Below, piece by piece: positions 1-64,000 of a stretch of DNA of 64,000 bases. The stretch is taken from positions 1,698,001 through 1,762,000 of the forward strand of contig NZ_CP090949.1 in NCBI RefSeq assembly GCF_023823125.1, written 5' to 3'. The position numbers and the translations under genes were made by a program. This DNA comes from Erythrobacter aurantius. GTDB lineage: Bacteria; Pseudomonadota; Alphaproteobacteria; Sphingomonadales; Sphingomonadaceae. Each line of letters opens with the position of its first letter. Position 1 is the stretch's first letter. The notes beneath the pieces are model-generated. The model had not been told where the DNA came from and did not search any database. It worked only from the letters and a program-made list of their open reading frames with translations.

Positions 1-2
1 GC

Positions 3-206
3 TGGACTGCGCGCGCGTTCGCGGTGTTTGCCGTGGTCTTGCTGCCGTTCTTCGTCTTTAACTGGTATTTCCATTACGAAATGCCCGTCCTGACCTCGAT
101 CGGAATGCTCGATTTTGCCGGCAATCTGACCATGTTCATTGCCTGCCTGCTCGGCTGGCGAGCCGCACGCAATGACGAGCGCAAAGCGAACCGGAAGTTT
201 GCATGA
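3..206 (+). CDS. Hypothetical membrane protein, 5' end outside window
   Basis: The frame is open from the first bases of the window, so the true start is probably upstream; an internal GTG at 24 could also serve. The visible 60-68 residues contain two hydrophobic stretches (about residues 1-20 and 30-45 from the GTG) and end in a charged tail rich in Arg, Lys, Asp and Glu. This suggests the end of a small inner-membrane protein. The stop overlaps the ubiA start in an ATGA arrangement, so the two genes are likely cotranscribed and translationally coupled. I do not recognise the family. Confidence 0.5.
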   Translation, partial: WTARAFAVFAVVLLPFFVFNWYFHYEMPVLTSIGMLDFAGNLTMFIACLLGWRAARNDERKANRKFA

Positions 207-1111
207 CAGACCAAGTCGTCCCCGACACCGAACATCGTTCAATCATTGAGCGGCTGCCGCAATTGCCGCGCGATCTGGCGCAGCTTGCACGGTTTGACCG
301 TCCGATCGGCTGGTGGCTGCTGTTCTGGCCCTGTGTTTTCGGAGTGTGGCTGGCGGGGGGGGGGGCGCAGTTTGCGCTGCTCGGCTGGCTGCTGCTGGGC
401 GCGATTGCGATGCGCGGGGCAGGCTGCGTCTATAACGACATCGTCGATGCCGATCTTGATCGCAAGGTCGCCCGCACCGCCGCACGGCCCGTTGCAAGCG
501 GGCGGGTGAGCAAGAAACTGGCACGGGGCTGGCTTGTATTCCTGTGCCTGATCGGGCTGGTGGTGCTGCTGCAATTGCGGCTGGAGGCGCAGGTTATCGC
601 GCTGGCCAGCCTGGCTTTGGTGGCTGCCTACCCTTTCATGAAGCGGATCACATGGTGGCCGCAGGCCTGGCTGGGCATGGTGTTCAACTGGGGGCTGCTG
701 GTTGGATGGTCCGAATTGCGGTTTGACAATTGGGAGGCGCTCGCCGCGATCTATGCCGGGTGCATCTGCTGGGTGATCGGATACGATACGATCTATGCCC
801 TGCAAGACCGGGAGGATGATGCGCTGGTGGGGATCAAGTCCTCTGCCCTGCGCATGGGTGGCAGGGTACATGCCGGGGTGGCGGCATTCTATGGCGCGAC
901 AATCGCGCTGTGGGGGCTGGGCATCTGGCTTTACCGCCCGGATGTGTTTGCGATTCTGGCGCTGCTGCCGGTGGCGATCCATCTGGTGTGGCAGGTTACC
1001 ACGCTCGATCCCGAAGACCCCGACAACCCGCTCGCCCGGTTCCGTTCGAACCGCTGGGCAGGCGCCTTGATGGCGGCGGCGTGCTTCGTGGTCGGAAACG
1101 CGGGCGCCTGA
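203..1111 (+). CDS. ubiA: 4-hydroxybenzoate polyprenyltransferase (UbiA)
   Basis: This 302-residue integral membrane prenyltransferase attaches the polyprenyl tail to 4-hydroxybenzoate in ubiquinone synthesis. It has the UbiA signature: a first Asp-rich motif NDIVDADLD around residues 78-86 and a second, DREDDALVGIKSSA, around residues 201-214. Both bind Mg-diphosphate. About eight hydrophobic segments surround them, and the length matches the family. The start overlaps the preceding stop (ATGA). The substrate would be made by the polyprenyl diphosphate synthase at 53926-54936. The gene contains an 11-G run (355-365) near codons 51-55. Confidence 0.93.
   Translation: MTDQVVPDTEHRSIIERLPQLPRDLAQLARFDRPIGWWLLFWPCVFGVWLAGGGAQFALLGWLLLGAIAMRGAGCVYNDIVDADLDRKVARTAARPVASGRVSKKLARGWLVFLCLIGLVVLLQLRLEAQVIALASLALVAAYPFMKRITWWPQAWLGMVFNWGLLVGWSELRFDNWEALAAIYAGCICWVIGYDTIYALQDREDDALVGIKSSALRMGGRVHAGVAAFYGATIALWGLGIWLYRPDVFAILALLPVAIHLVWQVTTLDPEDPDNPLARFRSNRWAGALMAAACFVVGNAGA
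355..365 (+). repeat. Homopolymer run of 11 G inside ubiA
   Basis: Eleven consecutive G residues lie inside the ubiA reading frame and encode part of an Ala-Gly-Gly-Gly-Ala stretch. The frame is intact at 11 G. Gain or loss of one base would truncate UbiA near residue 55. Confidence 0.9.
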
Positions 1112-1115
1112 TCCG

Positions 1116-1745
1116 ATGTGCAACCTCTACCGCATGACGAAGAACAAGGACGAGGTCGCCAAGTGGTTCGACGCGGTCGACGCGGCGGGCGGGGCGAATT
1201 TCGGGGAGGAAGTCTATCCCGGCTATCCCGGCCTTGTCGTTGCATCGGGCGAAGTCCGGCAGATGAGCTGGGGTTTTCCGCTGGTGATGAAGGGCAAGAA
1301 CGGCCAGCCGTTGAAGCCCAAGCCGGTGAACAACGCCCGTACGGACAAGCTCGACAGCTTCTTCTGGCGCAATTCCTTTGAACAGCGCCGCTGCCTGATC
1401 CCCATTTCCGCATGGGCCGAGGCGCAAGGGGCCAAGGGGGCAAAAACCCGCACCTGGCTTTCGCTGCCTGATGCCGAACTGTTCGCTGTCGCAGGCGTGT
1501 GGCGCGACAGCGACGAATTCGGCACCTGCTATTCGATGGTGATGACCGACAGCGTCGGTTCGGCCGCAGAGGATGTCCACAGCCGGATGCCGGTGCTGCT
1601 GACGCCCGATCATTATGCGCGATGGCTGTCGGGATCGCTGCAGGATGCCAAGGCGCTGTGCACCGCGTGGGAGGGCGAAATCCGGATAGACCTCACCGAT
1701 CAGCCCTGGGTAAAGGGCGCGGCGGTGCAGCGGGATTTGCTCTAA
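1116..1745 (+). CDS. SRAP domain protein (YedK/HMCES-like abasic-site crosslinking protein)
   Basis: The protein has 209 residues and belongs to the SOS response-associated peptidase family, which forms a covalent thiazolidine adduct with abasic sites in single-stranded DNA. The expected residues are visible: Cys2 exposed after Met removal (MCNL), an Asn-Ala-Arg motif around residues 73-75, RRCLIP followed by an Ala-Trp-Ala-Glu segment supplying the conserved Glu, and the His of HSRMPVLL around residue 156. The usual Glu after the NAR motif is replaced by Asp (NARTDK), as in a divergent branch. It lies 4 bases after ubiA on the same strand and overlaps the convergent protease gene by 4 bases. 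Confidence 0.88.
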   Translation: MCNLYRMTKNKDEVAKWFDAVDAAGGANFGEEVYPGYPGLVVASGEVRQMSWGFPLVMKGKNGQPLKPKPVNNARTDKLDSFFWRNSFEQRRCLIPISAWAEAQGAKGAKTRTWLSLPDAELFAVAGVWRDSDEFGTCYSMVMTDSVGSAAEDVHSRMPVLLTPDHYARWLSGSLQDAKALCTAWEGEIRIDLTDQPWVKGAAVQRDLL

Positions 1746-3190
1746 CCCGCCTGTCCAGCGGCCATTGCCGCAACCTCCATCACCGCGTTCCAGTGGCCGC
1801 TCACCGGATTGTCCGCCGGATAGATTTCAAGCGTGCGCTGCGGCGCGATGCCGGTTTCCTCGAACATGGTTCCATCGGGCGCGGCAAAGACTTCGTTCGA
1901 CAATTCAAGCAGCCAGCCATTCGGCAGCGGCTTGGCCAGTGGGGTGGAAAACGCCCCCCGCGTTGTTGTCCCCACCTGCGTCACGTTGGGCATCTGGCGA
2001 AAGGCCAGCGTCGCCAGTTCACCGCCGCTGACGGTCACATCGCTCGTCATCAGCCAGACCGGCCCGGTAAAGCGCGCACCGGCGGCTGGCGTGATCAGGT
2101 GCGGGAAGGGGGCGAGGCCCGATCCGCGCGAGACGGTGGTAAAGCCGGTGAAGGCGGTATCGGTGAAGCGTGAAGGCAGCGCCTTTGCCACCCTGTCCCA
2201 CCCGCCGCGATTGTTGGACAGATCGACAATCACCGCGTCGAAACCGTCGAAGGCCGACAGCGCTTCATCCATCACCCGGTCGAATTCGGCCATTTCGGCG
2301 GTGGCCCATTCCGGGCTCCCGAAATCATCGCGGTCGGTGAAGCCACCCATGACGAATACTTGGATGTAACCGACCTTTTTCCCTCCGGGTGCGTCGATCA
2401 CGCCCCACAGGATGCGGTCGTTCGCTTCGTGGCGGGCCGACTCTCCCAATTGTGTCTTTGCTTCGCCGATCAGGCTGACGAGCCATTGCTGTTCACCCCC
2501 TTCGCCTGAGCGGATGCGGGGAAGGGTGGTTCCCTGTCCGTCCTGCACGCGCTGGCGCGCGCCATCGACCGTCCCGATCAGCTTGGTGTGGCTGTCGGAA
2601 AGGCCGTGCATATAGCTGGCAAGGGCCGCCCAAAGCCCGGCATCGTCCATGTCCGCACGGATCGCGTCGGTCACACGGCTGGCGCGCTCCGCATGGCCGG
2701 GCGGGCGGCGGTCGAAAAAGGCGTAATGCCGTTCGAAATGATCGAGGAAGGCAGCCGCCACGGTTTCGGGATCCGTAGCCGGTTCGGCAGTGCAATCTTC
2801 GGGCAGCGCGGCGAGGCGGTCAAACACCACATTGGTGTCCCCGTCGAGGAGTTGCAGGATCACGCTCTTGCCCGGCTCGATCTCCCGGAAATAACGATAG
2901 CTGACCGAATCCATCGCCGATTGCGGCCCGCCGGCGCGGGGCGGGGCATAGCAGGTGTCGCCCGCCTGATAACGGGTGACGCCGGTGGCATCGATATCGA
3001 CGATCCAGCCATATCCGCGCGCACGCCAGGCGCCGCGCACACGCGGATCGGTGGTGCCGTCGGCGCGGACTATCGTGCTGATCTCACCTGCGCGTTCCCA
3101 AAGGGCGATAGGCGCTGAAACAGGCGTGGCGGATGCGGCGCAGGAACACAGCAAGAGCGCGGAAAGCGGTGTAAGAATGCGGGGTGTCAT
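1742..3190 (-). CDS. S41 family peptidase, predicted lipoprotein
   Basis: The protein has 482 residues. The N-terminus has a short hydrophobic segment ending in Leu-Cys-Ser-Cys17, a plausible lipobox, so the protein is probably anchored in the envelope. The C-terminal half resembles tail-specific/tricorn-like S41 proteases. It contains a helical region with DSHTKLIG around residue 198 (candidate catalytic His), a strand KVGYIQVFVMGGF, the AVIVDLSNNRGG segment, and DVTVSGGEL carrying the presumed nucleophilic Ser around residue 388. No PDZ domain is obvious. The substrate is unknown. Confidence 0.82.
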   Translation of the reverse strand: MTPRILTPLSALLLCSCAASATPVSAPIALWERAGEISTIVRADGTTDPRVRGAWRARGYGWIVDIDATGVTRYQAGDTCYAPPRAGGPQSAMDSVSYRYFREIEPGKSVILQLLDGDTNVVFDRLAALPEDCTAEPATDPETVAAAFLDHFERHYAFFDRRPPGHAERASRVTDAIRADMDDAGLWAALASYMHGLSDSHTKLIGTVDGARQRVQDGQGTTLPRIRSGEGGEQQWLVSLIGEAKTQLGESARHEANDRILWGVIDAPGGKKVGYIQVFVMGGFTDRDDFGSPEWATAEMAEFDRVMDEALSAFDGFDAVIVDLSNNRGGWDRVAKALPSRFTDTAFTGFTTVSRGSGLAPFPHLITPAAGARFTGPVWLMTSDVTVSGGELATLAFRQMPNVTQVGTTTRGAFSTPLAKPLPNGWLLELSNEVFAAPDGTMFEETGIAPQRTLEIYPADNPVSGHWNAVMEVAAMAAGQAG

Positions 3191-3277
3191 GCGGCCCTAA
3201 TACACCCCGTGCTTGAGGCTTCAACCCCTTGCGTTGCGCGCGGCGAGCAAACATCGGCTGCGTCAGGATCGGCTCGT

Positions 3278-3682
3278 TCATGCGCCGTCCCCGGAATAGC
3301 TGACAATTTCGAATTCGATCCCGTCCCAGTCGAAGAAGTAGAACCGCTTGCCCGGTTCGTAATCGTCGTGGCCGAAAGGTTCGAGCCCGGCGGCCACCAC
3401 CACCTGTTCTGCCGCTGCGATGTCATCCACCAGCAGGCCGATGTGGTTGAGCGGCTGCCCCTTGGCATAGCGGCGATCTTTGTCTGCCTGCACTTCGGCA
3501 TTGGTGTAGAGCGCGATGTAGGCGGCTCCATTGCCCGGTGCGCCGACATGGATCGTGTCGCCGCCCATTTGCGATTGGCCCTGCCAACGCACTTCCCAGC
3601 CGAGCAATTGTTTGAGCAGTTCGGCGCTGCGTTCGGGCCGGGTGACGGTGATGTTGGCGTGTTCGATGGTTCCTGTCGGCAT
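3278..3682 (-). CDS. VOC superfamily protein (glyoxalase/bleomycin-resistance fold)
   Basis: The protein has 134 residues. I chose the ATG at 3682 because it is preceded by an AGGAG ribosome site and the homology-like core begins at once (GTIEHANITV). An upstream start at 3745 would overlap the regulatory region. Two betaalphabetabetabeta modules are apparent. Likely metal ligands are His in IEHANI, His in LNHIGLL and Glu in GIEFEIVS, giving the usual vicinal-oxygen-chelate pattern. The gene diverges from soxR across a sox box, so it may respond to redox-cycling compounds and act in detoxification. The actual reaction is not known. Confidence 0.8.
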   Translation of the reverse strand: MPTGTIEHANITVTRPERSAELLKQLLGWEVRWQGQSQMGGDTIHVGAPGNGAAYIALYTNAEVQADKDRRYAKGQPLNHIGLLVDDIAAAEQVVVAAGLEPFGHDDYEPGKRFYFFDWDGIEFEIVSYSGDGA

Positions 3683-3748
3683 TGCTTTGCACTCCTGTGG
3701 GGCGGCGGATCGTTCCGCTCGCGAATCAAGTCGTGCAGCAACCATGCA

Positions 3749-3768
3749 ATCTCAACTTAACTTGAGAT
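3749..3768. promoter_or_regulatory. Sox box (SoxR operator)
   Basis: A 20-base palindrome with perfect 7-base arms (ATCTCAA and TTGAGAT) around CTTAAC lies between the divergent VOC gene and soxR. The core CTCAACTTAACTTGAG differs by one base from the enterobacterial SoxR site CTCAAGTTAACTTGAG. On the minus strand it sits between TTGATC and CATGGT with a 19-base spacer, the stretched spacing typical of MerR-family promoters. The direction of control is inference. Confidence 0.85.
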
Positions 3769-3796
3769 CAAGCTATTTCTGGACTACCCGGTTTGC

Positions 3797-4264
3797 ATGT
3801 CTCGGCCCCTCTCTCCCAAGGACCTCATCCCGATCGGCGAAATGGCGCGGCGCACCGGGCTTTCGGTGTCGGCGATCCGTTTCTACGAAGACAAGCGCCT
3901 GATCGAGCCGATACGCACCGGCGGCAATCAGCGGCGGTTTCTACGATCCGACATCCGCCGGTTAAGCTTCATCCTGATCGCGCAGCAATTGGGCCTGTCG
4001 CTGGCTGAGATCGAGGCGGAGCTGGGCAAGCTTCCCCATGGCCGCACCCCCACCGCGCACGACTGGCAGGGCATCAGCGCTTCGATCCGTCAGGTGCTGG
4101 ATCGCAAGATCGCGCAGATGCAGTCGATGCGCGATCGGCTGGACGGCTGCATCGGCTGCGGCTGCCTTAGCCTGACGCATTGCAAGCTCTACAATCCCGA
4201 TGACAGGATGGCGGCGCTGGGGGCGGGGCCGCGCTATGTCCTCGACCCGCCGAAAGCGGCTTAG
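3797..4264 (+). CDS. soxR: Redox-sensitive transcriptional activator SoxR
   Basis: This is a 155-residue MerR-family regulator. The N-terminal winged helix (IGEMARRTGLSVSAIRFYEDKRLI) starts around residue 12 and is followed by a long dimerisation helix. The C-terminal cluster motif CIGCGCLSLTHC, around residues 119-130, is the four-Cys [2Fe-2S] sensor diagnostic of SoxR. Outside enterics SoxR usually controls a few detoxification genes directly and has no SoxS partner. Here the operator lies just upstream and faces the VOC gene. The 3' end overlaps convergent sixA by 4 bases. Confidence 0.95.
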   Translation: MSRPLSPKDLIPIGEMARRTGLSVSAIRFYEDKRLIEPIRTGGNQRRFLRSDIRRLSFILIAQQLGLSLAEIEAELGKLPHGRTPTAHDWQGISASIRQVLDRKIAQMQSMRDRLDGCIGCGCLSLTHCKLYNPDDRMAALGAGPRYVLDPPKAA

Positions 4265-4800
4265 TATTCCGGCCCCAGTTCCGGATCCAAGTCGCGCGGG
4301 CGTGCGAAATGCACCAGCTTGGCGCAGCGCGGCCTCAAATCGGCCCAGCGTTCGACATTGCATTCGAGCACGGCGTAGCTGGCGGTCGGAAACTTGACGC
4401 AGGCTTCGCGGAACAGGTCGTTTTCGTGGGAGGGGGATACGAGTTCGAGGATGGTTTCCTGCAAGCCGGGGTTGTGGCCCGACATCAGGATCGCTTCGGC
4501 TTCATCCCTGCCTTCGCCGGCGTGCGCGACAGCGACTTCCATGATCGTGTCCGAACTGGCGAGATAGAGCTTTTCGTCGAGGATCGCGGGAATCTCGGGA
4601 ATGCCGAGTTGCAGCGTTTCCGTGACCCGGACGGCAGGGCTGGCGATCAGGCGGTCCCATTCGATGCCGTGGGCGCGGATATGGTCGCCCATCGTCACTG
4701 CACCGCGCCGACCGCGCTCGTTCAAACCGCGGTCGAAATCGCGCTTGGCCGTGTCGTCCCATTCGGACTTGGCATGGCGAAACAGACCAAGGATTTTCAC
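4261..4800 (-). CDS. sixA: SixA-type phosphohistidine phosphatase
   Basis: This 179-residue histidine phosphatase has the phospho-acceptor motif at the N-terminus (LFRHAKSEW, His9). Further conserved pieces are LIASPAVRVTETL (Arg/Glu of the active site) and MSGHNPGL, with the second catalytic His around residue 118. Family members remove phosphate from histidine on phosphotransfer domains. It is slightly longer than E. coli SixA. It is convergent with soxR and sits downstream of the helicase/membrane-protein pair on the same strand, about 90 bases away. Confidence 0.87.
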   Translation of the reverse strand: MKILGLFRHAKSEWDDTAKRDFDRGLNERGRRGAVTMGDHIRAHGIEWDRLIASPAVRVTETLQLGIPEIPAILDEKLYLASSDTIMEVAVAHAGEGRDEAEAILMSGHNPGLQETILELVSPSHENDLFREACVKFPTASYAVLECNVERWADLRPRCAKLVHFARPRDLDPELGPEY

Positions 4801-4890
4801 GACTCTGCTTTCCCCACCATGCGAAACATCTGCATCGCCCTATGCCATGCGCGCGGCGCATTGCAAATGCGACAAGGGCAGGGCGGCAGG

Positions 4891-5541
4891 TTATTCCTGC
4901 GTGTCCCGATCTTCCGCTTCTTCCCACTGCGAAGCCGGACGGAATAGGGCAAGCCCAATAAACACGATCAGCGCGAGCGTGGCGGTGCTGCACAGCAATT
5001 CCAGTGCAGCCGGAATGCGGAACGGGAAAGTCGCGATTTCGGCAGTCGCGCTGATGCCGGATTGCACCAGCGCGAGGCCCGGCAGCCACAGGGCCACCGC
5101 ACGATTGGCACCGTCGCGGGCCATATCCGGTATGGTTATCCTGACGATATCCGCGACCAGCCCAAGCGCGATCAGATTGCCGATGAAGAAACCGGTCCGC
5201 CCCGTAGCCGGAATGAAACTGTCCGCTACCCAAGCCATGACCAGCGCGGCCCCGACAACAAGGGTGATGCGCCGTGAAGCCGCGCGTCCCAGCAACTGCT
5301 GAGCCAGCAGCCAGAGCGCGAGCGGTGCGGCGAGGGCCGCGAGGCTCGCCAGTGCCGGCACCGCCTCAGACGGAGCCGCCGGGGCAGGGGCCGCGATCAT
5401 TTGCGCGATCAGGGTGATGGCGGTCGCGACCGCCGCTACGCGCAGCGGTGCGCGGATCGCGCCTGCGGCAAGCTGGGCGACCAGCATCAGCCCGGCCCCT
5501 ACCGCGATCATCCGTACAATCTGATCGATCTGTTCAATCAT
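4891..5541 (-). CDS. Hypothetical multi-pass membrane protein
   Basis: The protein has 216 residues with about six hydrophobic segments spread along its length and a short acidic C-terminus (EEAEDRDTQE). Its start overlaps the stop of the upstream helicase gene by 4 bases in a coupled ATGA arrangement, so it is translated from the helicase transcript. I do not recognise a family. The coupling to a DNA helicase is conserved-looking architecture, but the functional link is unknown. Confidence 0.65.
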   Translation of the reverse strand: MIEQIDQIVRMIAVGAGLMLVAQLAAGAIRAPLRVAAVATAITLIAQMIAAPAPAAPSEAVPALASLAALAAPLALWLLAQQLLGRAASRRITLVVGAALVMAWVADSFIPATGRTGFFIGNLIALGLVADIVRITIPDMARDGANRAVALWLPGLALVQSGISATAEIATFPFRIPAALELLCSTATLALIVFIGLALFRPASQWEEAEDRDTQE

Positions 5542-8192
5542 CCCCAGCTATCTGGGATCTCGTCGTCCAGCTTTCCAGCATCTTGCGCAGAAGGATTTGC
5601 ATCCTCGCCGATCAAGCTGTCTCTCACCCGCACCAGCGCCTCGTCCAGCGTCACCCGGCGCACCACCGTTCCTTCGGGAAAGGCGGACAGGAGCCGCGAC
5701 GGGAACGCGGGCGAAAGGACCACGAAATGTCCGTGATCTTCCTTGCCCCGGATCAGCCGTCCGAACGCCTGCGCCAGCCGCGCACGGATGATCCTGTCAT
5801 CATGTGCGTTCCCGCCATTCGCGGCGCGGCGTGCCTTATGGAGAATATCCGGGCGCGGCCAGGGCACCGATTCCATCACCACGCAGCGCAGCGACCGTCC
5901 CGGCACATCCACCCCGTCGCGCAGGGCATCGGTGCCAAGCAGGCTGGCACGCGGATCGTCGCGGAAAATGTCCACCAGCGTGCCGGTGTCGATCGGATCG
6001 ACGTGCTGGGCGTAAAGCGGCAGGCCTTCGCGTGCGAGCCTGTCGGCGATCCGCCCGTGCACGGCGCGCAGCCGCCGGATCGCGGTGAACAGGCCCAGCA
6101 CCCCGCCGCCCGAAGCCTCGATCAACCGGGCATAGGCACCCGCAAGCCCCGGCAGATCACCCTTCTTCACATCGGTAACGATCAGCACCTCTGCCCGGCT
6201 GGCGTAATCGAACGGGCTTTGCGCGCTGGAAAGCAGCGGCTGGATTTCGAGATGCCCCGCACCCGAACGCGCAATCGCGCTTTCCCACGGGTCGCCCGTT
6301 TCCACCCGGTCGGTAAGCGTCGCGCTGGTCAGCATCACCCCATGCGCGGGCTCCAGCACCACGCGGGCAAAGGGTTTCATCGGGTCGAGCCAGCGTCGGT
6401 TGATCGCCACGTCGAATTCACGCGCGTCCGAACGGTCAACCGCCAGCCAGTCGACAAATTCCGGGTCCGCCGGGCCGCCCAGCCGATCGAGCAGCGCCTC
6501 CCACGCGGCGAGCAGATCGACCCGCCATTGCAGCGAGAACCGCGCGCCTTCGATCCGCGCGCGGCCTTGCCCGTCGAGCCAGTCGGGCGGGTCGGCAATG
6601 ATCGCCTCCAGCCGTCCGCCCAGCCGCATCAAGGGGGTGCGGATCGCCGCCAGCGCCTCTGCCGCTGCGCCCGCCGCCTCGATCACCTCGCCGGGAAGCC
6701 CGCTGGCCTCGGTCTCGATCCCGTATCCCGCCTCTTGCCCGCTTTCATCGCGGGCATAGGTCGCAGATCGCACCGCCGACAGCAGCGCCTCAACCGGCCC
6801 CAGCGGTTCGCCTTCGTGCAGCCGTTGCAGCCAGCCGTCACCGGGTAGCAGCGTCCCTGCCTCGCAGGCATCCTCGATCGCTTCGCCGCCTGCCTCGTCA
6901 TAGCTGGCGACATCGGCCAGCCGCGCCGCCAGACCGCGCCTGCGGCCCCGGTTCTTGCGCTCAGGCCCGGTGATCCAGCGCCGCAGCTCGATCGCCTCCT
7001 GCCCTGACAGCGTCGCGGCAAAGGTGCTGTCTGCGGCTTCGAAGACGTGGTGCCCTTCGTCAAAGATGATGCGGGTGGGGCGTTGAGCGTGATCGCGGCC
7101 TCTTGCTGCGTTGACCATCACCAGGGCGTGATTGGCGATCACCAGATCGGCCTGCGCGCTGTCGCGCTGGCTGCGTTCGATGAAGCATTTGCGGTAATGC
7201 GGGCACCCGGCATAGATGCATTCGCCGCGCTGATCGGTCAGCGCCGCGATACCGCGCTTGCGGAACAGCGTGCCGAGCCATCCGGGCAGATCGCCCCCGA
7301 TCATGTCGCCATCGCGTGTGAACGAAGCCCAGCGCGCCACCAATTGCGCAAGGATCGCCGGACGCCCGGCAAAGCCGCCTTGCAGCGCATCCTCCAGATT
7401 GAGCAGGCACAGGTAATTCTCGCGCCCTTTGCGCACCACCACGGGCGGGGTGCCGTCGGGGCGTTTGAGCGGCCAAGCCCGGCGGCTTTCGCTGCGCAGC
7501 TGGCGTTGCAGGTTCTTGGTGAAGGTGGAAACCCACACCGTTCCGCCCGATGCCGCCGTCCAGACCGAGGCCGGGGCAAGATAGCCCAAAGTCTTGCCGA
7601 TCCCGGTCCCCGCCTGCGCCAACGCCACATGCGGCTGTTCGTTGCGCTGGCGCGGGGCGAAGATGCGGGCGACATCCTGCGCATAGGCGCGCTGCCCGTC
7701 GCGCCGTTCGGAGCCTTCGCCTGTCAGTGCGTCAAGCTGCGCCAGCACTTGTTCGGACGGCAGCTCCACCTGTCGGGGCGGGGCGCGTTCGCCTGCTTCC
7801 TCCCATTCGGGCAGGGCGGAAAACAGCCATTTCTCGGCCTTTTCGGGGCGTGCGATATGCGGCTTCAGCACCTGCGCCCACGGCCAGCGCAGCCGTTCAA
7901 GCGATTGCAGCGCCGACCATGCGCCCGCGCGTTCGAACCATTCGGGGTTTTCGCAAGCCGCCACCAGCGCGCCTGCAGCCGCTTGCAGGAAGGCTGGAAC
8001 GTGCTCGTCGCCTTCAGGCTCTGCAATCTCCAGCGCTTCGGCAAGACCCCTTGGCGTGGGGACACAGAACCGCGCCGGATGGACGAAGGCGAACAGTTCG
8101 AGCAGGTCGAGGCCTGAAAGATCGGGATAGCCCAGCCGGTTTGCCACCAGCGGAGCGTTGATCAGCAGCACCGGCGTATCGGCGGCAGCCAT
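5538..8192 (-). CDS. ATP-dependent DNA helicase, DinG/XPD-like, Fe-S type
   Basis: The protein has 884 residues if it starts at the ATG at 8192, which follows a purine-rich site and begins the conserved-looking sequence MAAADTPVLL. A longer open frame to 8393 looks non-coding. It is a superfamily 2 helicase. Walker A is AQAGTGIGKT around residue 204, and the DEAH-like box is IIFDEGHHVFEA around residues 378-389. Between them lie Cys residues (NYLCLLN, ECIYAGCPHYRKCF) that form the four-Cys [4Fe-4S] domain seen in XPD and DinG. C-terminal motifs include LLGTDALRDGVDVPG and QAFGRLIRG. Probable role: unwinding damaged or structured DNA 5' to 3'. Confidence 0.88.
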   Translation of the reverse strand: MAAADTPVLLINAPLVANRLGYPDLSGLDLLELFAFVHPARFCVPTPRGLAEALEIAEPEGDEHVPAFLQAAAGALVAACENPEWFERAGAWSALQSLERLRWPWAQVLKPHIARPEKAEKWLFSALPEWEEAGERAPPRQVELPSEQVLAQLDALTGEGSERRDGQRAYAQDVARIFAPRQRNEQPHVALAQAGTGIGKTLGYLAPASVWTAASGGTVWVSTFTKNLQRQLRSESRRAWPLKRPDGTPPVVVRKGRENYLCLLNLEDALQGGFAGRPAILAQLVARWASFTRDGDMIGGDLPGWLGTLFRKRGIAALTDQRGECIYAGCPHYRKCFIERSQRDSAQADLVIANHALVMVNAARGRDHAQRPTRIIFDEGHHVFEAADSTFAATLSGQEAIELRRWITGPERKNRGRRRGLAARLADVASYDEAGGEAIEDACEAGTLLPGDGWLQRLHEGEPLGPVEALLSAVRSATYARDESGQEAGYGIETEASGLPGEVIEAAGAAAEALAAIRTPLMRLGGRLEAIIADPPDWLDGQGRARIEGARFSLQWRVDLLAAWEALLDRLGGPADPEFVDWLAVDRSDAREFDVAINRRWLDPMKPFARVVLEPAHGVMLTSATLTDRVETGDPWESAIARSGAGHLEIQPLLSSAQSPFDYASRAEVLIVTDVKKGDLPGLAGAYARLIEASGGGVLGLFTAIRRLRAVHGRIADRLAREGLPLYAQHVDPIDTGTLVDIFRDDPRASLLGTDALRDGVDVPGRSLRCVVMESVPWPRPDILHKARRAANGGNAHDDRIIRARLAQAFGRLIRGKEDHGHFVVLSPAFPSRLLSAFPEGTVVRRVTLDEALVRVRDSLIGEDANPSAQDAGKLDDEIPDSWG

Positions 8193-8520
8193 GATCGCTT
8201 CGCCCTTTGAAACCGCGCCGGTCACCGCGTTTGCCGGACGCAGCCAGTTGCCCGCATGGCTGGCGTGGAGCGCGGGCAGCGGAAGCGGTGAAGGCGAGGG
8301 GGTGAGGGGATCGGACACGACGGTCAGATGATGCGCGGCATGCGGGCGGAAGTAAACGCGGCGGGCACGCGCTATCCCAATCCTGAGCGGCAAGGCGAAG
8401 AGGGACGATCCGGCCTGTTGCCCGAGGCTGCTGGCCGAACCGCCCCTCCCGTGCGACCTTAAGGGTGGTGAACCCTCGGGCTAGGCTGGGATTGCGCGAC
8501 TTCCGGTCTGGGTATCACGC

Positions 8521-8545
8521 GATGTTATCTAATCTCATTAACATC
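8521..8545. repeat. Inverted repeat, candidate operator
   Basis: The arms GATGTTA and TAACATC are perfect reverse complements separated by 11 bases in the helicase-lysK gap. Flanking GCG bases on both sides extend the symmetry loosely. It could be a regulator site; nothing identifies the protein. Confidence 0.45.
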
Positions 8546-8723
8546 ATGCGCGATTTGTCGCCTTTGTACAAGGGTTTGCGGTGATCTGTGCCATGCGGGG
8601 GACAGGGCTTTCCTACTTGCAGCGCGAACGGCAGGATCAGGTGATGATCATGCGACCGCGAACCCGCACACCAATGCTTATGCGAAAAGTCACAGTCGGA
8701 TGGCTCGCAACAGCCCTCAATCA

Positions 8724-8743
8724 CCCGGCTGTCCGGGCTTTTT
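8724..8743 (+). terminator. Intrinsic terminator-like hairpin upstream of lysK
   Basis: The stem CCCGG/CCGGG closes a CTGT loop and is followed by C and five T residues. It lies 120 bases before lysK, so it would end a short upstream transcript or act as an attenuator. Confidence 0.5.
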
Positions 8744-8864
8744 GGAGATCCGGCGGTTTTTTTAAAAGGGCGGGTTCGGTGTCACACCCCGCAGCCCGAT
8801 CAGGAACCCTTCGACGCGATTCGCGCTTGTATGCCGCCCCCCCTTCTGCAAATGCGCGAGCGCT

Positions 8865-10541
8865 ATGACTGATACAGCACTGATCGAAGCCGCACGTTCG
8901 TCCAAGGCCTGGCCGTTCCAGGAGGCGCAGCGGCTTGCCAAACGCCTTCGTGACGGAAAGCCCGACGGCGCGCCTGTGCTGTTCGAAACCGGCTATGGCC
9001 CATCAGGCCTGCCGCATATCGGTACCTTTCAGGAAGTGTTGCGCACCACTCTGGTTCGCCGCGCCTATGAGGCGCTTACGGGGCAGAAAACGCGTCTGGT
9101 CGCCTTCAGCGATGACATGGACGGGCTGCGCAAGGTGCCCGACAATGTACCGAACAAGGAAATGCTCGCGGCCAATCTCGGCAAGCCGCTGTCGCGCATC
9201 CCCAATCCGTTCGACACCGATCACGAAAGCTTTGCCGCGCACAACAACGCGATGCTGCGCGACTTCCTCGACCGTTTCGGCTTCGACTACGAATTCGTCA
9301 GCTCGTCCGATCGCTACAACAGCGGCGCGTTCGACGATGCCTTGCGCGGGGTGCTGCGCAATTTCGACGCGATCATGGATATCATGCTGCCGACGCTGGG
9401 TGAAGAGCGGCGCAAGACCTATTCGCCGGTCATGCCCGTTTCGCCCACCACGGGCGGGGTGTTGCAGGTGCCGATCGAGGTGGTGGACGCCGATGCGGGC
9501 CTGATCCGCTTCACCGATGAAGACGGCAGCGTCGTCGAACAATCGGCGCTGGGCGGCATGTCCAAGTGCCAGTGGAAGGTCGACTGGGCGATGCGCTGGG
9601 TCGCGTTGGGCGTCGATTACGAGATGTACGGCAAGGACTTGACCGACAGCGGCGTGCAGTCTGGCAAGATCGCGCGCGTGCTCGGCGGCAACAAGCCCGA
9701 GGGGCTGATCTACGAGCTGTTCCTCGACGCCAAGGGCGAGAAGATTTCGAAGTCCAAGGGCAACGGCCTCACCATCGAGGAATGGCTGACCTATGGCAGC
9801 GAGGAAAGCATCGGCTACTACATCTTCGCCAATCCCAAGAGCGCGAAGCAGTTGCACGCGGGCGTGATCCCCAAGGCGATTGACGATTACTGGCAGTTCC
9901 GTGCCGCTTTGCCGACACAGCCGCTCGACAAGCAGCTGGGCAATCCGGTGTGGCACCTGCTGCGTGCGAACGAGACGCTGGAAACCGCCGAAGCGCCGGG
10001 GGCGGGGGACAGCCTGTCGGTGCCTTACAGCCTGCTGTTGAACCTCGTTGGAGTCCTTGGTGCTACTGCGACATACGGAAGCGTTGCCGCCTATTTACGG
10101 CGTCTAAAGGGTGTACAGGGTGAAACTGTCGCGCCGCTCGCTGATATTGTTTCTGCGGCTGACGAGACTAGAAGCCTGCCGCAGGCTGCAGACGATCATC
10201 TTGGGAAACTGATTGACAAGGCGATTGCATACAACCGCGATTTCGTCGCTCCGACGCTGTCGAAGCGCGCGCCTGCGGGCGGCGAAGTTGCGGCGCTCAA
10301 GGAACTCGACGCGCAGCTTGCGGCGGCAGACCCGGCGACCAGTGCCGAGGATTTGCAGACCATGGTCTATGAAATCGGCAAGCGCGAGGAATACGGGTTC
10401 GAGTCCCTGCGCGACTGGTTCAAGGCGCTTTACGAGACGCTGCTGGGCAGCGAGCAGGGGCCGCGCATGGGCAGCTTCATCGCTCTGTATGGAGTGGAGC
10501 CGACCCGCAAGCTGATCGCCGAGGCGCTGGAAAGGGCGTAA
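8865..10541 (+). CDS. lysK: Lysyl-tRNA synthetase, class I
   Basis: This 558-residue synthetase charges tRNA-Lys. It is the class I enzyme found mainly in archaea, spirochetes and many alphaproteobacteria. The HIGH motif appears as SGLPHIGTF around residues 47-55 and the KMSKS loop as EKISKSKGNG around residues 293-302. The C-terminal helical anticodon-binding part follows. Bases of about 10042-10235 use codons rare elsewhere in the gene (TTA, CTA, AGA, GTA, ATT, GTT) and contain a 15-base palindrome, suggesting local replacement or insertion. The upstream region has a terminator-like hairpin. A GC-rich inverted repeat without a T run follows the stop (about 10546-10566). Confidence 0.95.
   Translation: MTDTALIEAARSSKAWPFQEAQRLAKRLRDGKPDGAPVLFETGYGPSGLPHIGTFQEVLRTTLVRRAYEALTGQKTRLVAFSDDMDGLRKVPDNVPNKEMLAANLGKPLSRIPNPFDTDHESFAAHNNAMLRDFLDRFGFDYEFVSSSDRYNSGAFDDALRGVLRNFDAIMDIMLPTLGEERRKTYSPVMPVSPTTGGVLQVPIEVVDADAGLIRFTDEDGSVVEQSALGGMSKCQWKVDWAMRWVALGVDYEMYGKDLTDSGVQSGKIARVLGGNKPEGLIYELFLDAKGEKISKSKGNGLTIEEWLTYGSEESIGYYIFANPKSAKQLHAGVIPKAIDDYWQFRAALPTQPLDKQLGNPVWHLLRANETLETAEAPGAGDSLSVPYSLLLNLVGVLGATATYGSVAAYLRRLKGVQGETVAPLADIVSAADETRSLPQAADDHLGKLIDKAIAYNRDFVAPTLSKRAPAGGEVAALKELDAQLAAADPATSAEDLQTMVYEIGKREEYGFESLRDWFKALYETLLGSEQGPRMGSFIALYGVEPTRKLIAEALERA
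10173..10187. repeat. Palindrome inside lysK
   Basis: The arms AGCCTGC and GCAGGCT are perfect and flank a single central C. The site lies within the stretch of lysK whose codon use differs from the rest of the gene. Confidence 0.5.
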
Positions 10542-10587
10542 CTGGCGCGATCACCCGCATGGGTGCGCGATGCCAATACGCGCTTTC

Positions 10588-11256
10588 CTACTTCCAGGTG
10601 CGCGTGCGATACCACTTGGTGATGACGTATTTGGACCCTTTGATCACCGGGGTTCCGGCGTGCATCGTATCCTCGTTCGGCGTGCCGTCGGGCAGGGCGT
10701 TGTTCCAGATCAGCAGCACGCCGGGCTTCGGCTCGATCTTGATGCCTATGTGGGTGAAATGGGTTTCGCCGCCTTCCTCGACATCGTTGAGGAAGGCCAT
10801 CGTGGTCCAACTGCGCTGTCCGCCGCGTTCGCGTTCGTCCTGCCAATAGCGTTCGGAAGTATAGAACCAGTCGTTGTGCGGCTTGAACTGCTGGCCCGGA
10901 AGGTATCGTTGCCCCTGGATCGCCTCGCCGATGGCAGATGGCAGGCCGAGCAGGTCGTCGATCCTGCGACTGATCCCTTTGACGAAGCTGTCATGCGGAT
11001 CGAGATCGCCCGAATAGGAAGTGCGGAAACCGCTTTCATAGCCGAGCTCGTGCAGCGATGAAGGCCGCGCGGTGTGATCGACCATCAGGCACAGCCGCTC
11101 GCATTCGGCGGCGCTCAGGAAACCGCCGACTGCGAACAGTTCGGCCATGTCGGTATCGATCTTGTAGACGCCGGGATCAGCGGCCAGCCGTTCGCGCACG
11201 GTCTTGCCGACGCGGCGCAGGGCATCCTGATCGGGAATGGTTTCGGTCTTGGACAT
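10588..11256 (-). CDS. Prolyl 4-hydroxylase-type 2-oxoglutarate/Fe(II) oxygenase
   Basis: The protein has 222 residues from the ATG at 11256; a further-upstream start at 11289 is less likely. It is a double-stranded beta-helix dioxygenase of the P4Hc type. The iron facial triad is visible as His and Asp in KPHNDWF (around residues 142-148) and the distal His in MHAGTPV (around residue 201). The 2-oxoglutarate-binding Lys lies in KGSKYVITKWYR near the C-terminus. Such bacterial enzymes hydroxylate prolines in proteins or peptides; the target is unknown. It is convergent with lysK. Confidence 0.88.
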   Translation of the reverse strand: MSKTETIPDQDALRRVGKTVRERLAADPGVYKIDTDMAELFAVGGFLSAAECERLCLMVDHTARPSSLHELGYESGFRTSYSGDLDPHDSFVKGISRRIDDLLGLPSAIGEAIQGQRYLPGQQFKPHNDWFYTSERYWQDERERGGQRSWTTMAFLNDVEEGGETHFTHIGIKIEPKPGVLLIWNNALPDGTPNEDTMHAGTPVIKGSKYVITKWYRTRTWK

Positions 11257-11283
11257 GGCATGGTGCTTAGCAAGCCGGACGCA

Positions 11284-11318
11284 AAACAAAACCCCCGCCG
11301 GATCGCTCCGGCGGGGGT
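11284..11318 (-). terminator. Strong intrinsic terminator for the Arg-rich RcnB-like gene
   Basis: Perfect 12-base arms (ACCCCCGCCGGA and its complement) enclose a 4-base loop and are followed on the minus strand by TTTTGTTTTG. It lies about 28 bases after the stop of the 11346-12458 gene and just upstream of the oxygenase gene, so it insulates the two. Confidence 0.88.
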
Positions 11319-11345
11319 CGCGCTCCCAGAGGGAAGCTGTCCCGG

Positions 11346-12458
11346 TTACCAGAAGAAGTCGTGGATCACGTCAACCACTTCGCCGGTATAGATATCCACC
11401 AGGATCACGTCATCGTAATAGCGAACCCATTGATACGGCCCGTAAACCGGCGGCAGTCGATAGGCCCACGGATCGTTGATGAAATATCGCGGCTGGAAGA
11501 ACAGGCTGTCGAGGAAGAACCCGATGCTCAGCCGGTTGTAACGGTGCGCGCGATAAGGGGCATAGTAACGGCCCAGGCGGAAGATGTTGCGGTTTGCCCG
11601 GCGATAATCGTGCCAGCCGAACCGGCGATCCGAACGCCAGCCGCGCCGGTCCCAGCGACGGAAATCGCGGTCGCGGTGCCAGCCGCGATCGCCACGCCAG
11701 CCGCGATCCCCGCGATAATCCCGGCGATCATCGCGCCAGCGACGGTTGTTGTCGCGATAGTCGCGCCGTGCATCGTTCCGTCCGGCCCTTACGCCATCAC
11801 GAAAACCGTCGCGCCGGATCTGCCGATCCTCGAACCGGTCGCGCTGACGCTCCGTCCGCACTCCATCGCGAAAACCGCGACGTTCGGCCCGATCCACCCG
11901 GCGTTCTTCACGCCGTTCGGATTGGTCAAAGCGGCGGGTGTCGCGCCGATCGATCCGGCGGTCGCGCTGTTCGAAGTTGCGTTCGCCCCGGCGTTCGATC
12001 CGATTGGCCCGACGATCCCCGCGCTGTTCGATCGTATCCGCGCGGCGCTCGCTGCGGCGGTCCACTTGCTGTGCCGCGCGATCGCGTCCCTGCTGCTCAA
12101 AGCGGTTCGCGCGCCGATCACCCCGGTTTTCGACCTGGTTGGCACGGCGTTCGCTACGGCGATCAACCTGCTGTGCACGCTGTTCGAACCGGCGTTCCTG
12201 CCTGACCGGGCGGGCGTCTGGTTCCGCCGTGCGGTTGCCGCGCTGCTCGAAGCCGCGATTTCCGCGCGCCGGGGCGCTGGAGTTCTGATTGTTGCGGTTG
12301 GCCCGACGTTCCGAACGGCGATCCTGCCGGTCCTGCTGAAACGCGCTGCCTGCCTCTGCCGCGGTTGCGGCCTCGACGGGTTCGGGCGGTGCGACGAAAG
12401 CCAATGCCAATGCAAGGGCGGACAGCGCACTGCCCCTGAAGAACAGGGTTATGTCCAT
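11346..12458 (-). CDS. Arg-rich secreted protein with C-terminal RcnB-like domain
   Basis: The protein has 370 residues from the ATG at 12458, which is preceded by a perfect AGGAGG site. The N-terminal 30 residues look like a signal peptide ending near VEAA. Residues of about 40-270 are extremely rich in Arg, Asp, Glu, Gln and Asn and built of short degenerate repeats such as VDRRSERRAN and IERRGERN. The last 90 residues form the RcnB-like domain (YRLPPVYGPYQWVRYYDD). E. coli RcnB is a periplasmic factor in nickel/cobalt homeostasis, but most RcnB-like proteins in sphingomonads are uncharacterised. The low-complexity part could bind nucleic acid or anionic polymers. Confidence 0.75.
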   Translation of the reverse strand: MDITLFFRGSALSALALALAFVAPPEPVEAATAAEAGSAFQQDRQDRRSERRANRNNQNSSAPARGNRGFEQRGNRTAEPDARPVRQERRFEQRAQQVDRRSERRANQVENRGDRRANRFEQQGRDRAAQQVDRRSERRADTIEQRGDRRANRIERRGERNFEQRDRRIDRRDTRRFDQSERREERRVDRAERRGFRDGVRTERQRDRFEDRQIRRDGFRDGVRAGRNDARRDYRDNNRRWRDDRRDYRGDRGWRGDRGWHRDRDFRRWDRRGWRSDRRFGWHDYRRANRNIFRLGRYYAPYRAHRYNRLSIGFFLDSLFFQPRYFINDPWAYRLPPVYGPYQWVRYYDDVILVDIYTGEVVDVIHDFFW

Positions 12459-12570
12459 GAGTTGCCTCCTGAGTTGCCGCCCCACCACTCACGGCGTGAT
12501 TGTTACGTCTTGATACACAGGTTCTAGGGACGATTCGCTGACCCCTTGCTTAACCGGTTGGGTTGCCAAT

Positions 12571-12600
12571 TGTTCATGTTGGATATCACTTTAATGAACA
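12571..12600. repeat. Inverted repeat upstream of PNPOx-like gene
   Basis: The perfect 7-base arms TGTTCAT and ATGAACA are 16 bases apart. They end 36 bases before the PNPOx-like start, inside the intergenic region between two divergent genes. This is a candidate operator; the protein is unknown. Confidence 0.45.
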
Positions 12601-12636
12601 TCTTGACCGCGGCACTCAAAGGACCAAAGGCGAAGA

Positions 12637-13218
12637 ATGTTCGAAACCCTTGAAGATGTGCGGCGTGATCTGGTCGGGCGGCTGGCCCGTGCGGCGAAGG
12701 ACCGCAAATCGCCCATGCATGTTCCTGCTGTCGTCACCAGCGATGTCGATGCACGCGGAATGGTGCTGCGCGAATTCAATTACGATGCATGGACGCTGCG
12801 CTTCCACACCGACACCCGCGCACCAAAGGTCGCGGCGATTGACGCCGATCCGCGCATGGCGGTGCTATTCTATGACAAGGCGGCAAAGATACAGATTCGG
12901 GTGCGCGGTACGGGCAGGGTGCTGCGGGATGATCCCCTGACGGATATGGCGTGGGCCAACGGATCGAACTTTGCGCGCCGCTGCTATCTTGGTGACGGGC
13001 CGGGCACGGTCAGCGAGCAGCCGACATCAGGCCTGCCTGACGATCTGGAAGGCGTCCAGCCCACTGACGAACAGTTGATCCCGGCACGCGATCATTTCGC
13101 GGTGCTGCTGGTTGAGCTGGCAGAGCTGGACTGGCTTTATCTCGCGCACACAGGCCATGTCCGGGCACAGTTCGTCCGCGTCGAGGGGGAATGGCAGGGG
13201 CGCTGGGTTTCGCCCTAG
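12637..13218 (+). CDS. Pyridoxamine 5'-phosphate oxidase family flavoprotein
   Basis: The protein has 193 residues and a split-barrel FMN-binding fold. Recognisable PNPOx-like segments are FNYDAWTLRFHTDTRAPK (around residues 47-64), MAVLFYDKAAKIQIRVRGTGRV (FMN phosphate and dimer region) and the C-terminal RVEGEWQGRWVSP. It resembles the group of general stress/haem-degradation-like PNPOx relatives more than PdxH, since it lacks the typical PdxH C-terminal signature. The product is therefore not safely a B6 enzyme. It overlaps convergent 13215-13907 by 4 bases. Confidence 0.75.
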   Translation: MFETLEDVRRDLVGRLARAAKDRKSPMHVPAVVTSDVDARGMVLREFNYDAWTLRFHTDTRAPKVAAIDADPRMAVLFYDKAAKIQIRVRGTGRVLRDDPLTDMAWANGSNFARRCYLGDGPGTVSEQPTSGLPDDLEGVQPTDEQLIPARDHFAVLLVELAELDWLYLAHTGHVRAQFVRVEGEWQGRWVSP

Positions 13219-13907
13219 GCCGCAGCCGCGTCGTCCCCGCCTTCGCATCTGGCAATCGGATCGGGGGCAGGGAGCATCATCACCTCTTCCCATTCGCTGG
13301 CGGTCATGATCTGGTCTTCACCGGAAGCGCGTGCCGCAGCCAAAGCGATGTCGGCCCGCTTGCGCCAATCATCCTCGCTTTCGCCCAGCCGCCTTGCGGC
13401 CACGCCAAAACTGGCGGAAAGGCGCATTCCGTCACCCATTCCCGGCACCTTTGTCCGCCCGATGGTCTTGAGCAGGCGCTTTGCGATCCCGCTGGCTTCC
13501 TCCTCGGATGCACCATGAGCCAGGATCACGAACGATCCGTCGCCTTCGGGGCCTTCGGTCTGCACCACCATATCGGTCTTGCGCACGCCGGCACGCATCA
13601 CCTGTGCCACCTGTTTCACCGCATTTGCGCGTGTTTCCGGGCCCCAAAGAGTGCGCACTTGCGAAAGGTGATCGATCTGGCCACGCAGCACTGCCCCGCG
13701 CGGCTTGAACGGCGACACACGCCTTTCGGTGGCTTCGATCTCGGCCTCGAAACGATCAGGCGAGAAGAAGCCGTTGAGCGGATCGACAGCCTCTCGTGCA
13801 CGATTGTTCGAACGCAGGGCATAGGCCGTCATGCCGGCGGCAAGCACCATTGCTGAAACCAGCGCTACCGCCGGATCGGAAAAATCTGTCTGCGCGAACC
13901 CTTGCAT
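13215..13907 (-). CDS. Membrane-anchored protein with degenerate GGDEF domain
   Basis: The protein has 230 residues from the ATG at 13907; the open frame to 14207 runs back over the tautomerase promoter and start. One transmembrane helix (about residues 10-33) is followed by a GGDEF-fold domain with DPLNGFFSPDRFEAEI as the entry segment and LSASFGVA near the end. The active-site GG(D/E)EF is replaced by GDGSF, so cyclase activity is unlikely. It may bind c-di-GMP or nucleotide, or act as a scaffold. An intact-motif GGDEF protein is encoded at 16918. Confidence 0.7.
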   Translation of the reverse strand: MQGFAQTDFSDPAVALVSAMVLAAGMTAYALRSNNRAREAVDPLNGFFSPDRFEAEIEATERRVSPFKPRGAVLRGQIDHLSQVRTLWGPETRANAVKQVAQVMRAGVRKTDMVVQTEGPEGDGSFVILAHGASEEEASGIAKRLLKTIGRTKVPGMGDGMRLSASFGVAARRLGESEDDWRKRADIALAAARASGEDQIMTASEWEEVMMLPAPDPIARCEGGDDAAAA

Positions 13908-14057
13908 TGCGACGCCCCTGTCTTGCTTTGCAGTAAGGGTTTTTGCGCGATGCGTGGTTAAGTTGGCGTAAAGGGTGCGTTCAATGATTGCCGCCCGCTT
14001 GATCCTTGTCGCAGAACACGCGACGCATGGGGAAAGAGCTGAAAAGGGAAAAAGCGA

Positions 14058-14255
14058 ATGCCGATTGTTTCGATCCACATGCGCAAGGGCCGCAAGCCTG
14101 AGGCGAAGAAGATGCTGCTGCGCAAGGTCACCGATGCGGTTGCAGAATCGATAGGGGCTGATCCGGGCAAGATCCGCGTATTGATCCATGAAGTGGATGA
14201 CAGCCATTGGTCGGTGGGCGGCATCAGTTACGAGGATCAGGAAAATGGAACTTGA
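14058..14255 (+). CDS. 4-oxalocrotonate tautomerase family protein
   Basis: This is a 65-residue small tautomerase. Pro2 becomes the catalytic N-terminal proline after Met removal (MPIVSIHMRKGR). The beta-alpha-beta pattern and the ESIGADPGKIRVLIHEV segment fit the family. A purine-rich ribosome site precedes it. The 3' end overlaps the next gene by 11 bases, indicating a two-gene operon with the SDR protein. The substrate cannot be told. Confidence 0.85.
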   Translation: MPIVSIHMRKGRKPEAKKMLLRKVTDAVAESIGADPGKIRVLIHEVDDSHWSVGGISYEDQENGT

Positions 14256-14994
14256 ACTCAGCGGAAAGCGCGCACTTGTTCTGGGTGCCAGCCGGGGACT
14301 TGGCGCGGCGATAGCTCAGGAACTGGCGAGCGAGGGAGCGATGGTGCTGGGCGTTTCACGCAGCGGCACGGGACCGGGCGACTGGCAGACCATGGCACAG
14401 GACCTGTCCGCGTCCGACGCCGCCGCCTCCATCGCTGCAAGAGCGCGGGAAGTGCTGGGCGGGGTGGACATCCTCGTCAACAATTCCGGAGGACCGCCGC
14501 CCAGCGCCGCGCAGGATACCGGCGGCGATGCGATACTTGCCTCGGCCCAGCCAATGCTGGTGACGCTGATCGAGCTGACGCGGGCGCTGTTGCCGGATAT
14601 GCGCGCTGGCGGATATGGCCGCATCCTGACGGTCACATCGTCGGGCGTGCAGGAACCGATTCCCGGCCTTGCCCTATCGAACACGATCCGAGCCGCGCTG
14701 CACGGTTTCATGAAGACGCTGGCCAAGGAAGTCGCCGCCGACGGGGTGACGGTCAACATGCTGATGCCCGGCCAGATCGACACGGATCGTCTGCGCGAAC
14801 TCCACGGCGGAATGGCTGAGCGTATGGGCGTGCCGCTCGACGCGATGCGCGCCAAGGCGGTGGAGAACATCCCCACCGGCCGCTTTGGCGATCCGCGCGA
14901 ATTCGCGGCGGTTGCCGCCTTCCTCGCTAGCCCGCGCGCGTCCTACGTTACCGGACAGGAAATCGCCATCGACGGCGGGCTGCTCAAGGGGTGA
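14245..14994 (+). CDS. Atypical short-chain dehydrogenase/reductase family protein
   Basis: The protein has 249 residues. I chose the ATG at 14245 because the Rossmann fold begins straight after it. The nucleotide-binding GASRGLG is around residues 14-20, NNSGG is the NNAG equivalent, and the C-terminus YVTGQEIAIDGGLLKG is typical of SDRs. The catalytic Tyr-x3-Lys is replaced: the aligned stretch reads SNTIRAAL, giving Ser for Tyr and Arg for Lys. The protein may bind NAD(P) without classical SDR catalysis. It is coupled to the tautomerase upstream by an 11-base overlap. Confidence 0.82.
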   Translation: MELELSGKRALVLGASRGLGAAIAQELASEGAMVLGVSRSGTGPGDWQTMAQDLSASDAAASIAARAREVLGGVDILVNNSGGPPPSAAQDTGGDAILASAQPMLVTLIELTRALLPDMRAGGYGRILTVTSSGVQEPIPGLALSNTIRAALHGFMKTLAKEVAADGVTVNMLMPGQIDTDRLRELHGGMAERMGVPLDAMRAKAVENIPTGRFGDPREFAAVAAFLASPRASYVTGQEIAIDGGLLKG

Positions 14995-15036
14995 AATCAC
15001 CCCGACAAGCAGCCCGATCCGGATCAGGCGCCTGAA

Positions 15037-16716
15037 TTAACGCGTCAGCTTCTTGTAAGCGAGGCGCGTGGGGCGGTCTGCCGCATCGCCCAGACGGCGG
15101 CGCTTGTCTTCCTCATAGGCTTCGAAGTTGCCTTCGAACCATTCGACATGGCTGTTGCCTTCGAATGCGAGGATGTGCGTCGCGAGGCGATCGAGGAAGA
15201 AGCGGTCGTGCGAAATGACCACGGCGCATCCGGCGAAATTCTCGATCGCATCTTCCAGTGCGGCGAGCGTTTCGACGTCGAGATCGTTCGTCGGTTCGTC
15301 AAGCAGCAGGACGTTTCCGCCCTGCTTCAGCATCTTGGCCATGTGCACGCGGTTGCGTTCACCGCCCGAAAGCTTGCCGACGTTCTTCTGCTGGTCGGCA
15401 CCCTTGAAGTTGAACGCGCCGACATAGGCACGGGTCGACATGTCGTGGCCGTTGACCTTCATGTAATCGAGCCCGTCGGAGATTTCCTCCCACACGTTCT
15501 TGCTGCCATCGAGGTGGTCGCGGCTCTGGTCGACATAGCCGAGGTGCACTGTCGAACCGATTTCAACCGTGCCGCTATCGGGCGTTTCCTTGCCGGTGAG
15601 GATCTTGAACAGGGTTGATTTACCCGCACCATTCGGTCCGATCACGCCGACAATACCGCCCGGAGGCAGCATGAAGGACAGGTTTTCGAACAGCAGTTTG
15701 TCGCCATAGGCCTTGGTGATGTTCTTGGCCTCGATCACCTTTCCGCCTAGGCGTTCGGGCACCTGGATGACGATCTGCGCCTTGCCCGGAGCACGTCCAG
15801 CCTGGGCTTCCTGCAGTTCCTCGAATTTGCGGATACGCGCCTTGGACTTGGTCTGACGCGCGGCCGGGGTCTGCCGGATCCACTCTAGCTCGCGGGCAAG
15901 CGCCTTTTGCTTGCCGCTTTCCTCGCGGCTTTCCTGTTCCAGACGCTTGGCCTTCTTTTCGAGATAGGTCGAATAGTTGCCTTCGTAGGGGTAGTAGGAG
16001 CCGCGATCGAGTTCGAGGATCCATTCCACCACATTGTCGAGGAAGTAGCGATCGTGGGTGATCATCAGCACCGCACCCGCGTATTCCTTCAGGTGGTTTT
16101 CCAGCCACTGGACGCTTTCGGCATCAAGGTGGTTCGTCGGTTCGTCGAGCAGCAGAATCGAAGGCTTTTGGATCAGCAGGCGGGTCAGCGCGACGCGGCG
16201 CTTTTCACCACCGGATAGATCGGTAACCGGCCAGTCGCCCGGCGGGCAGCGCAGGGCCTCCATCGCGACTTCGAGCTGGTTGTCGAGCGTCCAGCCGTCA
16301 ACCGCGTCGATCTTGGCCTGCAGATCGCCCATTTCCTCCATCAGCGCGTCGAAGTCGGTGTCCTCTTGCGGGTCGCCCATCTCGGCGCTGATCGCGTTGA
16401 AACGATCAACCAGATCGGCGATCTCGCGGGCGCCGTCCTTGACGTTTTCCATCACGGTCTTGCTCTCGTCGAGCTCGGGCTCCTGCTCAAGATAGCCGAC
16501 AGTGATGTTCTCACCCGGCCATGCTTCACCGGTGAAGTCCTTGTCGATCCCGGCCATTATCTTGATCAGGGTCGATTTGCCCGCGCCATTGGGGCCGACG
16601 ATGCCGATCTTGGCGCCCTGATAGAACTGGAGATTGATGTTCGAGAGCACCGGCTTTTGGGCACCGGGGAAGCTCTTGGTCATGCCTTTCATGACAAAGG
16701 CGTATTGCGCGGCCAT
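15037..16716 (-). CDS. ettA: Energy-dependent translational throttle protein EttA (ABC-F)
   Basis: The protein has 559 residues from the ATG at 16716, which follows an AAAGGA site. It is a ribosome-associated ABC-F ATPase that senses energy state and gates the first elongation cycle. It has two ABC domains with Walker A GPNGAGKST at about residues 41 and 360, signature motifs LSGGEKRRVAL and LSGGERNRVHM, and Walker B LLLDEPTNHLD and LLLDEPTNDLD. The length and the strand after the first Walker A match EttA closely. It stands alone, convergent with the SDR gene. Confidence 0.93.
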   Translation of the reverse strand: MAAQYAFVMKGMTKSFPGAQKPVLSNINLQFYQGAKIGIVGPNGAGKSTLIKIMAGIDKDFTGEAWPGENITVGYLEQEPELDESKTVMENVKDGAREIADLVDRFNAISAEMGDPQEDTDFDALMEEMGDLQAKIDAVDGWTLDNQLEVAMEALRCPPGDWPVTDLSGGEKRRVALTRLLIQKPSILLLDEPTNHLDAESVQWLENHLKEYAGAVLMITHDRYFLDNVVEWILELDRGSYYPYEGNYSTYLEKKAKRLEQESREESGKQKALARELEWIRQTPAARQTKSKARIRKFEELQEAQAGRAPGKAQIVIQVPERLGGKVIEAKNITKAYGDKLLFENLSFMLPPGGIVGVIGPNGAGKSTLFKILTGKETPDSGTVEIGSTVHLGYVDQSRDHLDGSKNVWEEISDGLDYMKVNGHDMSTRAYVGAFNFKGADQQKNVGKLSGGERNRVHMAKMLKQGGNVLLLDEPTNDLDVETLAALEDAIENFAGCAVVISHDRFFLDRLATHILAFEGNSHVEWFEGNFEAYEEDKRRRLGDAADRPTRLAYKKLTR

Positions 16717-16917
16717 GGGTCGTCCTTTGGATCGAAAGTGTGTCTTTGGATTGCTTGGGGCGCAGATAGGGGCAAGCGTGCAGGCAGGCAAGAAAGGTTT
16801 GCGTGCCCCGGAGCAAGGGTTTCGAAAGCGCCTAACAAGCCGACAAAGGCCGCGGCGTTCTAAACACGCCCTTAACCTTATCGCTCTAACTCACTGGAAG
16901 TTGGACGGAACGGGTCG

Positions 16918-18285
16918 ATGCAAACGCAGATTCTAGGACTGGTCACGCCTTTGATGGCGTTGTTCTTTGCAGCGACCTTTGCGGTGCTGTGGAAGGTGGG
17001 CGGCCTGAAACGCCACGTTCTGGGGTTCGCGATTGCTTATGTCCTGTCTGCGACCGGCTATCTGATCACGCACATCGCACCCGCCGATGGCACCTATGTT
17101 TTTCACGCGACGCAGGTGTTCTACAGTCTAGCGTCCACGATCATGGCCGCCTGTGTCTGCGAACGGGTGGGGCAAAAACTGCACCTACCGAGCTTTGCCT
17201 TTGTCTACGTGATAAGCGCCCTTGTCCTGGCGGTTGCAGTGTCGACTACCAATGACGTCGGTCCGCGGTTGATAATCATCAACATGGGCTACGGCATCAT
17301 GTTCACTATGTGCGTCACCACACTGCTGGCAGCGCGTCGCCGTGAAATCCTCGATCTGGCTGTAATCGCCGTGATGGTGTTTCAGGCGCTGGATTTCTTT
17401 GTCCGGCCAACTCTGACACTGCTGATCGAACAGAGCATTCCGGCAGAAGTCTATCGCGACTCCGTCTACTATTCGCTCATCGGCCTCGCACTCGCGATAA
17501 AGGGCGTGACGACGGCAATGGTCCTGATCGGCGCAACGATTGCGGAATGGACCACGAACCTGCGCGAAAGCGGCGAACGCGATCCGCTTACCGGTTTGCG
17601 CAATCGGGGCGCATTCGAACAGGCGATGCAGGAGATGCTTTCCCGTGCGCAAGAGCAGGGGCAGCCTGTGACCCTCGTGATTGCCGATATCGACCACTTC
17701 AAGCAGGTCAATGACATCTGGGGCCATCAGGCTGGCGATCAGGCGATTTCGAGCTTTGGCCATTTGATTGATCAGACGATACGAGCCTGCGATGTAGCCG
17801 GCCGGGTCGGAGGCGAGGAATTCTGCATTGCCGTCTGGAATTGCGAGAACGATCCTGCCGAACGCCTCGCCGGGCGGATCAGACAGGGTTTTGCGAGGCT
17901 CAAGCATTCGGGATTGAGCGACGATATCCGCCTTACAGCAAGCTTTGGTGTAGCAACGGCACGCGCAGGTGAATCCTACGAGAGGCTGTTTTCGCGCGCT
18001 GACGCGGCGCTGTACGGGCCAAGGCTGCCGGCCGCGATTGCGTTGTTTCCGAGCGTGACGGACCCGGTTCCTCGGTGGCCGATGCCGAGGCTACTCCCGC
18101 CGAAAGACGCCGAGCCGCGAATTGAGGCCGTTGCAGATTGCGGCGCTGGACTTGGAAAATTCCGGCCGATAAGCATCTGGCATGAAAGTGAATGTCGCGA
18201 TTGTCGCTGCGCTCGCCGTTCTTGGTACGGTAGGCGGGTCTTGGACTGCGGTGATGGGGCAGCAACCCGATGGCAGCGCCGCTGA
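16918..18285 (+). CDS. Membrane diguanylate cyclase (GGDEF), apparent 3' frameshift
   Basis: The first 200 residues contain about six transmembrane helices. The GGDEF domain follows: DPLTGLRNRGAFEQA (about residue 221), ADIDHFKQVND, and an intact active-site RVGGEEF (about residue 300). It should make c-di-GMP from two GTP. The domain end ADAALY would normally continue as RAKAAGRN. Here the frame shifts at 18013-18018, giving GPRLPAA. Adding one base after 18015 restores RAKAAGRD and ends translation at 18125, about 402 residues. The literal open frame runs to 18285 and overlaps the next gene by 104 bases, which is an artefact of the shift. Either a real mutation or a base-call error. Confidence 0.8.
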   Translation: MQTQILGLVTPLMALFFAATFAVLWKVGGLKRHVLGFAIAYVLSATGYLITHIAPADGTYVFHATQVFYSLASTIMAACVCERVGQKLHLPSFAFVYVISALVLAVAVSTTNDVGPRLIIINMGYGIMFTMCVTTLLAARRREILDLAVIAVMVFQALDFFVRPTLTLLIEQSIPAEVYRDSVYYSLIGLALAIKGVTTAMVLIGATIAEWTTNLRESGERDPLTGLRNRGAFEQAMQEMLSRAQEQGQPVTLVIADIDHFKQVNDIWGHQAGDQAISSFGHLIDQTIRACDVAGRVGGEEFCIAVWNCENDPAERLAGRIRQGFARLKHSGLSDDIRLTASFGVATARAGESYERLFSRADAALYGPRLPAAIALFPSVTDPVPRWPMPRLLPPKDAEPRIEAVADCGAGLGKFRPISIWHESECRDCRCARRSWYGRRVLDCGDGAATRWQRR

Positions 18286-20908
18286 TCCATATCTGACCGA
18301 GGCCGGACTGGAGCCATGCCCTGGCGACAATTACTTCGCGCGGCGGGACGCGGATCAGGATTTCGTGCTTTTGTGCGATGTCCTTGCCTACAGCAATCAG
18401 GGCATTCGCGATCGCGCCATGGCGGATCGGTTGCTCGAAATGCTGTTCATGGCAGAGCAGAAGCGTTGGCCGATCCGAACACTATTGGCGTTGAAGACAG
18501 CGGATGTGCTGATTGATCTGGGAGAGCCGGAGGTCGCGCTTCGGTTGATTGACAGGCACGTCCAGCCGGATGCCGATCCTGCACTGGTTGCGCGGGCAGG
18601 AATCTTGGCTGAAGCGGTGCAGCTGCTTTCGGACCCATCGCCGGAATTGCTCGATGCTTTCGAACAGCGGCTGATGGTTCTGGAGGCGGGGCCGGGCGAA
18701 CAAGGTGATGAACTGGCGCGCGAAACGCTGCTTGTCGGTTGGCGCATCGCAGGGTTTGCCCGTCTGGGACTGGACGACAAGCAAGGCGCTCAAAGAGCAT
18801 TTCTGCGCCTGTCAGAGCTTGCGACCGGCCCGTCCGATTACGCTGGAAGCTATCTCGTAATCGCCCACCGCGAACTGGCGCGCATCGCATATGAACAAGG
18901 CGATCTCGACACGGCTTTGCAATTGGTCACCCACGCGGAACCCTATCTCGAAGACGGGGCCAAGCCGCAGGCCTATCTGCATCCCGGCACCGAAGGGATG
19001 GCCCTGCTGCGCGCGCAGATTGAACTGGCGCAGGGAAAATCGACTGCCGAATTGTTCCCCGGCACGCTGGTCGGCGATCCGGAGGCGGAATGGCGTCCCA
19101 GGGCCGATTGGAACCTGCAATTCGACGGCGAAACGCAGGCGCGGCGCGAGGAGGTGCTGACCCTTTATCGCAGGATATACAAGGAGCGAGGCAACCCTGA
19201 TTTCTCGGAACGGCCGACAATCCCCGATTTGCCGATCCTGCGTTCGATGGCGTTCGAGCAAGCGCAATCGCTGCAGGTAAGTTCGGCCGATTCAGCCGCC
19301 AGCTTTGCCAATGCCCTGCGGCAGCTAGACAGCGACGAGGAACGCGCTCGGCTGGAAGCGTTTGATCGCAGCAAGGCCCAGCTGCGTCAGGCATTGCGGC
19401 GCTATGCTGCACTGAATTCGGATGCTGATACGGCAGATGTTTCGGACGCGCTCGGCGAATTGGACCGAGCCCGCGCGGAGATTGCCGCACAACCCGATTT
19501 CGCGAGTGATTACGAAGATACGCCGGGCGAACCGGCGATCTATCGTTCGATCCATCCTTGGTATCTCGGTGCATTCCGGCAGGGGTATGCGCGCGGCCAG
19601 ATCGAAGAAATGTTGCTGATCACCCCTGCGGATGGTGACATTCATGTGTTCGCGCTTGGCTGGTCAGGGGATGCGCCTTTTGCATGGCACGTCCTTGAAG
19701 ACGGGGTGGAGAAGATTGCACCGCTGGTCGATCGCCTGCGGTGTCAGGTCGACTTGAAGAGCTGCACCGACGAGGCCGGGTTTGCCTTGGCCGAAATGCC
19801 GGTAAGCCCTTCGGAAGAGAAAGGGCAGCAAGCCTATGATCAGGCGGCTGCCTATGAGATATATCGACTGCTCATCAAGCCGGTGGAGCCTGCGCTTACC
19901 AAAGGTTCTGACGTGTTCGTGATGGCCAGCGGAGCCATGGCGACGCTGCCGTTGGCCATGCTCGTCACCGAGGCTCCCGATGAGGATTACGACTGGGCCG
20001 ATTACCGCACGATGCGCAGGGCGCCGTGGCTCGGCAATCGCTATGCCTTCACCACCACGCCTTCGTTCGACAGCTTTCGGCCAAACCGTTTCTTTCCGAT
20101 CAACAATGTCTCGCGCGACATGCTGTTCGCGGTGGCTGACCCTGCGTTTGACGGCCAGTTGAGGCCGGGGGAACTGCGCTCTGCCGATTTTCTGACGCTG
20201 ACGCGCAAAGGCCGTCTCGCCAACCTCGAAGCGATCCGGAAGCTTTCGCCGCTGCCGGGGACAAAGGCTGAATACGAAGCGGTCCGTTCGGCCTTGCAAA
20301 CCTCGGAACATGTCGCCTTGCTCGGAACGCGGGCGACCGAGGCCGCGCTGCGCCAGCATCCTGACCTTGATGATGCACGCTATTTGTTGCTGGCGACCCA
20401 CGGCCTGCTGCCCGGCCAGAACGATCGGGAACTGGCCGAACCCGCGCTGGTCCTGACCCCGCCTGACGATGCCACGAGCGAAAATGATGGCCTGCTGACG
20501 GCAAGCGAGGTGCGTTCACTGAACCTGCGCGCCGAATGGGTGTTTCTGTCGGCCTGCAACACCGCGAATGCAGGTGGCACGGGTGATAGCCTGTCGGCGC
20601 TTGCCAGCGCGTTCCTGCGCGCAGGGGCACTGCAGGTCATGGCTAGCCACTGGCCGGTGCTCGATGATGTCACCCCGGCGCTGACAACCGCCACGCTGCG
20701 CGCTTCGGCCCGCAATCGCCGGGGAGGGCCGGGCCGCGCCTTGCAAAGCGCAACGCGTGCCGTGCGCGAAGGGCGCTGGCCAGGCGGCGGCAGGATTGAG
20801 GGATGGCAGGAAAGCTGGGCGCATCCGATGGCGTGGGCGCCGTTCGTGCTGATCTCCAACGGGGATGAGGCGATCGTCAACAACCGGTTCGACACAGACT
20901 GGAATTGA
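18182..20908 (+). CDS. Secreted CHAT-domain protein with helical repeats
   Basis: The protein has 908 residues. The N-terminal 26 residues form a signal peptide, so it acts outside the cytoplasm. Residues of about 40-350 are all-helical and TPR-like (segments such as RLGLDDKQGAQRAFLRL and AYEQGDLDTALQLVTHAE). A charged helical stretch follows, then a C-terminal CHAT domain. The caspase-like dyad is His740 in LLLATHGLLPG and Cys792 in FLSACNTA. CHAT proteins are clan CD proteases or scaffolds, often fused to TPRs. Here there is no partner gene with an obvious substrate. It precedes the M28 peptidase by 80 bases on the same strand. Confidence 0.85.
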   Translation: MKVNVAIVAALAVLGTVGGSWTAVMGQQPDGSAADPYLTEAGLEPCPGDNYFARRDADQDFVLLCDVLAYSNQGIRDRAMADRLLEMLFMAEQKRWPIRTLLALKTADVLIDLGEPEVALRLIDRHVQPDADPALVARAGILAEAVQLLSDPSPELLDAFEQRLMVLEAGPGEQGDELARETLLVGWRIAGFARLGLDDKQGAQRAFLRLSELATGPSDYAGSYLVIAHRELARIAYEQGDLDTALQLVTHAEPYLEDGAKPQAYLHPGTEGMALLRAQIELAQGKSTAELFPGTLVGDPEAEWRPRADWNLQFDGETQARREEVLTLYRRIYKERGNPDFSERPTIPDLPILRSMAFEQAQSLQVSSADSAASFANALRQLDSDEERARLEAFDRSKAQLRQALRRYAALNSDADTADVSDALGELDRARAEIAAQPDFASDYEDTPGEPAIYRSIHPWYLGAFRQGYARGQIEEMLLITPADGDIHVFALGWSGDAPFAWHVLEDGVEKIAPLVDRLRCQVDLKSCTDEAGFALAEMPVSPSEEKGQQAYDQAAAYEIYRLLIKPVEPALTKGSDVFVMASGAMATLPLAMLVTEAPDEDYDWADYRTMRRAPWLGNRYAFTTTPSFDSFRPNRFFPINNVSRDMLFAVADPAFDGQLRPGELRSADFLTLTRKGRLANLEAIRKLSPLPGTKAEYEAVRSALQTSEHVALLGTRATEAALRQHPDLDDARYLLLATHGLLPGQNDRELAEPALVLTPPDDATSENDGLLTASEVRSLNLRAEWVFLSACNTANAGGTGDSLSALASAFLRAGALQVMASHWPVLDDVTPALTTATLRASARNRRGGPGRALQSATRAVREGRWPGGGRIEGWQESWAHPMAWAPFVLISNGDEAIVNNRFDTDWN

Positions 20909-20988
20909 GGTTGTTTTGCGCAATTTGCGCGATGGCAGGGCTGCGACCCACTGGACTTGCCGTGCCAAGCTGCCTAGCAATTCGCCCT

Positions 20989-22428
20989 ATGAAAAAAGCA
21001 CTCCTTGCCACCGCCGCCCTCATCATCGCCGCACCGCTCGCCGCCGAAGCGCATAGCGATGCACCGAGCCTTCAAGACGTCGCCTCGCAAGCCTTGGAAA
21101 GCGACACCTACGCATGGGATTTCGTCGAAGGGGTGACAACCGAAGTCGGCCCGCGTCAGGCCGGAACGGAAGCCGAGGCGCGCGGGCGCAAATGGGCGAT
21201 GGAATGGCTGACCGCGCACGGCTTTGCCAATGTCGCGGACGAGCCGTTCGAAATGGAAACATGGATTCCGGGCGAAATCCACCGCGCGGAAATCATCAGC
21301 CCGTTTCCGCAGCCGCTTGTGATCCAGCCGCTGGGCGGCAGCGCCTCGACCGGGCCTGACGGGATTACTGCCGAAGTCGTCATGTTCGAAAGCGTCGCCG
21401 CGCTTCAAGCCGCGCCCGAAGGCAGCCTGACGGGCAAGATCGCCTATATTTCGCATTCGATGACCCCGACGCAGGACGGCTCGCAATACGGCTTTGCCGG
21501 GCCGGCGCGCTGGGTTGGCGCGGAACTGGCCAAGCAGCGCGGCGCGATCGCCACCGTCATCAAATCGGTCGGCACCGATTACCACCGCAACCCGCACACC
21601 GGTGGCACGACCTTCCGCAATGCCGACGGATCGAGCGATGTCGGGCGGCCTGTGCCGACCCCGGCGGGCGCTTTGTCGCTGCCCGATGCCGCAAACCTTG
21701 AACGCATGTTCGAGCGCGCCAATGGCCGCCCGATCATGATGAAGCTGACGCTGACGCCGGAAAATCTCGGCACCACGCTGAGCGGCAATGTCGTGGGCGA
21801 GATTGTCGGGCGCAATCCCTCGCTGCCACCGGTGCTGATCGCGTGCCACCTCGACAGCTGGTGGAATGCACCGGGCGCGTTTGACGATGGCGCAGGCTGC
21901 GGCATTGTCGCCGCTGCGGCGCTGAATGTGCAGAAGGCCGGCCAGCCGCTGCGCACCATTCGCGTGCTGATGGCGGGGGCAGAGGAAGTCGGCCTGTTCG
22001 GATCGACCGCCTATTCCGAGGCGCATATCGACGAGAAAATCGGCGTCGGCCTCGAAAGCGATTTCGGCGCGGACCGTATCTGGCGTTTCGAAAGCAATTT
22101 CCGTGAAAGCAATCCCGCTCTGCACACCCGGATCGCCGGTGCGGTGGCCCGTTTTGGCGTTGCCAATTCAACCAATGTCGCAAACGGCGGGGCGGACCTC
22201 AACATCGTGCGCGATCAGGGCGGGGCGCTGATCGATCTGCAGCAGGACGGCACCCGCTATTTCGACCTGCACCACACGCCCGACGACACGCTCGACAAGA
22301 TCGACCCGGTGCAACTGCGCCAGAATGTCGCGGTGTGGACGACAGTGGTGGGCATTCTCGCGAACGAGAGTACCTCGATCCAGACCGGCGGCCCGATCCC
22401 GAGCGCACCGGCAATCATGGACAAGTGA
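20989..22428 (+). CDS. M28 family zinc metallopeptidase, secreted
   Basis: The protein has 479 residues from the ATG at 20989, which starts a clean signal peptide (MKKALLATAALIIAAPLAAEA); the longer frame from 20905 looks wrong. The co-catalytic zinc motif is visible: His in ACHLDSW, bridging Asp in GAFDDGAGCG, the catalytic Glu pair in MAGAEEVGLFGS, Asp in LESDFGAD and His in DLHHTPDDT. Family members are aminopeptidases or carboxypeptidases. A PA-like region may lie around residues 120-230. It is adjacent to and convergent with the DUF1501 gene, with no gap. Confidence 0.88.
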   Translation: MKKALLATAALIIAAPLAAEAHSDAPSLQDVASQALESDTYAWDFVEGVTTEVGPRQAGTEAEARGRKWAMEWLTAHGFANVADEPFEMETWIPGEIHRAEIISPFPQPLVIQPLGGSASTGPDGITAEVVMFESVAALQAAPEGSLTGKIAYISHSMTPTQDGSQYGFAGPARWVGAELAKQRGAIATVIKSVGTDYHRNPHTGGTTFRNADGSSDVGRPVPTPAGALSLPDAANLERMFERANGRPIMMKLTLTPENLGTTLSGNVVGEIVGRNPSLPPVLIACHLDSWWNAPGAFDDGAGCGIVAAAALNVQKAGQPLRTIRVLMAGAEEVGLFGSTAYSEAHIDEKIGVGLESDFGADRIWRFESNFRESNPALHTRIAGAVARFGVANSTNVANGGADLNIVRDQGGALIDLQQDGTRYFDLHHTPDDTLDKIDPVQLRQNVAVWTTVVGILANESTSIQTGGPIPSAPAIMDK

Positions 22429-23601
22429 TCAGCTGCGCACGAACCCGCTGACAGGCGCGCCGCTGCGACCGGGGAACAGCCGGGCCAGCGCGCGTTCGGG
22501 ATCGAGCGCGAGATGTTCGGCGACGGCTCCGGCCACGACGCTTTCCAGCGCCATCGTCGGCCGCAGGTCGCGCCCTTCGTACAGGTCGCTTTCGCCCAGT
22601 CCGGGCCAGTCGGCCATCACCCGTCCACCGCGCAGCGCTCCGCCCATCAGCAGCGTTGCCGATGCGGTGCCGTGATCGGTCCCGTTCGTCCCGTTGAGCC
22701 GCGCGGTTCGGCCAAATTCGGTGGCAACCACCACCATCGTATCGGCCCATGCGGAGCCCATGCCCGCCCGATACGCGCCGAGCAGCGCGTCGAGCTGGCT
22801 CGCGTTGCGCCGGAATGCACCGACCTGATTGGCATGGGTATCCCAGCCGCCCAGTTCGATCATCGCTATCCGTGCGCCGTCTTCGCCGCGCATCAGTGAA
22901 GCGGCGAGATCACCCGCAGCCTGAGCATCGCGCAGATTGCGCAGATTGTCGTCCGCCGCCATCGCCTGCGTTTCGAGCGCGCGGCTCCACAACCCGCCAA
23001 GCTCGGCATCCTCGCCATACAACATGCCGACCCGCGCCATGAAGGCGTCGCTCGCCTGTGGCAGCGCGCTTGGCGCGTAGCTGGAGGCAGGCGCGTCACC
23101 GCGCAGCGCCAGCGGCATTGTGGGAGCGATGGCCAGAGCCTTGGGATGTGTTTCGCCCGCCTGTTCGCCGATCATGCTGACCAGTCGGTTCAGCCAGCCG
23201 TCGCTTTTGGCATAGGGCTGCGCAGCGCCGGTTTCGAGCATGTTCTGCCCGTCGAAATGGGAACGCTCGCGGTAGCTGGTAGCAGTGGCATGGACGAACA
23301 GCGCATCGCCCGCAGCATAGGCCGCACCGACCTGATCGAAGGCGGGGTGGATCGCAAAAAAGCCGTCCGCACGACGCGCCCCGTCATATTCAGCCAGCGT
23401 TGCGCGTCGCAGTTCGGAAAGACCCGGGTCGCCAACCGGAGCCAGCATCGCCATGCCGTCCGCCGCGCCCCGCAGCAGCACGAACAGCAGGTTTTTCTCC
23501 CCGGCTGTCCGCGCGAATGCCATCGAAGGCAGGGCGAGGCTGGCCGTGCCCAGAGCAATCGACCCGCCAAGGATCGAACGGCGATCTAGGGTGAACGTCA
23601 T
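22429..23601 (-). CDS. DUF1501 domain protein (Tat-exported)
   Basis: The protein has 390 residues. The N-terminus has a twin-arginine signal (RRSILGG plus a hydrophobic segment ending near AFA). The rest fits the DUF1501 family in the alkaline-phosphatase-like fold: LLFVLLRGAADGM, SHFDGQNMLE, IELGGWDTHANQ and VVATEFGRTARLNGTNGTDHG, with several Asp/His candidates for metal binding. It lies 4 bases after the DUF1800 gene. The DUF1800/DUF1501 pair is common in proteobacteria and planctomycetes, and its function is unsettled. Confidence 0.88.
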   Translation of the reverse strand: MTFTLDRRSILGGSIALGTASLALPSMAFARTAGEKNLLFVLLRGAADGMAMLAPVGDPGLSELRRATLAEYDGARRADGFFAIHPAFDQVGAAYAAGDALFVHATATSYRERSHFDGQNMLETGAAQPYAKSDGWLNRLVSMIGEQAGETHPKALAIAPTMPLALRGDAPASSYAPSALPQASDAFMARVGMLYGEDAELGGLWSRALETQAMAADDNLRNLRDAQAAGDLAASLMRGEDGARIAMIELGGWDTHANQVGAFRRNASQLDALLGAYRAGMGSAWADTMVVVATEFGRTARLNGTNGTDHGTASATLLMGGALRGGRVMADWPGLGESDLYEGRDLRPTMALESVVAGAVAEHLALDPERALARLFPGRSGAPVSGFVRS

Positions 23602-23605
23602 CGAC

Positions 23606-25063
23606 TTACCTCCGCATCATTTCGGGTGAGACCAGCAACAGGCCCAGCGCCTGCGTCCCGCTTTCGGCGCGCGAAAGCCATGTGCGCGTGTTGTCGCTCA
23701 GCATACCGGGAAAGGCGGATTGGGCACGCCACATCACGTCGTCAGCCGGTGCATTGCGGGCGATCCTTTCGGCCAGTTCGACGCGGCGGAACAGCCCATC
23801 GGGCCCGGCCCAGCTTCCGGCCAGATCATCGTAGCCGGCGGGTGAGGGCGCACGCCACGGCAATTGCCCGATTTCATTGAGAGCGCTGGCTATCCGCCGC
23901 GCATCAAGATTCTCGATCCCCGTCAAGCGCAGCACCGAAACCAGCCATTCGAACGGCTGCTTGAACTTCACCGGCTCTGCGGCCCAGACCTCTGGCGCTG
24001 CGATCAGAGTGCGGGTCAGGCTCGCCAGATCACCGCCGGTCTTCAAAAAGTCGGCTTCTAGCCGGTTGATCAGGCTTGCCGGGGGATCATCGCCGCCGAA
24101 ATGCCGTGCAAGCTTGGTTGCGACAAAGCGTGCGGTGGCCGGGTGGCTGGCGAGATCGTCCAGCACGTCCAACGCCTGCCGTGCACCGCTGTCGCGATAG
24201 CTTCGTCCCATGATGGTGCGATTGCCCGGTTCATGCGCCACTTCGACAAAGGCGGCACCATTGGCCTGTCCCTGGGTGAAACGTTCAAACCGGCCAAGGC
24301 CCTGGATCGACCAGCCCGTTAGCGCGCGGGCGAATTCGGTGACGTCGCTCTGGCTGTAACCGCCATCGACCCCCAGCGTGTGCAATTCGAGGATTTCGCG
24401 AGCGAGGTTCTCGTTCAGACCACGCGGCCCGCCTCCCTGATCACCCTGTCGCCTGCGAGCCCGCATCTGCATGAAGCGGGAATTGGGGCCGACCGACTGG
24501 AACTGATCGAGGTAGAGCAGCATCGCCGGGTGCAGCACCGCCGCTTTCAGCATGTCGGAAAAGCGCCCCAGCACGAAGGGGCGGATCGCCTGGAATTCGT
24601 GATCGGCCACCTGATAATGCGTCCCCGGCTTTTGTGCGCTGACGCTGAAATGGTTCGACCAGAAATGCACCATCCGTTCCATCATGGGCGTTTCGCTGGC
24701 GATAGCGATATTCGTCCTGAGCGCGACATCCCGGCGCAGGGTCTGGCCAGCAGCCATATAGGATTGGCGCACTTCAGGGGGCAGGCCGTTCAGGGGATCG
24801 CTGCCGCGCATACCTTCAGTCATGGCCGCCATGTCGGCCTCGCCTTCGCTCGCCTGCATCTGGCGCTGCTGTCGTAGCCGTCGCAGCATCTGGAGGATTT
24901 CGCCCGGCTTGGCCGCATTGTCCGATCGTCCAGCAATCGCTGACGGGAAGGGATCAAAGGCATCCATCTGCGCCAGCAGGTAACGGGCCGGATCGTCGGG
25001 TGCGCTCTGCTCGCGTTTCAGGCCGTAGCCAAAACGATTGAGGGCGATGCTGGCTTTGCTCAA
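23606..25063 (-). CDS. DUF1800 domain protein
   Basis: The protein has 485 residues. Typical DUF1800 segments are ALNRFGYG at the N-terminus, MMERMVHFWSNHFSVS (about residue 128), a long helical middle with NENLAREILELHTLGVDGGYSQ and VTEFARALTGWSI, and a C-terminal stretch resembling LLVSPEMMRR. No signal peptide is evident, although its DUF1501 partner has a Tat signal. The two may be exported together. It is transcribed away from the tRNA-Pro gene upstream. Confidence 0.87.
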   Translation of the reverse strand: MSKASIALNRFGYGLKREQSAPDDPARYLLAQMDAFDPFPSAIAGRSDNAAKPGEILQMLRRLRQQRQMQASEGEADMAAMTEGMRGSDPLNGLPPEVRQSYMAAGQTLRRDVALRTNIAIASETPMMERMVHFWSNHFSVSAQKPGTHYQVADHEFQAIRPFVLGRFSDMLKAAVLHPAMLLYLDQFQSVGPNSRFMQMRARRRQGDQGGGPRGLNENLAREILELHTLGVDGGYSQSDVTEFARALTGWSIQGLGRFERFTQGQANGAAFVEVAHEPGNRTIMGRSYRDSGARQALDVLDDLASHPATARFVATKLARHFGGDDPPASLINRLEADFLKTGGDLASLTRTLIAAPEVWAAEPVKFKQPFEWLVSVLRLTGIENLDARRIASALNEIGQLPWRAPSPAGYDDLAGSWAGPDGLFRRVELAERIARNAPADDVMWRAQSAFPGMLSDNTRTWLSRAESGTQALGLLLVSPEMMRR

Positions 25064-25237
25064 TCTCTGACACCTCGCAAATCCACCGGACTTCCGGCAA
25101 TCTGCCGCCGTCGCCGCGTCATGTCACGTCGCCTTGCGTCACAAATTGTCGCAAGCCGCAAAGGTAAAGCCGTCAGCGCGCCAAATCCGTCGCGCATTGC
25201 CAAGGCATTTTCGTGATTTTGGATGACTGGATTGAAA

Positions 25238-25314
25238 TGGTCGGGGAGACTGGATTCGAACCAGCGACCCCCTGTACCCAAAACAGGTGCGCTACCAGGC
25301 TGCGCCACTCCCCG
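25238..25314 (-). tRNA. tRNA-Pro (anticodon TGG)
   Basis: The gene has 77 bases including an encoded CCA. The acceptor arms CGGGGAG and CTCCCCG pair. The T arm has GGTTCGAATCC and the anticodon loop is TTTGGGT, giving TGG. The D-loop has GCCTGGTAGC. Confidence 0.95.
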
Positions 25315-25364
25315 ACTTCATTTCAATCGCCCGAACGGGCTCTTTCGTCGCCATGCGCAAGGCG

Positions 25365-25440
25365 TGGTGGGCCCGGCAGGATTCGAACCCGCGACCTAGC
25401 CGTTATGAGCGGCCAGCTCTAACCGCTGAGCTACAGGCCC
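25365..25440 (-). tRNA. tRNA-Ile2 (CAT anticodon, lysidine type)
   Basis: The gene has 76 bases with encoded CCA. The acceptor GGGCCTG pairs with CGGGCCC. The anticodon loop CTCATAA gives CAT. The body (CCGCTCATAACGG) matches the minor isoleucine tRNA that TilS modifies to read ATA, not initiator or elongator Met. A Met label by an automated caller would be a common mistake. It lies 50 bases from tRNA-Pro, on the same strand. Confidence 0.88.
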
Positions 25441-25524
25441 GTAAGCCTTCGAGACGTGGCCTCGATGACGAAAGCAGCACGGCCCCTACAGCGAGAGGGA
25501 TAAAGAAACAAGCGGGGAAGCGCG

Positions 25525-26511
25525 CTAAGCCCGCGATGCCTTGATGATGTCCGCCACTGTCGTGCTTTCGACCCCGCGCCCGTCGAGATAGGCGTAGATT
25601 TCGTGCAGCCACGAATACAGCGCCTCCACGTCCTGTTCGGTGCGCGTATAGGGTGTGAAACCGGGGGCGAGCGTCGGGCTGTGCAGCGACAGCACCAGCA
25701 CCGGCAATTGTTCATCCAGCGCAATGTCGATGCCCCGGATTGCTTCCTCGGCAGTCACCCCTTCGGGGGTCAGGGCGATGCGTTCCAGCAGGCGAAGCCG
25801 GGAAAAGCCGCCGAACATCGTCGGGACATGGCGCTGGGCGCGGTGGATATGCTTGCCCATTTGGCGCAGCAGCCCCCAATAGACGCTGGTCACGGGGAGT
25901 TCGAGCAACCGCCGATCATCATCCACCCAATAGGGCGTGACGGGATGGTGGGTATAATCCGGCCCTGACTGCGCACGGTAATCGAACAGCGAACGCACTG
26001 ATGTGTCGATCGCGATACCGTTGGCCTTGAGGATTTCGGCGCTGTTCGGGCCAAGACCATATCGACCCGCACGGTAGATCAGCGGAGCCGTGCCGAAAGC
26101 CTTGTCGATCTGTTCGCACAGCGCCGACAGCTTGGCCGCTTCCAGTTCCACCGGCAGGCTGCCGGCATAGGAATTGCGGGCATTCACCTCTTCTTCAAAG
26201 GGCGGGTTGACCCAAGGGTGAAGCTGCGCACCGATATCCGCCTTTCCGCGGCGCAGGGCATCGCCGATGATCTCGACGGCACGCGCATCGGTGGCGATGG
26301 GCCAATCGACCAGATAGACCGGATGCGCACCGATTTGCTCGCAGAATGCCTGAAACCGCGGGATCGCTTCGACATGCTTCAGCCCGTGCCTGTCACGGGA
26401 AAACGGGCCTTCCCAGTCAAATTCCTCTTCGGTGTCGATCGTCAGCAGCGCCCGCTGTCCGAATTCAGGGGGGAAGCTGGCGGCGTGACACGGGCACGGG
26501 GGATCGATCAT
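25525..26511 (-). CDS. Polysaccharide deacetylase family protein (WalW-like)
   Basis: The protein has 328 residues from the ATG at 26511; an alternative ATG at 26568 adds 19. It is a NodB-like (beta/alpha)7-barrel hydrolase. The metal/catalytic motif is LLTIDTEEEFDW near the N-terminus, with further conserved stretches GAQLHPWVNPPF, YRAGRYGLGPNS, ELPVTSVYWG and the C-terminal VLVLSLHSPTLAPGF. Metal ligands would be Asp/His from the first two motifs and the late His. The family removes acetyl groups from polysaccharides; the polymer here is unknown and no signal peptide is seen. Confidence 0.82.
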   Translation of the reverse strand: MIDPPCPCHAASFPPEFGQRALLTIDTEEEFDWEGPFSRDRHGLKHVEAIPRFQAFCEQIGAHPVYLVDWPIATDARAVEIIGDALRRGKADIGAQLHPWVNPPFEEEVNARNSYAGSLPVELEAAKLSALCEQIDKAFGTAPLIYRAGRYGLGPNSAEILKANGIAIDTSVRSLFDYRAQSGPDYTHHPVTPYWVDDDRRLLELPVTSVYWGLLRQMGKHIHRAQRHVPTMFGGFSRLRLLERIALTPEGVTAEEAIRGIDIALDEQLPVLVLSLHSPTLAPGFTPYTRTEQDVEALYSWLHEIYAYLDGRGVESTTVADIIKASRA

Positions 26512-26630
26512 GGATGCGCCTTGCGGGCATCCATCGTGCCTTACCAGATCTACGTTGCCCGTCCGCATGATCGCATCGCCTTACAGCAAAAGCGTAAGCG
26601 ATGCCTTACCGCGACCTTAAGGTTGGGAAT

Positions 26631-28430
26631 TCATATTTCGCTTTTTTCCGGCGCCTGCGTCGTCCGATCGTCCCGTGCCAGCGGCAAGGTCAGGACGATT
26701 GTTTCATCGTCGCGCACCAGATTGCCTCCGGCCGCGCGGGCCTCCGCCCGGGCGAGGCGCAAGGCGAAACCCGCACCGAACAGGCCCGCGTTGATTGCCG
26801 TGCCGATCGGACGGGCCTCGGCGGTGAAGATGTCTTCCTCTGCCAGCAATTGTGCGGGCAGTTCGCAGGTCAGAACTGCATTGTTGCCAATGGTTTCGAG
26901 CGTCGCATTCAGCATTTCCCCCGCAGAGCTGCCGCCACCCAATGTCGCAAGCAGGCGCCAGGCGAGGGCCTCGGCCTGATCGGTGCTGATGCCGACAATC
27001 GCCTGCACCTGTGTATCCTCCAGTGCGATGCCGGCCATGCGCGGGCGCAGCACCTGGTCAAGCTGGCGGTTGGTCTGACCGATGATGAGAGCCAGATCGG
27101 CTTTGCCCGGCTCGATCTCGATCACTCCGGTTTCGAGCTTGGCGAGCCGGTCCAGCTCCTCGAACCCGGCAAGGATGCGCGCGGCATCGGCGGCAATCGC
27201 TGCGGCAAGCGCGCGGTATTCATGCGGGGCTGCGCCAAACAATTGCTGCTGGATCACCTCGGCATAGCCTTGCACCGCCGTGATCGGCGTGCGCAATTCA
27301 TGCAGCAGTTGCCGGATGCGATCCGCTTCGCGCTGGGCGGCGCTGACAAATCCGGAATCGGTGTTGGCGAGCCTGCGGAAGCGGCCGAAATAGCCTGCGA
27401 AATTGCCGCTGTCGGTAAAGCGCGGCTGCGCATCGACGATCCATTCCCCGGTGATCGCCTCGGCTCCGACCAGGCTTTTCGGCGTCGCGATGATCGGTTG
27501 CCGCCGGTAAAACGCGCGTTCGAGCGGGGTCTGGCGATTGGCGCTGCCAAGTCGAGCCGGCGCGACAAGGCGCGTGCCGATCACCATGGCCGCCACTTCG
27601 CTGTCGGCCCATTCGATCCGGCCTCCGGCATCGGCGGCGAAACCGAAGGCCCTGACTTGCGGGCGTGATCGCAGTTCGTCTTCGCCCAGCGGCAGGCGCG
27701 GTTCTGTGGTGTCAGGTTCCGCGCCGACTTCGCGGTTGCGCTTGAAGGCGGCGATGCGTTCGACCAGCGCGGAAATCTCGCTGCGGCCTTCGTCGACGGG
27801 ATCGGGCGCGTTTTCGGAAGTCGCCGTTTCCGTGTCACTGACGATATCGTGGGGCGGGGCAGCGTCCGCATCGATGCCGCTCAGTCTCACCGGTGGCGGC
27901 GGCACGAAGTCCGCACCGGGATCAGCGGCGCAATCTTCCTCCGGGGCCGGGGCTTCCGCATCATCAGTCACCTTGTCCGGACGCGGGAGGCCACGGTCGT
28001 GCACGCCCAGCCGTTCCAGCAGTTTCTCGACATCCAGCGGCAGATCGCGGCGCAATCGCAGGAAGCCGCGCGCACGCACCGGCAGCCGGGGAATCAGCGC
28101 CGACCAGTCATCCGAGGATAGCTGTGCCCGGTTGAGCGCAGCCGAGGCCACTTCGGGTTCGAAATTGGAAAGATGCGCGGCCAGTTCGGGATTGCGAAAC
28201 CGCCAGCCGGGCTCACGCACCATCTTGGCCCGCGATGCGGCGGGTATTTCCTCCGCCAGCGCGTTCATCCGCATCCATGCCGCCGCGACCAGAGCGGGGT
28301 CGCTGGCCGAACTGGCGCTGGTGCGCTCCTCCCCCAGAATATCGAGCAACTGCCTGAATTGCGTGCGCAATCCGACATCGCTTGACGCGCGCTGACGCAG
28401 CACAGTCGCAAGGCGATCATCGAAAAACAT
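26631..28430 (-). CDS. Sensor histidine kinase-like protein with degenerate ATPase domain
   Basis: The protein has 599 residues from the ATG at 28430. No transmembrane helix is apparent. An N-terminal helical region (1-150) precedes an acidic linker rich in Pro/Asp/Glu, a PAS-like segment (around 220-340) and a DHp domain with the H-box LLHELRTPITAVQGYAE, phospho-acceptor His377. The C-terminal ATPase part keeps the glycine-rich LFGAGFALRLARAEARAAGG but lacks a recognisable N-box, where the sequence reads AWRLLATLGGG. Kinase activity may be weak or absent. It diverges from the Lrp regulator. Confidence 0.75.
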   Translation of the reverse strand: MFFDDRLATVLRQRASSDVGLRTQFRQLLDILGEERTSASSASDPALVAAAWMRMNALAEEIPAASRAKMVREPGWRFRNPELAAHLSNFEPEVASAALNRAQLSSDDWSALIPRLPVRARGFLRLRRDLPLDVEKLLERLGVHDRGLPRPDKVTDDAEAPAPEEDCAADPGADFVPPPPVRLSGIDADAAPPHDIVSDTETATSENAPDPVDEGRSEISALVERIAAFKRNREVGAEPDTTEPRLPLGEDELRSRPQVRAFGFAADAGGRIEWADSEVAAMVIGTRLVAPARLGSANRQTPLERAFYRRQPIIATPKSLVGAEAITGEWIVDAQPRFTDSGNFAGYFGRFRRLANTDSGFVSAAQREADRIRQLLHELRTPITAVQGYAEVIQQQLFGAAPHEYRALAAAIAADAARILAGFEELDRLAKLETGVIEIEPGKADLALIIGQTNRQLDQVLRPRMAGIALEDTQVQAIVGISTDQAEALAWRLLATLGGGSSAGEMLNATLETIGNNAVLTCELPAQLLAEEDIFTAEARPIGTAINAGLFGAGFALRLARAEARAAGGNLVRDDETIVLTLPLARDDRTTQAPEKSEI

Positions 28431-28716
28431 CCACGCTCCAGACGGCAAAGGAAACCGTGCCGCAGGTTCCGCCCCGGGTCAGATTCGCTGACGCAAGGCG
28501 TATTGCAGCCGAATATCTCTAGCAGCGCAGGAGAATTGTCACAGCGCGCCGTCATGCGCGTTGCAAAGCGGGACAATTGCTGGCACATAAAATTTTATTA
28601 GGTTTGGATATGCCGTTTGGCATATGTTCTTGCAGACTTTTGTTGGCACATTAGCCGCGCAGCTGCGTTCAGGACATATTGCGGCATGCGAGACATCGGA
28701 GGGAGCCCGAGGGGAC

Positions 28717-29178
28717 ATGGCGAATCTGGATGAGATCGATCGCCGTCTGCTGAGTGAATTGCAGGCGGAAGGGCGCGTTACAAATGTCGAACTGGCGCAG
28801 CGCGTCGGATTGACAGCCCCGCCGTGCTTGCGCCGTGTGCGCGGGCTGGAGGAAGACGGCGTCATCCGTGGATATCATGCCGATCTCGACCCGTCGAAAC
28901 TGGGTTTCGCCATAACCGTGTTCGCGATGGTCAGCCTGAAAAGCCAGGCCGAAAGCGCGCTGCGCGAATTCGAAGACCACATGCGCGACCTGCCCGAAGT
29001 GCGCGAATGTCATATGCTCAACGGCGAAATCGACTTCATTTTGAAGATCGTCAGCCGTGACCTGCAAAGCTTCCAGGAATTTCTCACCAGCAAGCTGACG
29101 CCCGCACCCAATGTCGCCAGCGTCAAAACCTCGCTGACAATCCGCACCGCGAAGCACGAACCGGGCGTGCCGCTCTAG
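28717..29178 (+). CDS. Lrp/AsnC family transcriptional regulator
   Basis: The protein has 153 residues from the ATG at 28717, preceded by GAGGGG; the frame upstream to 28624 is not protein-like. The N-terminal winged helix (LDEIDRRLLSELQAEGRV...ELAQRVGLTAPPCLRRVRGLEEDGVI) is followed by the RAM/AsnC effector domain (LGFAITVFAMVSL...VRECHMLNGEIDFILKIV). It is closest in character to the leucine-responsive branch. It is convergent with ndh, so its targets are not shown by position. Confidence 0.92.
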   Translation: MANLDEIDRRLLSELQAEGRVTNVELAQRVGLTAPPCLRRVRGLEEDGVIRGYHADLDPSKLGFAITVFAMVSLKSQAESALREFEDHMRDLPEVRECHMLNGEIDFILKIVSRDLQSFQEFLTSKLTPAPNVASVKTSLTIRTAKHEPGVPL

Positions 29179-29196
29179 CGGCGCGATCGGGCCTGG

Positions 29197-30609
29197 TCAG
29201 TGCAGTTTCAGCTTGGGCCGCACCACGCGGTTGACCCGACCAACCAGCATCAGGCCCAGTCCGCGCAGCCAGCCGTGAATGCCGAGCAGGTGCATCCGGT
29301 ATAGCGAGGTGTAGATTAGCCGCGCCATGCGCCCTTCCACCGCCAGCGCGCCGCCGACCAGATTGCCCATCAGGCTGCCAACGGTCGAAAACCGGCTGAG
29401 CGAGATCAGCGAGCCCTTGTCCTCGTAGACAAAGCTCTTGAGCTTCCTGCCCTTCTGCTTGCGTTTGATGTTGGTGAACACTGTTGCCGCCATCTGGTGA
29501 GCGGCCTGTGCGCGCGGAGGGATCGGAACATCCTGTTCAGGCGGGGTGTAGGAAGCGCAATCGCCGAGCGCGAAAATGTCCGGATCGGTCAAAGTCTGCA
29601 TCGTTTCGGTGACGAGGATCTGGTTGCGCGGATTGGTGGCAAGGCCCAGCGTGCCGAGGAATTCGGCGCCCTTCACCCCGGCGGCCCAGACCATCAGATC
29701 GGCTTCGATCACATCGCCCGTTTGCGTCACCATGGCGCGGCGGCGGGCCTCGATCACCTGAGTCTGTTCGCGAACAGTCACGCCCAACTTGTTCAATTCC
29801 TTGCGTGCTGCGCCCGAAAGCTTTTCCGAAAGCGCGGGCAGGATGCGCGGCCCCGCTTCGAGGATGGTGACATCCATGCGGCTTTCGTCGAACACTTCCA
29901 GCCCGTAATGCCGCAGCGCCCCGGCGGCGTTGAACAGTTCTGCGGCCAGCTCCACCCCGGTCGCACCCGCGCCCACGATTGCGACCTTCACCCGCGCATC
30001 GGCACCGGGATCGGCCATCATGGCGCGGCTGACGCGCAAACAGTGGTTCAGCAGCTTGGTGCGGAATTTGTCCGCCTGTTCGCGGCTGTCGAGATAGAGG
30101 CAGTGTTCCGCCACCCCCGGCACGCCGAAATCGTTGGAGATCGATCCGACCGCCAGCACCAGAATGTCATAACGGATGGTGTGCCCGCCGATCAGCTCGT
30201 CGCCATGATCGTCAAGCACCGGGGCAAGGCGGATCGTCTTCGCCTCGCGGTCGATGCTTTCAAGGCTGCCCTGGAAAAACCGGTATCCCCAGCGCGCGCA
30301 ATGCCCGCGATAGCCGACTTCGTCGAGGTTCGCGTCCAGTGATCCGGCGGCGACTTCGTGGAGCAACGGCTTCCAGATGTGCGACAGGTTCTTGTCGACA
30401 AGGATGATGTCGTGCTTCTTGCGCCCGTATTTCGCGCCCAGCTTGCGCACGAGCTCCAACCCGCCCGCACCGCCGCCCACGACAACGATCTGCGTCTTGC
30501 GCGAGCGTTCGGGGCGCGCAGGCGCGGGTACAGCGACTTTTGTCGCCGCACTGCTTTCTGCTGCGCCGGGTTCCGAAATGATTTCGTGCTTCACCCAAGG
30601 CCAACGCAC
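29197..30609 (-). CDS. Type II NADH dehydrogenase (NDH-2)
   Basis: This 470-residue FAD-dependent oxidoreductase passes electrons from NADH to quinone without proton pumping. The FAD-binding motif VVVGGGAGGLELV is around residues 42-54 and the NAD-binding GAGATGVELAAEL around residues 213-225. ALGDCASY supplies the second FAD contact. The C-terminal 90 residues, including amphipathic and hydrophobic segments, should anchor it to the membrane. The start used is GTG; a GTG at 30594 is an alternative. It complements complex I, whose NDUFS4-like subunit lies at 57422. Confidence 0.88.
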   Translation of the reverse strand: MRWPWVKHEIISEPGAAESSAATKVAVPAPARPERSRKTQIVVVGGGAGGLELVRKLGAKYGRKKHDIILVDKNLSHIWKPLLHEVAAGSLDANLDEVGYRGHCARWGYRFFQGSLESIDREAKTIRLAPVLDDHGDELIGGHTIRYDILVLAVGSISNDFGVPGVAEHCLYLDSREQADKFRTKLLNHCLRVSRAMMADPGADARVKVAIVGAGATGVELAAELFNAAGALRHYGLEVFDESRMDVTILEAGPRILPALSEKLSGAARKELNKLGVTVREQTQVIEARRRAMVTQTGDVIEADLMVWAAGVKGAEFLGTLGLATNPRNQILVTETMQTLTDPDIFALGDCASYTPPEQDVPIPPRAQAAHQMAATVFTNIKRKQKGRKLKSFVYEDKGSLISLSRFSTVGSLMGNLVGGALAVEGRMARLIYTSLYRMHLLGIHGWLRGLGLMLVGRVNRVVRPKLKLH

Positions 30610-30720
30610 GACTGCTCGATTTGTGCCTAAAAATGATAGTCAGGCATCAAATATTTCGCAGCCATACATGCTGGGGTTGGAAAATTAGGCGCAATCGGGC
30701 TTTGACAGCCTGAAAGGTGC

Positions 30721-32070
30721 TTACCCCTCGCGCGTTGCCAGCCACTCTTCCAGCCACTTGATCGTGTAATCGCCGTTCAGCACGTCGTCTTGCCGCAGCA
30801 GTTCCTGATGCAGCGGGATGTTGGTTTTTACCCCTTCGACCACCATTTCTTCGAGCGCGCGGCGCAGGCGCATGATGCAGCCTTCGCGGTCGCGGCCATA
30901 GACGATCAGCTTGGCGATCATGCTGTCGTAATAGGGCGGGATCGAATAGCCGGCGTAAAGCCCGCTATCGACGCGCACATGCATGCCGCCTGCCGGGTGG
31001 TAATAGGTGACCTTGCCGGGCGAAGGCGCAAAGTTGAACGGGTCTTCGGCGTTGATCCGGCATTCGATCGCGTGGCCCCGGAATTCGAGGTCTTCCTGCT
31101 TCACCGAAAGCGGCTTCCCGGCGGCGATGCGGATCTGTTCGCGCACCAGATCGACCCCGGTGATCGCTTCGGTAACGGGGTGTTCGACCTGCAGGCGGGT
31201 GTTCATTTCGATGAAGTAGAATTCACCGTTTTCCCACAGGAACTCGATCGTGCCAGCACCGCGATAGCCCATGTCGCGCATCGCCTTTGAGCAGACCTCA
31301 CCCATGCGCATCCGCTCTTCGCGGCTGATGACGGGGGAGGGCGCTTCTTCGAGCACTTTCTGATGGCGGCGTTGCAGTGAACAGTCGCGTTCGCCCAGAT
31401 GGATCGCATTGCCATTGCCATCGCCAAACACCTGGAATTCGATGTGGCGCGGATTGCCGAGGTATTTCTCGATATAGACGGTGGCGTCGCCGAAAGCGGC
31501 TTTCGCCTCGCTACCGGCCTGCTTCATCAGCGTTTCGAGCTTGTCCTCGCTCTCGCACACTTTCATCCCGCGCCCGCCGCCGCCAGATACGGCCTTGATG
31601 ATGACGGGATAGCCGATTTCGGCCGCGATCTTTTTCGCTTCGGCAGGGTCTGACACCGCGCCATCCGAACCGGGGACCAGCGGCAGGCCAAGGGCGCCGG
31701 CGGTGCGCTTTGCCTCCACCTTGTCGCCCATGGTGCGGATGTGTTCGGGTTTCGGCCCGATCCACGCGATGTCATGCGCCTCGACGATTTCGGCGAATTT
31801 GGCGTTTTCCGACAGGAAGCCGTAGCCGGGGTGGATCGCATCGCATCCGGCGACTTCCGCGGCGGAGATGATGTTGGCGTGGTTGAGATAGCTTTCTGCG
31901 GCAGGGGGCGGGCCGATGCACACGGCGTGATCGGCCAGCCGCACATGCATCGCATCGGCATCGGCGGTGGAGTGCACCGCGACCGTTTCGATCCCCATTT
32001 CATGCGCCGCACGGTGGATGCGCAGCGCGATTTCGCCGCGATTGGCGATCAGTATGCGGTTGATGGACAT
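30721..32070 (-). CDS. accC: Acetyl-CoA carboxylase biotin carboxylase subunit
   Basis: The protein has 449 residues. It carboxylates the biotin on AccB using ATP and bicarbonate, the first step of fatty acid synthesis. Diagnostic segments are [13 protein letters not shown] at the N-terminus, the ATP-grasp glycine loop [10 protein letters not shown] (around residue 163), [23 protein letters not shown] and ECRINAED. It starts 9 bases after accB and is third in the aroQ-accB-accC operon. Confidence 0.97.
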
Positions 32071-32079
32071 GGGCAGCGC

Positions 32080-32568
32080 CTACCCGATGACGACGAGCGG
32101 CTGGTCGTATTCGACCGGCTGCGCATTCTCGACCAGGATCGCCTTGATCGTGCCTGCCTTGTCGGCAGTGATCGGGTTCATCACCTTCATCGCTTCGACG
32201 ATCAGCAGCGTGTCGCCCTGCGCAACGCTGTCGCCGACCTTGATGAAATTGGCCGCTCCTGGTTCGGGCGCCATGTAGACGGTGCCCACCATCGGCGATT
32301 TGAGCGCGTCGGCATGCGTGTCCGCTGCGGGCGCTTCGGGTGCGGGCGCGGCGGCGGCGGGTGCAGGCGCGGCGGGAGCCGGTGCAGCCATCATCGGCGC
32401 TGCTGCCATGACGCCGCCTCCACGCGAAACGCGGATCTTGCGATCGTCATCCTCGACCTCGATTTCGGTCAGACCGGTTTCGTTGAGCAGTTCGGCAAGC
32501 TCGCGCACCAGCGCGGTATCGATGTTCATGCCCGAGTTTGACCCCGTGCTCGGCTTCTTGTCAGCCAT
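32080..32568 (-). CDS. accB: Biotin carboxyl carrier protein of acetyl-CoA carboxylase
   Basis: The protein has 162 residues. The N-terminal domain ([20 protein letters not shown]) is joined by an Ala/Pro-rich linker (residues about 58-85) to the biotinyl domain. The modified Lys lies in VEAMKVMN near residue 128. It works with AccC, encoded next to it. Confidence 0.97.
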
Positions 32569-32671
32569 GCATATCCCTTTTGTGGCCCCGTTTTTGTTTC
32601 AGGCGTGACTATTGACGCCAATTGCGGCTGGCAAGTGGCAAAGCGCGCAAATTGTGCAATTCGTGTGACAG

Positions 32672-33124
32672 TCAGACTTCGCCTGACGCTACGGCTTCCA
32701 ATGCGATGCGATAGGAATCGGGGCCGTGCCCCTCGACAGTCAGCGCGGCGGCCATGCCGATATAGGACAGATGGCGGAACGGTTCGCGCGTCTTGGGATC
32801 GGACAAATGCACCTCGACAACGGGGGTGCGGATCGCCTTGATCGCATCGAGCAGCGCGATCGAGGTATGGGTGTATGCCCCGGCATTGAGCAACACCGCA
32901 CGCGCGCCTTCGGCCTGTGCTTCGTGCAGCCAGTCGACCAGCATCCCTTCGTGATTGGTCTGGCGCATGTCGATCGTCAGCCCAAGTTCGCGGGCGCGAT
33001 CTTCGAGCATTCCGGCGATCTCGTCCAATGTGGTGGAGCCGTAAATCTCCGGCTCGCGCAGGCCGAGCAGGTTGAGGTTCGGGCCGTTCAGGACATAGAC
33101 GGTGGTGGAGGCGGTGTCTGGCAT
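32672..33124 (-). CDS. aroQ: 3-dehydroquinate dehydratase, type II
   Basis: The protein has 150 residues and catalyses the third step of the shikimate pathway. Signature segments are VLNGPNLNLLGLREPEIYG with catalytic Arg/Tyr, NHEGMLVDWLHEA, LNAGAYTHTSIALLDA, and the catalytic His region EVHLSDPKTREPFRHLS. It heads the aroQ-accB-accC cluster common in alpha- and gammaproteobacteria; about 100 bases separate it from accB, so accB may also have its own promoter. Confidence 0.96.
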   Translation of the reverse strand: MPDTASTTVYVLNGPNLNLLGLREPEIYGSTTLDEIAGMLEDRARELGLTIDMRQTNHEGMLVDWLHEAQAEGARAVLLNAGAYTHTSIALLDAIKAIRTPVVEVHLSDPKTREPFRHLSYIGMAAALTVEGHGPDSYRIALEAVASGEV

Positions 33125-33253
33125 CGGCCCCGAATAGCCCGCCTCGCGGGCATGGCCAAGCCAATCGGCGATTCAGCGGTGCAATTTGCGCAGGATCAAA
33201 TTCGCAAGGTTCCGGCTGCGCTATTCTTGGCGAGTGAAAGGGAGAGTCGAGAC

Positions 33254-33571
33254 ATGACCCAATATGCAGACATGGCCGAAACACTGAAAAGCCGGATGGC
33301 CGATTTGCTGGCGCGCGCCAAGGTGATCGAGGATGATCTTCGCCACCCGCTTGATGCCGATTTCAGCGAGCAGGCGATCGACCTTGCCGATGACGAGGCG
33401 CTGGAAGGGGTGGACGATGTGCTGCGCGACGAAATTCGCCAGATCGCCAATGCATTGAGCCGGATCGAAAACGGAACCTACGGCACCTGCGCCAAATGCG
33501 GCGGAGAAATCCGGCGCGAACGGCTGGTTGCACGCCCGATTGCAACCCGCTGTATCGCCTGCGCGGAATAA
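33254..33571 (+). CDS. TraR/DksA family C4 zinc-finger protein
   Basis: The protein has 105 residues from the ATG at 33254, preceded by GGAGAG. The four cysteines sit in CAKC and CIAC with 17 residues between the pairs. The N-terminal coiled-coil segment (MAETLKSRMADLLARAKVIEDDL) and the acidic DEALEGVDDVLRDEI fit short DksA-like proteins that bind RNA polymerase's secondary channel. It is shorter than E. coli DksA (151 residues), resembling the small TraR/YbiI-like type. It diverges from aroQ. Confidence 0.88.
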   Translation: MTQYADMAETLKSRMADLLARAKVIEDDLRHPLDADFSEQAIDLADDEALEGVDDVLRDEIRQIANALSRIENGTYGTCAKCGGEIRRERLVARPIATRCIACAE

Positions 33572-33658
33572 TGCCTGTGCGAACAGGGCCTATGCGAAAC
33601 GGCTCTTGCAAAAAACCGGAGTGACTTGCGTTTTGCCCGGACATAGAGGCCAGCATCA

Positions 33659-34126
33659 GTGGCCGCATTGAATTCCCCTCTGCGCCGGTTCCGGCTGGCG
33701 GTGTTCGCCCTCCTGCTTGCGGGGCTGGGGCTGAATTCGCTTGCTCCTGCGGGATATATGATCGCGCCTTCGGCTTCGGGCTGGCTGAGCGTTGTGGTCT
33801 GCCCTGAAACCAATGGGCTTTCCCGGCTCGCCGCTTCGCCGCCCGCTGATATGCACATAGTCGATCATGCGGTCGATCATGCGGTCGATCATGCTGCAAT
33901 GGGTCACGGGCATGAAAGCGATAGCGGTTCGACATCGGCTGCCAAGGCCAAGGATTGCGCCTTTGGCGGCACGCTGAAGCTGACGACCGGGCCGGTCGAC
34001 CCGGAATTGCTGGTCGCCGCGATCCTGTTTGTCCTGTTGCTCGGCCTTGCGCCAAGCAAGCCGATATTTGTCAGCGCGCGCCCTTATCTGCGCCCGCCGC
34101 TGCGTGGGCCGCCCGTTTTCATCTGA
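33659..34126 (+). CDS. Small membrane protein with His/Asp-rich repeat, DUF2946-like
   Basis: The protein has 155 residues with a GTG start. An N-terminal hydrophobic helix (about residues 12-32) and a second one (about 120-137) flank a periplasmic loop. The loop carries three tandem HAVD/VDHA-type repeats followed by MGHGHE, a His-rich stretch that could bind copper or another metal. The next gene is a copper-type TonB receptor, and proteins of this shape (DUF2946) are often found beside such receptors. The assignment to DUF2946 is by resemblance only. Confidence 0.6.
   Translation: MAALNSPLRRFRLAVFALLLAGLGLNSLAPAGYMIAPSASGWLSVVVCPETNGLSRLAASPPADMHIVDHAVDHAVDHAAMGHGHESDSGSTSAAKAKDCAFGGTLKLTTGPVDPELLVAAILFVLLLGLAPSKPIFVSARPYLRPPLRGPPVFI
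33860..33895 (+). repeat. Three tandem 12-base repeats encoding His-Asp repeats
   Basis: The unit GTCGATCATGCG occurs three times, with one change in the last base of copy 3. It encodes VDHA three times. Since 12 is divisible by 3, copy-number change would alter the number of His without breaking the frame. Confidence 0.9.
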
Positions 34127-34202
34127 TTTTCGAGACAATTTGCGTGCTGGCCGGCCTCGAGCCGGATCGTGCGCTTGTGCCGATCAGACAGATGAGAAAA
34201 CC

Positions 34203-36323
34203 ATGAATTCAAGATACCTGATTACAGGCGGGGCGCTTGCGTCGTGCCTGCTGCTTTCGCACCAGCCTGCCTCTGCGCAGGAAGATACCCCTGCCGATGC
34301 CGGGGACTCCGTCCTCAACGATACCATCGTCGTCACCGCCGTTCGCCGCGACACAATTGCGCAGGACGGCATACCGATGCCTGAACAGATCGCGCTGCCG
34401 GCCGATGCCGCCGCCATCGCGGCCCGTATTCCGGGCGGCGCGGTGGTGGGCAATGGCGCCCTGTCCGGGCAATTGTCGTATCGCGGCCTTGCCGGGCAAC
34501 GCGTGCTGGGGCGTGTCAACGGACAGCGCTTTGCCACCGGCGGCCCCAATGCGATGGACCCGCCGCTTCATTATGCCCCGTCGATCCTGGTTGACCGGAT
34601 CGACATCGCCCGCGGTGTCGCGCCCGTTGCGCAAGGCCCCTCCTTGGCCGGGGCGGTGAATGCGCAACTGGTGCAGGCCGAGTTTTCCGACAGCGCATCG
34701 CTTTCCCCGCAGGCCCGGTTTGCCAGCCAGTACCGTTCGGTGGATGACAGCCATGCGATCGGCGGGCTTGTCGGGATGGCCAGTTCCGATTGGCGGATCG
34801 GCCTGATCGCCAGCCGCGAGGAAGGGGATGATTACGAATTCCTCGGCGGCACCGCGGTCGGCACCTCGTTCGAGCGCAATCTGTATGGGGCGCATGCCGG
34901 ATTCCGCACCGGGCCGGGCGAACTCTATGTCGAATACCGCCGCAGCGAAACCGACCCGACCGGCAATCCACCCTTCGCGCTCGATATCGTCTATTTCGAT
35001 ACCGATTTCGTGCAGGGCGGCTTTCGCGGAGAGATTGCCGATCAGGTGCATCTCGATCTGCGGCTTGGCCATGTAGCGATCCGTCACCTGATGGATAACC
35101 AGACCACCCGCCAGCCTGCCGCCCCGCCGATGATGGCGCGGGCGACATTTGCCAATGCAGACACCAGCACGGCGGAGGCGTCGCTGCGGTTCGGCTCGCA
35201 AGGCGCCTATCTCCAGATTGGCGGCGATGCCGAGCTTACGGACAAATTCGTGCGGATCACCAACCCGTTCAACGATGCGTTCTTCATCGATTCGCAGCCT
35301 AATGTTCAGTCCGAACGGCTGGGCGCGTTTGCCCAGTGGCGCGGCGCGCTAGGAGAAGTCCAGTTCGAGCTGGGGGCGCGGGTGGACCGAACCGATCAGA
35401 CTGCGGGCGTGCCGCAGCTGGGTGCGGCTGTGCCTATGGGGCCGCGCGGTCTGGCAGCAGCGTTTGGCGCGGCGGACCGGGACAGGTCGGCTACCACTTT
35501 CGACACCGTCCTGCGGGCGTGGGTGGACGTGGGCGATATCACTCCCCGCGTGACGCTGGCGCGCAAGGAGCGCGTGCCAAGCCTGCTGGAACGCTTCGGC
35601 TGGTTGCCGACAGAGGCCAGCTTCGGCCTTGCCGATGGCAATATCTATGTCGGCAATCTCGATCTGGCGCCTGAAACCGCATGGATCGCCGAACTGGGCT
35701 TCGACTTCGAAAACGAGGTGTTCTCGCTGCGGCCGACGGTGTTCTATCGGCGCGTCGACGATTTCATTCAGGGCGTGCCGTTCGATGCCACCATCGGCGT
35801 GATCGACAGCCCGGTTGAAATGATTGCGGCGATGAACGGGGACACGACGCCCCTGCGCTTCGGCAATGTCGATGCGGAACTGATGGGGGCCGATCTTGAT
35901 TTCCGCATCCGCCCGGTGGCGCGGTTCGTGATCGAGGGGACGGCCAGCTATGTCCGGGGCAGGCGGCGTGATATAGATGACGATCTCTATCGCATCGCGC
36001 CTGCCAACCTGCGGCTTTCGGCAAGTTGGCAGGGCGATCGTCTGTCTTTCGGGGCGGAAATGTTTGCCTCGGCTGCCCAGAACAAGGTCGCCTTGTCCAA
36101 TGGCGAGGCATCAAGCGATTCCTTTGCCGTGTTCGGCCTGTTCGCGCGCTATGCGATGCACGACGGCATGGCGATCGAGGCCGGGGTCGAGAACCTGTTC
36201 GATGCCGAATACCAGCCGCATCTCGCGGGCCGCAGCAGGGTGGGTGCATCCGATGTGGCTGTGGGAGAACGCTTGCCGGGATCTGGGCAGGGCGGCTGGG
36301 TGCGCTTTACGAAGCGGTTCTGA
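34203..36323 (+). CDS. TonB-dependent receptor, probable copper uptake type
   Basis: This 706-residue outer-membrane receptor begins at the ATG at 34203 with a signal peptide (to about residue 24, ASAQ). The N-terminal plug contains LSYRGLAGQRVLGRVNGQRF and an AMDPPLHYAPS segment like the Met-Asp-Pro-Pro loop of OprC/NosA copper receptors, followed by IDIARGVAPVAQGPSLAG. The barrel ends with the aromatic-terminated VRFTKRF. Its neighbour at 33659 has a His-rich periplasmic loop, which supports a copper role. The metal assignment is inference. Confidence 0.83.
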   Translation: MNSRYLITGGALASCLLLSHQPASAQEDTPADAGDSVLNDTIVVTAVRRDTIAQDGIPMPEQIALPADAAAIAARIPGGAVVGNGALSGQLSYRGLAGQRVLGRVNGQRFATGGPNAMDPPLHYAPSILVDRIDIARGVAPVAQGPSLAGAVNAQLVQAEFSDSASLSPQARFASQYRSVDDSHAIGGLVGMASSDWRIGLIASREEGDDYEFLGGTAVGTSFERNLYGAHAGFRTGPGELYVEYRRSETDPTGNPPFALDIVYFDTDFVQGGFRGEIADQVHLDLRLGHVAIRHLMDNQTTRQPAAPPMMARATFANADTSTAEASLRFGSQGAYLQIGGDAELTDKFVRITNPFNDAFFIDSQPNVQSERLGAFAQWRGALGEVQFELGARVDRTDQTAGVPQLGAAVPMGPRGLAAAFGAADRDRSATTFDTVLRAWVDVGDITPRVTLARKERVPSLLERFGWLPTEASFGLADGNIYVGNLDLAPETAWIAELGFDFENEVFSLRPTVFYRRVDDFIQGVPFDATIGVIDSPVEMIAAMNGDTTPLRFGNVDAELMGADLDFRIRPVARFVIEGTASYVRGRRRDIDDDLYRIAPANLRLSASWQGDRLSFGAEMFASAAQNKVALSNGEASSDSFAVFGLFARYAMHDGMAIEAGVENLFDAEYQPHLAGRSRVGASDVAVGERLPGSGQGGWVRFTKRF

Positions 36324-36343
36324 CGCACTTCAGGCAATAGGGG

Positions 36344-36367
36344 CTGCCCGGCGTATCTGCCGGGCAG
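36344..36367. terminator. Hairpin between convergent genes, likely bidirectional terminator
   Basis: Perfect 9-base arms CTGCCCGGC and GCCGGGCAG enclose a 6-base loop between the stops of the TonB receptor and the holin gene. The T tract is poor (TCTT on the plus strand), so efficiency is uncertain. Confidence 0.6.
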
Positions 36368-36375
36368 TCTTCCGC

Positions 36376-36831
36376 CTAACGCTCCACACCCTTGATCTTG
36401 CCCCATTGGCGTGCGGCGGTGTAGCCGAGGTAGCCGGTGCCGAACAGCGCGTAGAGCGGTTCCGGCAGGGCGGCGAGATAGGCGGTCATGCCTTCGCCGA
36501 TGGCGCGCGCCGTGATCGGGTCAAACGCGGCGATCACGCCCATCGGTACGGCGAACAGGATCAGCGCATACATCACGTAGAGGAAGCTGGGCCGGGCGCG
36601 GCTGGTCCAGGGATCGGTGCTTTGCGCTTCGGCGACGATGGCCTGCAACCGCGCCTCGATCATCTGCATTTCCTGCGACCCTTCGAGCCGCAGCAGTTCA
36701 AGCTGCGCCTTGGCGCGCGCTTCCTTGTCCGGGATGATCTTGTCGAGCAGGGAAGTGATCGGACCGATGAGGCTTTCGATAAGGGCCTTTGCAGCTGCGC
36801 TCCTGTTGCGAGTCGCGGCTGTGATAACCAA
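36376..36831 (-). CDS. Holin family protein, gene-transfer-agent type
   Basis: The protein has 151 residues. A helical charged N-terminal half (AKAQLELLRLEGSQEMQMIEARL) is followed by the WTSRARPSFLYVMYALILFAVPMG membrane region and a second hydrophobic segment in the C-terminal part, ending GYTAARQWGKIKG. This resembles the holin family associated with gene transfer agent and prophage release (GTA_holin_3TM). No endolysin, capsid or other GTA gene lies next to it in the window. The exact start is uncertain. Confidence 0.72.
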   Translation of the reverse strand: MVITAATRNRSAAAKALIESLIGPITSLLDKIIPDKEARAKAQLELLRLEGSQEMQMIEARLQAIVAEAQSTDPWTSRARPSFLYVMYALILFAVPMGVIAAFDPITARAIGEGMTAYLAALPEPLYALFGTGYLGYTAARQWGKIKGVER

Positions 36832-36893
36832 ATAGGTTCGTGTAGGAAAGTTGAAGTGCCAATCAGTCCGGCTTGGCCGGTGTTGGTGCGATC

Positions 36894-37778
36894 TCAGCCG
36901 CCTTCAGCCTCCGCTAGCAGTCGTTCAGCCAGCGCCAGATGCGGCCGGTCGAGCATGTTTCCGTCCAGCGCCACCGTCCCCGCGCCCGGAGTGTCGGCAA
37001 AGGCCTGCACCACGGCGCGGGCGTGGGCAATTTCATCCGCACTGGGGGTGAAGGCGGCGTTGATCGGGGCGACTTGAGCCGGGTGGATGGCCAGCATCCC
37101 GCGAAAACCCTGCGCCCGCACCGCCCGCGCACGTTTTTCCAGCGCTTCGAGGTCGCGGAATTCGGGCTGTACCGTCTCGATCGGGGCGACCCCGGCCTTG
37201 ACCGCGCCGAGCAGGCACAGGCTGCGAGCCAGTCCGAAAATCGGCAGATATTCGCCATCCTCGCCGCGCTGAACCCGGGCGCCAAGCTCGCTCGAAAGAT
37301 CCTCCGCGCCCCAGCTCATCGCCACCAGACGCGGCGCGCCAGCGTAAGTGCCGGTGGTGAACATCGCCGCCGCCGTTTCGGTGACGAGCGCGGCGACCTT
37401 GGTCGAACCGGGGGCGATCCCGGCGGCTTCTTCGCGCGCGGTCAGCATCGCGTCGAGCGTCGCGACATCCTCTCCGCCTTCGGCCTTGGGCAGGAACACG
37501 CCGCCCGGCCCTGCGGCCATGATCGCGTCGAGATCAGCCTCCGTCAGTCCGCCTGAAAGCGGGTTGATCCGCACCCAAACGCGCGCCCGGTTGTCACAAG
37601 CGGCAATCGCTTCGGCCACCATGGTCCGCGCCTCCGCCTTGCGTTCTGGGACGACCGAATCCTCAAGGTCGAGCAGGGCGATATCGGCATCGCTGGCGAT
37701 GGCCTTGCCCATCTTCTTCTCGCTGTCGCCCGGGGCAAACAGCCAGCTGCGCATCTTGAGGGTGGGGCGGTGTGTCAT
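36894..37778 (-). CDS. HpcH/HpaI aldolase/CitE-like CoA ester lyase
   Basis: The protein has 294 residues. The ATG at 37778 follows GAGGAG; the frame upstream is not needed. It is a CitE-like (beta/alpha)8 barrel: RSWLFAPGDSEKKM, LLDLEDSVVPERK (acidic Mg ligand region), VRINPLSGG, GVFLPKAEG, ALVTETAAAM and GMLAIHPAQVAPIN. Relatives split citramalyl-CoA, malyl-CoA or similar CoA esters. No citrate lyase alpha or gamma subunit is near, so a stand-alone lyase role is likelier than citrate lyase. Confidence 0.85.
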   Translation of the reverse strand: MTHRPTLKMRSWLFAPGDSEKKMGKAIASDADIALLDLEDSVVPERKAEARTMVAEAIAACDNRARVWVRINPLSGGLTEADLDAIMAAGPGGVFLPKAEGGEDVATLDAMLTAREEAAGIAPGSTKVAALVTETAAAMFTTGTYAGAPRLVAMSWGAEDLSSELGARVQRGEDGEYLPIFGLARSLCLLGAVKAGVAPIETVQPEFRDLEALEKRARAVRAQGFRGMLAIHPAQVAPINAAFTPSADEIAHARAVVQAFADTPGAGTVALDGNMLDRPHLALAERLLAEAEGG

Positions 37779-37815
37779 CGTGAACTCCTCATCTCGGATC
37801 AACCGGGTAGGGCGC

Positions 37816-39957
37816 TCAGAACGATCCTTCAATCGCCAGCGTGAAGATCATGCCGAAGGTGCGATCGCGATCTTCGACGAAATCGACGATTCCCGCCGCG
37901 CGATCAGCGAACACGGTGCGGTCGAACAGGTTCTGGCGGTTCACCAGATTGTTGACACTGGCGCGCATGGTCAGCCCGGCGACATCCTTGTTTTCCACGA
38001 AGGCTGAAACGAAGGCGAAAGATTCGCGATCAAGCGCGATTTCGTCGAGCCGGACATTGGGTGCATTGTCCGACCAGTTGGCGGAGCCGCCCACAGCCCA
38101 GCTTGTGCCGCGAAAATCATGGCGCAGGTCGGCGTTGATCGACGCAGTCCTGAACCCGCCCAATTCCCGCTTGTTGCCGATCAACGGATCGCGCACTGAA
38201 CTGCCGGCATAGCGAAAGCCGAGGTCGGCCCGCGTTCCACGCCATCCCAGTGGTTCGGACAGCAACGTCAGATCGCCTTCGACGCCGTAACTCTTGGCAG
38301 AGGGCAGATTGCCCGGCGCCTGACCGCCACCGGCAATCGGGATCTGGTCGACGATATCGGAAATGTCCTCGTAGAACGGGCGCAGCGCAAGCGAACCGAG
38401 CGCACCAAGGCCGATGTTGGCTTCCACTTCGAGCACCCAGCTTTGCGGCGGCACGAGGTTGGCGTTGGTCACATCGGTTCTATCCTGATCGAGATCGACC
38501 GAGGCGATGAAGTCAAAGAAGTTGAGCTGCCCGACGCGCCGTTCGACCCGGCCCGCGATGCTGAGATCGGGTGACGCCTTCCAGTCGAGTGCGACGAAGC
38601 CCTTGGGTCGGTAGAATGTGCGGGTCTGTCCAAAGGGGCCGGATTGGCTGATGCGCGAATATTCTCCGCCCAGCGAGACCTGCAATTGCAATCCCTGGGC
38701 CACCCCGCGGCTGTAGGTGAGGCCGGTATCGACCCGGTCTTCTTCCACGCGCGCGCTTGCTCCTGCCAAACCAACAGGCTGGAATGCGCCCTGTGTATCC
38801 AGCACTTCAAGTGCGGAATTGATGTCGAGATAATTGCGCGCGCCTTCGATGGCGTAAACCAGATCGCCGCCCAACGCGCCAAAGGTGAATTCGGCGCGGC
38901 CGATGGTTTCCCCTTCGTCGGCATCGCGCACGAACCTTGTGCCGTCCGCCGGACTTCCATCGGCGAATTCGGTAATCTGTACCGAAGTGGTAGGGCTGTC
39001 TTCGTAACGGTGAAAGGCAATCAGCTTCAGCCGACCGCCCAAGACCGCAAACTGGTAATCCACGCCCAGCTCGACATTGAATTCGTCTTCGGTGCTGCGC
39101 AGCGAACGCGTCCGGTCGACCGGGGAGATCGGGCCGGACCTTTCGGAAATCTCGGTATCGCGCCGGATCACGCCGCCGATCTGGCCGGTGATGTTCAGCA
39201 CGTTTTCGTTGTTGGCGATCCGGGTGTACGACCCTGAAAGGCCGAACACGTCGAAGTCCGAATTGCGGATTTCCTCGCGCAGATCGATCAGATTGCCCGC
39301 GCTGTCGAACACGCGTTCGGGCCCGTCATCGCCGCGACGATTGGAATCGTTCTGCAGCGCGAGCGTCCATTCATCCTTCTGCCCGCCGCCCGCGAATGCG
39401 ACCGAACCTTCGTAAAGGCGTGCCGGTGTCCCGCGTGATCGGATTTGCGGGGAGTAGCGGAACTGGCCGGAAATGCCGCCGGCGCTGGCGGTGACGACGT
39501 TCAGCACCTGTCCGGTCAAACCGCCGATGTCGAGGCTGGCGCCGTCGACCAGTTCCAGCCGGACGACCTCATTGGTGGGGATGCGTTGCAACGCTGCAAC
39601 CGGGCCGTTCGATTTGCCCGAAATGCGCCGGCCATTGATCAGGACATTGGTATCGGCCTGGCCAAGACCGCGATCGCCTTCGCCTTCGCGGATGGAAAAG
39701 CCGGGAATCTGCCGCGCCATGTCGAGCGCGCTGCGCGGAGCGAAGCGGACGAAGTCTTCCGGAACAAAGGTGCGGCGGGTGTTGGCCTGTGTCGAAGCCT
39801 GCCCGGTTTCATCTTCAGCGGCGGAATCGACGGCGCTGCTCGCCACCATCACCATCTCCGCCCGCGCTTGCGCCGGCGCGAAGGCTGCGCACAGCGTCGC
39901 GGTTCCGCAAAGGAGAATTGCCTGTTTCATCAGGGTAGGAGAATGCCGGGCGACCAT
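37816..39957 (-). CDS. TonB-dependent outer membrane receptor
   Basis: The protein has 713 residues from the ATG at 39957, chosen for its AAGGAA ribosome site; the open frame to 40140 would run into tRNA-Pro. A signal peptide (about residues 10-32, ending AQARAE) is followed by a plug domain with MARQIPGFSIREGEGDRGLGQADTNVLIN-like features, including VLINGRRISGKS and VVRLELVDGASLDIGG. A large beta-barrel then ends in Phe (TLAIEGSF). The plug is close to the catecholate/siderophore and oligosaccharide receptor families, but the ligand cannot be read from sequence. It is downstream of tRNA-Pro on the same strand. Confidence 0.83.
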   Translation of the reverse strand: MVARHSPTLMKQAILLCGTATLCAAFAPAQARAEMVMVASSAVDSAAEDETGQASTQANTRRTFVPEDFVRFAPRSALDMARQIPGFSIREGEGDRGLGQADTNVLINGRRISGKSNGPVAALQRIPTNEVVRLELVDGASLDIGGLTGQVLNVVTASAGGISGQFRYSPQIRSRGTPARLYEGSVAFAGGGQKDEWTLALQNDSNRRGDDGPERVFDSAGNLIDLREEIRNSDFDVFGLSGSYTRIANNENVLNITGQIGGVIRRDTEISERSGPISPVDRTRSLRSTEDEFNVELGVDYQFAVLGGRLKLIAFHRYEDSPTTSVQITEFADGSPADGTRFVRDADEGETIGRAEFTFGALGGDLVYAIEGARNYLDINSALEVLDTQGAFQPVGLAGASARVEEDRVDTGLTYSRGVAQGLQLQVSLGGEYSRISQSGPFGQTRTFYRPKGFVALDWKASPDLSIAGRVERRVGQLNFFDFIASVDLDQDRTDVTNANLVPPQSWVLEVEANIGLGALGSLALRPFYEDISDIVDQIPIAGGGQAPGNLPSAKSYGVEGDLTLLSEPLGWRGTRADLGFRYAGSSVRDPLIGNKRELGGFRTASINADLRHDFRGTSWAVGGSANWSDNAPNVRLDEIALDRESFAFVSAFVENKDVAGLTMRASVNNLVNRQNLFDRTVFADRAAGIVDFVEDRDRTFGMIFTLAIEGSF

Positions 39958-40101
39958 GAAAGTTCCTTGCGCAGACTTGTCACAATTGAACAGGCCGCAA
40001 GGACAAACGGCAGATATTGTCCGATGAATGCCGAGTGCGGTTTCTCGGGCAACAGATAATGCTGCTCCGTGCTTTGGGGGTTTTTTGGGTGGATGCTCCA
40101 C

Positions 40102-40178
40102 TGGTCGGGAAGACAGGATTCGAACCTGCGACCCCCACACCCCCAGTGTGATGCGCTACCAGGCTGCGCTACTTCCCG
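40102..40178 (-). tRNA. tRNA-Pro (anticodon GGG)
   Basis: The gene has 77 bases with encoded CCA. The acceptor CGGGAAG pairs with CTTCCCG; the anticodon loop CTGGGGG gives GGG. Together with the TGG gene at 25238 it covers proline codons. The leader and trailer are complementary: CTCCACTGG upstream pairs with CCAGTGGAG, which includes the CCA. Confidence 0.95.
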
Positions 40179-40416
40179 TATCCAGTGGAGGAGGCGCGCT
40201 ATAGGGCGGGGGATTTTGTCTGGCAAGCCGCTTCCTCAGCGAATTTCCGCATGGATGGCCTGCGCGCTTTATTCGGCCGCCCTGCACAGGGTGAATTGCC
40301 GTGCGCTTGCATTGCTGCTAACCGCGCCCACTTAAATCGGAACGGGTGCGGCTGCGATTGCGCGAACCGCGCCTTTCGGGACAGTTTGCACATTCAAATT
40401 CGACGGGATCGTATTC

Positions 40417-40743
40417 ATGTTTGATCTTCTTGCCGCTGCCGGAGCCGGCGCTGCTGCCGCCCCACCTGCATGGACCAATCTGATCTGGATTTTTGGCATG
40501 ATCGCCATTTTCTGGTTCCTGATCATCCGGCCTCAGATGAAGCGTCAGAAGGAACATCAGGAACGCGTGGCCGGGCTGAAGAAGGGCGATCAGGTCGTCA
40601 CCCAAGGCGGTCTTGTCGGCAAGGTGGTGAAGGTGGACGATACCTATGCCGAAATAGAACTGGCGCCGAATGTGAAGGTGAAAGCGGTGAAGCACACCAT
40701 CGCCGACCTGATCGAACCGGGTGGCAAGCCCGCGAACGACTGA
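40417..40743 (+). CDS. yajC: Sec translocase accessory subunit YajC
   Basis: The protein has 108 residues: one transmembrane helix (NLIWIFGMIAIFWFLIIRP, about residues 21-39), the family motif RPQMKRQKEH, and a cytosolic YajC domain (LKKGDQVVTQGGLVGKVVKV). It is part of the SecDF-YajC complex that aids protein export. It is followed by secD at 75 bases and then secF. Confidence 0.95.
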   Translation: MFDLLAAAGAGAAAAPPAWTNLIWIFGMIAIFWFLIIRPQMKRQKEHQERVAGLKKGDQVVTQGGLVGKVVKVDDTYAEIELAPNVKVKAVKHTIADLIEPGGKPAND

Positions 40744-40817
40744 CGCCTCACCGGCGTCTGCGACCCGACTTCGTCGGACATCCATGTATCATGTCACAAG
40801 GTTGAAACTGGGCGACA

Positions 40818-42446
40818 ATGCTTGATTTCCCACTCTGGAAGAAGTTTTCGCTATGGGGCCTGACGCTCGCATTGGCAGCGGCCGCGCTGCCGTCGCTGGT
40901 CGCCCCGTTCATGGAAGAACCGGCGCCCACGGAAGCGACGACGCCGCAGGCGCAGGAGGAATCCTCGCTGCCACAGGTCAACCTCGGGCTTGACCTTGCA
41001 GGCGGTTCGCACCTCCTGCTCGAAGCGAAGCCCGAGGATGTGAAGCGCCAGAAGCTCGAAAACATGGAAGAAGCGGTCAAGCAGGCGCTTGAGAACGCGA
41101 CCCCGGAAATCGAGTTTGGCGATACCTCGCGCAGCGAAGGGCAGTTGTCGTTCATCCTTGATTCCGCGACCGACATTGATCGTGCGCGCGGCGTGCTCGA
41201 ACCCCTGATGATGGGCGAAGGGCTGGTGCGCGAATGGGATCTGACCGTTGTTGATGGACAGCGCATGGTGTTGACCCCGACCGATCGCGGGATCGACGTG
41301 GCCGTCAACACCGCGATGGAAGGCGCGGTCGAAGTCGTGCGCCGCCGTATCGACCTTCTCGGCACGCGCGAACCGACGATCATCCGCCAGGGCGACACCC
41401 GCATCGTGGTGCAGGTGCCGGGCCTCCAAGACCCGCAGGCGCTCAAGGATCAGCTGGGCCAGACCGCGCAGCTCGAATTCAAGCTGGTCGATCAGCAGGC
41501 TCTACCCACCAACACGCAGGCAGGCGTAGCCAATCCGGGTAGCCAGATCTTCCCCTATGCCGAAGACAGCGATTTTCCCGGCGGGTTCGAAGCGGTCAAG
41601 CGGCTCGGCGGCATTCGCGGCGACAGCCTGATCAACGCCCGCGCTGGGGTGGACAGCCGGAACAACGAAAACGTCGTCAACATCCAGTTCGACCAGCAGG
41701 GCGGCCAGAAATTCGCCCAGCTTTCGACCGAGAACGTCGGCGAACGCTTTGCCATCATCCTTGACGGAAAAGTGATTTCGGCGCCGGTCTTCAACGAGCC
41801 GATCCTGGGTGGTTCGGCGCAGATTTCGGGCAATTTCACCGCGGAAAGCGCAAACCAGCTGGCGATCTCGCTGCAATCGGGCGCGCTGCCGGTGCCACTT
41901 GCAGTGATCGAGGAACGCACTGTCGGGCCTGATCTGGGCGCGGAATCAATCCGCAGCGGGCTTGTCGCCATGATTATCGGCAGCCTTGCGGTGATCACGC
42001 TGATGATCGCGACCTATGGCCGGTTCGGCATCTATGCGACGATTGCGCTGGTGTTCAACGTGCTGATGCTGCTGGGCCTGATGGCGATCGGCAATTTCAC
42101 GCTGACGCTGCCGGGGATCGCGGGCTTCGTGCTGACGGTGGGCGCGGCGGTGGACGCCAACGTGCTGATCAACGAACGCATTCGTGAGGAACGCAAGCGC
42201 GGCCGCAAGGTCGTGACCGCGGTGGAGAACGGGTACAACGAGGCCAGCCGCGCGATCTATGACGCGAACGTCACCAATTTCATCGCGGGCGTGCTGCTGT
42301 TCTGGTTCGGCTCCGGTCCGATCCGCGGCTTTGCCGTGGTGCTGGTGATCGGGCTCGTCACTTCGGTGTTTACCGCCGTGACGCTGACGAAGATGTGGGT
42401 CGCGGGCTATCTCAGCTCGAAGCGCCCCAAAGACCTGACAATCTGA
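40818..42446 (+). CDS. secD: Protein translocase subunit SecD
   Basis: The protein has 542 residues. An N-terminal helix precedes a large periplasmic P1 region beginning GLDLAGGSHLLLE. The C-terminal half has five further membrane segments, including LVAMIIGSLAVITLMIATY and ANVLINERIREERKRG. SecD uses the proton gradient to pull proteins across the membrane. It lies 16 bases upstream of secF, in the usual yajC-secD-secF order. Confidence 0.97.
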   Translation: MLDFPLWKKFSLWGLTLALAAAALPSLVAPFMEEPAPTEATTPQAQEESSLPQVNLGLDLAGGSHLLLEAKPEDVKRQKLENMEEAVKQALENATPEIEFGDTSRSEGQLSFILDSATDIDRARGVLEPLMMGEGLVREWDLTVVDGQRMVLTPTDRGIDVAVNTAMEGAVEVVRRRIDLLGTREPTIIRQGDTRIVVQVPGLQDPQALKDQLGQTAQLEFKLVDQQALPTNTQAGVANPGSQIFPYAEDSDFPGGFEAVKRLGGIRGDSLINARAGVDSRNNENVVNIQFDQQGGQKFAQLSTENVGERFAIILDGKVISAPVFNEPILGGSAQISGNFTAESANQLAISLQSGALPVPLAVIEERTVGPDLGAESIRSGLVAMIIGSLAVITLMIATYGRFGIYATIALVFNVLMLLGLMAIGNFTLTLPGIAGFVLTVGAAVDANVLINERIREERKRGRKVVTAVENGYNEASRAIYDANVTNFIAGVLLFWFGSGPIRGFAVVLVIGLVTSVFTAVTLTKMWVAGYLSSKRPKDLTI

Positions 42447-42462
42447 GGAAGGGAGGCGAGAC

Positions 42463-43443
42463 ATGAAACTGCTTAAGCTCGTGCCCGAGGACACCAACAT
42501 CAAGTTCCTCAAGCTGCGCGTACCCTTCTTCATTCTGAGCATCCTGCTGACCATTGGCGGCTGGGTCGCGGTGGCGACTATGGGCCTCAACTACGGGGTC
42601 GATTTCGCCGGCGGACAGGAAATCCGCGCGACCTTCACCGAAACCGCAGAAGCGCCGGTGGTGGAACTGCGAGAGACGCTGACCGCGCTGGAATCGGTCG
42701 AAGACCCGATCGTGCAGCGTTTCGGTGAACCCAATGAAGTGTCGATCCGCGTCAAGCTGCCGCCCGAGGCGGAGGGCAATCCCGAATTCGCCAACCAGAT
42801 GACCAACCAGATCGTCGAGGCGATCAGCGTCAATCACCCCGATGTCCGCATTGACGGGGTAGACAGCGTTTCGGGCAAGGTATCGGGCGAATTCCGCAAC
42901 GATGCCGCGCTCGCATTGCTGGCGGCGATGATCATGGTGGCGATCTACATCTGGATCCGGTTCGAATGGCAATTCGGCGTGGGCGCGCTGTTCGCGCTGT
43001 TCCACGACGTTTCGGTGACGCTGGGCCTGTTCGCGCTGACGCAGATGGAGTTCAGCCTGCAGATCATCGCGGCGATCCTTGCGATCATCGGTTATTCGCT
43101 GAACGACACCATCGTCGTGTACGACCGTATCCGCGAAAACCTGAAGAAGTATCGCAAGATGCCGCTGCCCGAGCTGCTTGATCTTTCGGTCAACGAAACG
43201 CTGGCGCGTACGGTGATGACATCGCTGACGCTGCTGGTGGCGCTGCTTCCGCTGTTGTTCTTCGGCCCGGCAAGCCTGTTCGGCCTCGTTGCCGCGATCA
43301 CAGCCGGCCTGTTCATCGGCACCTATTCGAGCGTCTATCTTGCATCGCCGCTGCTGATCTGGATGGGTGTGACCTCAGACAGCTTCGTGCCGCAGGAAAC
43401 CGAAACCGACATTCAGGAAAAGAAGGTTCTGGGCAAGCTGTAA
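42463..43443 (+). CDS. secF: Protein translocase subunit SecF
   Basis: The protein has 326 residues with a GAGG ribosome site. Typical SecF motifs are GVDFAGGQEIR near the N-terminus and IIGYSLNDTIVVYDRIRENL in the membrane region, with six helices overall. It forms the SecDF complex with the preceding gene. A GC-rich hairpin (43451-43468) follows the stop and overlaps none of the coding sequence. Confidence 0.97.
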   Translation: MKLLKLVPEDTNIKFLKLRVPFFILSILLTIGGWVAVATMGLNYGVDFAGGQEIRATFTETAEAPVVELRETLTALESVEDPIVQRFGEPNEVSIRVKLPPEAEGNPEFANQMTNQIVEAISVNHPDVRIDGVDSVSGKVSGEFRNDAALALLAAMIMVAIYIWIRFEWQFGVGALFALFHDVSVTLGLFALTQMEFSLQIIAAILAIIGYSLNDTIVVYDRIRENLKKYRKMPLPELLDLSVNETLARTVMTSLTLLVALLPLLFFGPASLFGLVAAITAGLFIGTYSSVYLASPLLIWMGVTSDSFVPQETETDIQEKKVLGKL

Positions 43444-43450
43444 CCGCAAA

Positions 43451-43468
43451 GGCGCGGGGCCTCGCGCC
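43451..43468. terminator. Hairpin between convergent secF and glycosyltransferase genes
   Basis: Arms GGCGCG and CGCGCC flank a 6-base loop in the 25-base gap between two convergent stops. There is no T run, so it is only a weak candidate terminator. Confidence 0.4.
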
Positions 43469-44650
43469 TCATCCCTTGGCCAATCGCTCGTAATGCGCGG
43501 CCAGTTCGGCGGCGTTGTTGTCCCAGCTGAACCGTTCGACCAGAGCGGCGACAGCCTGCCGCATGGGCGGGTTGTTGAGGATCGAGTTCACGCCTTCGGC
43601 CACGGCTTCGGGATTGCGCTCCACCAGCCTTCCGGCGGTGTCGCAAGCGATCAGTTCGCGCGCGCCGCCGACATCGCAGGTGACGACGGGCGTGCCGCAG
43701 GCAAGCGCTTCGACCCAGGCATTGGCGAGCCCTTCGTTGCTGGTGGGCAGGACCATCACATCCGCCGCCGACAGGATCAGCGGCAGCAGGTCATGATCCA
43801 GCGACCCGGCAAAATGCACCCTGTCAGCCAGCCCCAGATCGCGGGCGAGATCGCGCAGATGCGCCTCGTCCTCTCCCTTGCCCACGATCACCAGCCGTGC
43901 GCCTTCAATCATCGGCTGTGCGCCAATCGCGATATCATGACCCTTGCGCGCGATCAGCGCGCCCACGCTCACCAGCAGCGGTGCATTGTCGGGCAGGGCA
44001 AAGCCGATCTCGCCGCTGATCTGGGCGCGCAGCCGGGTGTGGTCAAACGGCCGGAACCGGTCGCGATCCAGCCCGGTGTAATGCAGCGTGATCTTCTCGC
44101 GCGGCATTCCCATGCCCACCATTTCCTCTGCCAGCGCCTGACTGACGGAAAGGATGCCGGTGGCGCGGCGGGCGGCTTCGAGCATTTGTTCCCGCGCGAA
44201 ATCCAGCCCGCCCCAATAGGTGATGTCGCTGCCTCGCGCCTTCAGCGACAGCGGAAGGCCCAGCCTTTGCGCGATCCATGCCGCCGCCGGCCCATCGGGA
44301 AAGAAGAATTGCGCGTCGATCACGTCAATCGGCGTTTGCGCGTGAATCCGCTCGATCACGGGCAGGGCCGCCTTGGCGATGGCCGAGGCATTACGCCGCG
44401 CACCCACCGCCGGAATCAGGGTGAAGCGCGGGCGGTGGACGGCAATGCCGCCTTCCTCCCCAATCTCGTCGAGCTGTGACAAGGCGCGGTATCGTCCCAA
44501 TGCCAGCGGCGGAATCCCGATCGGATTGACCACGCTGACACGCCAGTCACCGCGTTTTGCCAGCGCTTCGAGCGAGCGCGCGACAAAGGTGCCAAAGCGC
44601 GGGTTCACCGCGTTGGGATAGAGCGTGCTGAGCGCAAGGACGTGCTTCAT
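43469..44650 (-). CDS. Glycosyltransferase family 4 protein
   Basis: This 393-residue GT-B enzyme has an N-terminal acceptor domain (ALSTLYPNAVNPRFGTFVAR) and a C-terminal donor domain with the GT4 signature NEGLANAWVEALACGTPVVTCDVGGARE around residues 313-340. LLVSVGALIARKGHDIAIGA marks the linker/donor region. It should transfer a sugar from a nucleotide-sugar donor, probably for surface polysaccharide; no other polysaccharide genes adjoin it. It is convergent with secF. Confidence 0.88.
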   Translation of the reverse strand: MKHVLALSTLYPNAVNPRFGTFVARSLEALAKRGDWRVSVVNPIGIPPLALGRYRALSQLDEIGEEGGIAVHRPRFTLIPAVGARRNASAIAKAALPVIERIHAQTPIDVIDAQFFFPDGPAAAWIAQRLGLPLSLKARGSDITYWGGLDFAREQMLEAARRATGILSVSQALAEEMVGMGMPREKITLHYTGLDRDRFRPFDHTRLRAQISGEIGFALPDNAPLLVSVGALIARKGHDIAIGAQPMIEGARLVIVGKGEDEAHLRDLARDLGLADRVHFAGSLDHDLLPLILSAADVMVLPTSNEGLANAWVEALACGTPVVTCDVGGARELIACDTAGRLVERNPEAVAEGVNSILNNPPMRQAVAALVERFSWDNNAAELAAHYERLAKG

Positions 44651-44749
44651 CCCGGTATCCTTCGCGCTGGCTTCACGTTCCTGATCTCCTGTCTCGCGTT
44701 TGCGATAGGGCGCGCGGGGTTAACGCGGCATAACCGGCGCGGCTTTGCG

Positions 44750-45331
44750 TCAGAGCGGGCGCACCAGCATCGTCGCGACCGCGATCCACGGCGGATTGTC
44801 TATAACCTGCTGCTTGTTCCCGGCCTGTGAAGGGAGAATTCCGACCAGCGTGCCTTTCTGGTCGATCAGCCGTCCGAAGGCGAAACGACCGCCGGGGCGC
44901 GGGACAAGGCAATCGCGGTTGATCGCGCTTCCTGCGTTTTCGGGCGCAACCTGTCGCAGCCACACCATGTCGCCGGGGCGGTATTCCCCGATCGATGCGG
45001 TCACTTCCAGCACCATCATGATCGCGTCCGATCCTTGCGCCGCGATTTCCGTCGGCAGGATCGCTTCGCGTGGGGCAGGCAGCGCTTCGGGTTCGCCAAA
45101 GCCCAACTCGGCAACAATCCGGGCGCGCGGCTGGGCTTCGGATCGGACGAGGATTTCGGGATCGACACCCAAAGCCGTGCCGATGCGGTCCATCCACTTG
45201 GTCGAAAGGTTGCGCATTCCTGTTTCGAGCCTGCCGATCGTCTGCGCGGTGGTGGGCGGGGTGCACGCCTCTGCCAGATCGGCGAGTGTCATTCCCTTTG
45301 CCTTGCGGATTTCGCGGATGCGATTGATCAT
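44750..45331 (-). CDS. XRE-family regulator with S24-like C-terminal domain lacking catalytic residues
   Basis: The protein has 193 residues. The N-terminal helix-turn-helix is IREIRKAKGMTLADLAEAC...TIGRLETGMRNL. The C-terminal part (MVLEVTASIGEYRPGDMVWLRQV...RFAFGRLIDQKGTLVGI) resembles the LexA/S24 fold. The Ser and Lys of the protease dyad are not apparent, so autocleavage is unlikely and a ligand-sensing or dimerisation role is more probable. The divergent region upstream holds a TTCACC-N5-GGTGAA operator candidate. Confidence 0.78.
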   Translation of the reverse strand: MINRIREIRKAKGMTLADLAEACTPPTTAQTIGRLETGMRNLSTKWMDRIGTALGVDPEILVRSEAQPRARIVAELGFGEPEALPAPREAILPTEIAAQGSDAIMMVLEVTASIGEYRPGDMVWLRQVAPENAGSAINRDCLVPRPGGRFAFGRLIDQKGTLVGILPSQAGNKQQVIDNPPWIAVATMLVRPL

Positions 45332-45429
45332 CGGGTGAATGCCCTTCTGCGGTTGTGATCAGGCTGGTTCGTGTAACCAAGATGGCAATTTTCATTTTCC
45401 TACATCACCGCAGTCAATGCAAGTCCGTT

Positions 45430-45446
45430 TTCACCAAATCGGTGAA
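45430..45446. promoter_or_regulatory. Candidate operator (TTCACC-N5-GGTGAA)
   Basis: A perfect 6-base-arm palindrome lies between the divergent XRE regulator and the DUF6456 gene, 16 bases before the latter's start. Another GGTGAAT half site occurs at 45334-45340, next to the XRE start. Autoregulation by the XRE protein is inference. Confidence 0.5.
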
Positions 45447-45461
45447 TATGGAGCAATTGGA

Positions 45462-45932
45462 ATGCGCAAACTGGTGGAACGGGAGCTGACGTCCGAAGGG
45501 CCGCGTCGCGGCGGTGAAAGGAGCAAGGGGCGGCGCAGTGTCACCGTCAACCTGGGGGAATCGCCGCTCAGCTGGCTGCATGCGCGCGGTCATATCGATG
45601 ATCGTCTGTTTCAGGCGGGCGAAATCCTGCGGCGCGATTTCGAACGCGCGCAGCTATCCGCCAATGTCACCATGCGCTGGGACCCGGTGCGGGTGAAGAC
45701 CACCGGCGATCAGGTGCTGAGTGCGACCGAGCGGCAGGTCGCGGCCAAACAGCGTTTCGACGGCGCGATCCGCGCTGCCGGTAAGGGGCTCGAAGATGTG
45801 CTGTGGCGCGTGGTGTGCGCGGGTGAAGGGCTGCCCGAAGCGGAAAAGGGGCTGGGGTGGCCGGCGCGCAGCGGCAAGCTGGTGCTGAAGCTGGCGCTGG
45901 ACCGGGTGGCCGATTACTACCGGATCAGGTGA
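45462..45932 (+). CDS. DUF6456 domain protein
   Basis: The protein has 156 residues from the ATG at 45462. It has a basic N-terminal segment and a helical body with PLSWLHARGHIDDRLFQAGEILRRDFERAQL and a C-terminal LVLKLALDRVADYYRI, typical of DUF6456 proteins in alphaproteobacteria. These may be DNA-associated; no function is established to my knowledge. It diverges from the XRE regulator across a palindromic site and is followed after 14 bases by a small membrane protein gene, likely in one operon. Confidence 0.72.
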   Translation: MRKLVERELTSEGPRRGGERSKGRRSVTVNLGESPLSWLHARGHIDDRLFQAGEILRRDFERAQLSANVTMRWDPVRVKTTGDQVLSATERQVAAKQRFDGAIRAAGKGLEDVLWRVVCAGEGLPEAEKGLGWPARSGKLVLKLALDRVADYYRIR

Positions 45933-45946
45933 GGGAGGCGGAAGGC

Positions 45947-46240
45947 ATGAAGATCGGACGGGTGCGGCCCGAATTGCGAGCCGAAGTGCGTGCCTATATG
46001 CGGCTTGTTCGCTTGACCGGGCTGGCGCTGCTCGCTCTGGGCGGGGGGCTGGTCGTGTGGCCTCGGTTATCGGGACAATGGCTCATGGCCGGGCCGGTGC
46101 CACTGCAATGGATCGGGTTCGGTCTGGTCGGCGCCGCCTGGATCATCTTCGCCTTTGTCATCGTGCGGCGCACCAGATTTTACCGCGCGAGGATTGCCGA
46201 GATGGCGCGAGAGGCCGATTCCGACAGAGCAGCAAGATGA
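45947..46240 (+). CDS. Small hypothetical membrane protein
   Basis: The protein has 97 residues. The ATG at 45947 follows GGAGGCGGAAGG. Two hydrophobic helices (about residues 25-42 and 55-75) are framed by a basic N-terminus and a charged tail (RIAEMAREADSDRAAR), a hairpin-like topology. No family recognised. It follows the DUF6456 gene closely and precedes a membrane-tethered LuxR regulator by 56 bases, so the three may be one transcript. Confidence 0.65.
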   Translation: MKIGRVRPELRAEVRAYMRLVRLTGLALLALGGGLVVWPRLSGQWLMAGPVPLQWIGFGLVGAAWIIFAFVIVRRTRFYRARIAEMAREADSDRAAR

Positions 46241-46296
46241 ATGCGACTATGCCGACAGTCTGGATCAACCCGATGCGATCTGGCAGGTCATAGCAT

Positions 46297-46722
46297 ATGG
46301 GCAAGAGCATCCTCCGCTATGGCCTTTTGTATGGCGCCCCGCTCGCTCTGGTGGCGATCACGCTGCAGTGGGCGCAATACCGGTATCTCGTGCTCAGCAT
46401 GCCGGGCGAAGCCTATGTCGCGGTCGTGGCGGCGATATTCATCGCGCTCGGAATCTGGGTCGGCATGCGGCTGACTGCTGCGCCGCCTGCGGCCGAATTC
46501 GAACGCAATGAAAAGGCGATCGCATCGTTGGGCCTGACCCGGCGCGAATGCGAAATCCTCGATCATCTCGCCAAGGGTTCGAGCAACAAGGAAATCGCCC
46601 GCGCTCTGAAAGTGTCACCCAACACGGTGAAAACCCACGTCGCGAGCCTGTTTGCAAAGCTGGATGTTAGCGGCCGGGGCAAAGCGGTGGAAGCGGCACG
46701 CAATCTGTCGCTTATCCCGTGA
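46297..46722 (+). CDS. Membrane-tethered LuxR-type DNA-binding regulator
   Basis: The protein has 141 residues. Two transmembrane helices (about residues 7-25 and 38-57) precede a LuxR/GerE helix-turn-helix (LTRRECEILDHLAKGSSNKEIARALKVSPNTVKTHVASLFAKL). There is no receiver or autoinducer domain, so the membrane part may be the sensor. A palindrome lies 34 bases after its stop, ahead of the DUF4199 gene, and may be its binding site. Confidence 0.85.
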   Translation: MGKSILRYGLLYGAPLALVAITLQWAQYRYLVLSMPGEAYVAVVAAIFIALGIWVGMRLTAAPPAAEFERNEKAIASLGLTRRECEILDHLAKGSSNKEIARALKVSPNTVKTHVASLFAKLDVSGRGKAVEAARNLSLIP

Positions 46723-46755
46723 ATCCGGGCCATAATTCAGGGTGAGACGCGCGAA

Positions 46756-46773
46756 ATCACCCATCTGGGTGAT
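46756..46773. promoter_or_regulatory. Palindrome, candidate LuxR-type binding site before DUF4199
   Basis: Perfect 8-base arms ATCACCCA and TGGGTGAT flank a central TC. It lies between the LuxR-type gene and the DUF4199 gene, 90 bases before the latter. Length (18 bases) and symmetry fit a LuxR-family dimer site. The inner part TCACC...GGTGA recalls the candidate XRE operator at 45430. Confidence 0.5.
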
Positions 46774-46862
46774 GGTCTTGATGGTTCCGAAGGGCCAGTC
46801 CCGTTGCGTGCCCCGCACCTGAGGGCATCCCCGGCAAGGGGTCATGCAAAAGGAGAAATGAA

Positions 46863-47411
46863 ATGCTGCGTTATGCCCTGATCTACGGTGGTATCATCGG
46901 TGTGGTCGTGATCGCGCTCATGTCGCTTTCGCTGTTCGGCCTGGGTCCGGATTCGGCTGCTGCGACCGAGCTGGCGGGCTATGCGACCATGCTTGTGGTG
47001 CTCAGCCTGCTGTTTGTCGGGATCAAGCGATACCGTGATGTCGAACACGGCGGGGTGATCAGGTTTTCGCAAGGCGCCGCCGTCGGTATCGGGATCGCAG
47101 TCGTGGCCGGGGTGATTTACGCGATCAGCTGGGAAGTTGTGCTGGCCGTGACCGATTATTCCTTCATCGAAACCTATTCGCAGAGCATGATCGACAGTGT
47201 CCGGGCAAGCGGCCTTGATCCGGCTGCGGAAGCCGCGAGGATTGCCGAGATCAGTCAGAGCATGGAAGCCTATCGCAACCCGCTGTTTCGGCTGCCGATC
47301 ACCTTTATCGAGATTTTCCCGGTCGGGCTGATCGTGGCGCTGATTTCGGCGCTGATCCTGAAGAACCCAAGGGTGCTTCCGGCGCGCGCCGCGACGGGGG
47401 CCGGTGCGTGA
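46863..47411 (+). CDS. DUF4199 domain membrane protein
   Basis: The protein has 182 residues with four hydrophobic segments (about residues 5-25, 38-55, 70-95, 148-168). LFVGIKRYRDVEHGGVIRFSQGAAVG and the C-terminal EIFPVGLIVALISALILKNP fit DUF4199, a family of bacterial inner-membrane proteins of unknown function. A strong AAAGGAG site precedes the start. Its stop lies inside the first copy of the GTGACA repeat array. Confidence 0.82.
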   Translation: MLRYALIYGGIIGVVVIALMSLSLFGLGPDSAAATELAGYATMLVVLSLLFVGIKRYRDVEHGGVIRFSQGAAVGIGIAVVAGVIYAISWEVVLAVTDYSFIETYSQSMIDSVRASGLDPAAEAARIAEISQSMEAYRNPLFRLPITFIEIFPVGLIVALISALILKNPRVLPARAATGAGA

Positions 47412-47546
47412 CATTTCCCGCCCGCAAAAGTGACACTTTGGGGCCTGCAAAAGTGACGCTTTGGCAGGGCGCGGTTACACTTTCCCGGCAAAAGGTGACA
47501 GTTGGCGGCGCAAGGTCACAGTTTGCCGGGCCAAGGGTGACACTTT
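47408..47546. repeat. Seven-copy phased repeat array, core GTGACACTTT
   Basis: Seven imperfect copies start at 47408, 47430, 47453, 47474, 47495, 47515 and 47537. Spacings are 22, 23, 21, 21, 20 and 22 bases. Each copy begins with GTGACAC-TTT or a near variant (GTGACAG, GTGACGC, GTTACAC, GTCACAG). This is followed by a GC-rich part and a run such as GCAAAAG or CAAGG. The array fills the gap between convergent DUF4199 and ABC-F genes. No transposase or palindromic CRISPR-type repeat accompanies it. Confidence 0.88.
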
Positions 47547-47604
47547 CGGATTTTTTCCTCTGGACCGTGTTCCACCTGTTCCAGCCTGTAGGGATTGCGG
47601 GCCG

Positions 47605-49410
47605 TTATCCCTCGACCCGTTCGGCGAGTTCCAGCCAGCGTTCCTCGGCGGCGTCCTTCTCCGCCCGCGCGTTCTCGATGCCTTTGGATATGGTCGCGAA
47701 CCGCTTTGGATCGGAGGTGTAGAGGTCGGGATCGGCAAGGATCGCCTCGCCCTTGGCAATCGCGGCCTCCAGCTCCTCGATCCGGGTGGGGAGCAGCTCG
47801 TAATCGCGCTGGTCCTTGTACGAAAGCTTGTCGGCCTTGGGCGGGGCTGGAGCCGGGGCGGGGGCGGTCGATGCAGTGGCGGCGGGTTTCGCCTTCGATT
47901 GCACCGGCTGGCGGCGGCGCGCTTCCCAATCGGCATAGCCGCCCGCGACGATATCGACCTTGCCCGACCCGTCGAGGCCGAGCGTGATGGTGACGGTCTT
48001 GTCGAGGAAGTCGCGATCGTGGCTGACGATCAGGACGGTGCCTTCGAAATCGGCGATCACCTCCTGCAAGAGGTCAAGCGTTTCGAGGTCGAGATCGTTG
48101 GTCGGCTCGTCCAGCACGAGCAGGTTCGCGGTGCGCGCGAACTCGCGGGCGAGCAGCAGGCGCGAGCGCTCACCGCCCGACATGATGCCGACCTTGGTAT
48201 CGACCAGCTTGGGATCGAACAGGAAGTCCTTGAGGTATGCCTGCACATGCTTTCGCACGCCGCGCACGTCGATCCAGTCGCCGCCTTCGGCAAGGATCTG
48301 GCGCACGGTCGCATCGGGTTCCAGCAGCTTCCTCTGCTGGTCGATCATCACGCCCGAAAGCGTGCGCGCGCGCTGGACGGTGCCGGTATCGGGCTCCAGA
48401 TCGCCGGTCAGCAGTTTGAGCAGCGTCGTCTTGCCCGCGCCATTGGCGCCGACAATGCCGATCCGGTCGCCGTTCTGGATGCGCAGGGTGAACGGCTTGA
48501 TCACCTGCCGCCCGTCGTATGTCTTGGAAATGCCCTCGGCGACGATCACCGACTTGGACTTGAACTCCTCGTCATTGGCGAGCTTGAGCTTGGCCGATCC
48601 GCTGTCCGATATCATCGCGGCGCGGGCGGCGCGCATCTGGTACAGCTTCTCCAGCCGGCCCTGGTTGCGCTTGCGCCGGGCGGTGACACCGCGTTCGAGC
48701 CAGTGCGCCTCGATCTTGAGCTTGGCGTCGAGCTTTTCGGCGGCGCGCGCTTCTTCGGCATACACCTGCTCTTCCCACGCCTCGTACCCGCCAAAGCCGA
48801 CTTCCTTCCGCCGCAAGGTTCCGCGATCGAGCCACAGGGTCGCACGGGTCAGACGTTTCAGGAAGGTACGGTCGTGGCTGATGGTGATGAAGGCGCCCTT
48901 GTACCGGCTCAGCCAGTCCTCCAGCCAGTCGATCGCGCCGAGGTCCAGATGGTTGGTCGGTTCGTCGAGCAGCAACAGGTCCGGGTCTTGTGCCAGCGCG
49001 CGGGCGATGGCGGCCCGGCGGCGCTCGCCCCCGCTGGCGGTGGCCGCTTCGGTGGTCATGTCGATGCCGAGCTGTCCGGCGATGCTCTCCACCTCGTGCC
49101 GCTCGGGCGCGTCGTCCCCGGCAAGCGCAAAGTCCATCAGCGTGGCAAAGGGGGCGAAGTCGGGGTCTTGTTCAAGGAAGACGATGCGCGTGTTCGGCTT
49201 GATCCGGCGTTTGCCCCGGTCGGCTTCGATCCGGTCATCGATCAGCCGCAGCAGCGTAGTCTTGCCCGCGCCATTGCGCCCGATCAGCGCCAGCCTGTCG
49301 CCCGGCAGTACGTGCAGGTCGATCGGTTCCACATCGGGACCGCCGAACAGCCAGCGGCCGCCTTGTTGCAGGCCGAGGCCTTCCCAGGAGAGGATTGGAG
49401 GTTGTGCCAT
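47605..49410 (-). CDS. ABC-F ATPase, Uup-like
   Basis: The protein has 601 residues: two ABC domains with Walker A GRNGAGKTT (about residue 43) and GANGAGKTT (about residue 324), signature segments TASGGERRRAAI and MSGGERSRLLLA, and Walker B DEPTNHLD and DEPTNDLD. A Pro/Ala-rich linker leads to a C-terminal coiled coil (LPTRIEELEAAIAKGEAIL...AEERWLELAERVE), which is the mark of Uup, a factor linked to ribosome function and, in E. coli, to precise transposon excision. It diverges from the SIMPL protein gene. Confidence 0.88.
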   Translation of the reverse strand: MAQPPILSWEGLGLQQGGRWLFGGPDVEPIDLHVLPGDRLALIGRNGAGKTTLLRLIDDRIEADRGKRRIKPNTRIVFLEQDPDFAPFATLMDFALAGDDAPERHEVESIAGQLGIDMTTEAATASGGERRRAAIARALAQDPDLLLLDEPTNHLDLGAIDWLEDWLSRYKGAFITISHDRTFLKRLTRATLWLDRGTLRRKEVGFGGYEAWEEQVYAEEARAAEKLDAKLKIEAHWLERGVTARRKRNQGRLEKLYQMRAARAAMISDSGSAKLKLANDEEFKSKSVIVAEGISKTYDGRQVIKPFTLRIQNGDRIGIVGANGAGKTTLLKLLTGDLEPDTGTVQRARTLSGVMIDQQRKLLEPDATVRQILAEGGDWIDVRGVRKHVQAYLKDFLFDPKLVDTKVGIMSGGERSRLLLAREFARTANLLVLDEPTNDLDLETLDLLQEVIADFEGTVLIVSHDRDFLDKTVTITLGLDGSGKVDIVAGGYADWEARRRQPVQSKAKPAATASTAPAPAPAPPKADKLSYKDQRDYELLPTRIEELEAAIAKGEAILADPDLYTSDPKRFATISKGIENARAEKDAAEERWLELAERVEG

Positions 49411-49509
49411 GTGAGCGCGCCCTTAGGGGCTTGCCCGCCCGCTGCCAAGGCGGTTCAGTCCCCGTCAATGCCGCCGCCGCCAATGCGGGCCCAAAAGGAG
49501 GAACCATCC

Positions 49510-50259
49510 ATGATCCGTCAATCGCTTGCCCTGATCGCCGCCACCGCAGTTGCCACCTCGATGCTTGTCCCTTCGGTTGCCCAAGCCCAGCAGGTGGAGA
49601 TCGAAGCCAACGGCCCGGTGATCGACCTGTCGGTGTATGAAAGCGTCACTGCCGAACCCGATGTCGCCACCGTGGGCGCAGGGGTGACGACCCGGGCGCC
49701 CACCGCGGTGGAAGCGATGCGGCTGAACGCGGTCGAGATGAGCCGCGTGATCGATCGGATCAAGGCGCTGGGCGTGGATGAGAAAAACATCCAGACGACG
49801 GGCATCAACCTCAACGCGCAATACGATTACGACCGCCAGACCCAGCAGCAGATCTTCCGGGGCTATCAGGTGTCGAACCGCGTCAGTGTGAAGCTGCGCG
49901 ACATTGAACGGACCGGTGCGGCGCTGGATGCGCTGGTGGAAGCGGGGGCGACCGACCTTTCCGGGCCCAGCTTCAGCATCGAGGATGACGAGGCAGCCAA
50001 GGATCTGGCGCGCCAGCGCGCGGTGGAACGGGCGCATGAACGGGCACGGGCCTATGCCGCCATGTTCGGCTATGACGATGTCCGGGTGCTGTCGGTCAGC
50101 GAAGCCGTGCAGGGTCGAGGGCCTATGCCGGAAATGGCGATGCGCGCCGCCGCCGATGCGATCATGGTGCAGGGCACCCCGATCCAGGTGGGCCTTGCTG
50201 AAACGGGGGTAAGCATCTCGATCAAATACGAGATGGTATCGCAAAGTTCAGGAAACTGA
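49510..50259 (+). CDS. SIMPL domain protein, periplasmic
   Basis: The protein has 249 residues from the ATG at 49510, which follows a strong AAAAGGAGGA site. The N-terminal 27 residues are a signal peptide (VAQAQQ). The body matches the SIMPL/DUF541 family: VYESVTAEPDVATVGAGVTTRAPTA, KNIQTTGINLNAQYDYD, GYQVSNRVSVKLRD and VGLAETGVSISIKYEM. E. coli YggE of this family affects oxidative stress. Role here unknown. Confidence 0.85.
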   Translation: MIRQSLALIAATAVATSMLVPSVAQAQQVEIEANGPVIDLSVYESVTAEPDVATVGAGVTTRAPTAVEAMRLNAVEMSRVIDRIKALGVDEKNIQTTGINLNAQYDYDRQTQQQIFRGYQVSNRVSVKLRDIERTGAALDALVEAGATDLSGPSFSIEDDEAAKDLARQRAVERAHERARAYAAMFGYDDVRVLSVSEAVQGRGPMPEMAMRAAADAIMVQGTPIQVGLAETGVSISIKYEMVSQSSGN

Positions 50260-50330
50260 ACAGAAAGCTGAACGAATGCCGCGTGCCCCATTCACAACTT
50301 GTTCAATGCGCCGGGGCTAGGCATTACAGC

Positions 50331-50669
50331 ATGATGACACGCCACTCCCGCCTTGCTCTGGCCCTTGCCGCGGCGACCATGACGGTCGGTCTTGGCTCTG
50401 CGCCCGCTGCGGCGGGGGACGGCATTTATTCGCAAGACCAGTCGCGCACCGATCAGGGCGATGCCCGCCGCGAAATGCGCGCCGGCAACCAGCTTTCCCT
50501 GCGCGAGATCGAACGGCGCATCCTGCCGCAAATGCGTGGCAGCGAGTATCTCGGCCCATCCTATGACAGCACGGCGCGCGCCTATCGGCTCAAGTTCATC
50601 AAGGATGGCCGCGTGACCTATATCGATGTCGATGCCCGCACCGGGCGGATCATCAACCGGTCCAATTGA
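50331..50669 (+). CDS. PepSY domain protein, periplasmic
   Basis: The protein has 112 residues from the ATG at 50331. A signal peptide (to about residue 28, AAAGDG) precedes a PepSY-like domain: LSLREIERRILPQMRGSEYLG and AYRLKFIKDGRVTYIDVDARTGRII. It lies upstream of the response regulator/histidine kinase pair, an arrangement in which PepSY proteins are often the regulated output or sensor modulator. Confidence 0.85.
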   Translation: MMTRHSRLALALAAATMTVGLGSAPAAAGDGIYSQDQSRTDQGDARREMRAGNQLSLREIERRILPQMRGSEYLGPSYDSTARAYRLKFIKDGRVTYIDVDARTGRIINRSN

Positions 50670-50802
50670 GAATAGCGGGCGAATTGAGAGTGATGGCCGG
50701 GGGAAGAGCCGCCGTAAGCCTGTGCGCCTCGCTTGACGCGCGCGGTGCAAACGCGCAAGCGAGGGGCGACTTCTCGCCAAGATCGCAAGGAAATGGTGGA
50801 AA

Positions 50803-51480
50803 ATGCGTATCCTGATCGTCGAAGATGAACCCACACTTGGCCAGCAGCTGAAATCGACGCTGGAGCACAATGGCTATGCGGTCGACCTGTCGACCGATGG
50901 CGAGGACGGCCACTTTCTCGGCTCGACCGAGGATTATGACGCCTGCATACTCGACCTCGGCCTGCCGGAGATCGACGGGCTGTCGGTGCTGGGCATGTGG
51001 CGCAAGGAAGGTCGTGACTTTCCTGTTCTGGTCCTGACCGCGCGTGACAGCTGGTCGGACAAAGTCGCGGGGCTGGATGCGGGAGCAGATGATTACCTCG
51101 CCAAGCCGTTCCAGACCGAGGAACTGATCGCCCGCCTGCGCGCGCTGATCCGTCGTGCGAGCGGCAACACGTCTTCCGAACTGACGGCTGGCGGCGTCCG
51201 GCTGGATACGCGTTCGGGCCGCGTCACTCTCGACGGCGAGCCGGTGAAGCTGACCGCGCAGGAATACAAGCTGCTGTCCTACCTGATGCACCACAAGGGC
51301 AAGGTGGTGAGCCGGACGGAGCTGATCGAACACATTTACGACCAGGATTTCGATCGCGATTCCAACACGATCGAAGTTTTCGTCACCCGTATCCGCAAGA
51401 AACTTGGTGCAGAGGTAATCACTACGATCCGTGGCCTCGGTTACAGCCTCGACGACCCGGCCGACGCCCCACGGGCGTAA
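50803..51480 (+). CDS. OmpR-family two-component response regulator
   Basis: The protein has 225 residues. The receiver contains VEDEP, phospho-acceptor Asp in CILDLGLPEIDG (about residue 51), LTARDSW and the conserved Lys in YLAKPFQ (about residue 102). The C-terminal winged helix includes LTAQEYKLLSYLMHHKGKVVSR and TIEVFVTRIRKKLG. This is a DNA-binding transcriptional regulator of the PhoP/QseB type. It overlaps the kinase gene by 50 bases. Confidence 0.93.
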   Translation: MRILIVEDEPTLGQQLKSTLEHNGYAVDLSTDGEDGHFLGSTEDYDACILDLGLPEIDGLSVLGMWRKEGRDFPVLVLTARDSWSDKVAGLDAGADDYLAKPFQTEELIARLRALIRRASGNTSSELTAGGVRLDTRSGRVTLDGEPVKLTAQEYKLLSYLMHHKGKVVSRTELIEHIYDQDFDRDSNTIEVFVTRIRKKLGAEVITTIRGLGYSLDDPADAPRA

Positions 51481-52927
51481 GGCGCACGCCTCCGGCGATA
51501 GTCAGCCGTCTCTGGCCGAGGCGCCTGATTCAGCGCCGGGGCTGACGTCCGATCCTGCCATCCCCGCGCCGCAGCCGCGCGCCAGCCTTGCGCGGCGCAT
51601 GGGATTTATCGCGACCGCGTGGATCATCGTGCTGCTGCTGGGCGGCGGGATCGCGCTCGAACGCACGCTGACAAGCCAGGTGCAGGCGAATTTCGACGAA
51701 CAGCTCGAATACCAGCTGACGGCGATGATCTCCTCGGCGGAGATCGACAGCTTTGGCGAGGTCTGGTTCTACCGCTCGCTGGGCGACCAGCGGTTTCTTG
51801 AACCGGGCAGCGGCCTTTACTGGCAGATCGATGGAGAAGGATATGAACCGTATCCGTCGCGCAGCCTGTGGGACACGCCCTTGCAATTGCGCGGTGTCAT
51901 CGAAGACGGCGCAGGCGGCTTTGTGGACGAGCCGCAGTTCTATGATTCCGCCCAGTTCGAGGGCGAGCCGCTGCGCATTGCCGAACGCACGCTGATCCTG
52001 CCCGGCAGCGACACGCGCTGGACCTTTGCCGTGGCTGCTGCGACCGAGGAACGCGACAACCAGATTCAGCGTGTGCGCTTCATCCTGTTCTGGAGTTTTG
52101 CGGTGCTGGGCCTTGGTCTGATCGGCATGGCCTTGCTTCAAATATGGTACGGGCTTTCCCCGTTACGCCGGGTGCGCGCGGCCATTTCCAAGCTGCGCAC
52201 CACGGGCGAAAATCGCATCACCGAGCCGCTGCCGACAGAGGTTCAGCCGCTGGTGGATGAAGTCAACGCACTGCTCGAACACACAGAACGGCAGGCGGAG
52301 GAAGCGCGGATGCATGCGGGCAATCTCGCGCACGCGCTGAAGACCCCGCTGACTGTGCTGACCAACGCAGCGACCGCGAAGGACCCCAACCTCAATCAGG
52401 CGGTGTTTCGTGAAACCCGCACCATGCAGCGGCATGTCGATCACCACCTCGCCCGCGCACGCGCCGTCGGCCGCCGTGCTGTGGGGCAGGCGCGCACCAA
52501 TGTCCGCCAGAGCGCCGAAGCGGTGCGGCGCGCAGTTGAGCGGCTTTATCCCAATGGCCGTCTCGATATCGCCGGCAGCCGCGACGCTGTGGTCGCAATC
52601 GAGCGGCAGGATCTTGACGAGATTTTCGGCAACCTGATCGAAAACGCGGCCAAATACGGCGGTGGCAGCGTGTTCGTGACGATCGATCACGAACCCGATG
52701 CCGATCAATGCGTCATCTGGGTCGAGGATGACGGAACCGGCATTCCCGAGGCTGAGCGAACGCGCATTTTCGATCGCGGGGCGCGGCTGGATACGGGCAA
52801 GCCCGGCACCGGACTTGGCCTCGCCATCGTGCGCGATGTGGTGGAGATTTACGGTGGCTCTGTCACGCTCGATGAAAGTGAAGATCTGGGCGGATTGCTG
52901 GTGGAACTGAGACTGCCACGCGCTTGA
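51431..52927 (+). CDS. Two-component sensor histidine kinase
   Basis: The protein has 498 residues if the GTG at 51431 is used, which overlaps the regulator. The first 50 residues are Pro/Ser/Ala-rich and may belong to an over-long start. A transmembrane helix (about residues 58-76) and a second one (about 217-237) bound a periplasmic sensor. HAMP-like linker, H-box HALKTPLTVLTN, N-box GNLIENAAKYG, G1 VEDDGTGIP and G2 TGKPGTGLGLAIV are all intact. The PepSY protein upstream suggests a PhoQ-like system; the signal is unknown. Confidence 0.9.
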   Translation: MASVTASTTRPTPHGRKAHASGDSQPSLAEAPDSAPGLTSDPAIPAPQPRASLARRMGFIATAWIIVLLLGGGIALERTLTSQVQANFDEQLEYQLTAMISSAEIDSFGEVWFYRSLGDQRFLEPGSGLYWQIDGEGYEPYPSRSLWDTPLQLRGVIEDGAGGFVDEPQFYDSAQFEGEPLRIAERTLILPGSDTRWTFAVAAATEERDNQIQRVRFILFWSFAVLGLGLIGMALLQIWYGLSPLRRVRAAISKLRTTGENRITEPLPTEVQPLVDEVNALLEHTERQAEEARMHAGNLAHALKTPLTVLTNAATAKDPNLNQAVFRETRTMQRHVDHHLARARAVGRRAVGQARTNVRQSAEAVRRAVERLYPNGRLDIAGSRDAVVAIERQDLDEIFGNLIENAAKYGGGSVFVTIDHEPDADQCVIWVEDDGTGIPEAERTRIFDRGARLDTGKPGTGLGLAIVRDVVEIYGGSVTLDESEDLGGLLVELRLPRA

Positions 52928-53035
52928 GTGCGTCGGGTGTTATTCCGGCCTGTTTTCATGGTGATACGACGACGAGTTCAGCCTGCATTCAAGCCCGCAA
53001 GGCAACTGTGCGCTTGATCAGAAGGGGAGCGGACG

Positions 53036-53530
53036 ATGCGGGCAAGACTGGCGAGCGTTCTGGCAGGGGCAGTTATTCTGACTGCCTGCTCCACCACTCA
53101 AACTGTATCCGGGTTTGATGGGCAGCGCAGCGTATTCCACAATCCCTATGCTCCGGTTGTGATTGATCATGGCCCTGTCGGCCCCGAACAATGCGTCGGT
53201 TGTCCTGACGGAGTATGGGTCGACGGGTTTTTCTACCCCGGTCGTGGTGCCTACGCCTATGACCGCTATGGAACGCGCATCCTTTTGACCCGGCAGGAAC
53301 GCAGGCAGGCGCGTGAACGCTATCGGCAAGTCAGCGCGCTGATCGAACAGAACCGCGCGATAGAGCAGTTCAACGCCGCCAAGGCCGGGGCTTTGCCGCC
53401 GCCGCCAATCCCGTCAGCGCCGCCGATTGCTTCGCAAGGCCCTTCCGCTGAAACAAAGTCTGGGAATGACAGAGGCGGGAGCAGCGCGCCGCCACCAGTA
53501 CGGCTTCCCGAAAACCGCGAGCCGTTTTAG
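53036..53530 (+). CDS. Hypothetical lipoprotein
   Basis: The protein has 164 residues with a lipobox (Leu-Thr-Ala-Cys18). An aromatic/Gly segment follows (VWVDGFFYPGRGAYAYDRYGTRILL), then a basic helical stretch (RQERRQARERYRQVSALIEQ) and a long Pro-rich tail (PPPPIPSAPPI). It is probably anchored in the outer membrane, reaching toward peptidoglycan. No family recognised. It is transcribed toward the convergent chorismate mutase gene. Confidence 0.68.
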   Translation: MRARLASVLAGAVILTACSTTQTVSGFDGQRSVFHNPYAPVVIDHGPVGPEQCVGCPDGVWVDGFFYPGRGAYAYDRYGTRILLTRQERRQARERYRQVSALIEQNRAIEQFNAAKAGALPPPPIPSAPPIASQGPSAETKSGNDRGGSSAPPPVRLPENREPF

Positions 53531-53537
53531 CGGGCAA

Positions 53538-53858
53538 TCAGCCTTCGCGCGCCTTTTCGTGGTGGCGGATCACCTCATCGATGATGAAGCGCAGGAATTT
53601 CTCGCTGAATTCCGGGTCGAGATCGGCCTCTTCGGAAAGTTTGCGCAGCCGCGCGATCTGGCGTGCCTCCCGGTCGGGATCGGCTGGGGGCAGGGTGACC
53701 TTGGCCTTGTATTCGCCCACCGCCTGCGTGATGCGAAACCGTTCCGCCAACATGTGAATGATCGCGGCATCGATATTGTCGATGCTCTTGCGGTAGGCGG
53801 CCAGCACCGGGTCTCCGGCGGCGGTCTGAGTGGTCGGGCTTTGCGTTTCCTGCGGCAT
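53538..53858 (-). CDS. Chorismate mutase (AroQ type)
   Basis: The protein has 106 residues from the ATG at 53858; the long frame to 54116 overlaps the divergent isoprenoid gene and is not used. This all-helical mutase converts chorismate to prephenate. Conserved features: YRKSIDNIDAAIIHMLAERFRITQAVGEYK with its Arg and Lys, ADPDREARQIARLRKLS and LRFIIDEVIRHH. It is a stand-alone enzyme, not fused to prephenate dehydratase. Confidence 0.9.
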   Translation of the reverse strand: MPQETQSPTTQTAAGDPVLAAYRKSIDNIDAAIIHMLAERFRITQAVGEYKAKVTLPPADPDREARQIARLRKLSEEADLDPEFSEKFLRFIIDEVIRHHEKAREG

Positions 53859-53925
53859 GGGGCGCAGAATTAGCAGCAATTCTGCGCTTGCCAAGCGCGC
53901 GACGCAGCACGTATGGCGACGAGCG

Positions 53926-54936
53926 ATGACCGCAGATGTCGTTCCCTTGCCGCGCAAACAGCCGACGCTTGATCCGATGCTGTCGCTGACTGCCAGCGGC
54001 ATGAATTCGGTCAACACCGTGATTCTGGAACGCATGCAAAGCGAAATTCCGCTGATCCCGCGTTTGGCAGGCCATCTGATTTCGGGCGGTGGCAAGCGTT
54101 TGCGGCCAATGCTCACGCTCGCTGGGGCGGAACTGGTCGGATATCAGGGCACCCGCCATCACAAGCTGGCGGCAGCGGTGGAATTCATCCACACCGCGAC
54201 CTTGCTGCATGACGATGTGGTGGACGGCAGCGAATTGCGCCGGGGCAAGGCGGCTGCCAATATCATCTTTGGAAATCCCGCCACCGTGCTGGTGGGAGAT
54301 TTCCTGTTCAGCCGCGCGTTCGAGCTGATGACGGAAGATGGCTCTCTGCGCGTTCTCAAGATTCTCAGCCACGCCAGCGCGGTGATCGCCGAAGGCGAAG
54401 TGTCGCAATTGAGCGCGCAGCGGCAGATCGAAACCAGCGAAGAACGCTATCTCCACATCATCGGCGCGAAAACCGCAGCCTTGTTCGCCGCGGCCAGCCA
54501 GATCAGCGCCGTTGTCGCCGAATGCAGCGACGAACAGGAGCGCGCGCTGGAAGATTACGGTCGCAACCTTGGCGTTGCGTTCCAGCTGGTGGACGATGCA
54601 ATCGATTACGATTCCGACGCGGCCAGCATGGGCAAGGACCAGGGCGACGACTTCCGCGAAGGCAAGATGACGCTGCCGGTGATCCTCGCCCACGCGCGCG
54701 GCGATGCGGATGAGCGCAAGTTCTGGAAGGATGCGATCCTTGGCCACCGTTCTTCGGATGAGGACCTTGCCCACGCGATTGCGCTGATCGAAAAGCACAA
54801 CGCTCTCGAAGACACGCGGGAAAAGGCGCGGCATTTTGCACAGCGTGCGATCGACGCGATTTCGATCTTCCCCGACAGCAAGGCTCGCGCTGCTATGGCC
54901 GAAGCCGCACAATTCGCTGTCGCGCGCGGTTACTGA
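53926..54936 (+). CDS. Trans-polyprenyl diphosphate synthase (ubiquinone side chain)
   Basis: The protein has 336 residues from the ATG at 53926. The two Asp-rich motifs of the IspB/DdsA family are visible: LLHDDVVDGSELRRG (about residues 94-108) and FQLVDDAIDYDSD. LISGGGKRLRPML is the conserved substrate region. It makes the long (probably C50) tail that UbiA attaches to 4-hydroxybenzoate. Chain length is inferred from the lineage. It diverges from chorismate mutase, whose pathway supplies the ring. Confidence 0.92.
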   Translation: MTADVVPLPRKQPTLDPMLSLTASGMNSVNTVILERMQSEIPLIPRLAGHLISGGGKRLRPMLTLAGAELVGYQGTRHHKLAAAVEFIHTATLLHDDVVDGSELRRGKAAANIIFGNPATVLVGDFLFSRAFELMTEDGSLRVLKILSHASAVIAEGEVSQLSAQRQIETSEERYLHIIGAKTAALFAAASQISAVVAECSDEQERALEDYGRNLGVAFQLVDDAIDYDSDAASMGKDQGDDFREGKMTLPVILAHARGDADERKFWKDAILGHRSSDEDLAHAIALIEKHNALEDTREKARHFAQRAIDAISIFPDSKARAAMAEAAQFAVARGY

Positions 54937-54955
54937 TCGCGCTAGCTAGCCGGGC

Positions 54956-57382
54956 GTGAGCCCTCAACTGCCCATCAATGCCGTTCTGCCGGATCTCAGG
55001 GATGCCTTGTCGCGTTCCGGCGCGGCGGTGCTGATCGCGCCTCCGGGAGCGGGCAAGACCACTGCTGTCGCGCCCGCCTTGCTCGGTGAGCAATGGTGCA
55101 AGGGGCAGATCATCATCACTTCACCGCGCCGGGTTGCCGCGCGGGCTGCGGCAGAGCGCATGGCTGAGATGCTGGGCGAACGCGCGGGCGAGACAGTCGG
55201 CTACATGACCCGGCTCGACAGCAAGACATCAGCGAAGACGCGCATTCTGGTTGTGACCGAGGCGATCCTTGTGAACCGTCTGGTGGATGATCCGGAGCTT
55301 CCGGGTGTTTCCGCCATCCTGTTCGACGAGGCGCATGAACGGCATCTCGACAGCGATCTGGGCCTCGCGCTGGCGCTGGAAACGCGCGAAGTTCTGCGTG
55401 ATGACCTGCGCGTTCTGGTGATGTCGGCGACGATTGATGGCGCACGCTTTGCCCGGCTCTTGGGCGAGGGCGCGCCGGTGATTGAAAGCGAAGGGCGCAG
55501 TTTCCCGCTGGAAATCAGATGGCTGGGTGCCGATCCTGCCAAACGTCTGGAAGACCAGATGGCTTCGGCTGTGCTGACCGCATGGCGCGAGCATGATGGT
55601 GACATCCTCGCCTTCCTGCCGGGTGTCGGCGAGATCGAGCGGACCCGTGAGCGGCTTGAGGCGAAGCTTCCGCAAGCCCCGATCCTGCTGCTCCATGGTC
55701 AGGTCGAACCCGCGGCGCAGCGCCTTGCGATCCGGCGCGATTCGGAGGGTCGAAGGAGGATTGTTCTGGCGACTGCGATTGCGGAAACCTCGCTGACGCT
55801 CGACGGGGTGTCTGTTGTGGTCGACAGCGGCCTTGCACGGTCCGCCCAATATGACCGCGCGGCTGGCACCACGCATCTTGTCACGCATCGGGCAAGTCAG
55901 GCCGCTGCTGCACAAAGGGCAGGGCGCGCGGCGCGGCAAGGGCCGGGTGTCGCCTATTGGCTGTGGGAGGAAGGCGGTCATCTGGGGCGGCCCGAATTTG
56001 CTCCGCCGGAGATCGAAACAGCCGATCTGACCGCGCTGATGCTCAGGCTCGCCAAATGGGGAACGGGCGATCCGGCTGCGCTGCGCTGGCTGGATCCGCC
56101 GCCCGAGGCATCGGTCAAGGCGGCGCGAGCCAGCCTGCTCGCAATCCGCGCTATCCACGATGACGGCAGGATCACCGATTGGGGAGAGAAGATATCAACC
56201 TTGCCGCTTGAGCCGCGCTGGGCGGCGGCGGTGCTGGCGGGGGCTGGCAGCGGGCAAGGGGAGAAACTCGCCCAATTTGCCCTGCTTGCGCAGGAGCGGG
56301 GGCTTGGCGGCAGAGGCGAAGACCTTGCTCACAGGCTCGATCGCTGGATGCAGGATCGTTCGCCAAGGGCCACCGCCAGTCGCAAGCTGGCTGCGGGCTG
56401 GGCGCGACAGGCCGAGCGGATCATGGGCAGAACGGACGCCGAGTGGCGCGACCCGGCAGTGCATCTCGCCTTCGCCATGCCCGACAGGATCGCGCGGCGA
56501 AGGGGCAAGTCGGGCGAACAATGGATTTCTGGCGGAGGTCGCGGTTTCCAGCTTGATCCGACTTCACCGCTGGCTCGGGCGGAATGGATGGTGATCGCCG
56601 ATGCACAGGGCGAGGCCAAAGGGGCGCGGATCACAGCCGGAGTGGAAATCGATCCGGCCCTGATTGATCAGGATCTGGGCGATTTGATCGAGTCGCGATC
56701 GGCTTTGAACTGGAATGCCAAGGAGGGTCGCGTCGAGGCGCGGCTCGAAAAGCGGCTTGGCGCGATCACTATGGCAAGCGGCCCCGATCCACAGCCTGAC
56801 CCAAGCGCCATTGTGGACATGCTTGTGGAGAAAGCCCGGGACAGGCTGGGGGGAATTCTCCCCGCGGCGCTTCTGGCACGAGGGCGCTACGCCGGAATCG
56901 AGAGCCTGACGGATGCCGGATTGCAGGGAAGTATCGACCTGTGGCTCCGGCCGCTGCTCGATGGCCGCCGCGATCTTGATGTTGCCAAGGCAAGGTTGGC
57001 CGATGCCGTGCTGAACACGCTCGACTGGAATGATCGCCAGACGCTCGATCGCGCGGCGCCGACCCATTTCACCTCTCCCGCCGATACGCGCCATGCCATC
57101 GATTATTCAGGTGATGACGCGCCCAGCGTGGAGGTGCGGGTGCAGGCCCTGTTCGGGCTGGACAACCACCCGATGATCGGGCGGACGCCTTTGCTGCTGA
57201 AGCTGACCAGTCCGGCCGGGCGTCCAATCCAGTCCACGCGCGATCTGCCCAGATTCTGGCGCGGTTCGTGGGCTGACGTGGCCAAGGATATGAAGGGTCG
57301 TTATCCCAAGCATCGCTGGCCGGATCAGCCCTGGCTGGAAAAGCCAAGCCTCAAGACCAAAAACGCCTTCAATCGCGAATAG
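54956..57382 (+). CDS. hrpB: ATP-dependent helicase HrpB
   Basis: This 808-residue DEAH-box RNA helicase starts at a GTG. Motifs: APPGAGKTTAVAPALL (about residue 25), SPRRVAARAAAERMA, FDEAHERHLDSDLGLAL (about residue 124), VMSATIDGARF, and the C-terminal domain with TAIAETSLTLDGV and QRAGRAARQGPGVAYWLW. The C-terminal region IGRTPLLLKLTSPAGRPIQSTRDLPRFW is typical of HrpB and distinguishes it from HrpA. The exact RNA target is unknown. It follows the isoprenoid gene by 20 bases. Confidence 0.93.
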   Translation: MSPQLPINAVLPDLRDALSRSGAAVLIAPPGAGKTTAVAPALLGEQWCKGQIIITSPRRVAARAAAERMAEMLGERAGETVGYMTRLDSKTSAKTRILVVTEAILVNRLVDDPELPGVSAILFDEAHERHLDSDLGLALALETREVLRDDLRVLVMSATIDGARFARLLGEGAPVIESEGRSFPLEIRWLGADPAKRLEDQMASAVLTAWREHDGDILAFLPGVGEIERTRERLEAKLPQAPILLLHGQVEPAAQRLAIRRDSEGRRRIVLATAIAETSLTLDGVSVVVDSGLARSAQYDRAAGTTHLVTHRASQAAAAQRAGRAARQGPGVAYWLWEEGGHLGRPEFAPPEIETADLTALMLRLAKWGTGDPAALRWLDPPPEASVKAARASLLAIRAIHDDGRITDWGEKISTLPLEPRWAAAVLAGAGSGQGEKLAQFALLAQERGLGGRGEDLAHRLDRWMQDRSPRATASRKLAAGWARQAERIMGRTDAEWRDPAVHLAFAMPDRIARRRGKSGEQWISGGGRGFQLDPTSPLARAEWMVIADAQGEAKGARITAGVEIDPALIDQDLGDLIESRSALNWNAKEGRVEARLEKRLGAITMASGPDPQPDPSAIVDMLVEKARDRLGGILPAALLARGRYAGIESLTDAGLQGSIDLWLRPLLDGRRDLDVAKARLADAVLNTLDWNDRQTLDRAAPTHFTSPADTRHAIDYSGDDAPSVEVRVQALFGLDNHPMIGRTPLLLKLTSPAGRPIQSTRDLPRFWRGSWADVAKDMKGRYPKHRWPDQPWLEKPSLKTKNAFNRE

Positions 57383-57421
57383 GTTTGGACTATCGGACCC
57401 GTAGACAAGGGATCACGAACA

Positions 57422-57700
57422 ATGACCGCAATCATCTACCAGCAACCCAAGAGCGCGATGCAATCGGGTAAGGCGAAGACCGATGTCTGGGTGCTCGAAT
57501 TCGAGGGGAGCGAGGCACGCAAGCCCGATCCGCTGATGGGATGGACCGGAAGCGGTGACACGCAGGCGCAGGTGAAGCTGAATTTCCCGACGAAGGAAGC
57601 GGCGAAGGCCTATGCCGAGAAATACGGCATCACCGCCCGCGTGCACGCTTCCCCGCCGAAAAAGCTCAAATTGCAGGCCTACGCCGACAATTTCCGGTAA
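57422..57700 (+). CDS. Complex I accessory subunit, NDUFS4-like
   Basis: The protein has 92 residues and matches the ETC complex I subunit conserved region: TDVWVLEFEGSEARKPDPLMGWTGSGDTQAQVKLNF and AKAYAEKYGITARV. The family is the alphaproteobacterial relative of the mitochondrial 18-kDa NDUFS4 subunit, supporting the lineage assignment. It is encoded far from any nuo operon in this window. Confidence 0.9.
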   Translation: MTAIIYQQPKSAMQSGKAKTDVWVLEFEGSEARKPDPLMGWTGSGDTQAQVKLNFPTKEAAKAYAEKYGITARVHASPPKKLKLQAYADNFR

Positions 57701-57718
57701 GCGGCTGCTGCCAGCGCA

Positions 57719-58312
57719 TCAGCCTTTGTAGCGGATGCGCCCGGCATTATAGAGCGCGCGGCAATCGCTTGCATCGCGCATGGTGTCTTCCTCCAGCAGG
57801 ACGCTGGCCATGCCGTCCCCTGCAAAGCGCGGATCGTCGCATTCGCCATCATTGGCCCACTGGCTGCTGTCGTCACCGAAGCTCCAGCTTCCCGCGGCGC
57901 GCCGCATCTGGATTGCGCCTGACTGATACAGGCCGCGGCAGTCTGTGGCATCGCGCAGACGATCGGCGTCGAGCAGGGTCGCCGCCATGCCGCGTCCCGT
58001 GAAGCGAGGGTCATCGCACTCGCCATCATTGGCCCACTGGCTCGAATTGTCGCCAAAATCGACATAACGGGTCAGCAAGCGGATGCGCCCCGCATCATAA
58101 AGTGCACGACAATCGTTGGCATCGCTCATGGTATCTTCGTCAAGCAGGGTTGCGGCCATCCCGCTGCCTTCGAAGCGCGGATCATCGCACTCGCCATCAT
58201 TGGACCATGTGCTTGAGTTGTTGCCGAAATTCACTTCCTGCGCGTGTGCCGGCGCTGCGGTGAATGTGGCCGCCATCGCAAAGGCACAGACGGCAGAAAT
58301 TGGCTTCTTCAT
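57719..58312 (-). CDS. Secreted protein with three WANDGECDDPRF repeats
   Basis: The protein has 197 residues with an N-terminal signal peptide ending near AHA. The mature part is three tandem repeats of about 55 residues, each with FG(D/N)(D/N)SS-x-W(A/S)NDGECDDPRF, then GMA-x2-LL and D-DCR-LY-x-(A/S)G-I. Each has two cysteines, likely forming one disulfide per repeat, and acidic clusters suggest Ca or metal binding. Similar motifs occur in scattered rhizobial and sphingomonad secreted proteins; no function known to me. Confidence 0.75.
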   Translation of the reverse strand: MKKPISAVCAFAMAATFTAAPAHAQEVNFGNNSSTWSNDGECDDPRFEGSGMAATLLDEDTMSDANDCRALYDAGRIRLLTRYVDFGDNSSQWANDGECDDPRFTGRGMAATLLDADRLRDATDCRGLYQSGAIQMRRAAGSWSFGDDSSQWANDGECDDPRFAGDGMASVLLEEDTMRDASDCRALYNAGRIRYKG

Positions 58313-58430
58313 GATAATACCCCTCCAGCGGACCCGAGAATGTCCATCGGCTTCGCCGCATTAACTCCGGCTGAAGTCACGATCAGTCGCCCGCATCTGC
58401 GGAATTAGCACGCTTTGAGCGCAAAGCAGG

Positions 58431-58458
58431 TTGAAAATTTCGCCCCGCTCGTCATATG
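58431..58458 (+). promoter_or_regulatory. Predicted promoter for the SRP RNA
   Basis: TTGAAA (58431-58436) and CATATG (58453-58458) are 16 bases apart. The expected start about seven bases on (58465) coincides with the base of the SRP RNA stem. Confidence 0.6.
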
Positions 58459-58462
58459 GGGG

Positions 58463-58555
58463 CTCGGGAGTCGGGTGGACGTTTGCGTTCGCTCACCGGG
58501 TCAGGTCCGGAAGGAAGCAGCCCAGGTGAATTGCGGCGGGTCGCTCGGCTCCTTT
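58463..58555 (+). ncRNA. ffs: Signal recognition particle RNA (4.5S type)
   Basis: The apical domain that binds Ffh is unmistakable: GGTCAGGTCCGGAAGGAAGC at 58499-58518, with the GGAA tetraloop and asymmetric loop. The ends pair into a stem of about 12 base pairs (GGAGTCGGGTGG with the 3' part ending CTCGGCTCC), and a T run follows at 58553. This is the short bacterial form without an Alu domain. Exact ends are estimated from the stem and promoter. The next gene ends 10 bases later on the opposite strand. Confidence 0.93.
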
Positions 58556-58565
58556 TCCATTCAGT

Positions 58566-59672
58566 TCAGTCAAGCGATACGCCAAGCTCGCGGGCCTTGG
58601 CTTCCAACGCCGCGTGCGCGGCCCCGGTCTGTTTGAGCGTGATCGCATCGACCTCCCGGACCCAGATCTGGAAATCGGCGAGAGCAAGGCAAAATGCCTG
58701 AGGATCTTCCGCCGTCCTTGCGTCTCCCATCCGTTTGACGATCGGCATCATGTCGAGCACTTTTTCCATTGCAGCCAGCGGGTTGCCGGTGGGACTGGCA
58801 TAACCCGAAGCCTCCATCACAAGGCCAACGATATCCATCGTCTCGATCTTGCCTGATTGGTCCAGCTTCCAGATCATCCAAGTCGTCAGCCGGTCGCGAT
58901 AGCTTGTGCGTTCCAGCATCTTGGCGCTGAACCTGTCGGAAAACCGATCTTCGGCGAGCAGGTCGCGCATTTCGGACAGGACGGCCTCGTCGGCGCAGCG
59001 CGTGGCGTTGAGGGAGGCGGGAATATCGACCTGAGGCATTGCTGGGCGCGGCGTGCCTTCGGGCAACCGGCCGAACGCTTCCCCGAACTGGGCGCGGGTC
59101 AAATCTTCGCGTGAACAGGTCAGGCTGACTTCGCCCAAGCCATGATCGAGAGCGAGAAACACCCGCGTCGGCTCGCCTTCGACTTCGACAGTCTTTTCGA
59201 AGCTCATCCAGCCCACGGCGCTGATCATGCTCATCGGTGTGTTGTCGTAGTCGCGGTAGACATAGGTCCACCCGCCGTCCGCTTCGAGAACCTCACCGAT
59301 TTGCGACATGATGTCCTGCGCCAGTTCCTCATCGGCCAGCTTGAAGGAATAGGTCATCTGGAACAGCCGGTTGCTCCACGCTGTCGACATCGGTTTAGCG
59401 GTGTCGAACGGAGCGTAGCTGTCCGGCATGACCAGACCGGGCGTGATCAATTGCTCCACCCTCGTGCTGCCGGGCACTCCCGTTTCGCCAAATGCATACT
59501 GCATCGCGCCATTGGGAGAGCACATCCGCTCAAGCCGCTGGGCAGACAGGTTTGCCAGTGAAATCGGCGTATCCGTTGCCGTCGACGAGGTGCTGTCGCC
59601 AACCGGCTGAGCAAAGGTCGGCGCCGCCATGCCAAGAGCCAGGGATGCCGCGATCAGGGAAGAGATTTTCAT
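58566..59672 (-). CDS. Hypothetical secreted protein
   Basis: The protein has 368 residues. A signal peptide (residues 1-21, TFAQ) precedes a mixed alpha/beta body with no motif I recognise. Four scattered cysteines (for example RMCSPNG, SLTCSRED, NATRCAD, AFCLALAD) may form disulfides in the periplasm. The segment YSFKLADEELAQDIMSQIG is helical. It is followed by the SRP RNA gene on the opposite strand. Confidence 0.7.
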   Translation of the reverse strand: MKISSLIAASLALGMAAPTFAQPVGDSTSSTATDTPISLANLSAQRLERMCSPNGAMQYAFGETGVPGSTRVEQLITPGLVMPDSYAPFDTAKPMSTAWSNRLFQMTYSFKLADEELAQDIMSQIGEVLEADGGWTYVYRDYDNTPMSMISAVGWMSFEKTVEVEGEPTRVFLALDHGLGEVSLTCSREDLTRAQFGEAFGRLPEGTPRPAMPQVDIPASLNATRCADEAVLSEMRDLLAEDRFSDRFSAKMLERTSYRDRLTTWMIWKLDQSGKIETMDIVGLVMEASGYASPTGNPLAAMEKVLDMMPIVKRMGDARTAEDPQAFCLALADFQIWVREVDAITLKQTGAAHAALEAKARELGVSLD

Positions 59673-59774
59673 CGCGGTGATCTATTCCCGGCACGGCCCA
59701 ATGACAATGCGGATCGTGCAAAACCGGGGTGCTTTGCAATCGACATCCTTGCTACCAGCGCCTAGCTTGCGGCC

Positions 59775-61586
59775 GTGCACGATTCCGATCCCGACCTTGA
59801 CGAACACGAAGAAGAAAACGGCCCGACGGCTGCCGAGCTTGAGGCTGCCGGGCAGAATTCGATGTTTGGCGGGGCGGATATGGGCGAAGCGCCGCCGCCT
59901 CCACCCGCGCCGCCGCCTGCTGCCGCGCCAGCTGCCGATTCAAGCCAGCCCTATCGCGTGCTCGCGCGGAAATATCGCCCGCAGACCTTTTCGCAGCTGA
60001 TCGGGCAGGAACCGATGGTGCGCACGCTCGCCAATGCGATCGAGCGTGACCGGCTGGCGCATGCGTTCCTGATGACGGGGGTACGCGGGGTCGGGAAGAC
60101 ATCGACCGCGCGCCTGATCGCCAAGGCGTTGAACTGCATAGGTCCGGACGGGCAGGGAGGGCCGACGATTGATCCTTGCGGGCAGTGCGAGCCGTGCCGG
60201 GCGATTGCCGAAGGGCGGCACATCGACGTGATCGAGATGGACGCGGCGAGCCACACCGGGGTCGATGACGTTCGCGAGATCATCGAACAGGTGCGCTACG
60301 CGGCGGTTTCGGCGCGCTACAAGATCTACATCATCGATGAAGTGCACATGCTCTCGCGCAACGCCTTCAACGCGCTGCTCAAGACGCTGGAAGAGCCGCC
60401 CGCGCATGTGAAGTTCCTGTTCGCCACCACCGAGGTCGAAAAGCTGCCCGTGACGGTGCTCAGCCGCACGCAGCGGTTTGACCTCAGGCGCATCCCGGCA
60501 GACTTGCTGGCCGGGCATTTCGGCAATGTCTGCAAGGCCGAAGGGGTGGAGGCCGAGGAAGAGGCGCTGCGCATCATCGCCGCCGCTGCCGAAGGTTCGG
60601 TGCGTGACGGGCTTTCGATCCTCGATCAGGCGATTGCCCATGCCGACATGGATTCCGAAGGCAAGGTCACGGCAGAGCGGGTGCGCGACATGCTCGGCCT
60701 TGCCGACAAGAGCGCGCAACGCCGCCTGCTTGGCCATATCCTCGAAGGCGACGCCAAGGCGCTGCTGGCCGGGATTGACGAGCAATATGCGCTGGGCGTC
60801 GAGCCGCTGGCGCTTATGCGTGCGTTGATGGATCTGGTGCACCGGATCACGGTCGCGCAGGTATCCGGCGGAGAGCCCGATGCGCCAAGCGAGGAGGAGC
60901 GCACCGCGCTTGCCGCATTCGCGGCAAAACTGGGAGCGCCCGAACTGCACCGGCTTTGGCAATTGCTGCTGAAAGGGCATGAGGAAGTGCGTCAGGCGCC
61001 GGATCCTCTGGTGGCGCTGCAAATGGCGCTGTTGCGGGTGCTGCACGCCGCCGAAATGCCCGATCCGGGCAAGCTGGCAAGGCGGATAGAGGAATTGGCG
61101 AAGGGCGGGGCGATTGCCGCAGCGCCTGCTGCTCCCGCTGCCGATGCGGGCGCCGGTGCCGGTGGGACGCCGTCTGCCCAATTCCCCAGCGATTCCCAGC
61201 TAGAATGGGGCGCGCTGGTGGATCAGGTCGATGCATCCGGCCAGTTGCGCGTCGCTCAGATGATGCGCGACCGGGTGCGGGTGATCGCGCTTTCGCCGGA
61301 GCGGCTGGTTTTCGAACAGGCGGACAATTTCCCCGACGATCCTTCTCCCGATATACGCGACGCGCTGTTCAAGCTGACGGGCAAGCGTTGGCTGGTCGAA
61401 CGCGGGGAGGGCGATGCCAGCCCCAGCCTGCGTGAAATCGCCGAGACCGAGGCGAAGGAAGCGCGAGAGCGGATCGAAAGCCACCCGCTGGTGCAGGCGA
61501 CCATGAACGCCTTTCCCGATGCCGAACTGATTGACCCCCAAGACACTGTTGCCAGCGCCTCATCGGCGGGCGGCAGATGGAACTGA
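59775..61586 (+). CDS. dnaX: DNA polymerase III gamma/tau subunit
   Basis: The protein has 603 residues with a GTG start. The first 55 residues are an acidic then Pro/Ala-rich extension before the conserved YRVLARKYRPQTFSQLIGQEP. AAA+ motifs: Walker A GVRGVGKTST (about residue 99), four-Cys zinc site around CIGPDG...CGQCEPC, IIDEVHMLS and LSRTQRFDLRRI. Domain III (EELHRLWQLLLKGHEEV-like) and a C-terminal tau region follow. It loads the sliding clamp at the replication fork. Its 3' end overlaps the upstream part of the ybaB frame. Confidence 0.95.
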   Translation: MHDSDPDLDEHEEENGPTAAELEAAGQNSMFGGADMGEAPPPPPAPPPAAAPAADSSQPYRVLARKYRPQTFSQLIGQEPMVRTLANAIERDRLAHAFLMTGVRGVGKTSTARLIAKALNCIGPDGQGGPTIDPCGQCEPCRAIAEGRHIDVIEMDAASHTGVDDVREIIEQVRYAAVSARYKIYIIDEVHMLSRNAFNALLKTLEEPPAHVKFLFATTEVEKLPVTVLSRTQRFDLRRIPADLLAGHFGNVCKAEGVEAEEEALRIIAAAAEGSVRDGLSILDQAIAHADMDSEGKVTAERVRDMLGLADKSAQRRLLGHILEGDAKALLAGIDEQYALGVEPLALMRALMDLVHRITVAQVSGGEPDAPSEEERTALAAFAAKLGAPELHRLWQLLLKGHEEVRQAPDPLVALQMALLRVLHAAEMPDPGKLARRIEELAKGGAIAAAPAAPAADAGAGAGGTPSAQFPSDSQLEWGALVDQVDASGQLRVAQMMRDRVRVIALSPERLVFEQADNFPDDPSPDIRDALFKLTGKRWLVERGEGDASPSLREIAETEAKEARERIESHPLVQATMNAFPDAELIDPQDTVASASSAGGRWN

Positions 61587-61603
61587 CCGAAAGGACCCCC
61601 AAG

Positions 61604-61945
61604 ATGAAATCGATGGAAGAGATGATGGCTGCCGCACAGCAGGCCGCTGAAACCATCCAGAAGCAGATGAACGAGATGCAGGTGAAGCTCGACTCGATCG
61701 AAGTCGAGGGCACCGCAGGAGGCGGCCTTGTGAAGGTGCGCGCTTCAGCCAAGGGCCGCATCCTGGGTGTCAGCATCGACGACAGCCTGATGAAACCGGA
61801 AGAAAAGGGCATCGTCGAAGACCTCGTCACCGCCGCCTTCAACGATGCGCGCGACAAGGCTGATCGGGTGTCGAATGATCAGATGAAGGAAATGCAGGGC
61901 AGCATGGGCTTGCCGCCGGGCTTCAACCTGCCGGGCATGGGGTGA
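61604..61945 (+). CDS. YbaB/EbfC nucleoid-associated protein
   Basis: The protein has 113 residues from the ATG at 61604, preceded by AAAGGA. The YbaB family form is clear: a Met-rich helical start (MMAAAQQAAETIQKQMNEMQ), VEGTAGGGLVKVRASAKGRILGVSIDDSL, and a tail of Met/Gly. YbaB binds DNA and commonly follows dnaX. Two starts upstream (61577) are in frame but less favoured. Confidence 0.93.
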   Translation: MKSMEEMMAAAQQAAETIQKQMNEMQVKLDSIEVEGTAGGGLVKVRASAKGRILGVSIDDSLMKPEEKGIVEDLVTAAFNDARDKADRVSNDQMKEMQGSMGLPPGFNLPGMG

Positions 61946-62055
61946 GCGTCACCGCCGCTTCCACAGCTTCCTGAACCCCGGCATTGCGGGGGAGGGGAGG
62001 CCTTCCCATATTCGGGCAAACGGCGCGCCCCAATGGCGGCCTCGGATAACAGAAT

Positions 62056-64000
62056 ATGACCCAAAGCTTTCCTCTCCTCCCCTTGCGCGACATTGTCGTG
62101 TTCCCCGGCATGGTCGTGCCGCTGTTCGTCGGGCGCGACAAATCTGTTGCCGCGCTCGAAGCGGCGATGGAAACGTCGAAGGACATATTCCTGCTCGCCC
62201 AGCTCGATCCGGGCTGCGACGATCCCGAAGGCGATGACCTTTACGATGTCGGCGTCGTCGCGCGGGTGCTGCAATTGCTGAAACTGCCCGACGGCACTGT
62301 GCGAGTGCTGGTCGAAGGCGTCGAGCGCGCGAGCCTTGCCTTACTGCGGACCGAAGAAGACTACGTTGTTGCCGAAGTATCGGTGACAGAGCCGGAAACC
62401 GTTGCCGGAACCGAAGTCACCGCGCTGATGCGGCAAGTGGTCGAACAGTTCGGCGAATATGCCAAGCTCAACAAGAAGATGGGCGAGGAAACCAATGTCG
62501 ATCTGACCGATGTCGATGACGCTGGCCAACTGGCCGACACCATCGCCGCGGCGCTGAATGCCAAGGTTTCGGACAAGCAATCCTTGCTGACCGAGGTCAA
62601 CCCGTTGAAGCGGCTCGAACTCGTCATGGCCTTCATGGAAGGCGAATTGTCGGTGCTGCAGGTCGAGCGCAAGATCCGCGGGCGCGTGAAGCGCCAGATG
62701 GAGAAGACCCAGCGCGAATATTACCTCAACGAACAGCTGAAGGCGATCCAGAGCGAACTGGGCGGCGGTGACGGCGAAGAGGCCGACGAAATCGCCGAAC
62801 TGACCGACAAGATCGAGAAAACCAAGCTTTCGAAAGAGGCCAAGGCCAAGGCGAAATCGGAGCTTAAGAAGCTCAAGGGCATGCAGCCCATGAGCGCCGA
62901 GGCAACCGTGATCCGCAATTACCTCGATGTGCTGCTGGGCCTGCCCTGGGGCAAGAACAGCCGCATCAAGAAGGATATCGGCAAGGCGCAGGAAATCCTC
63001 GATGCCGATCACTACGGGCTTGAAAAGGTCAAGGACCGGATCATCGAATATCTCGCCGTGCAGGCGCGCACCAACAAGCTGAAGGGGCCGATCCTGTGCC
63101 TCGTCGGCCCTCCGGGTGTGGGCAAGACCTCGCTTGGCAAGTCGATTGCAAAGGCGACGGGCCGCGAATTTGTGCGCCAGTCGCTGGGCGGCGTGCGCGA
63201 CGAGGCCGAAATCCGTGGCCACCGGCGCACCTATATCGGCTCGATGCCGGGCAAGATCGTCAACAATCTGCGCAAGGCCGGGACGAGCAATCCGCTGTTC
63301 CTGCTCGATGAAATTGACAAGCTGGGGCAGGATTTCCGGGGCGATCCGGCTTCGGCGCTGCTCGAAGTGCTGGATCCGGAACAGAACAACAAGTTCCAGG
63401 ATCACTATCTGGAGCTGGATCTGGACCTGTCGAACATCATGTTCGTCACCACCGCCAACAGCCTCGATCTGCCGCAGCCGCTGCTTGACCGGATGGAGAT
63501 CATCCGGCTCGAAGGCTATACCGAGGACGAGAAGGTCGAGATCGCCAAGCGCCACCTGATTGATCGCCAGATCAAGGCTCATGGATTGAAGAAGGGCGAA
63601 TTCGAGCTGACCGAGCCGGCCCTGCGCGATCTGATCCGCTACTACACCCGCGAAGCCGGTGTCCGCACGCTGGAGCGCGAGATCGCCCGGCTGGCCCGCA
63701 AGAGCCTGCGCAAGATACTCGAAAAGGAAGTCGCCTCCGTTTCGATCACGCCCGAGAACCTTGGCGACTTCGCCGGGGTGCGCAAGTTCAAGCACGGGAT
63801 GAGCGAGGACGAGCCGCAGGTCGGTGCTGTCACGGGGCTTGCATGGACATCGGTGGGCGGTGAACTGCTCACCATCGAATCGGTGACCACCCCGGGCAAG
63901 GGGGAGATCCGAACGACCGGGAAACTGGGCGATGTGATGCAGGAAAGCGTCGCTGCCGCATTTTCCTTCGTGAAGGCGCGTGCGCCCAGCTACGGTATCA
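62056..64000 (+). CDS. lon: Endopeptidase La (Lon), 3' end outside window
   Basis: The first 648 residues are present. The N-terminal LON substrate domain (LLPLRDIVVFPGMVVPLFVGR) is followed by a helical linker with QREYYLNEQLKAIQSELG, the AAA+ domain with Walker A VGPPGVGKTSLGKS (about residue 353) and Walker B FLLDEIDKLG, and the start of the protease domain (VGAVTGLAWTSVGGELLTIE). The catalytic Ser/Lys dyad lies beyond the window end. Lon degrades misfolded and regulatory proteins in the cytoplasm. Confidence 0.97.
   Translation, partial: MTQSFPLLPLRDIVVFPGMVVPLFVGRDKSVAALEAAMETSKDIFLLAQLDPGCDDPEGDDLYDVGVVARVLQLLKLPDGTVRVLVEGVERASLALLRTEEDYVVAEVSVTEPETVAGTEVTALMRQVVEQFGEYAKLNKKMGEETNVDLTDVDDAGQLADTIAAALNAKVSDKQSLLTEVNPLKRLELVMAFMEGELSVLQVERKIRGRVKRQMEKTQREYYLNEQLKAIQSELGGGDGEEADEIAELTDKIEKTKLSKEAKAKAKSELKKLKGMQPMSAEATVIRNYLDVLLGLPWGKNSRIKKDIGKAQEILDADHYGLEKVKDRIIEYLAVQARTNKLKGPILCLVGPPGVGKTSLGKSIAKATGREFVRQSLGGVRDEAEIRGHRRTYIGSMPGKIVNNLRKAGTSNPLFLLDEIDKLGQDFRGDPASALLEVLDPEQNNKFQDHYLELDLDLSNIMFVTTANSLDLPQPLLDRMEIIRLEGYTEDEKVEIAKRHLIDRQIKAHGLKKGEFELTEPALRDLIRYYTREAGVRTLEREIARLARKSLRKILEKEVASVSITPENLGDFAGVRKFKHGMSEDEPQVGAVTGLAWTSVGGELLTIESVTTPGKGEIRTTGKLGDVMQESVAAAFSFVKARAPSYGI

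Follow-up and report, generated by a model that had tools for sequence, protein, structure and literature searches.

A phased repeat array beside uup in Erythrobacter aurantius as a probable copy of a dispersed chromosomal element with predicted sites for TerS-like proteins

Introduction

Why do seven short, imperfect repeats lie at nearly regular intervals between two convergent genes on the chromosome of Erythrobacter aurantius, and is any protein associated with them? The array was recognized in a stretch of 64,000 nucleotides (hereafter, the window), and the original prediction, made from these letters alone, offered a cooperative protein-binding array and an IS21-type end among its explanations. 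In this study, we compared the locus with the rest of the genome, with 100 genomes of the genus and with 298 genomes of the family.

Results

The array and its surroundings

The window locus contains the following features.

46863..47411, + strand: DUF4199 gene, with its TGA stop (47409-47411) inside repeat 1
47408..47546, + strand: module A, a seven-copy array of the 10-base imperfect repeat GTGACACTTT
47408, 47430, 47453, 47474, 47495, 47515 and 47537, + strand: starts of the array copies
47551..47561, + strand: T-rich stretch in the gap between the array and module B, retained in alignments of the elements
47562..47582, + strand: core of module B, GGACCGTGTTCCACCTGTTCC, with two direct half-sites (G000:C1:1745562-1745582)
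47605..49410, - strand: uup-type ABC ATPase gene, convergent with the element, with its stop at 47605-47607

The start-to-start steps of the array are 22, 23, 21, 21, 20 and 22 bases. When near-copies with two or fewer mismatches and a spacing of 19-24 bases were joined into chains, the longest chain in the window had seven members, confirming the copy number first described, and that on the opposite strand had two, whereas 40 dinucleotide shuffles of the window yielded a longest chain of one (39 shuffles) or two (one shuffle). The window array is a real, non-random and conserved site. As originally described, the DUF4199 stop lies within the first copy, and the distance from the last copy to the uup stop is 58 bases. 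The statement that all copies face one side of the helix is only approximately correct, because copies 1 and 3 are ~100 degrees apart at 10.5 bp per turn. Conservation at module B extends past the core to CCTGTAGGG, the end of which is at 47593. The DUF4199 stop occupies the place that is held by a leader and module C (see below) in other copies of the element, and the window copy has no C box. No Rfam family reached its gathering score for the window array region.

Relatives of the DUF4199 protein (window 46863-47411) were found at 29 loci in named genomes, scattered over Alphaproteobacteria, Bacteroidota and Acidobacteria, which suggests transfer.

Arrays elsewhere in the genome

A DNA search of the own genome (G000; one contig of 3,422,084 bases) yielded 35 matches, 14 of them at E<0.01, and the exact repeat 10-mer occurs 31 times in this genome, compared with 2 occurrences of the reversed pattern. 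The search for the core repeat elsewhere, proposed in the original prediction, revealed at least 18 further array loci. Including the window, but counting neither L020 (a lone exact copy) nor L092 (a partial match), the genome contains 19 array loci with 125 repeats in total; 15 loci have seven repeats, two have six, one has five and one has three.

The fuller arrays of this genome keep an almost identical, uneven spacing, the means by place, counted from the 3' end, being 21.3, 20.2, 20.9, 21.3, 22.8 and 22.4. Place in the array explains 77% of the spacing variance in the own genome, 52% in G020, 82% in G012 and 53% in G021, and in each of these four genomes the effect was reached in none of 2,000 permutations. 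The 10-base repeats themselves vary, in agreement with the earlier remark that imperfect copies are unlike CRISPR; since spacing is fixed by place over the 19 own loci, a plain tandem repeat or a CRISPR was rejected.

At the third position of GT?AC, G predominates in the own repeats (112 of 125) and in G021 (51 of 65), C in G012 (55 of 63), and T or C in G020 (100 of 119). The likeness of array sequences was 0.658 for orthologous pairs and 0.623 for others (p 0.046), which gives a weak indication of locus-level descent; within-genome pairs scored 0.671. L014, L017 and L025 of the own genome are alike through the box, the leader and the first repeats, as if recently duplicated. Among the sites listed, the distribution round the chromosome is more even than expected by chance in G000 and G388, two of the six genomes compared, and such evenness was not seen in G003, G021, G012 or G185 (for the last, 13 of 14 sites and a rounded genome length were used). 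The GC skew of the stretches examined was too noisy to show replication polarity.

Modules C and B and an open leader frame

Most arrays lie between module C, which consists of a promoter-like TCCTAC box followed by TA and then ATG, and block B, which consists of two direct GTGTnnC-type half-sites. Element layouts are mosaics of C+B and C+A+B, and some copies are located inside coding sequences. Weak TCCTAC...GTAGGA ends of elements were seen by eye, and GGACCGTGTAACATGCGGTCC or a near form is present 3' of all 16 G021 arrays examined.

We examined 28 B sites in own loci; L014 is absent from this set because its diverged B was missed by the block finder. A [TG]TCCTAC box is present 74-280 bases upstream of B at 25 of the 28 sites, compared with 0/28 downstream and 1/28 on the opposite strand, and in other genera at 20 of 29 B loci (control, 1/29). 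Among the 25 own boxes, TA follows at a gap of 15 or 16 in 16 cases, compared with a mean of 1.8 and a maximum of 8 in shuffles; ATG follows at a gap of 27-29 in 18, but a full TAnnnT is found in just eight. The frame from the C ATG is open through B in all 20 testable own elements, in which the other two frames are open in only 2 and 5; the corresponding numbers are 12/12 in G020, 3/3 in G012 and 9/10 in G021, with 0 and 5 of these 25 open in the other frames. Across A and B, the frame is therefore open in 44 of the 45 testable elements of four genomes, a count that leaves out three own elements without the box and five without the ATG, 6 of 18 in G020, 7 of 10 in G012 and 6 of 16 in G021. 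In other genera, the frame is open in 18 of 19 elements; however, the alternative frames are also open in 9 and 13 of the 19, so that this set says little. In several elements, the leader stop overlaps the start of the next gene.

The window also carries five KTCCTACW boxes, compared with 0.81 expected from shuffles, at 8610-8617 (+), 10585-10592 (+), 29547-29554 (-), 36841-36848 (-) and 45397-45404 (+). None of the five has the spacing of box plus TAnnnT, and they may represent promoters of this kind that lack B.

In L092, L109 and L135, B lies within the frame of an endolysin-like gene, between the N-terminal part and the lysozyme domain, and array repeats are also present at the endolysin-like gene sites in G020 and G021. 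The own endolysin-like gene matches an endolysin profile.

A short helix-turn-helix gene accompanies the arrays

The window array had been described as having no associated gene, which does not hold genome-wide, because such arrays and a small helix-turn-helix gene occur together. This gene is located just upstream of the array at L026, L105, L123 and L126 and, in other genera, upstream of array-like repeats at L173 and L203. At E<1e-20, the short gene is found in 5 of the 100 genus genomes, the same five in which arrays were recognized; array-type (R1) matches were already known in four of them, and in the fifth, G406, arrays were foretold from the short gene and 15 matches were then found (best, 7.9e-20). 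The best match among those listed for the other 95 genomes (G402, 1.7e-9) reads as B with no array. Other listed matches, known from their scores only, are G002 (2.1e-8), weaker partial ones in G036, G077, G080, G391 and G393, and a further partial one outside the genus, in G043. The distribution of arrays on a uup tree of 31 genomes requires three changes. The helix of the short protein reads SREAAY in G012 and S/TRQAAY in the four others, a difference that may hint at covariation with the array.

Helices of a longer paralogue covary with B

A longer paralogue (E<1e-28) is present in 46 of the 100 genus genomes, and all 46 loci were examined. Each has a B-type site 308-1191 bases after the recognition helix, with 0-2 mismatches compared with 3-5 for the reversed sequence. 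B is located in the long ORF at 25 of the 46 loci, up to 100 nt after it at 19, and within 540 nt at all 46; the two farther sites are those of G077 (535 nt) and G064 (494 nt), where the G064 gene contains an in-frame stop. By our reading by eye, the long gene presumably lies between uvrA and argG in G020 and G388. Four classes of helix and site were distinguished.

Helix S[AP]QTAYR[AV]R: site GTGTTCC
Helix SR[AQ]H[LC]YRMR: site GTGTCTC
Helix SHQT[VA]YR[LM]R: site GTGTAAC palindrome
Helix [TA]PMTAYRWR: site direct GTGTAAC

This rule was set by eye on 30 loci, 29 of which agree with it (the exception is G305). Sixteen loci were fetched later, and the nine that could be classified all agree, giving 38 of 39 classifiable loci. 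Among the seven later loci outside the rule, G003, G400, G262 and G071 carry the site of the class to which they are plainly closest, G024 combines an intermediate helix with a GTGTCTC site, and G030 and G379 have a common helix and a further site, GTGTGTC. Helix and site switch class between close relatives: the classes interleave on the uup tree, as exemplified by G027 beside G070 at 100/100. With 19 of the 31 genomes labelled (G010 from its uup site only, and G030 as its own class), eight class changes were counted, compared with a shuffled mean of 9.7, a value as low being reached in 32 of 200 shuffles.

Shared places and spread across genomes

Forty-five of the 61 array loci of G000, G012, G020 and G021 share neighbour genes with an array in another of these four genomes. 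This count includes the window locus, the link of which to G021 is loose: the G021 array has other flanking genes and is one gene away from uup, as is an array in Erythrobacter sp. NAP1. The original prediction had asked whether relatives keep the array at uup, and the answer was divided. Among the 30 uup loci inspected, the array was found only in the own genome, but a B-type block is present in four others, namely G078 (TTC) and G073, G079 and G010 (CTC), with a doubtful form in G061; at many of the 30 loci, another gene occupies the place. From genome to genome, the core at uup and at other common places changes together with the TerS-like helix.

The core GGACNGTGTTCCANNTGTTCCA was detected in 26 of the 298 family genomes and 16 of 96 genera (reversed control, none), and a looser B core in 55 of the 100 genus genomes. 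The exact pair pattern for A, which is strict, was found in 4 of the 298. Among the matches listed, the first B half-site is GTGTTCC in G000 (25/25) and G388 (22/22), GTGTCTC in G003 (18/18), G394 (21/21), G064 (11/11) and G079 (22/27), and GTGTAAC in G405 (6/6). The B cores of other genera adjoin what we take, by eye, to be the same genes, including chpT, ispG, folP, trpC-moaC and others. A-type repeats were also seen in other genera, at L171, L175 (G352), L172 (G176), and L173, L176 (G229), and those of G229 precede blocks built on GTGTCAC.

The linked proteins resemble terminase small subunits

All seven array- or B-linked proteins searched, both short and long, match phrog_4044 (terminase small subunit, TerS) at 5.9e-10 to 5.4e-24. 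In Pfam and NCBIfam, none exceeded the cut-off, and the weak matches were to HTH_23 (0.0022, the G229 protein), Sf6_terminase (0.028) and a small number of further HTH-type models. Predicted models (mean pLDDT 77 and 73) have Sf6 TerS as the best fold match, clearly for the long protein and narrowly for the short one. A relative in Achromobacter phage JWT (2e-4) is annotated as a terminase small subunit and is followed by the large terminase; no GTGTnnC pair matching the search pattern is present in the phage stretch around it. Neither A2 nor A3 returned a TerS in profile searches of the PDB, and the short protein had no match in the phage collection. Three further own proteins match the TerS profile (L312:9758-10612, L311:10017-10610 and L313:9584-10000, the last weakly, at 5e-4), and that of L312 adjoins what appear by eye to be cytosine methyltransferase and Vsr endonuclease genes.

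Among the ORFs read by eye at L315 and L317, in two genomes, no large terminase was seen beside the long gene, and we therefore call these proteins TerS-like homologues and not terminases. A TerS gene usually, but not always, adjoins a large terminase gene, E217 being described as an exception.

Discussion

On these comparisons, we favour as the probable explanation that the window array is one copy of a dispersed chromosomal element with up to three modules, C, A and B, and that A and B are predicted sites of domesticated TerS-like proteins. Protein binding to both modules is inferred from sequence. Most likely, the short helix-turn-helix protein would read A and the long one B, with several molecules lined up on the phased A sites beside a complex on B. 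These complexes may act as a gate on transcription that runs from C into the following gene, the start of which is often immediately behind B. Such gating is a tentative guess at function, put first because the array lies inside an open leader frame in most testable copies; in the window copy, which lacks C and points towards uup, binding may occur with no gene under its control. The proposal of a cooperative protein-binding array has gained support from the place-fixed spacing, the co-occurring TerS-like gene and the helix-site covariation of the paralogue, which together are consistent with it. For the chromosome-organising role that was also proposed, the comparisons spoke neither for nor against.

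A rival that we regard as unlikely, although the strongest of those considered, is a chromosomal pac-like network, in which TerS-like proteins start the packaging of host DNA at fixed points into a gene-transfer-agent-like particle. The available parts of the literature on TerS, pac, pseudo-pac and GTAs (PMC6854486, PMC7947584, PMC11226127, PMC7672466, PMC9611059, PMC9836097) describe the pac of phage P22 as a 22-bp sequence within the TerS gene, to which the position of B in or close behind the long ORF is similar, and GTA genes as retained, to a varying extent, in roughly half of Sphingomonadales and two further orders. The other B seen in a recognized own protein gene is that in the endolysin-like gene. 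The profile match, the fold match and the helix-turn-helix are also features in common with phage TerS; however, the genes here are chromosomal, with no adjoining large terminase seen in two genomes, and the sites are many and chromosomal, part of them at places common to species. Similarly, P22 TerS reads pseudo-pac sites in Salmonella DNA, as is predicted here for host sites, but in the accessible text pseudo-pac sites are host sequences that resemble the pac of the infecting phage, whereas here a resident protein covaries with sites that are themselves conserved. The small terminase gp1 of RcGTA is also a chromosomal, phage-derived TerS; as far as the sources at hand describe it, it appears to have no helix-turn-helix and adjoins the large terminase gene, and GTA binding sites are given there as not known. 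The promoter-like box and the open frame, moreover, suggest transcription. We consider equally improbable the form of this reading in which a resident phage-derived TerS-like family has many conserved cognate sites, helix and sites switch together, and the sites possibly serve as pac-like packaging starts.

Somewhat less probable still is a non-autonomous mobile repeat, MITE-like or a BOX-like mosaic, the copies of which spread and were then inherited, with the TerS-like link as a by-product. REP/RAYT and BOX-type repeats occur as dispersed mosaic copies, the former with a linked protein gene, and the present element is similar in both respects to REP/RAYT. The mosaic layouts, the copies inside coding sequences, the patchy occurrence and the likeness of L014, L017 and L025 through much of the element all fit such a repeat. 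However, the linked protein is TerS-like and not a tyrosine transposase, matching just TerS in PHROGs and, weakly, HTH and Sf6_terminase models in Pfam. Neighbourhoods are common to species and, presumably, to genera, as judged by eye; the cores are strongly conserved; and a portion of the sites is found at the same place in different species, where the core tracks the TerS-like helix by genome.

We doubt yet more strongly that the element is a translated leader or attenuator, in which selection would act on a leader peptide or RNA and the DNA periodicity would be secondary. The open frame and the overlap of its stop with the next start are as expected of a leader, but in ten own arrays one and the same repeat occurs whichever of the three frames it falls in, and it is altered where GTGAC would be an in-frame stop: in these nine of nine cases it is replaced by GCGAC (seven) or GTTAC (two), whereas copies elsewhere are GTGAC in 47 of 52. 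In addition, the spacings are not multiples of three and the encoded peptide changes with the B class. A solo insertion-sequence end, of IS21-like or another type, which was suggested by the multiple short direct repeats, is very improbable and was rejected, as it gained no support: there was no plasmid match, no matching transposon end was seen, with neighbouring genes read by eye, sister elements occupy common positions in several species and the layout of full own arrays is fixed.

In the literature on related repeats, GTA packaging sites and domesticated TerS, we found no description of this system, and none of six A and B strings was found in the literature text searched. According to the accessible parts of the TerS sources, the reading of pac has been persistently hard to measure in vitro. 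The 46 natural protein-site pairs, which fall into at least five classes of specificity, offer a directly testable recognition code, and some thirty further sites per genome at most, among the matches listed, enlarge the testable set. If the preferred explanation is true, this bacterial family would have retained a phage packaging specificity factor as a binding system that spans the chromosome, and the in-place switching of its many sites would be a striking example of coevolution between protein and site.
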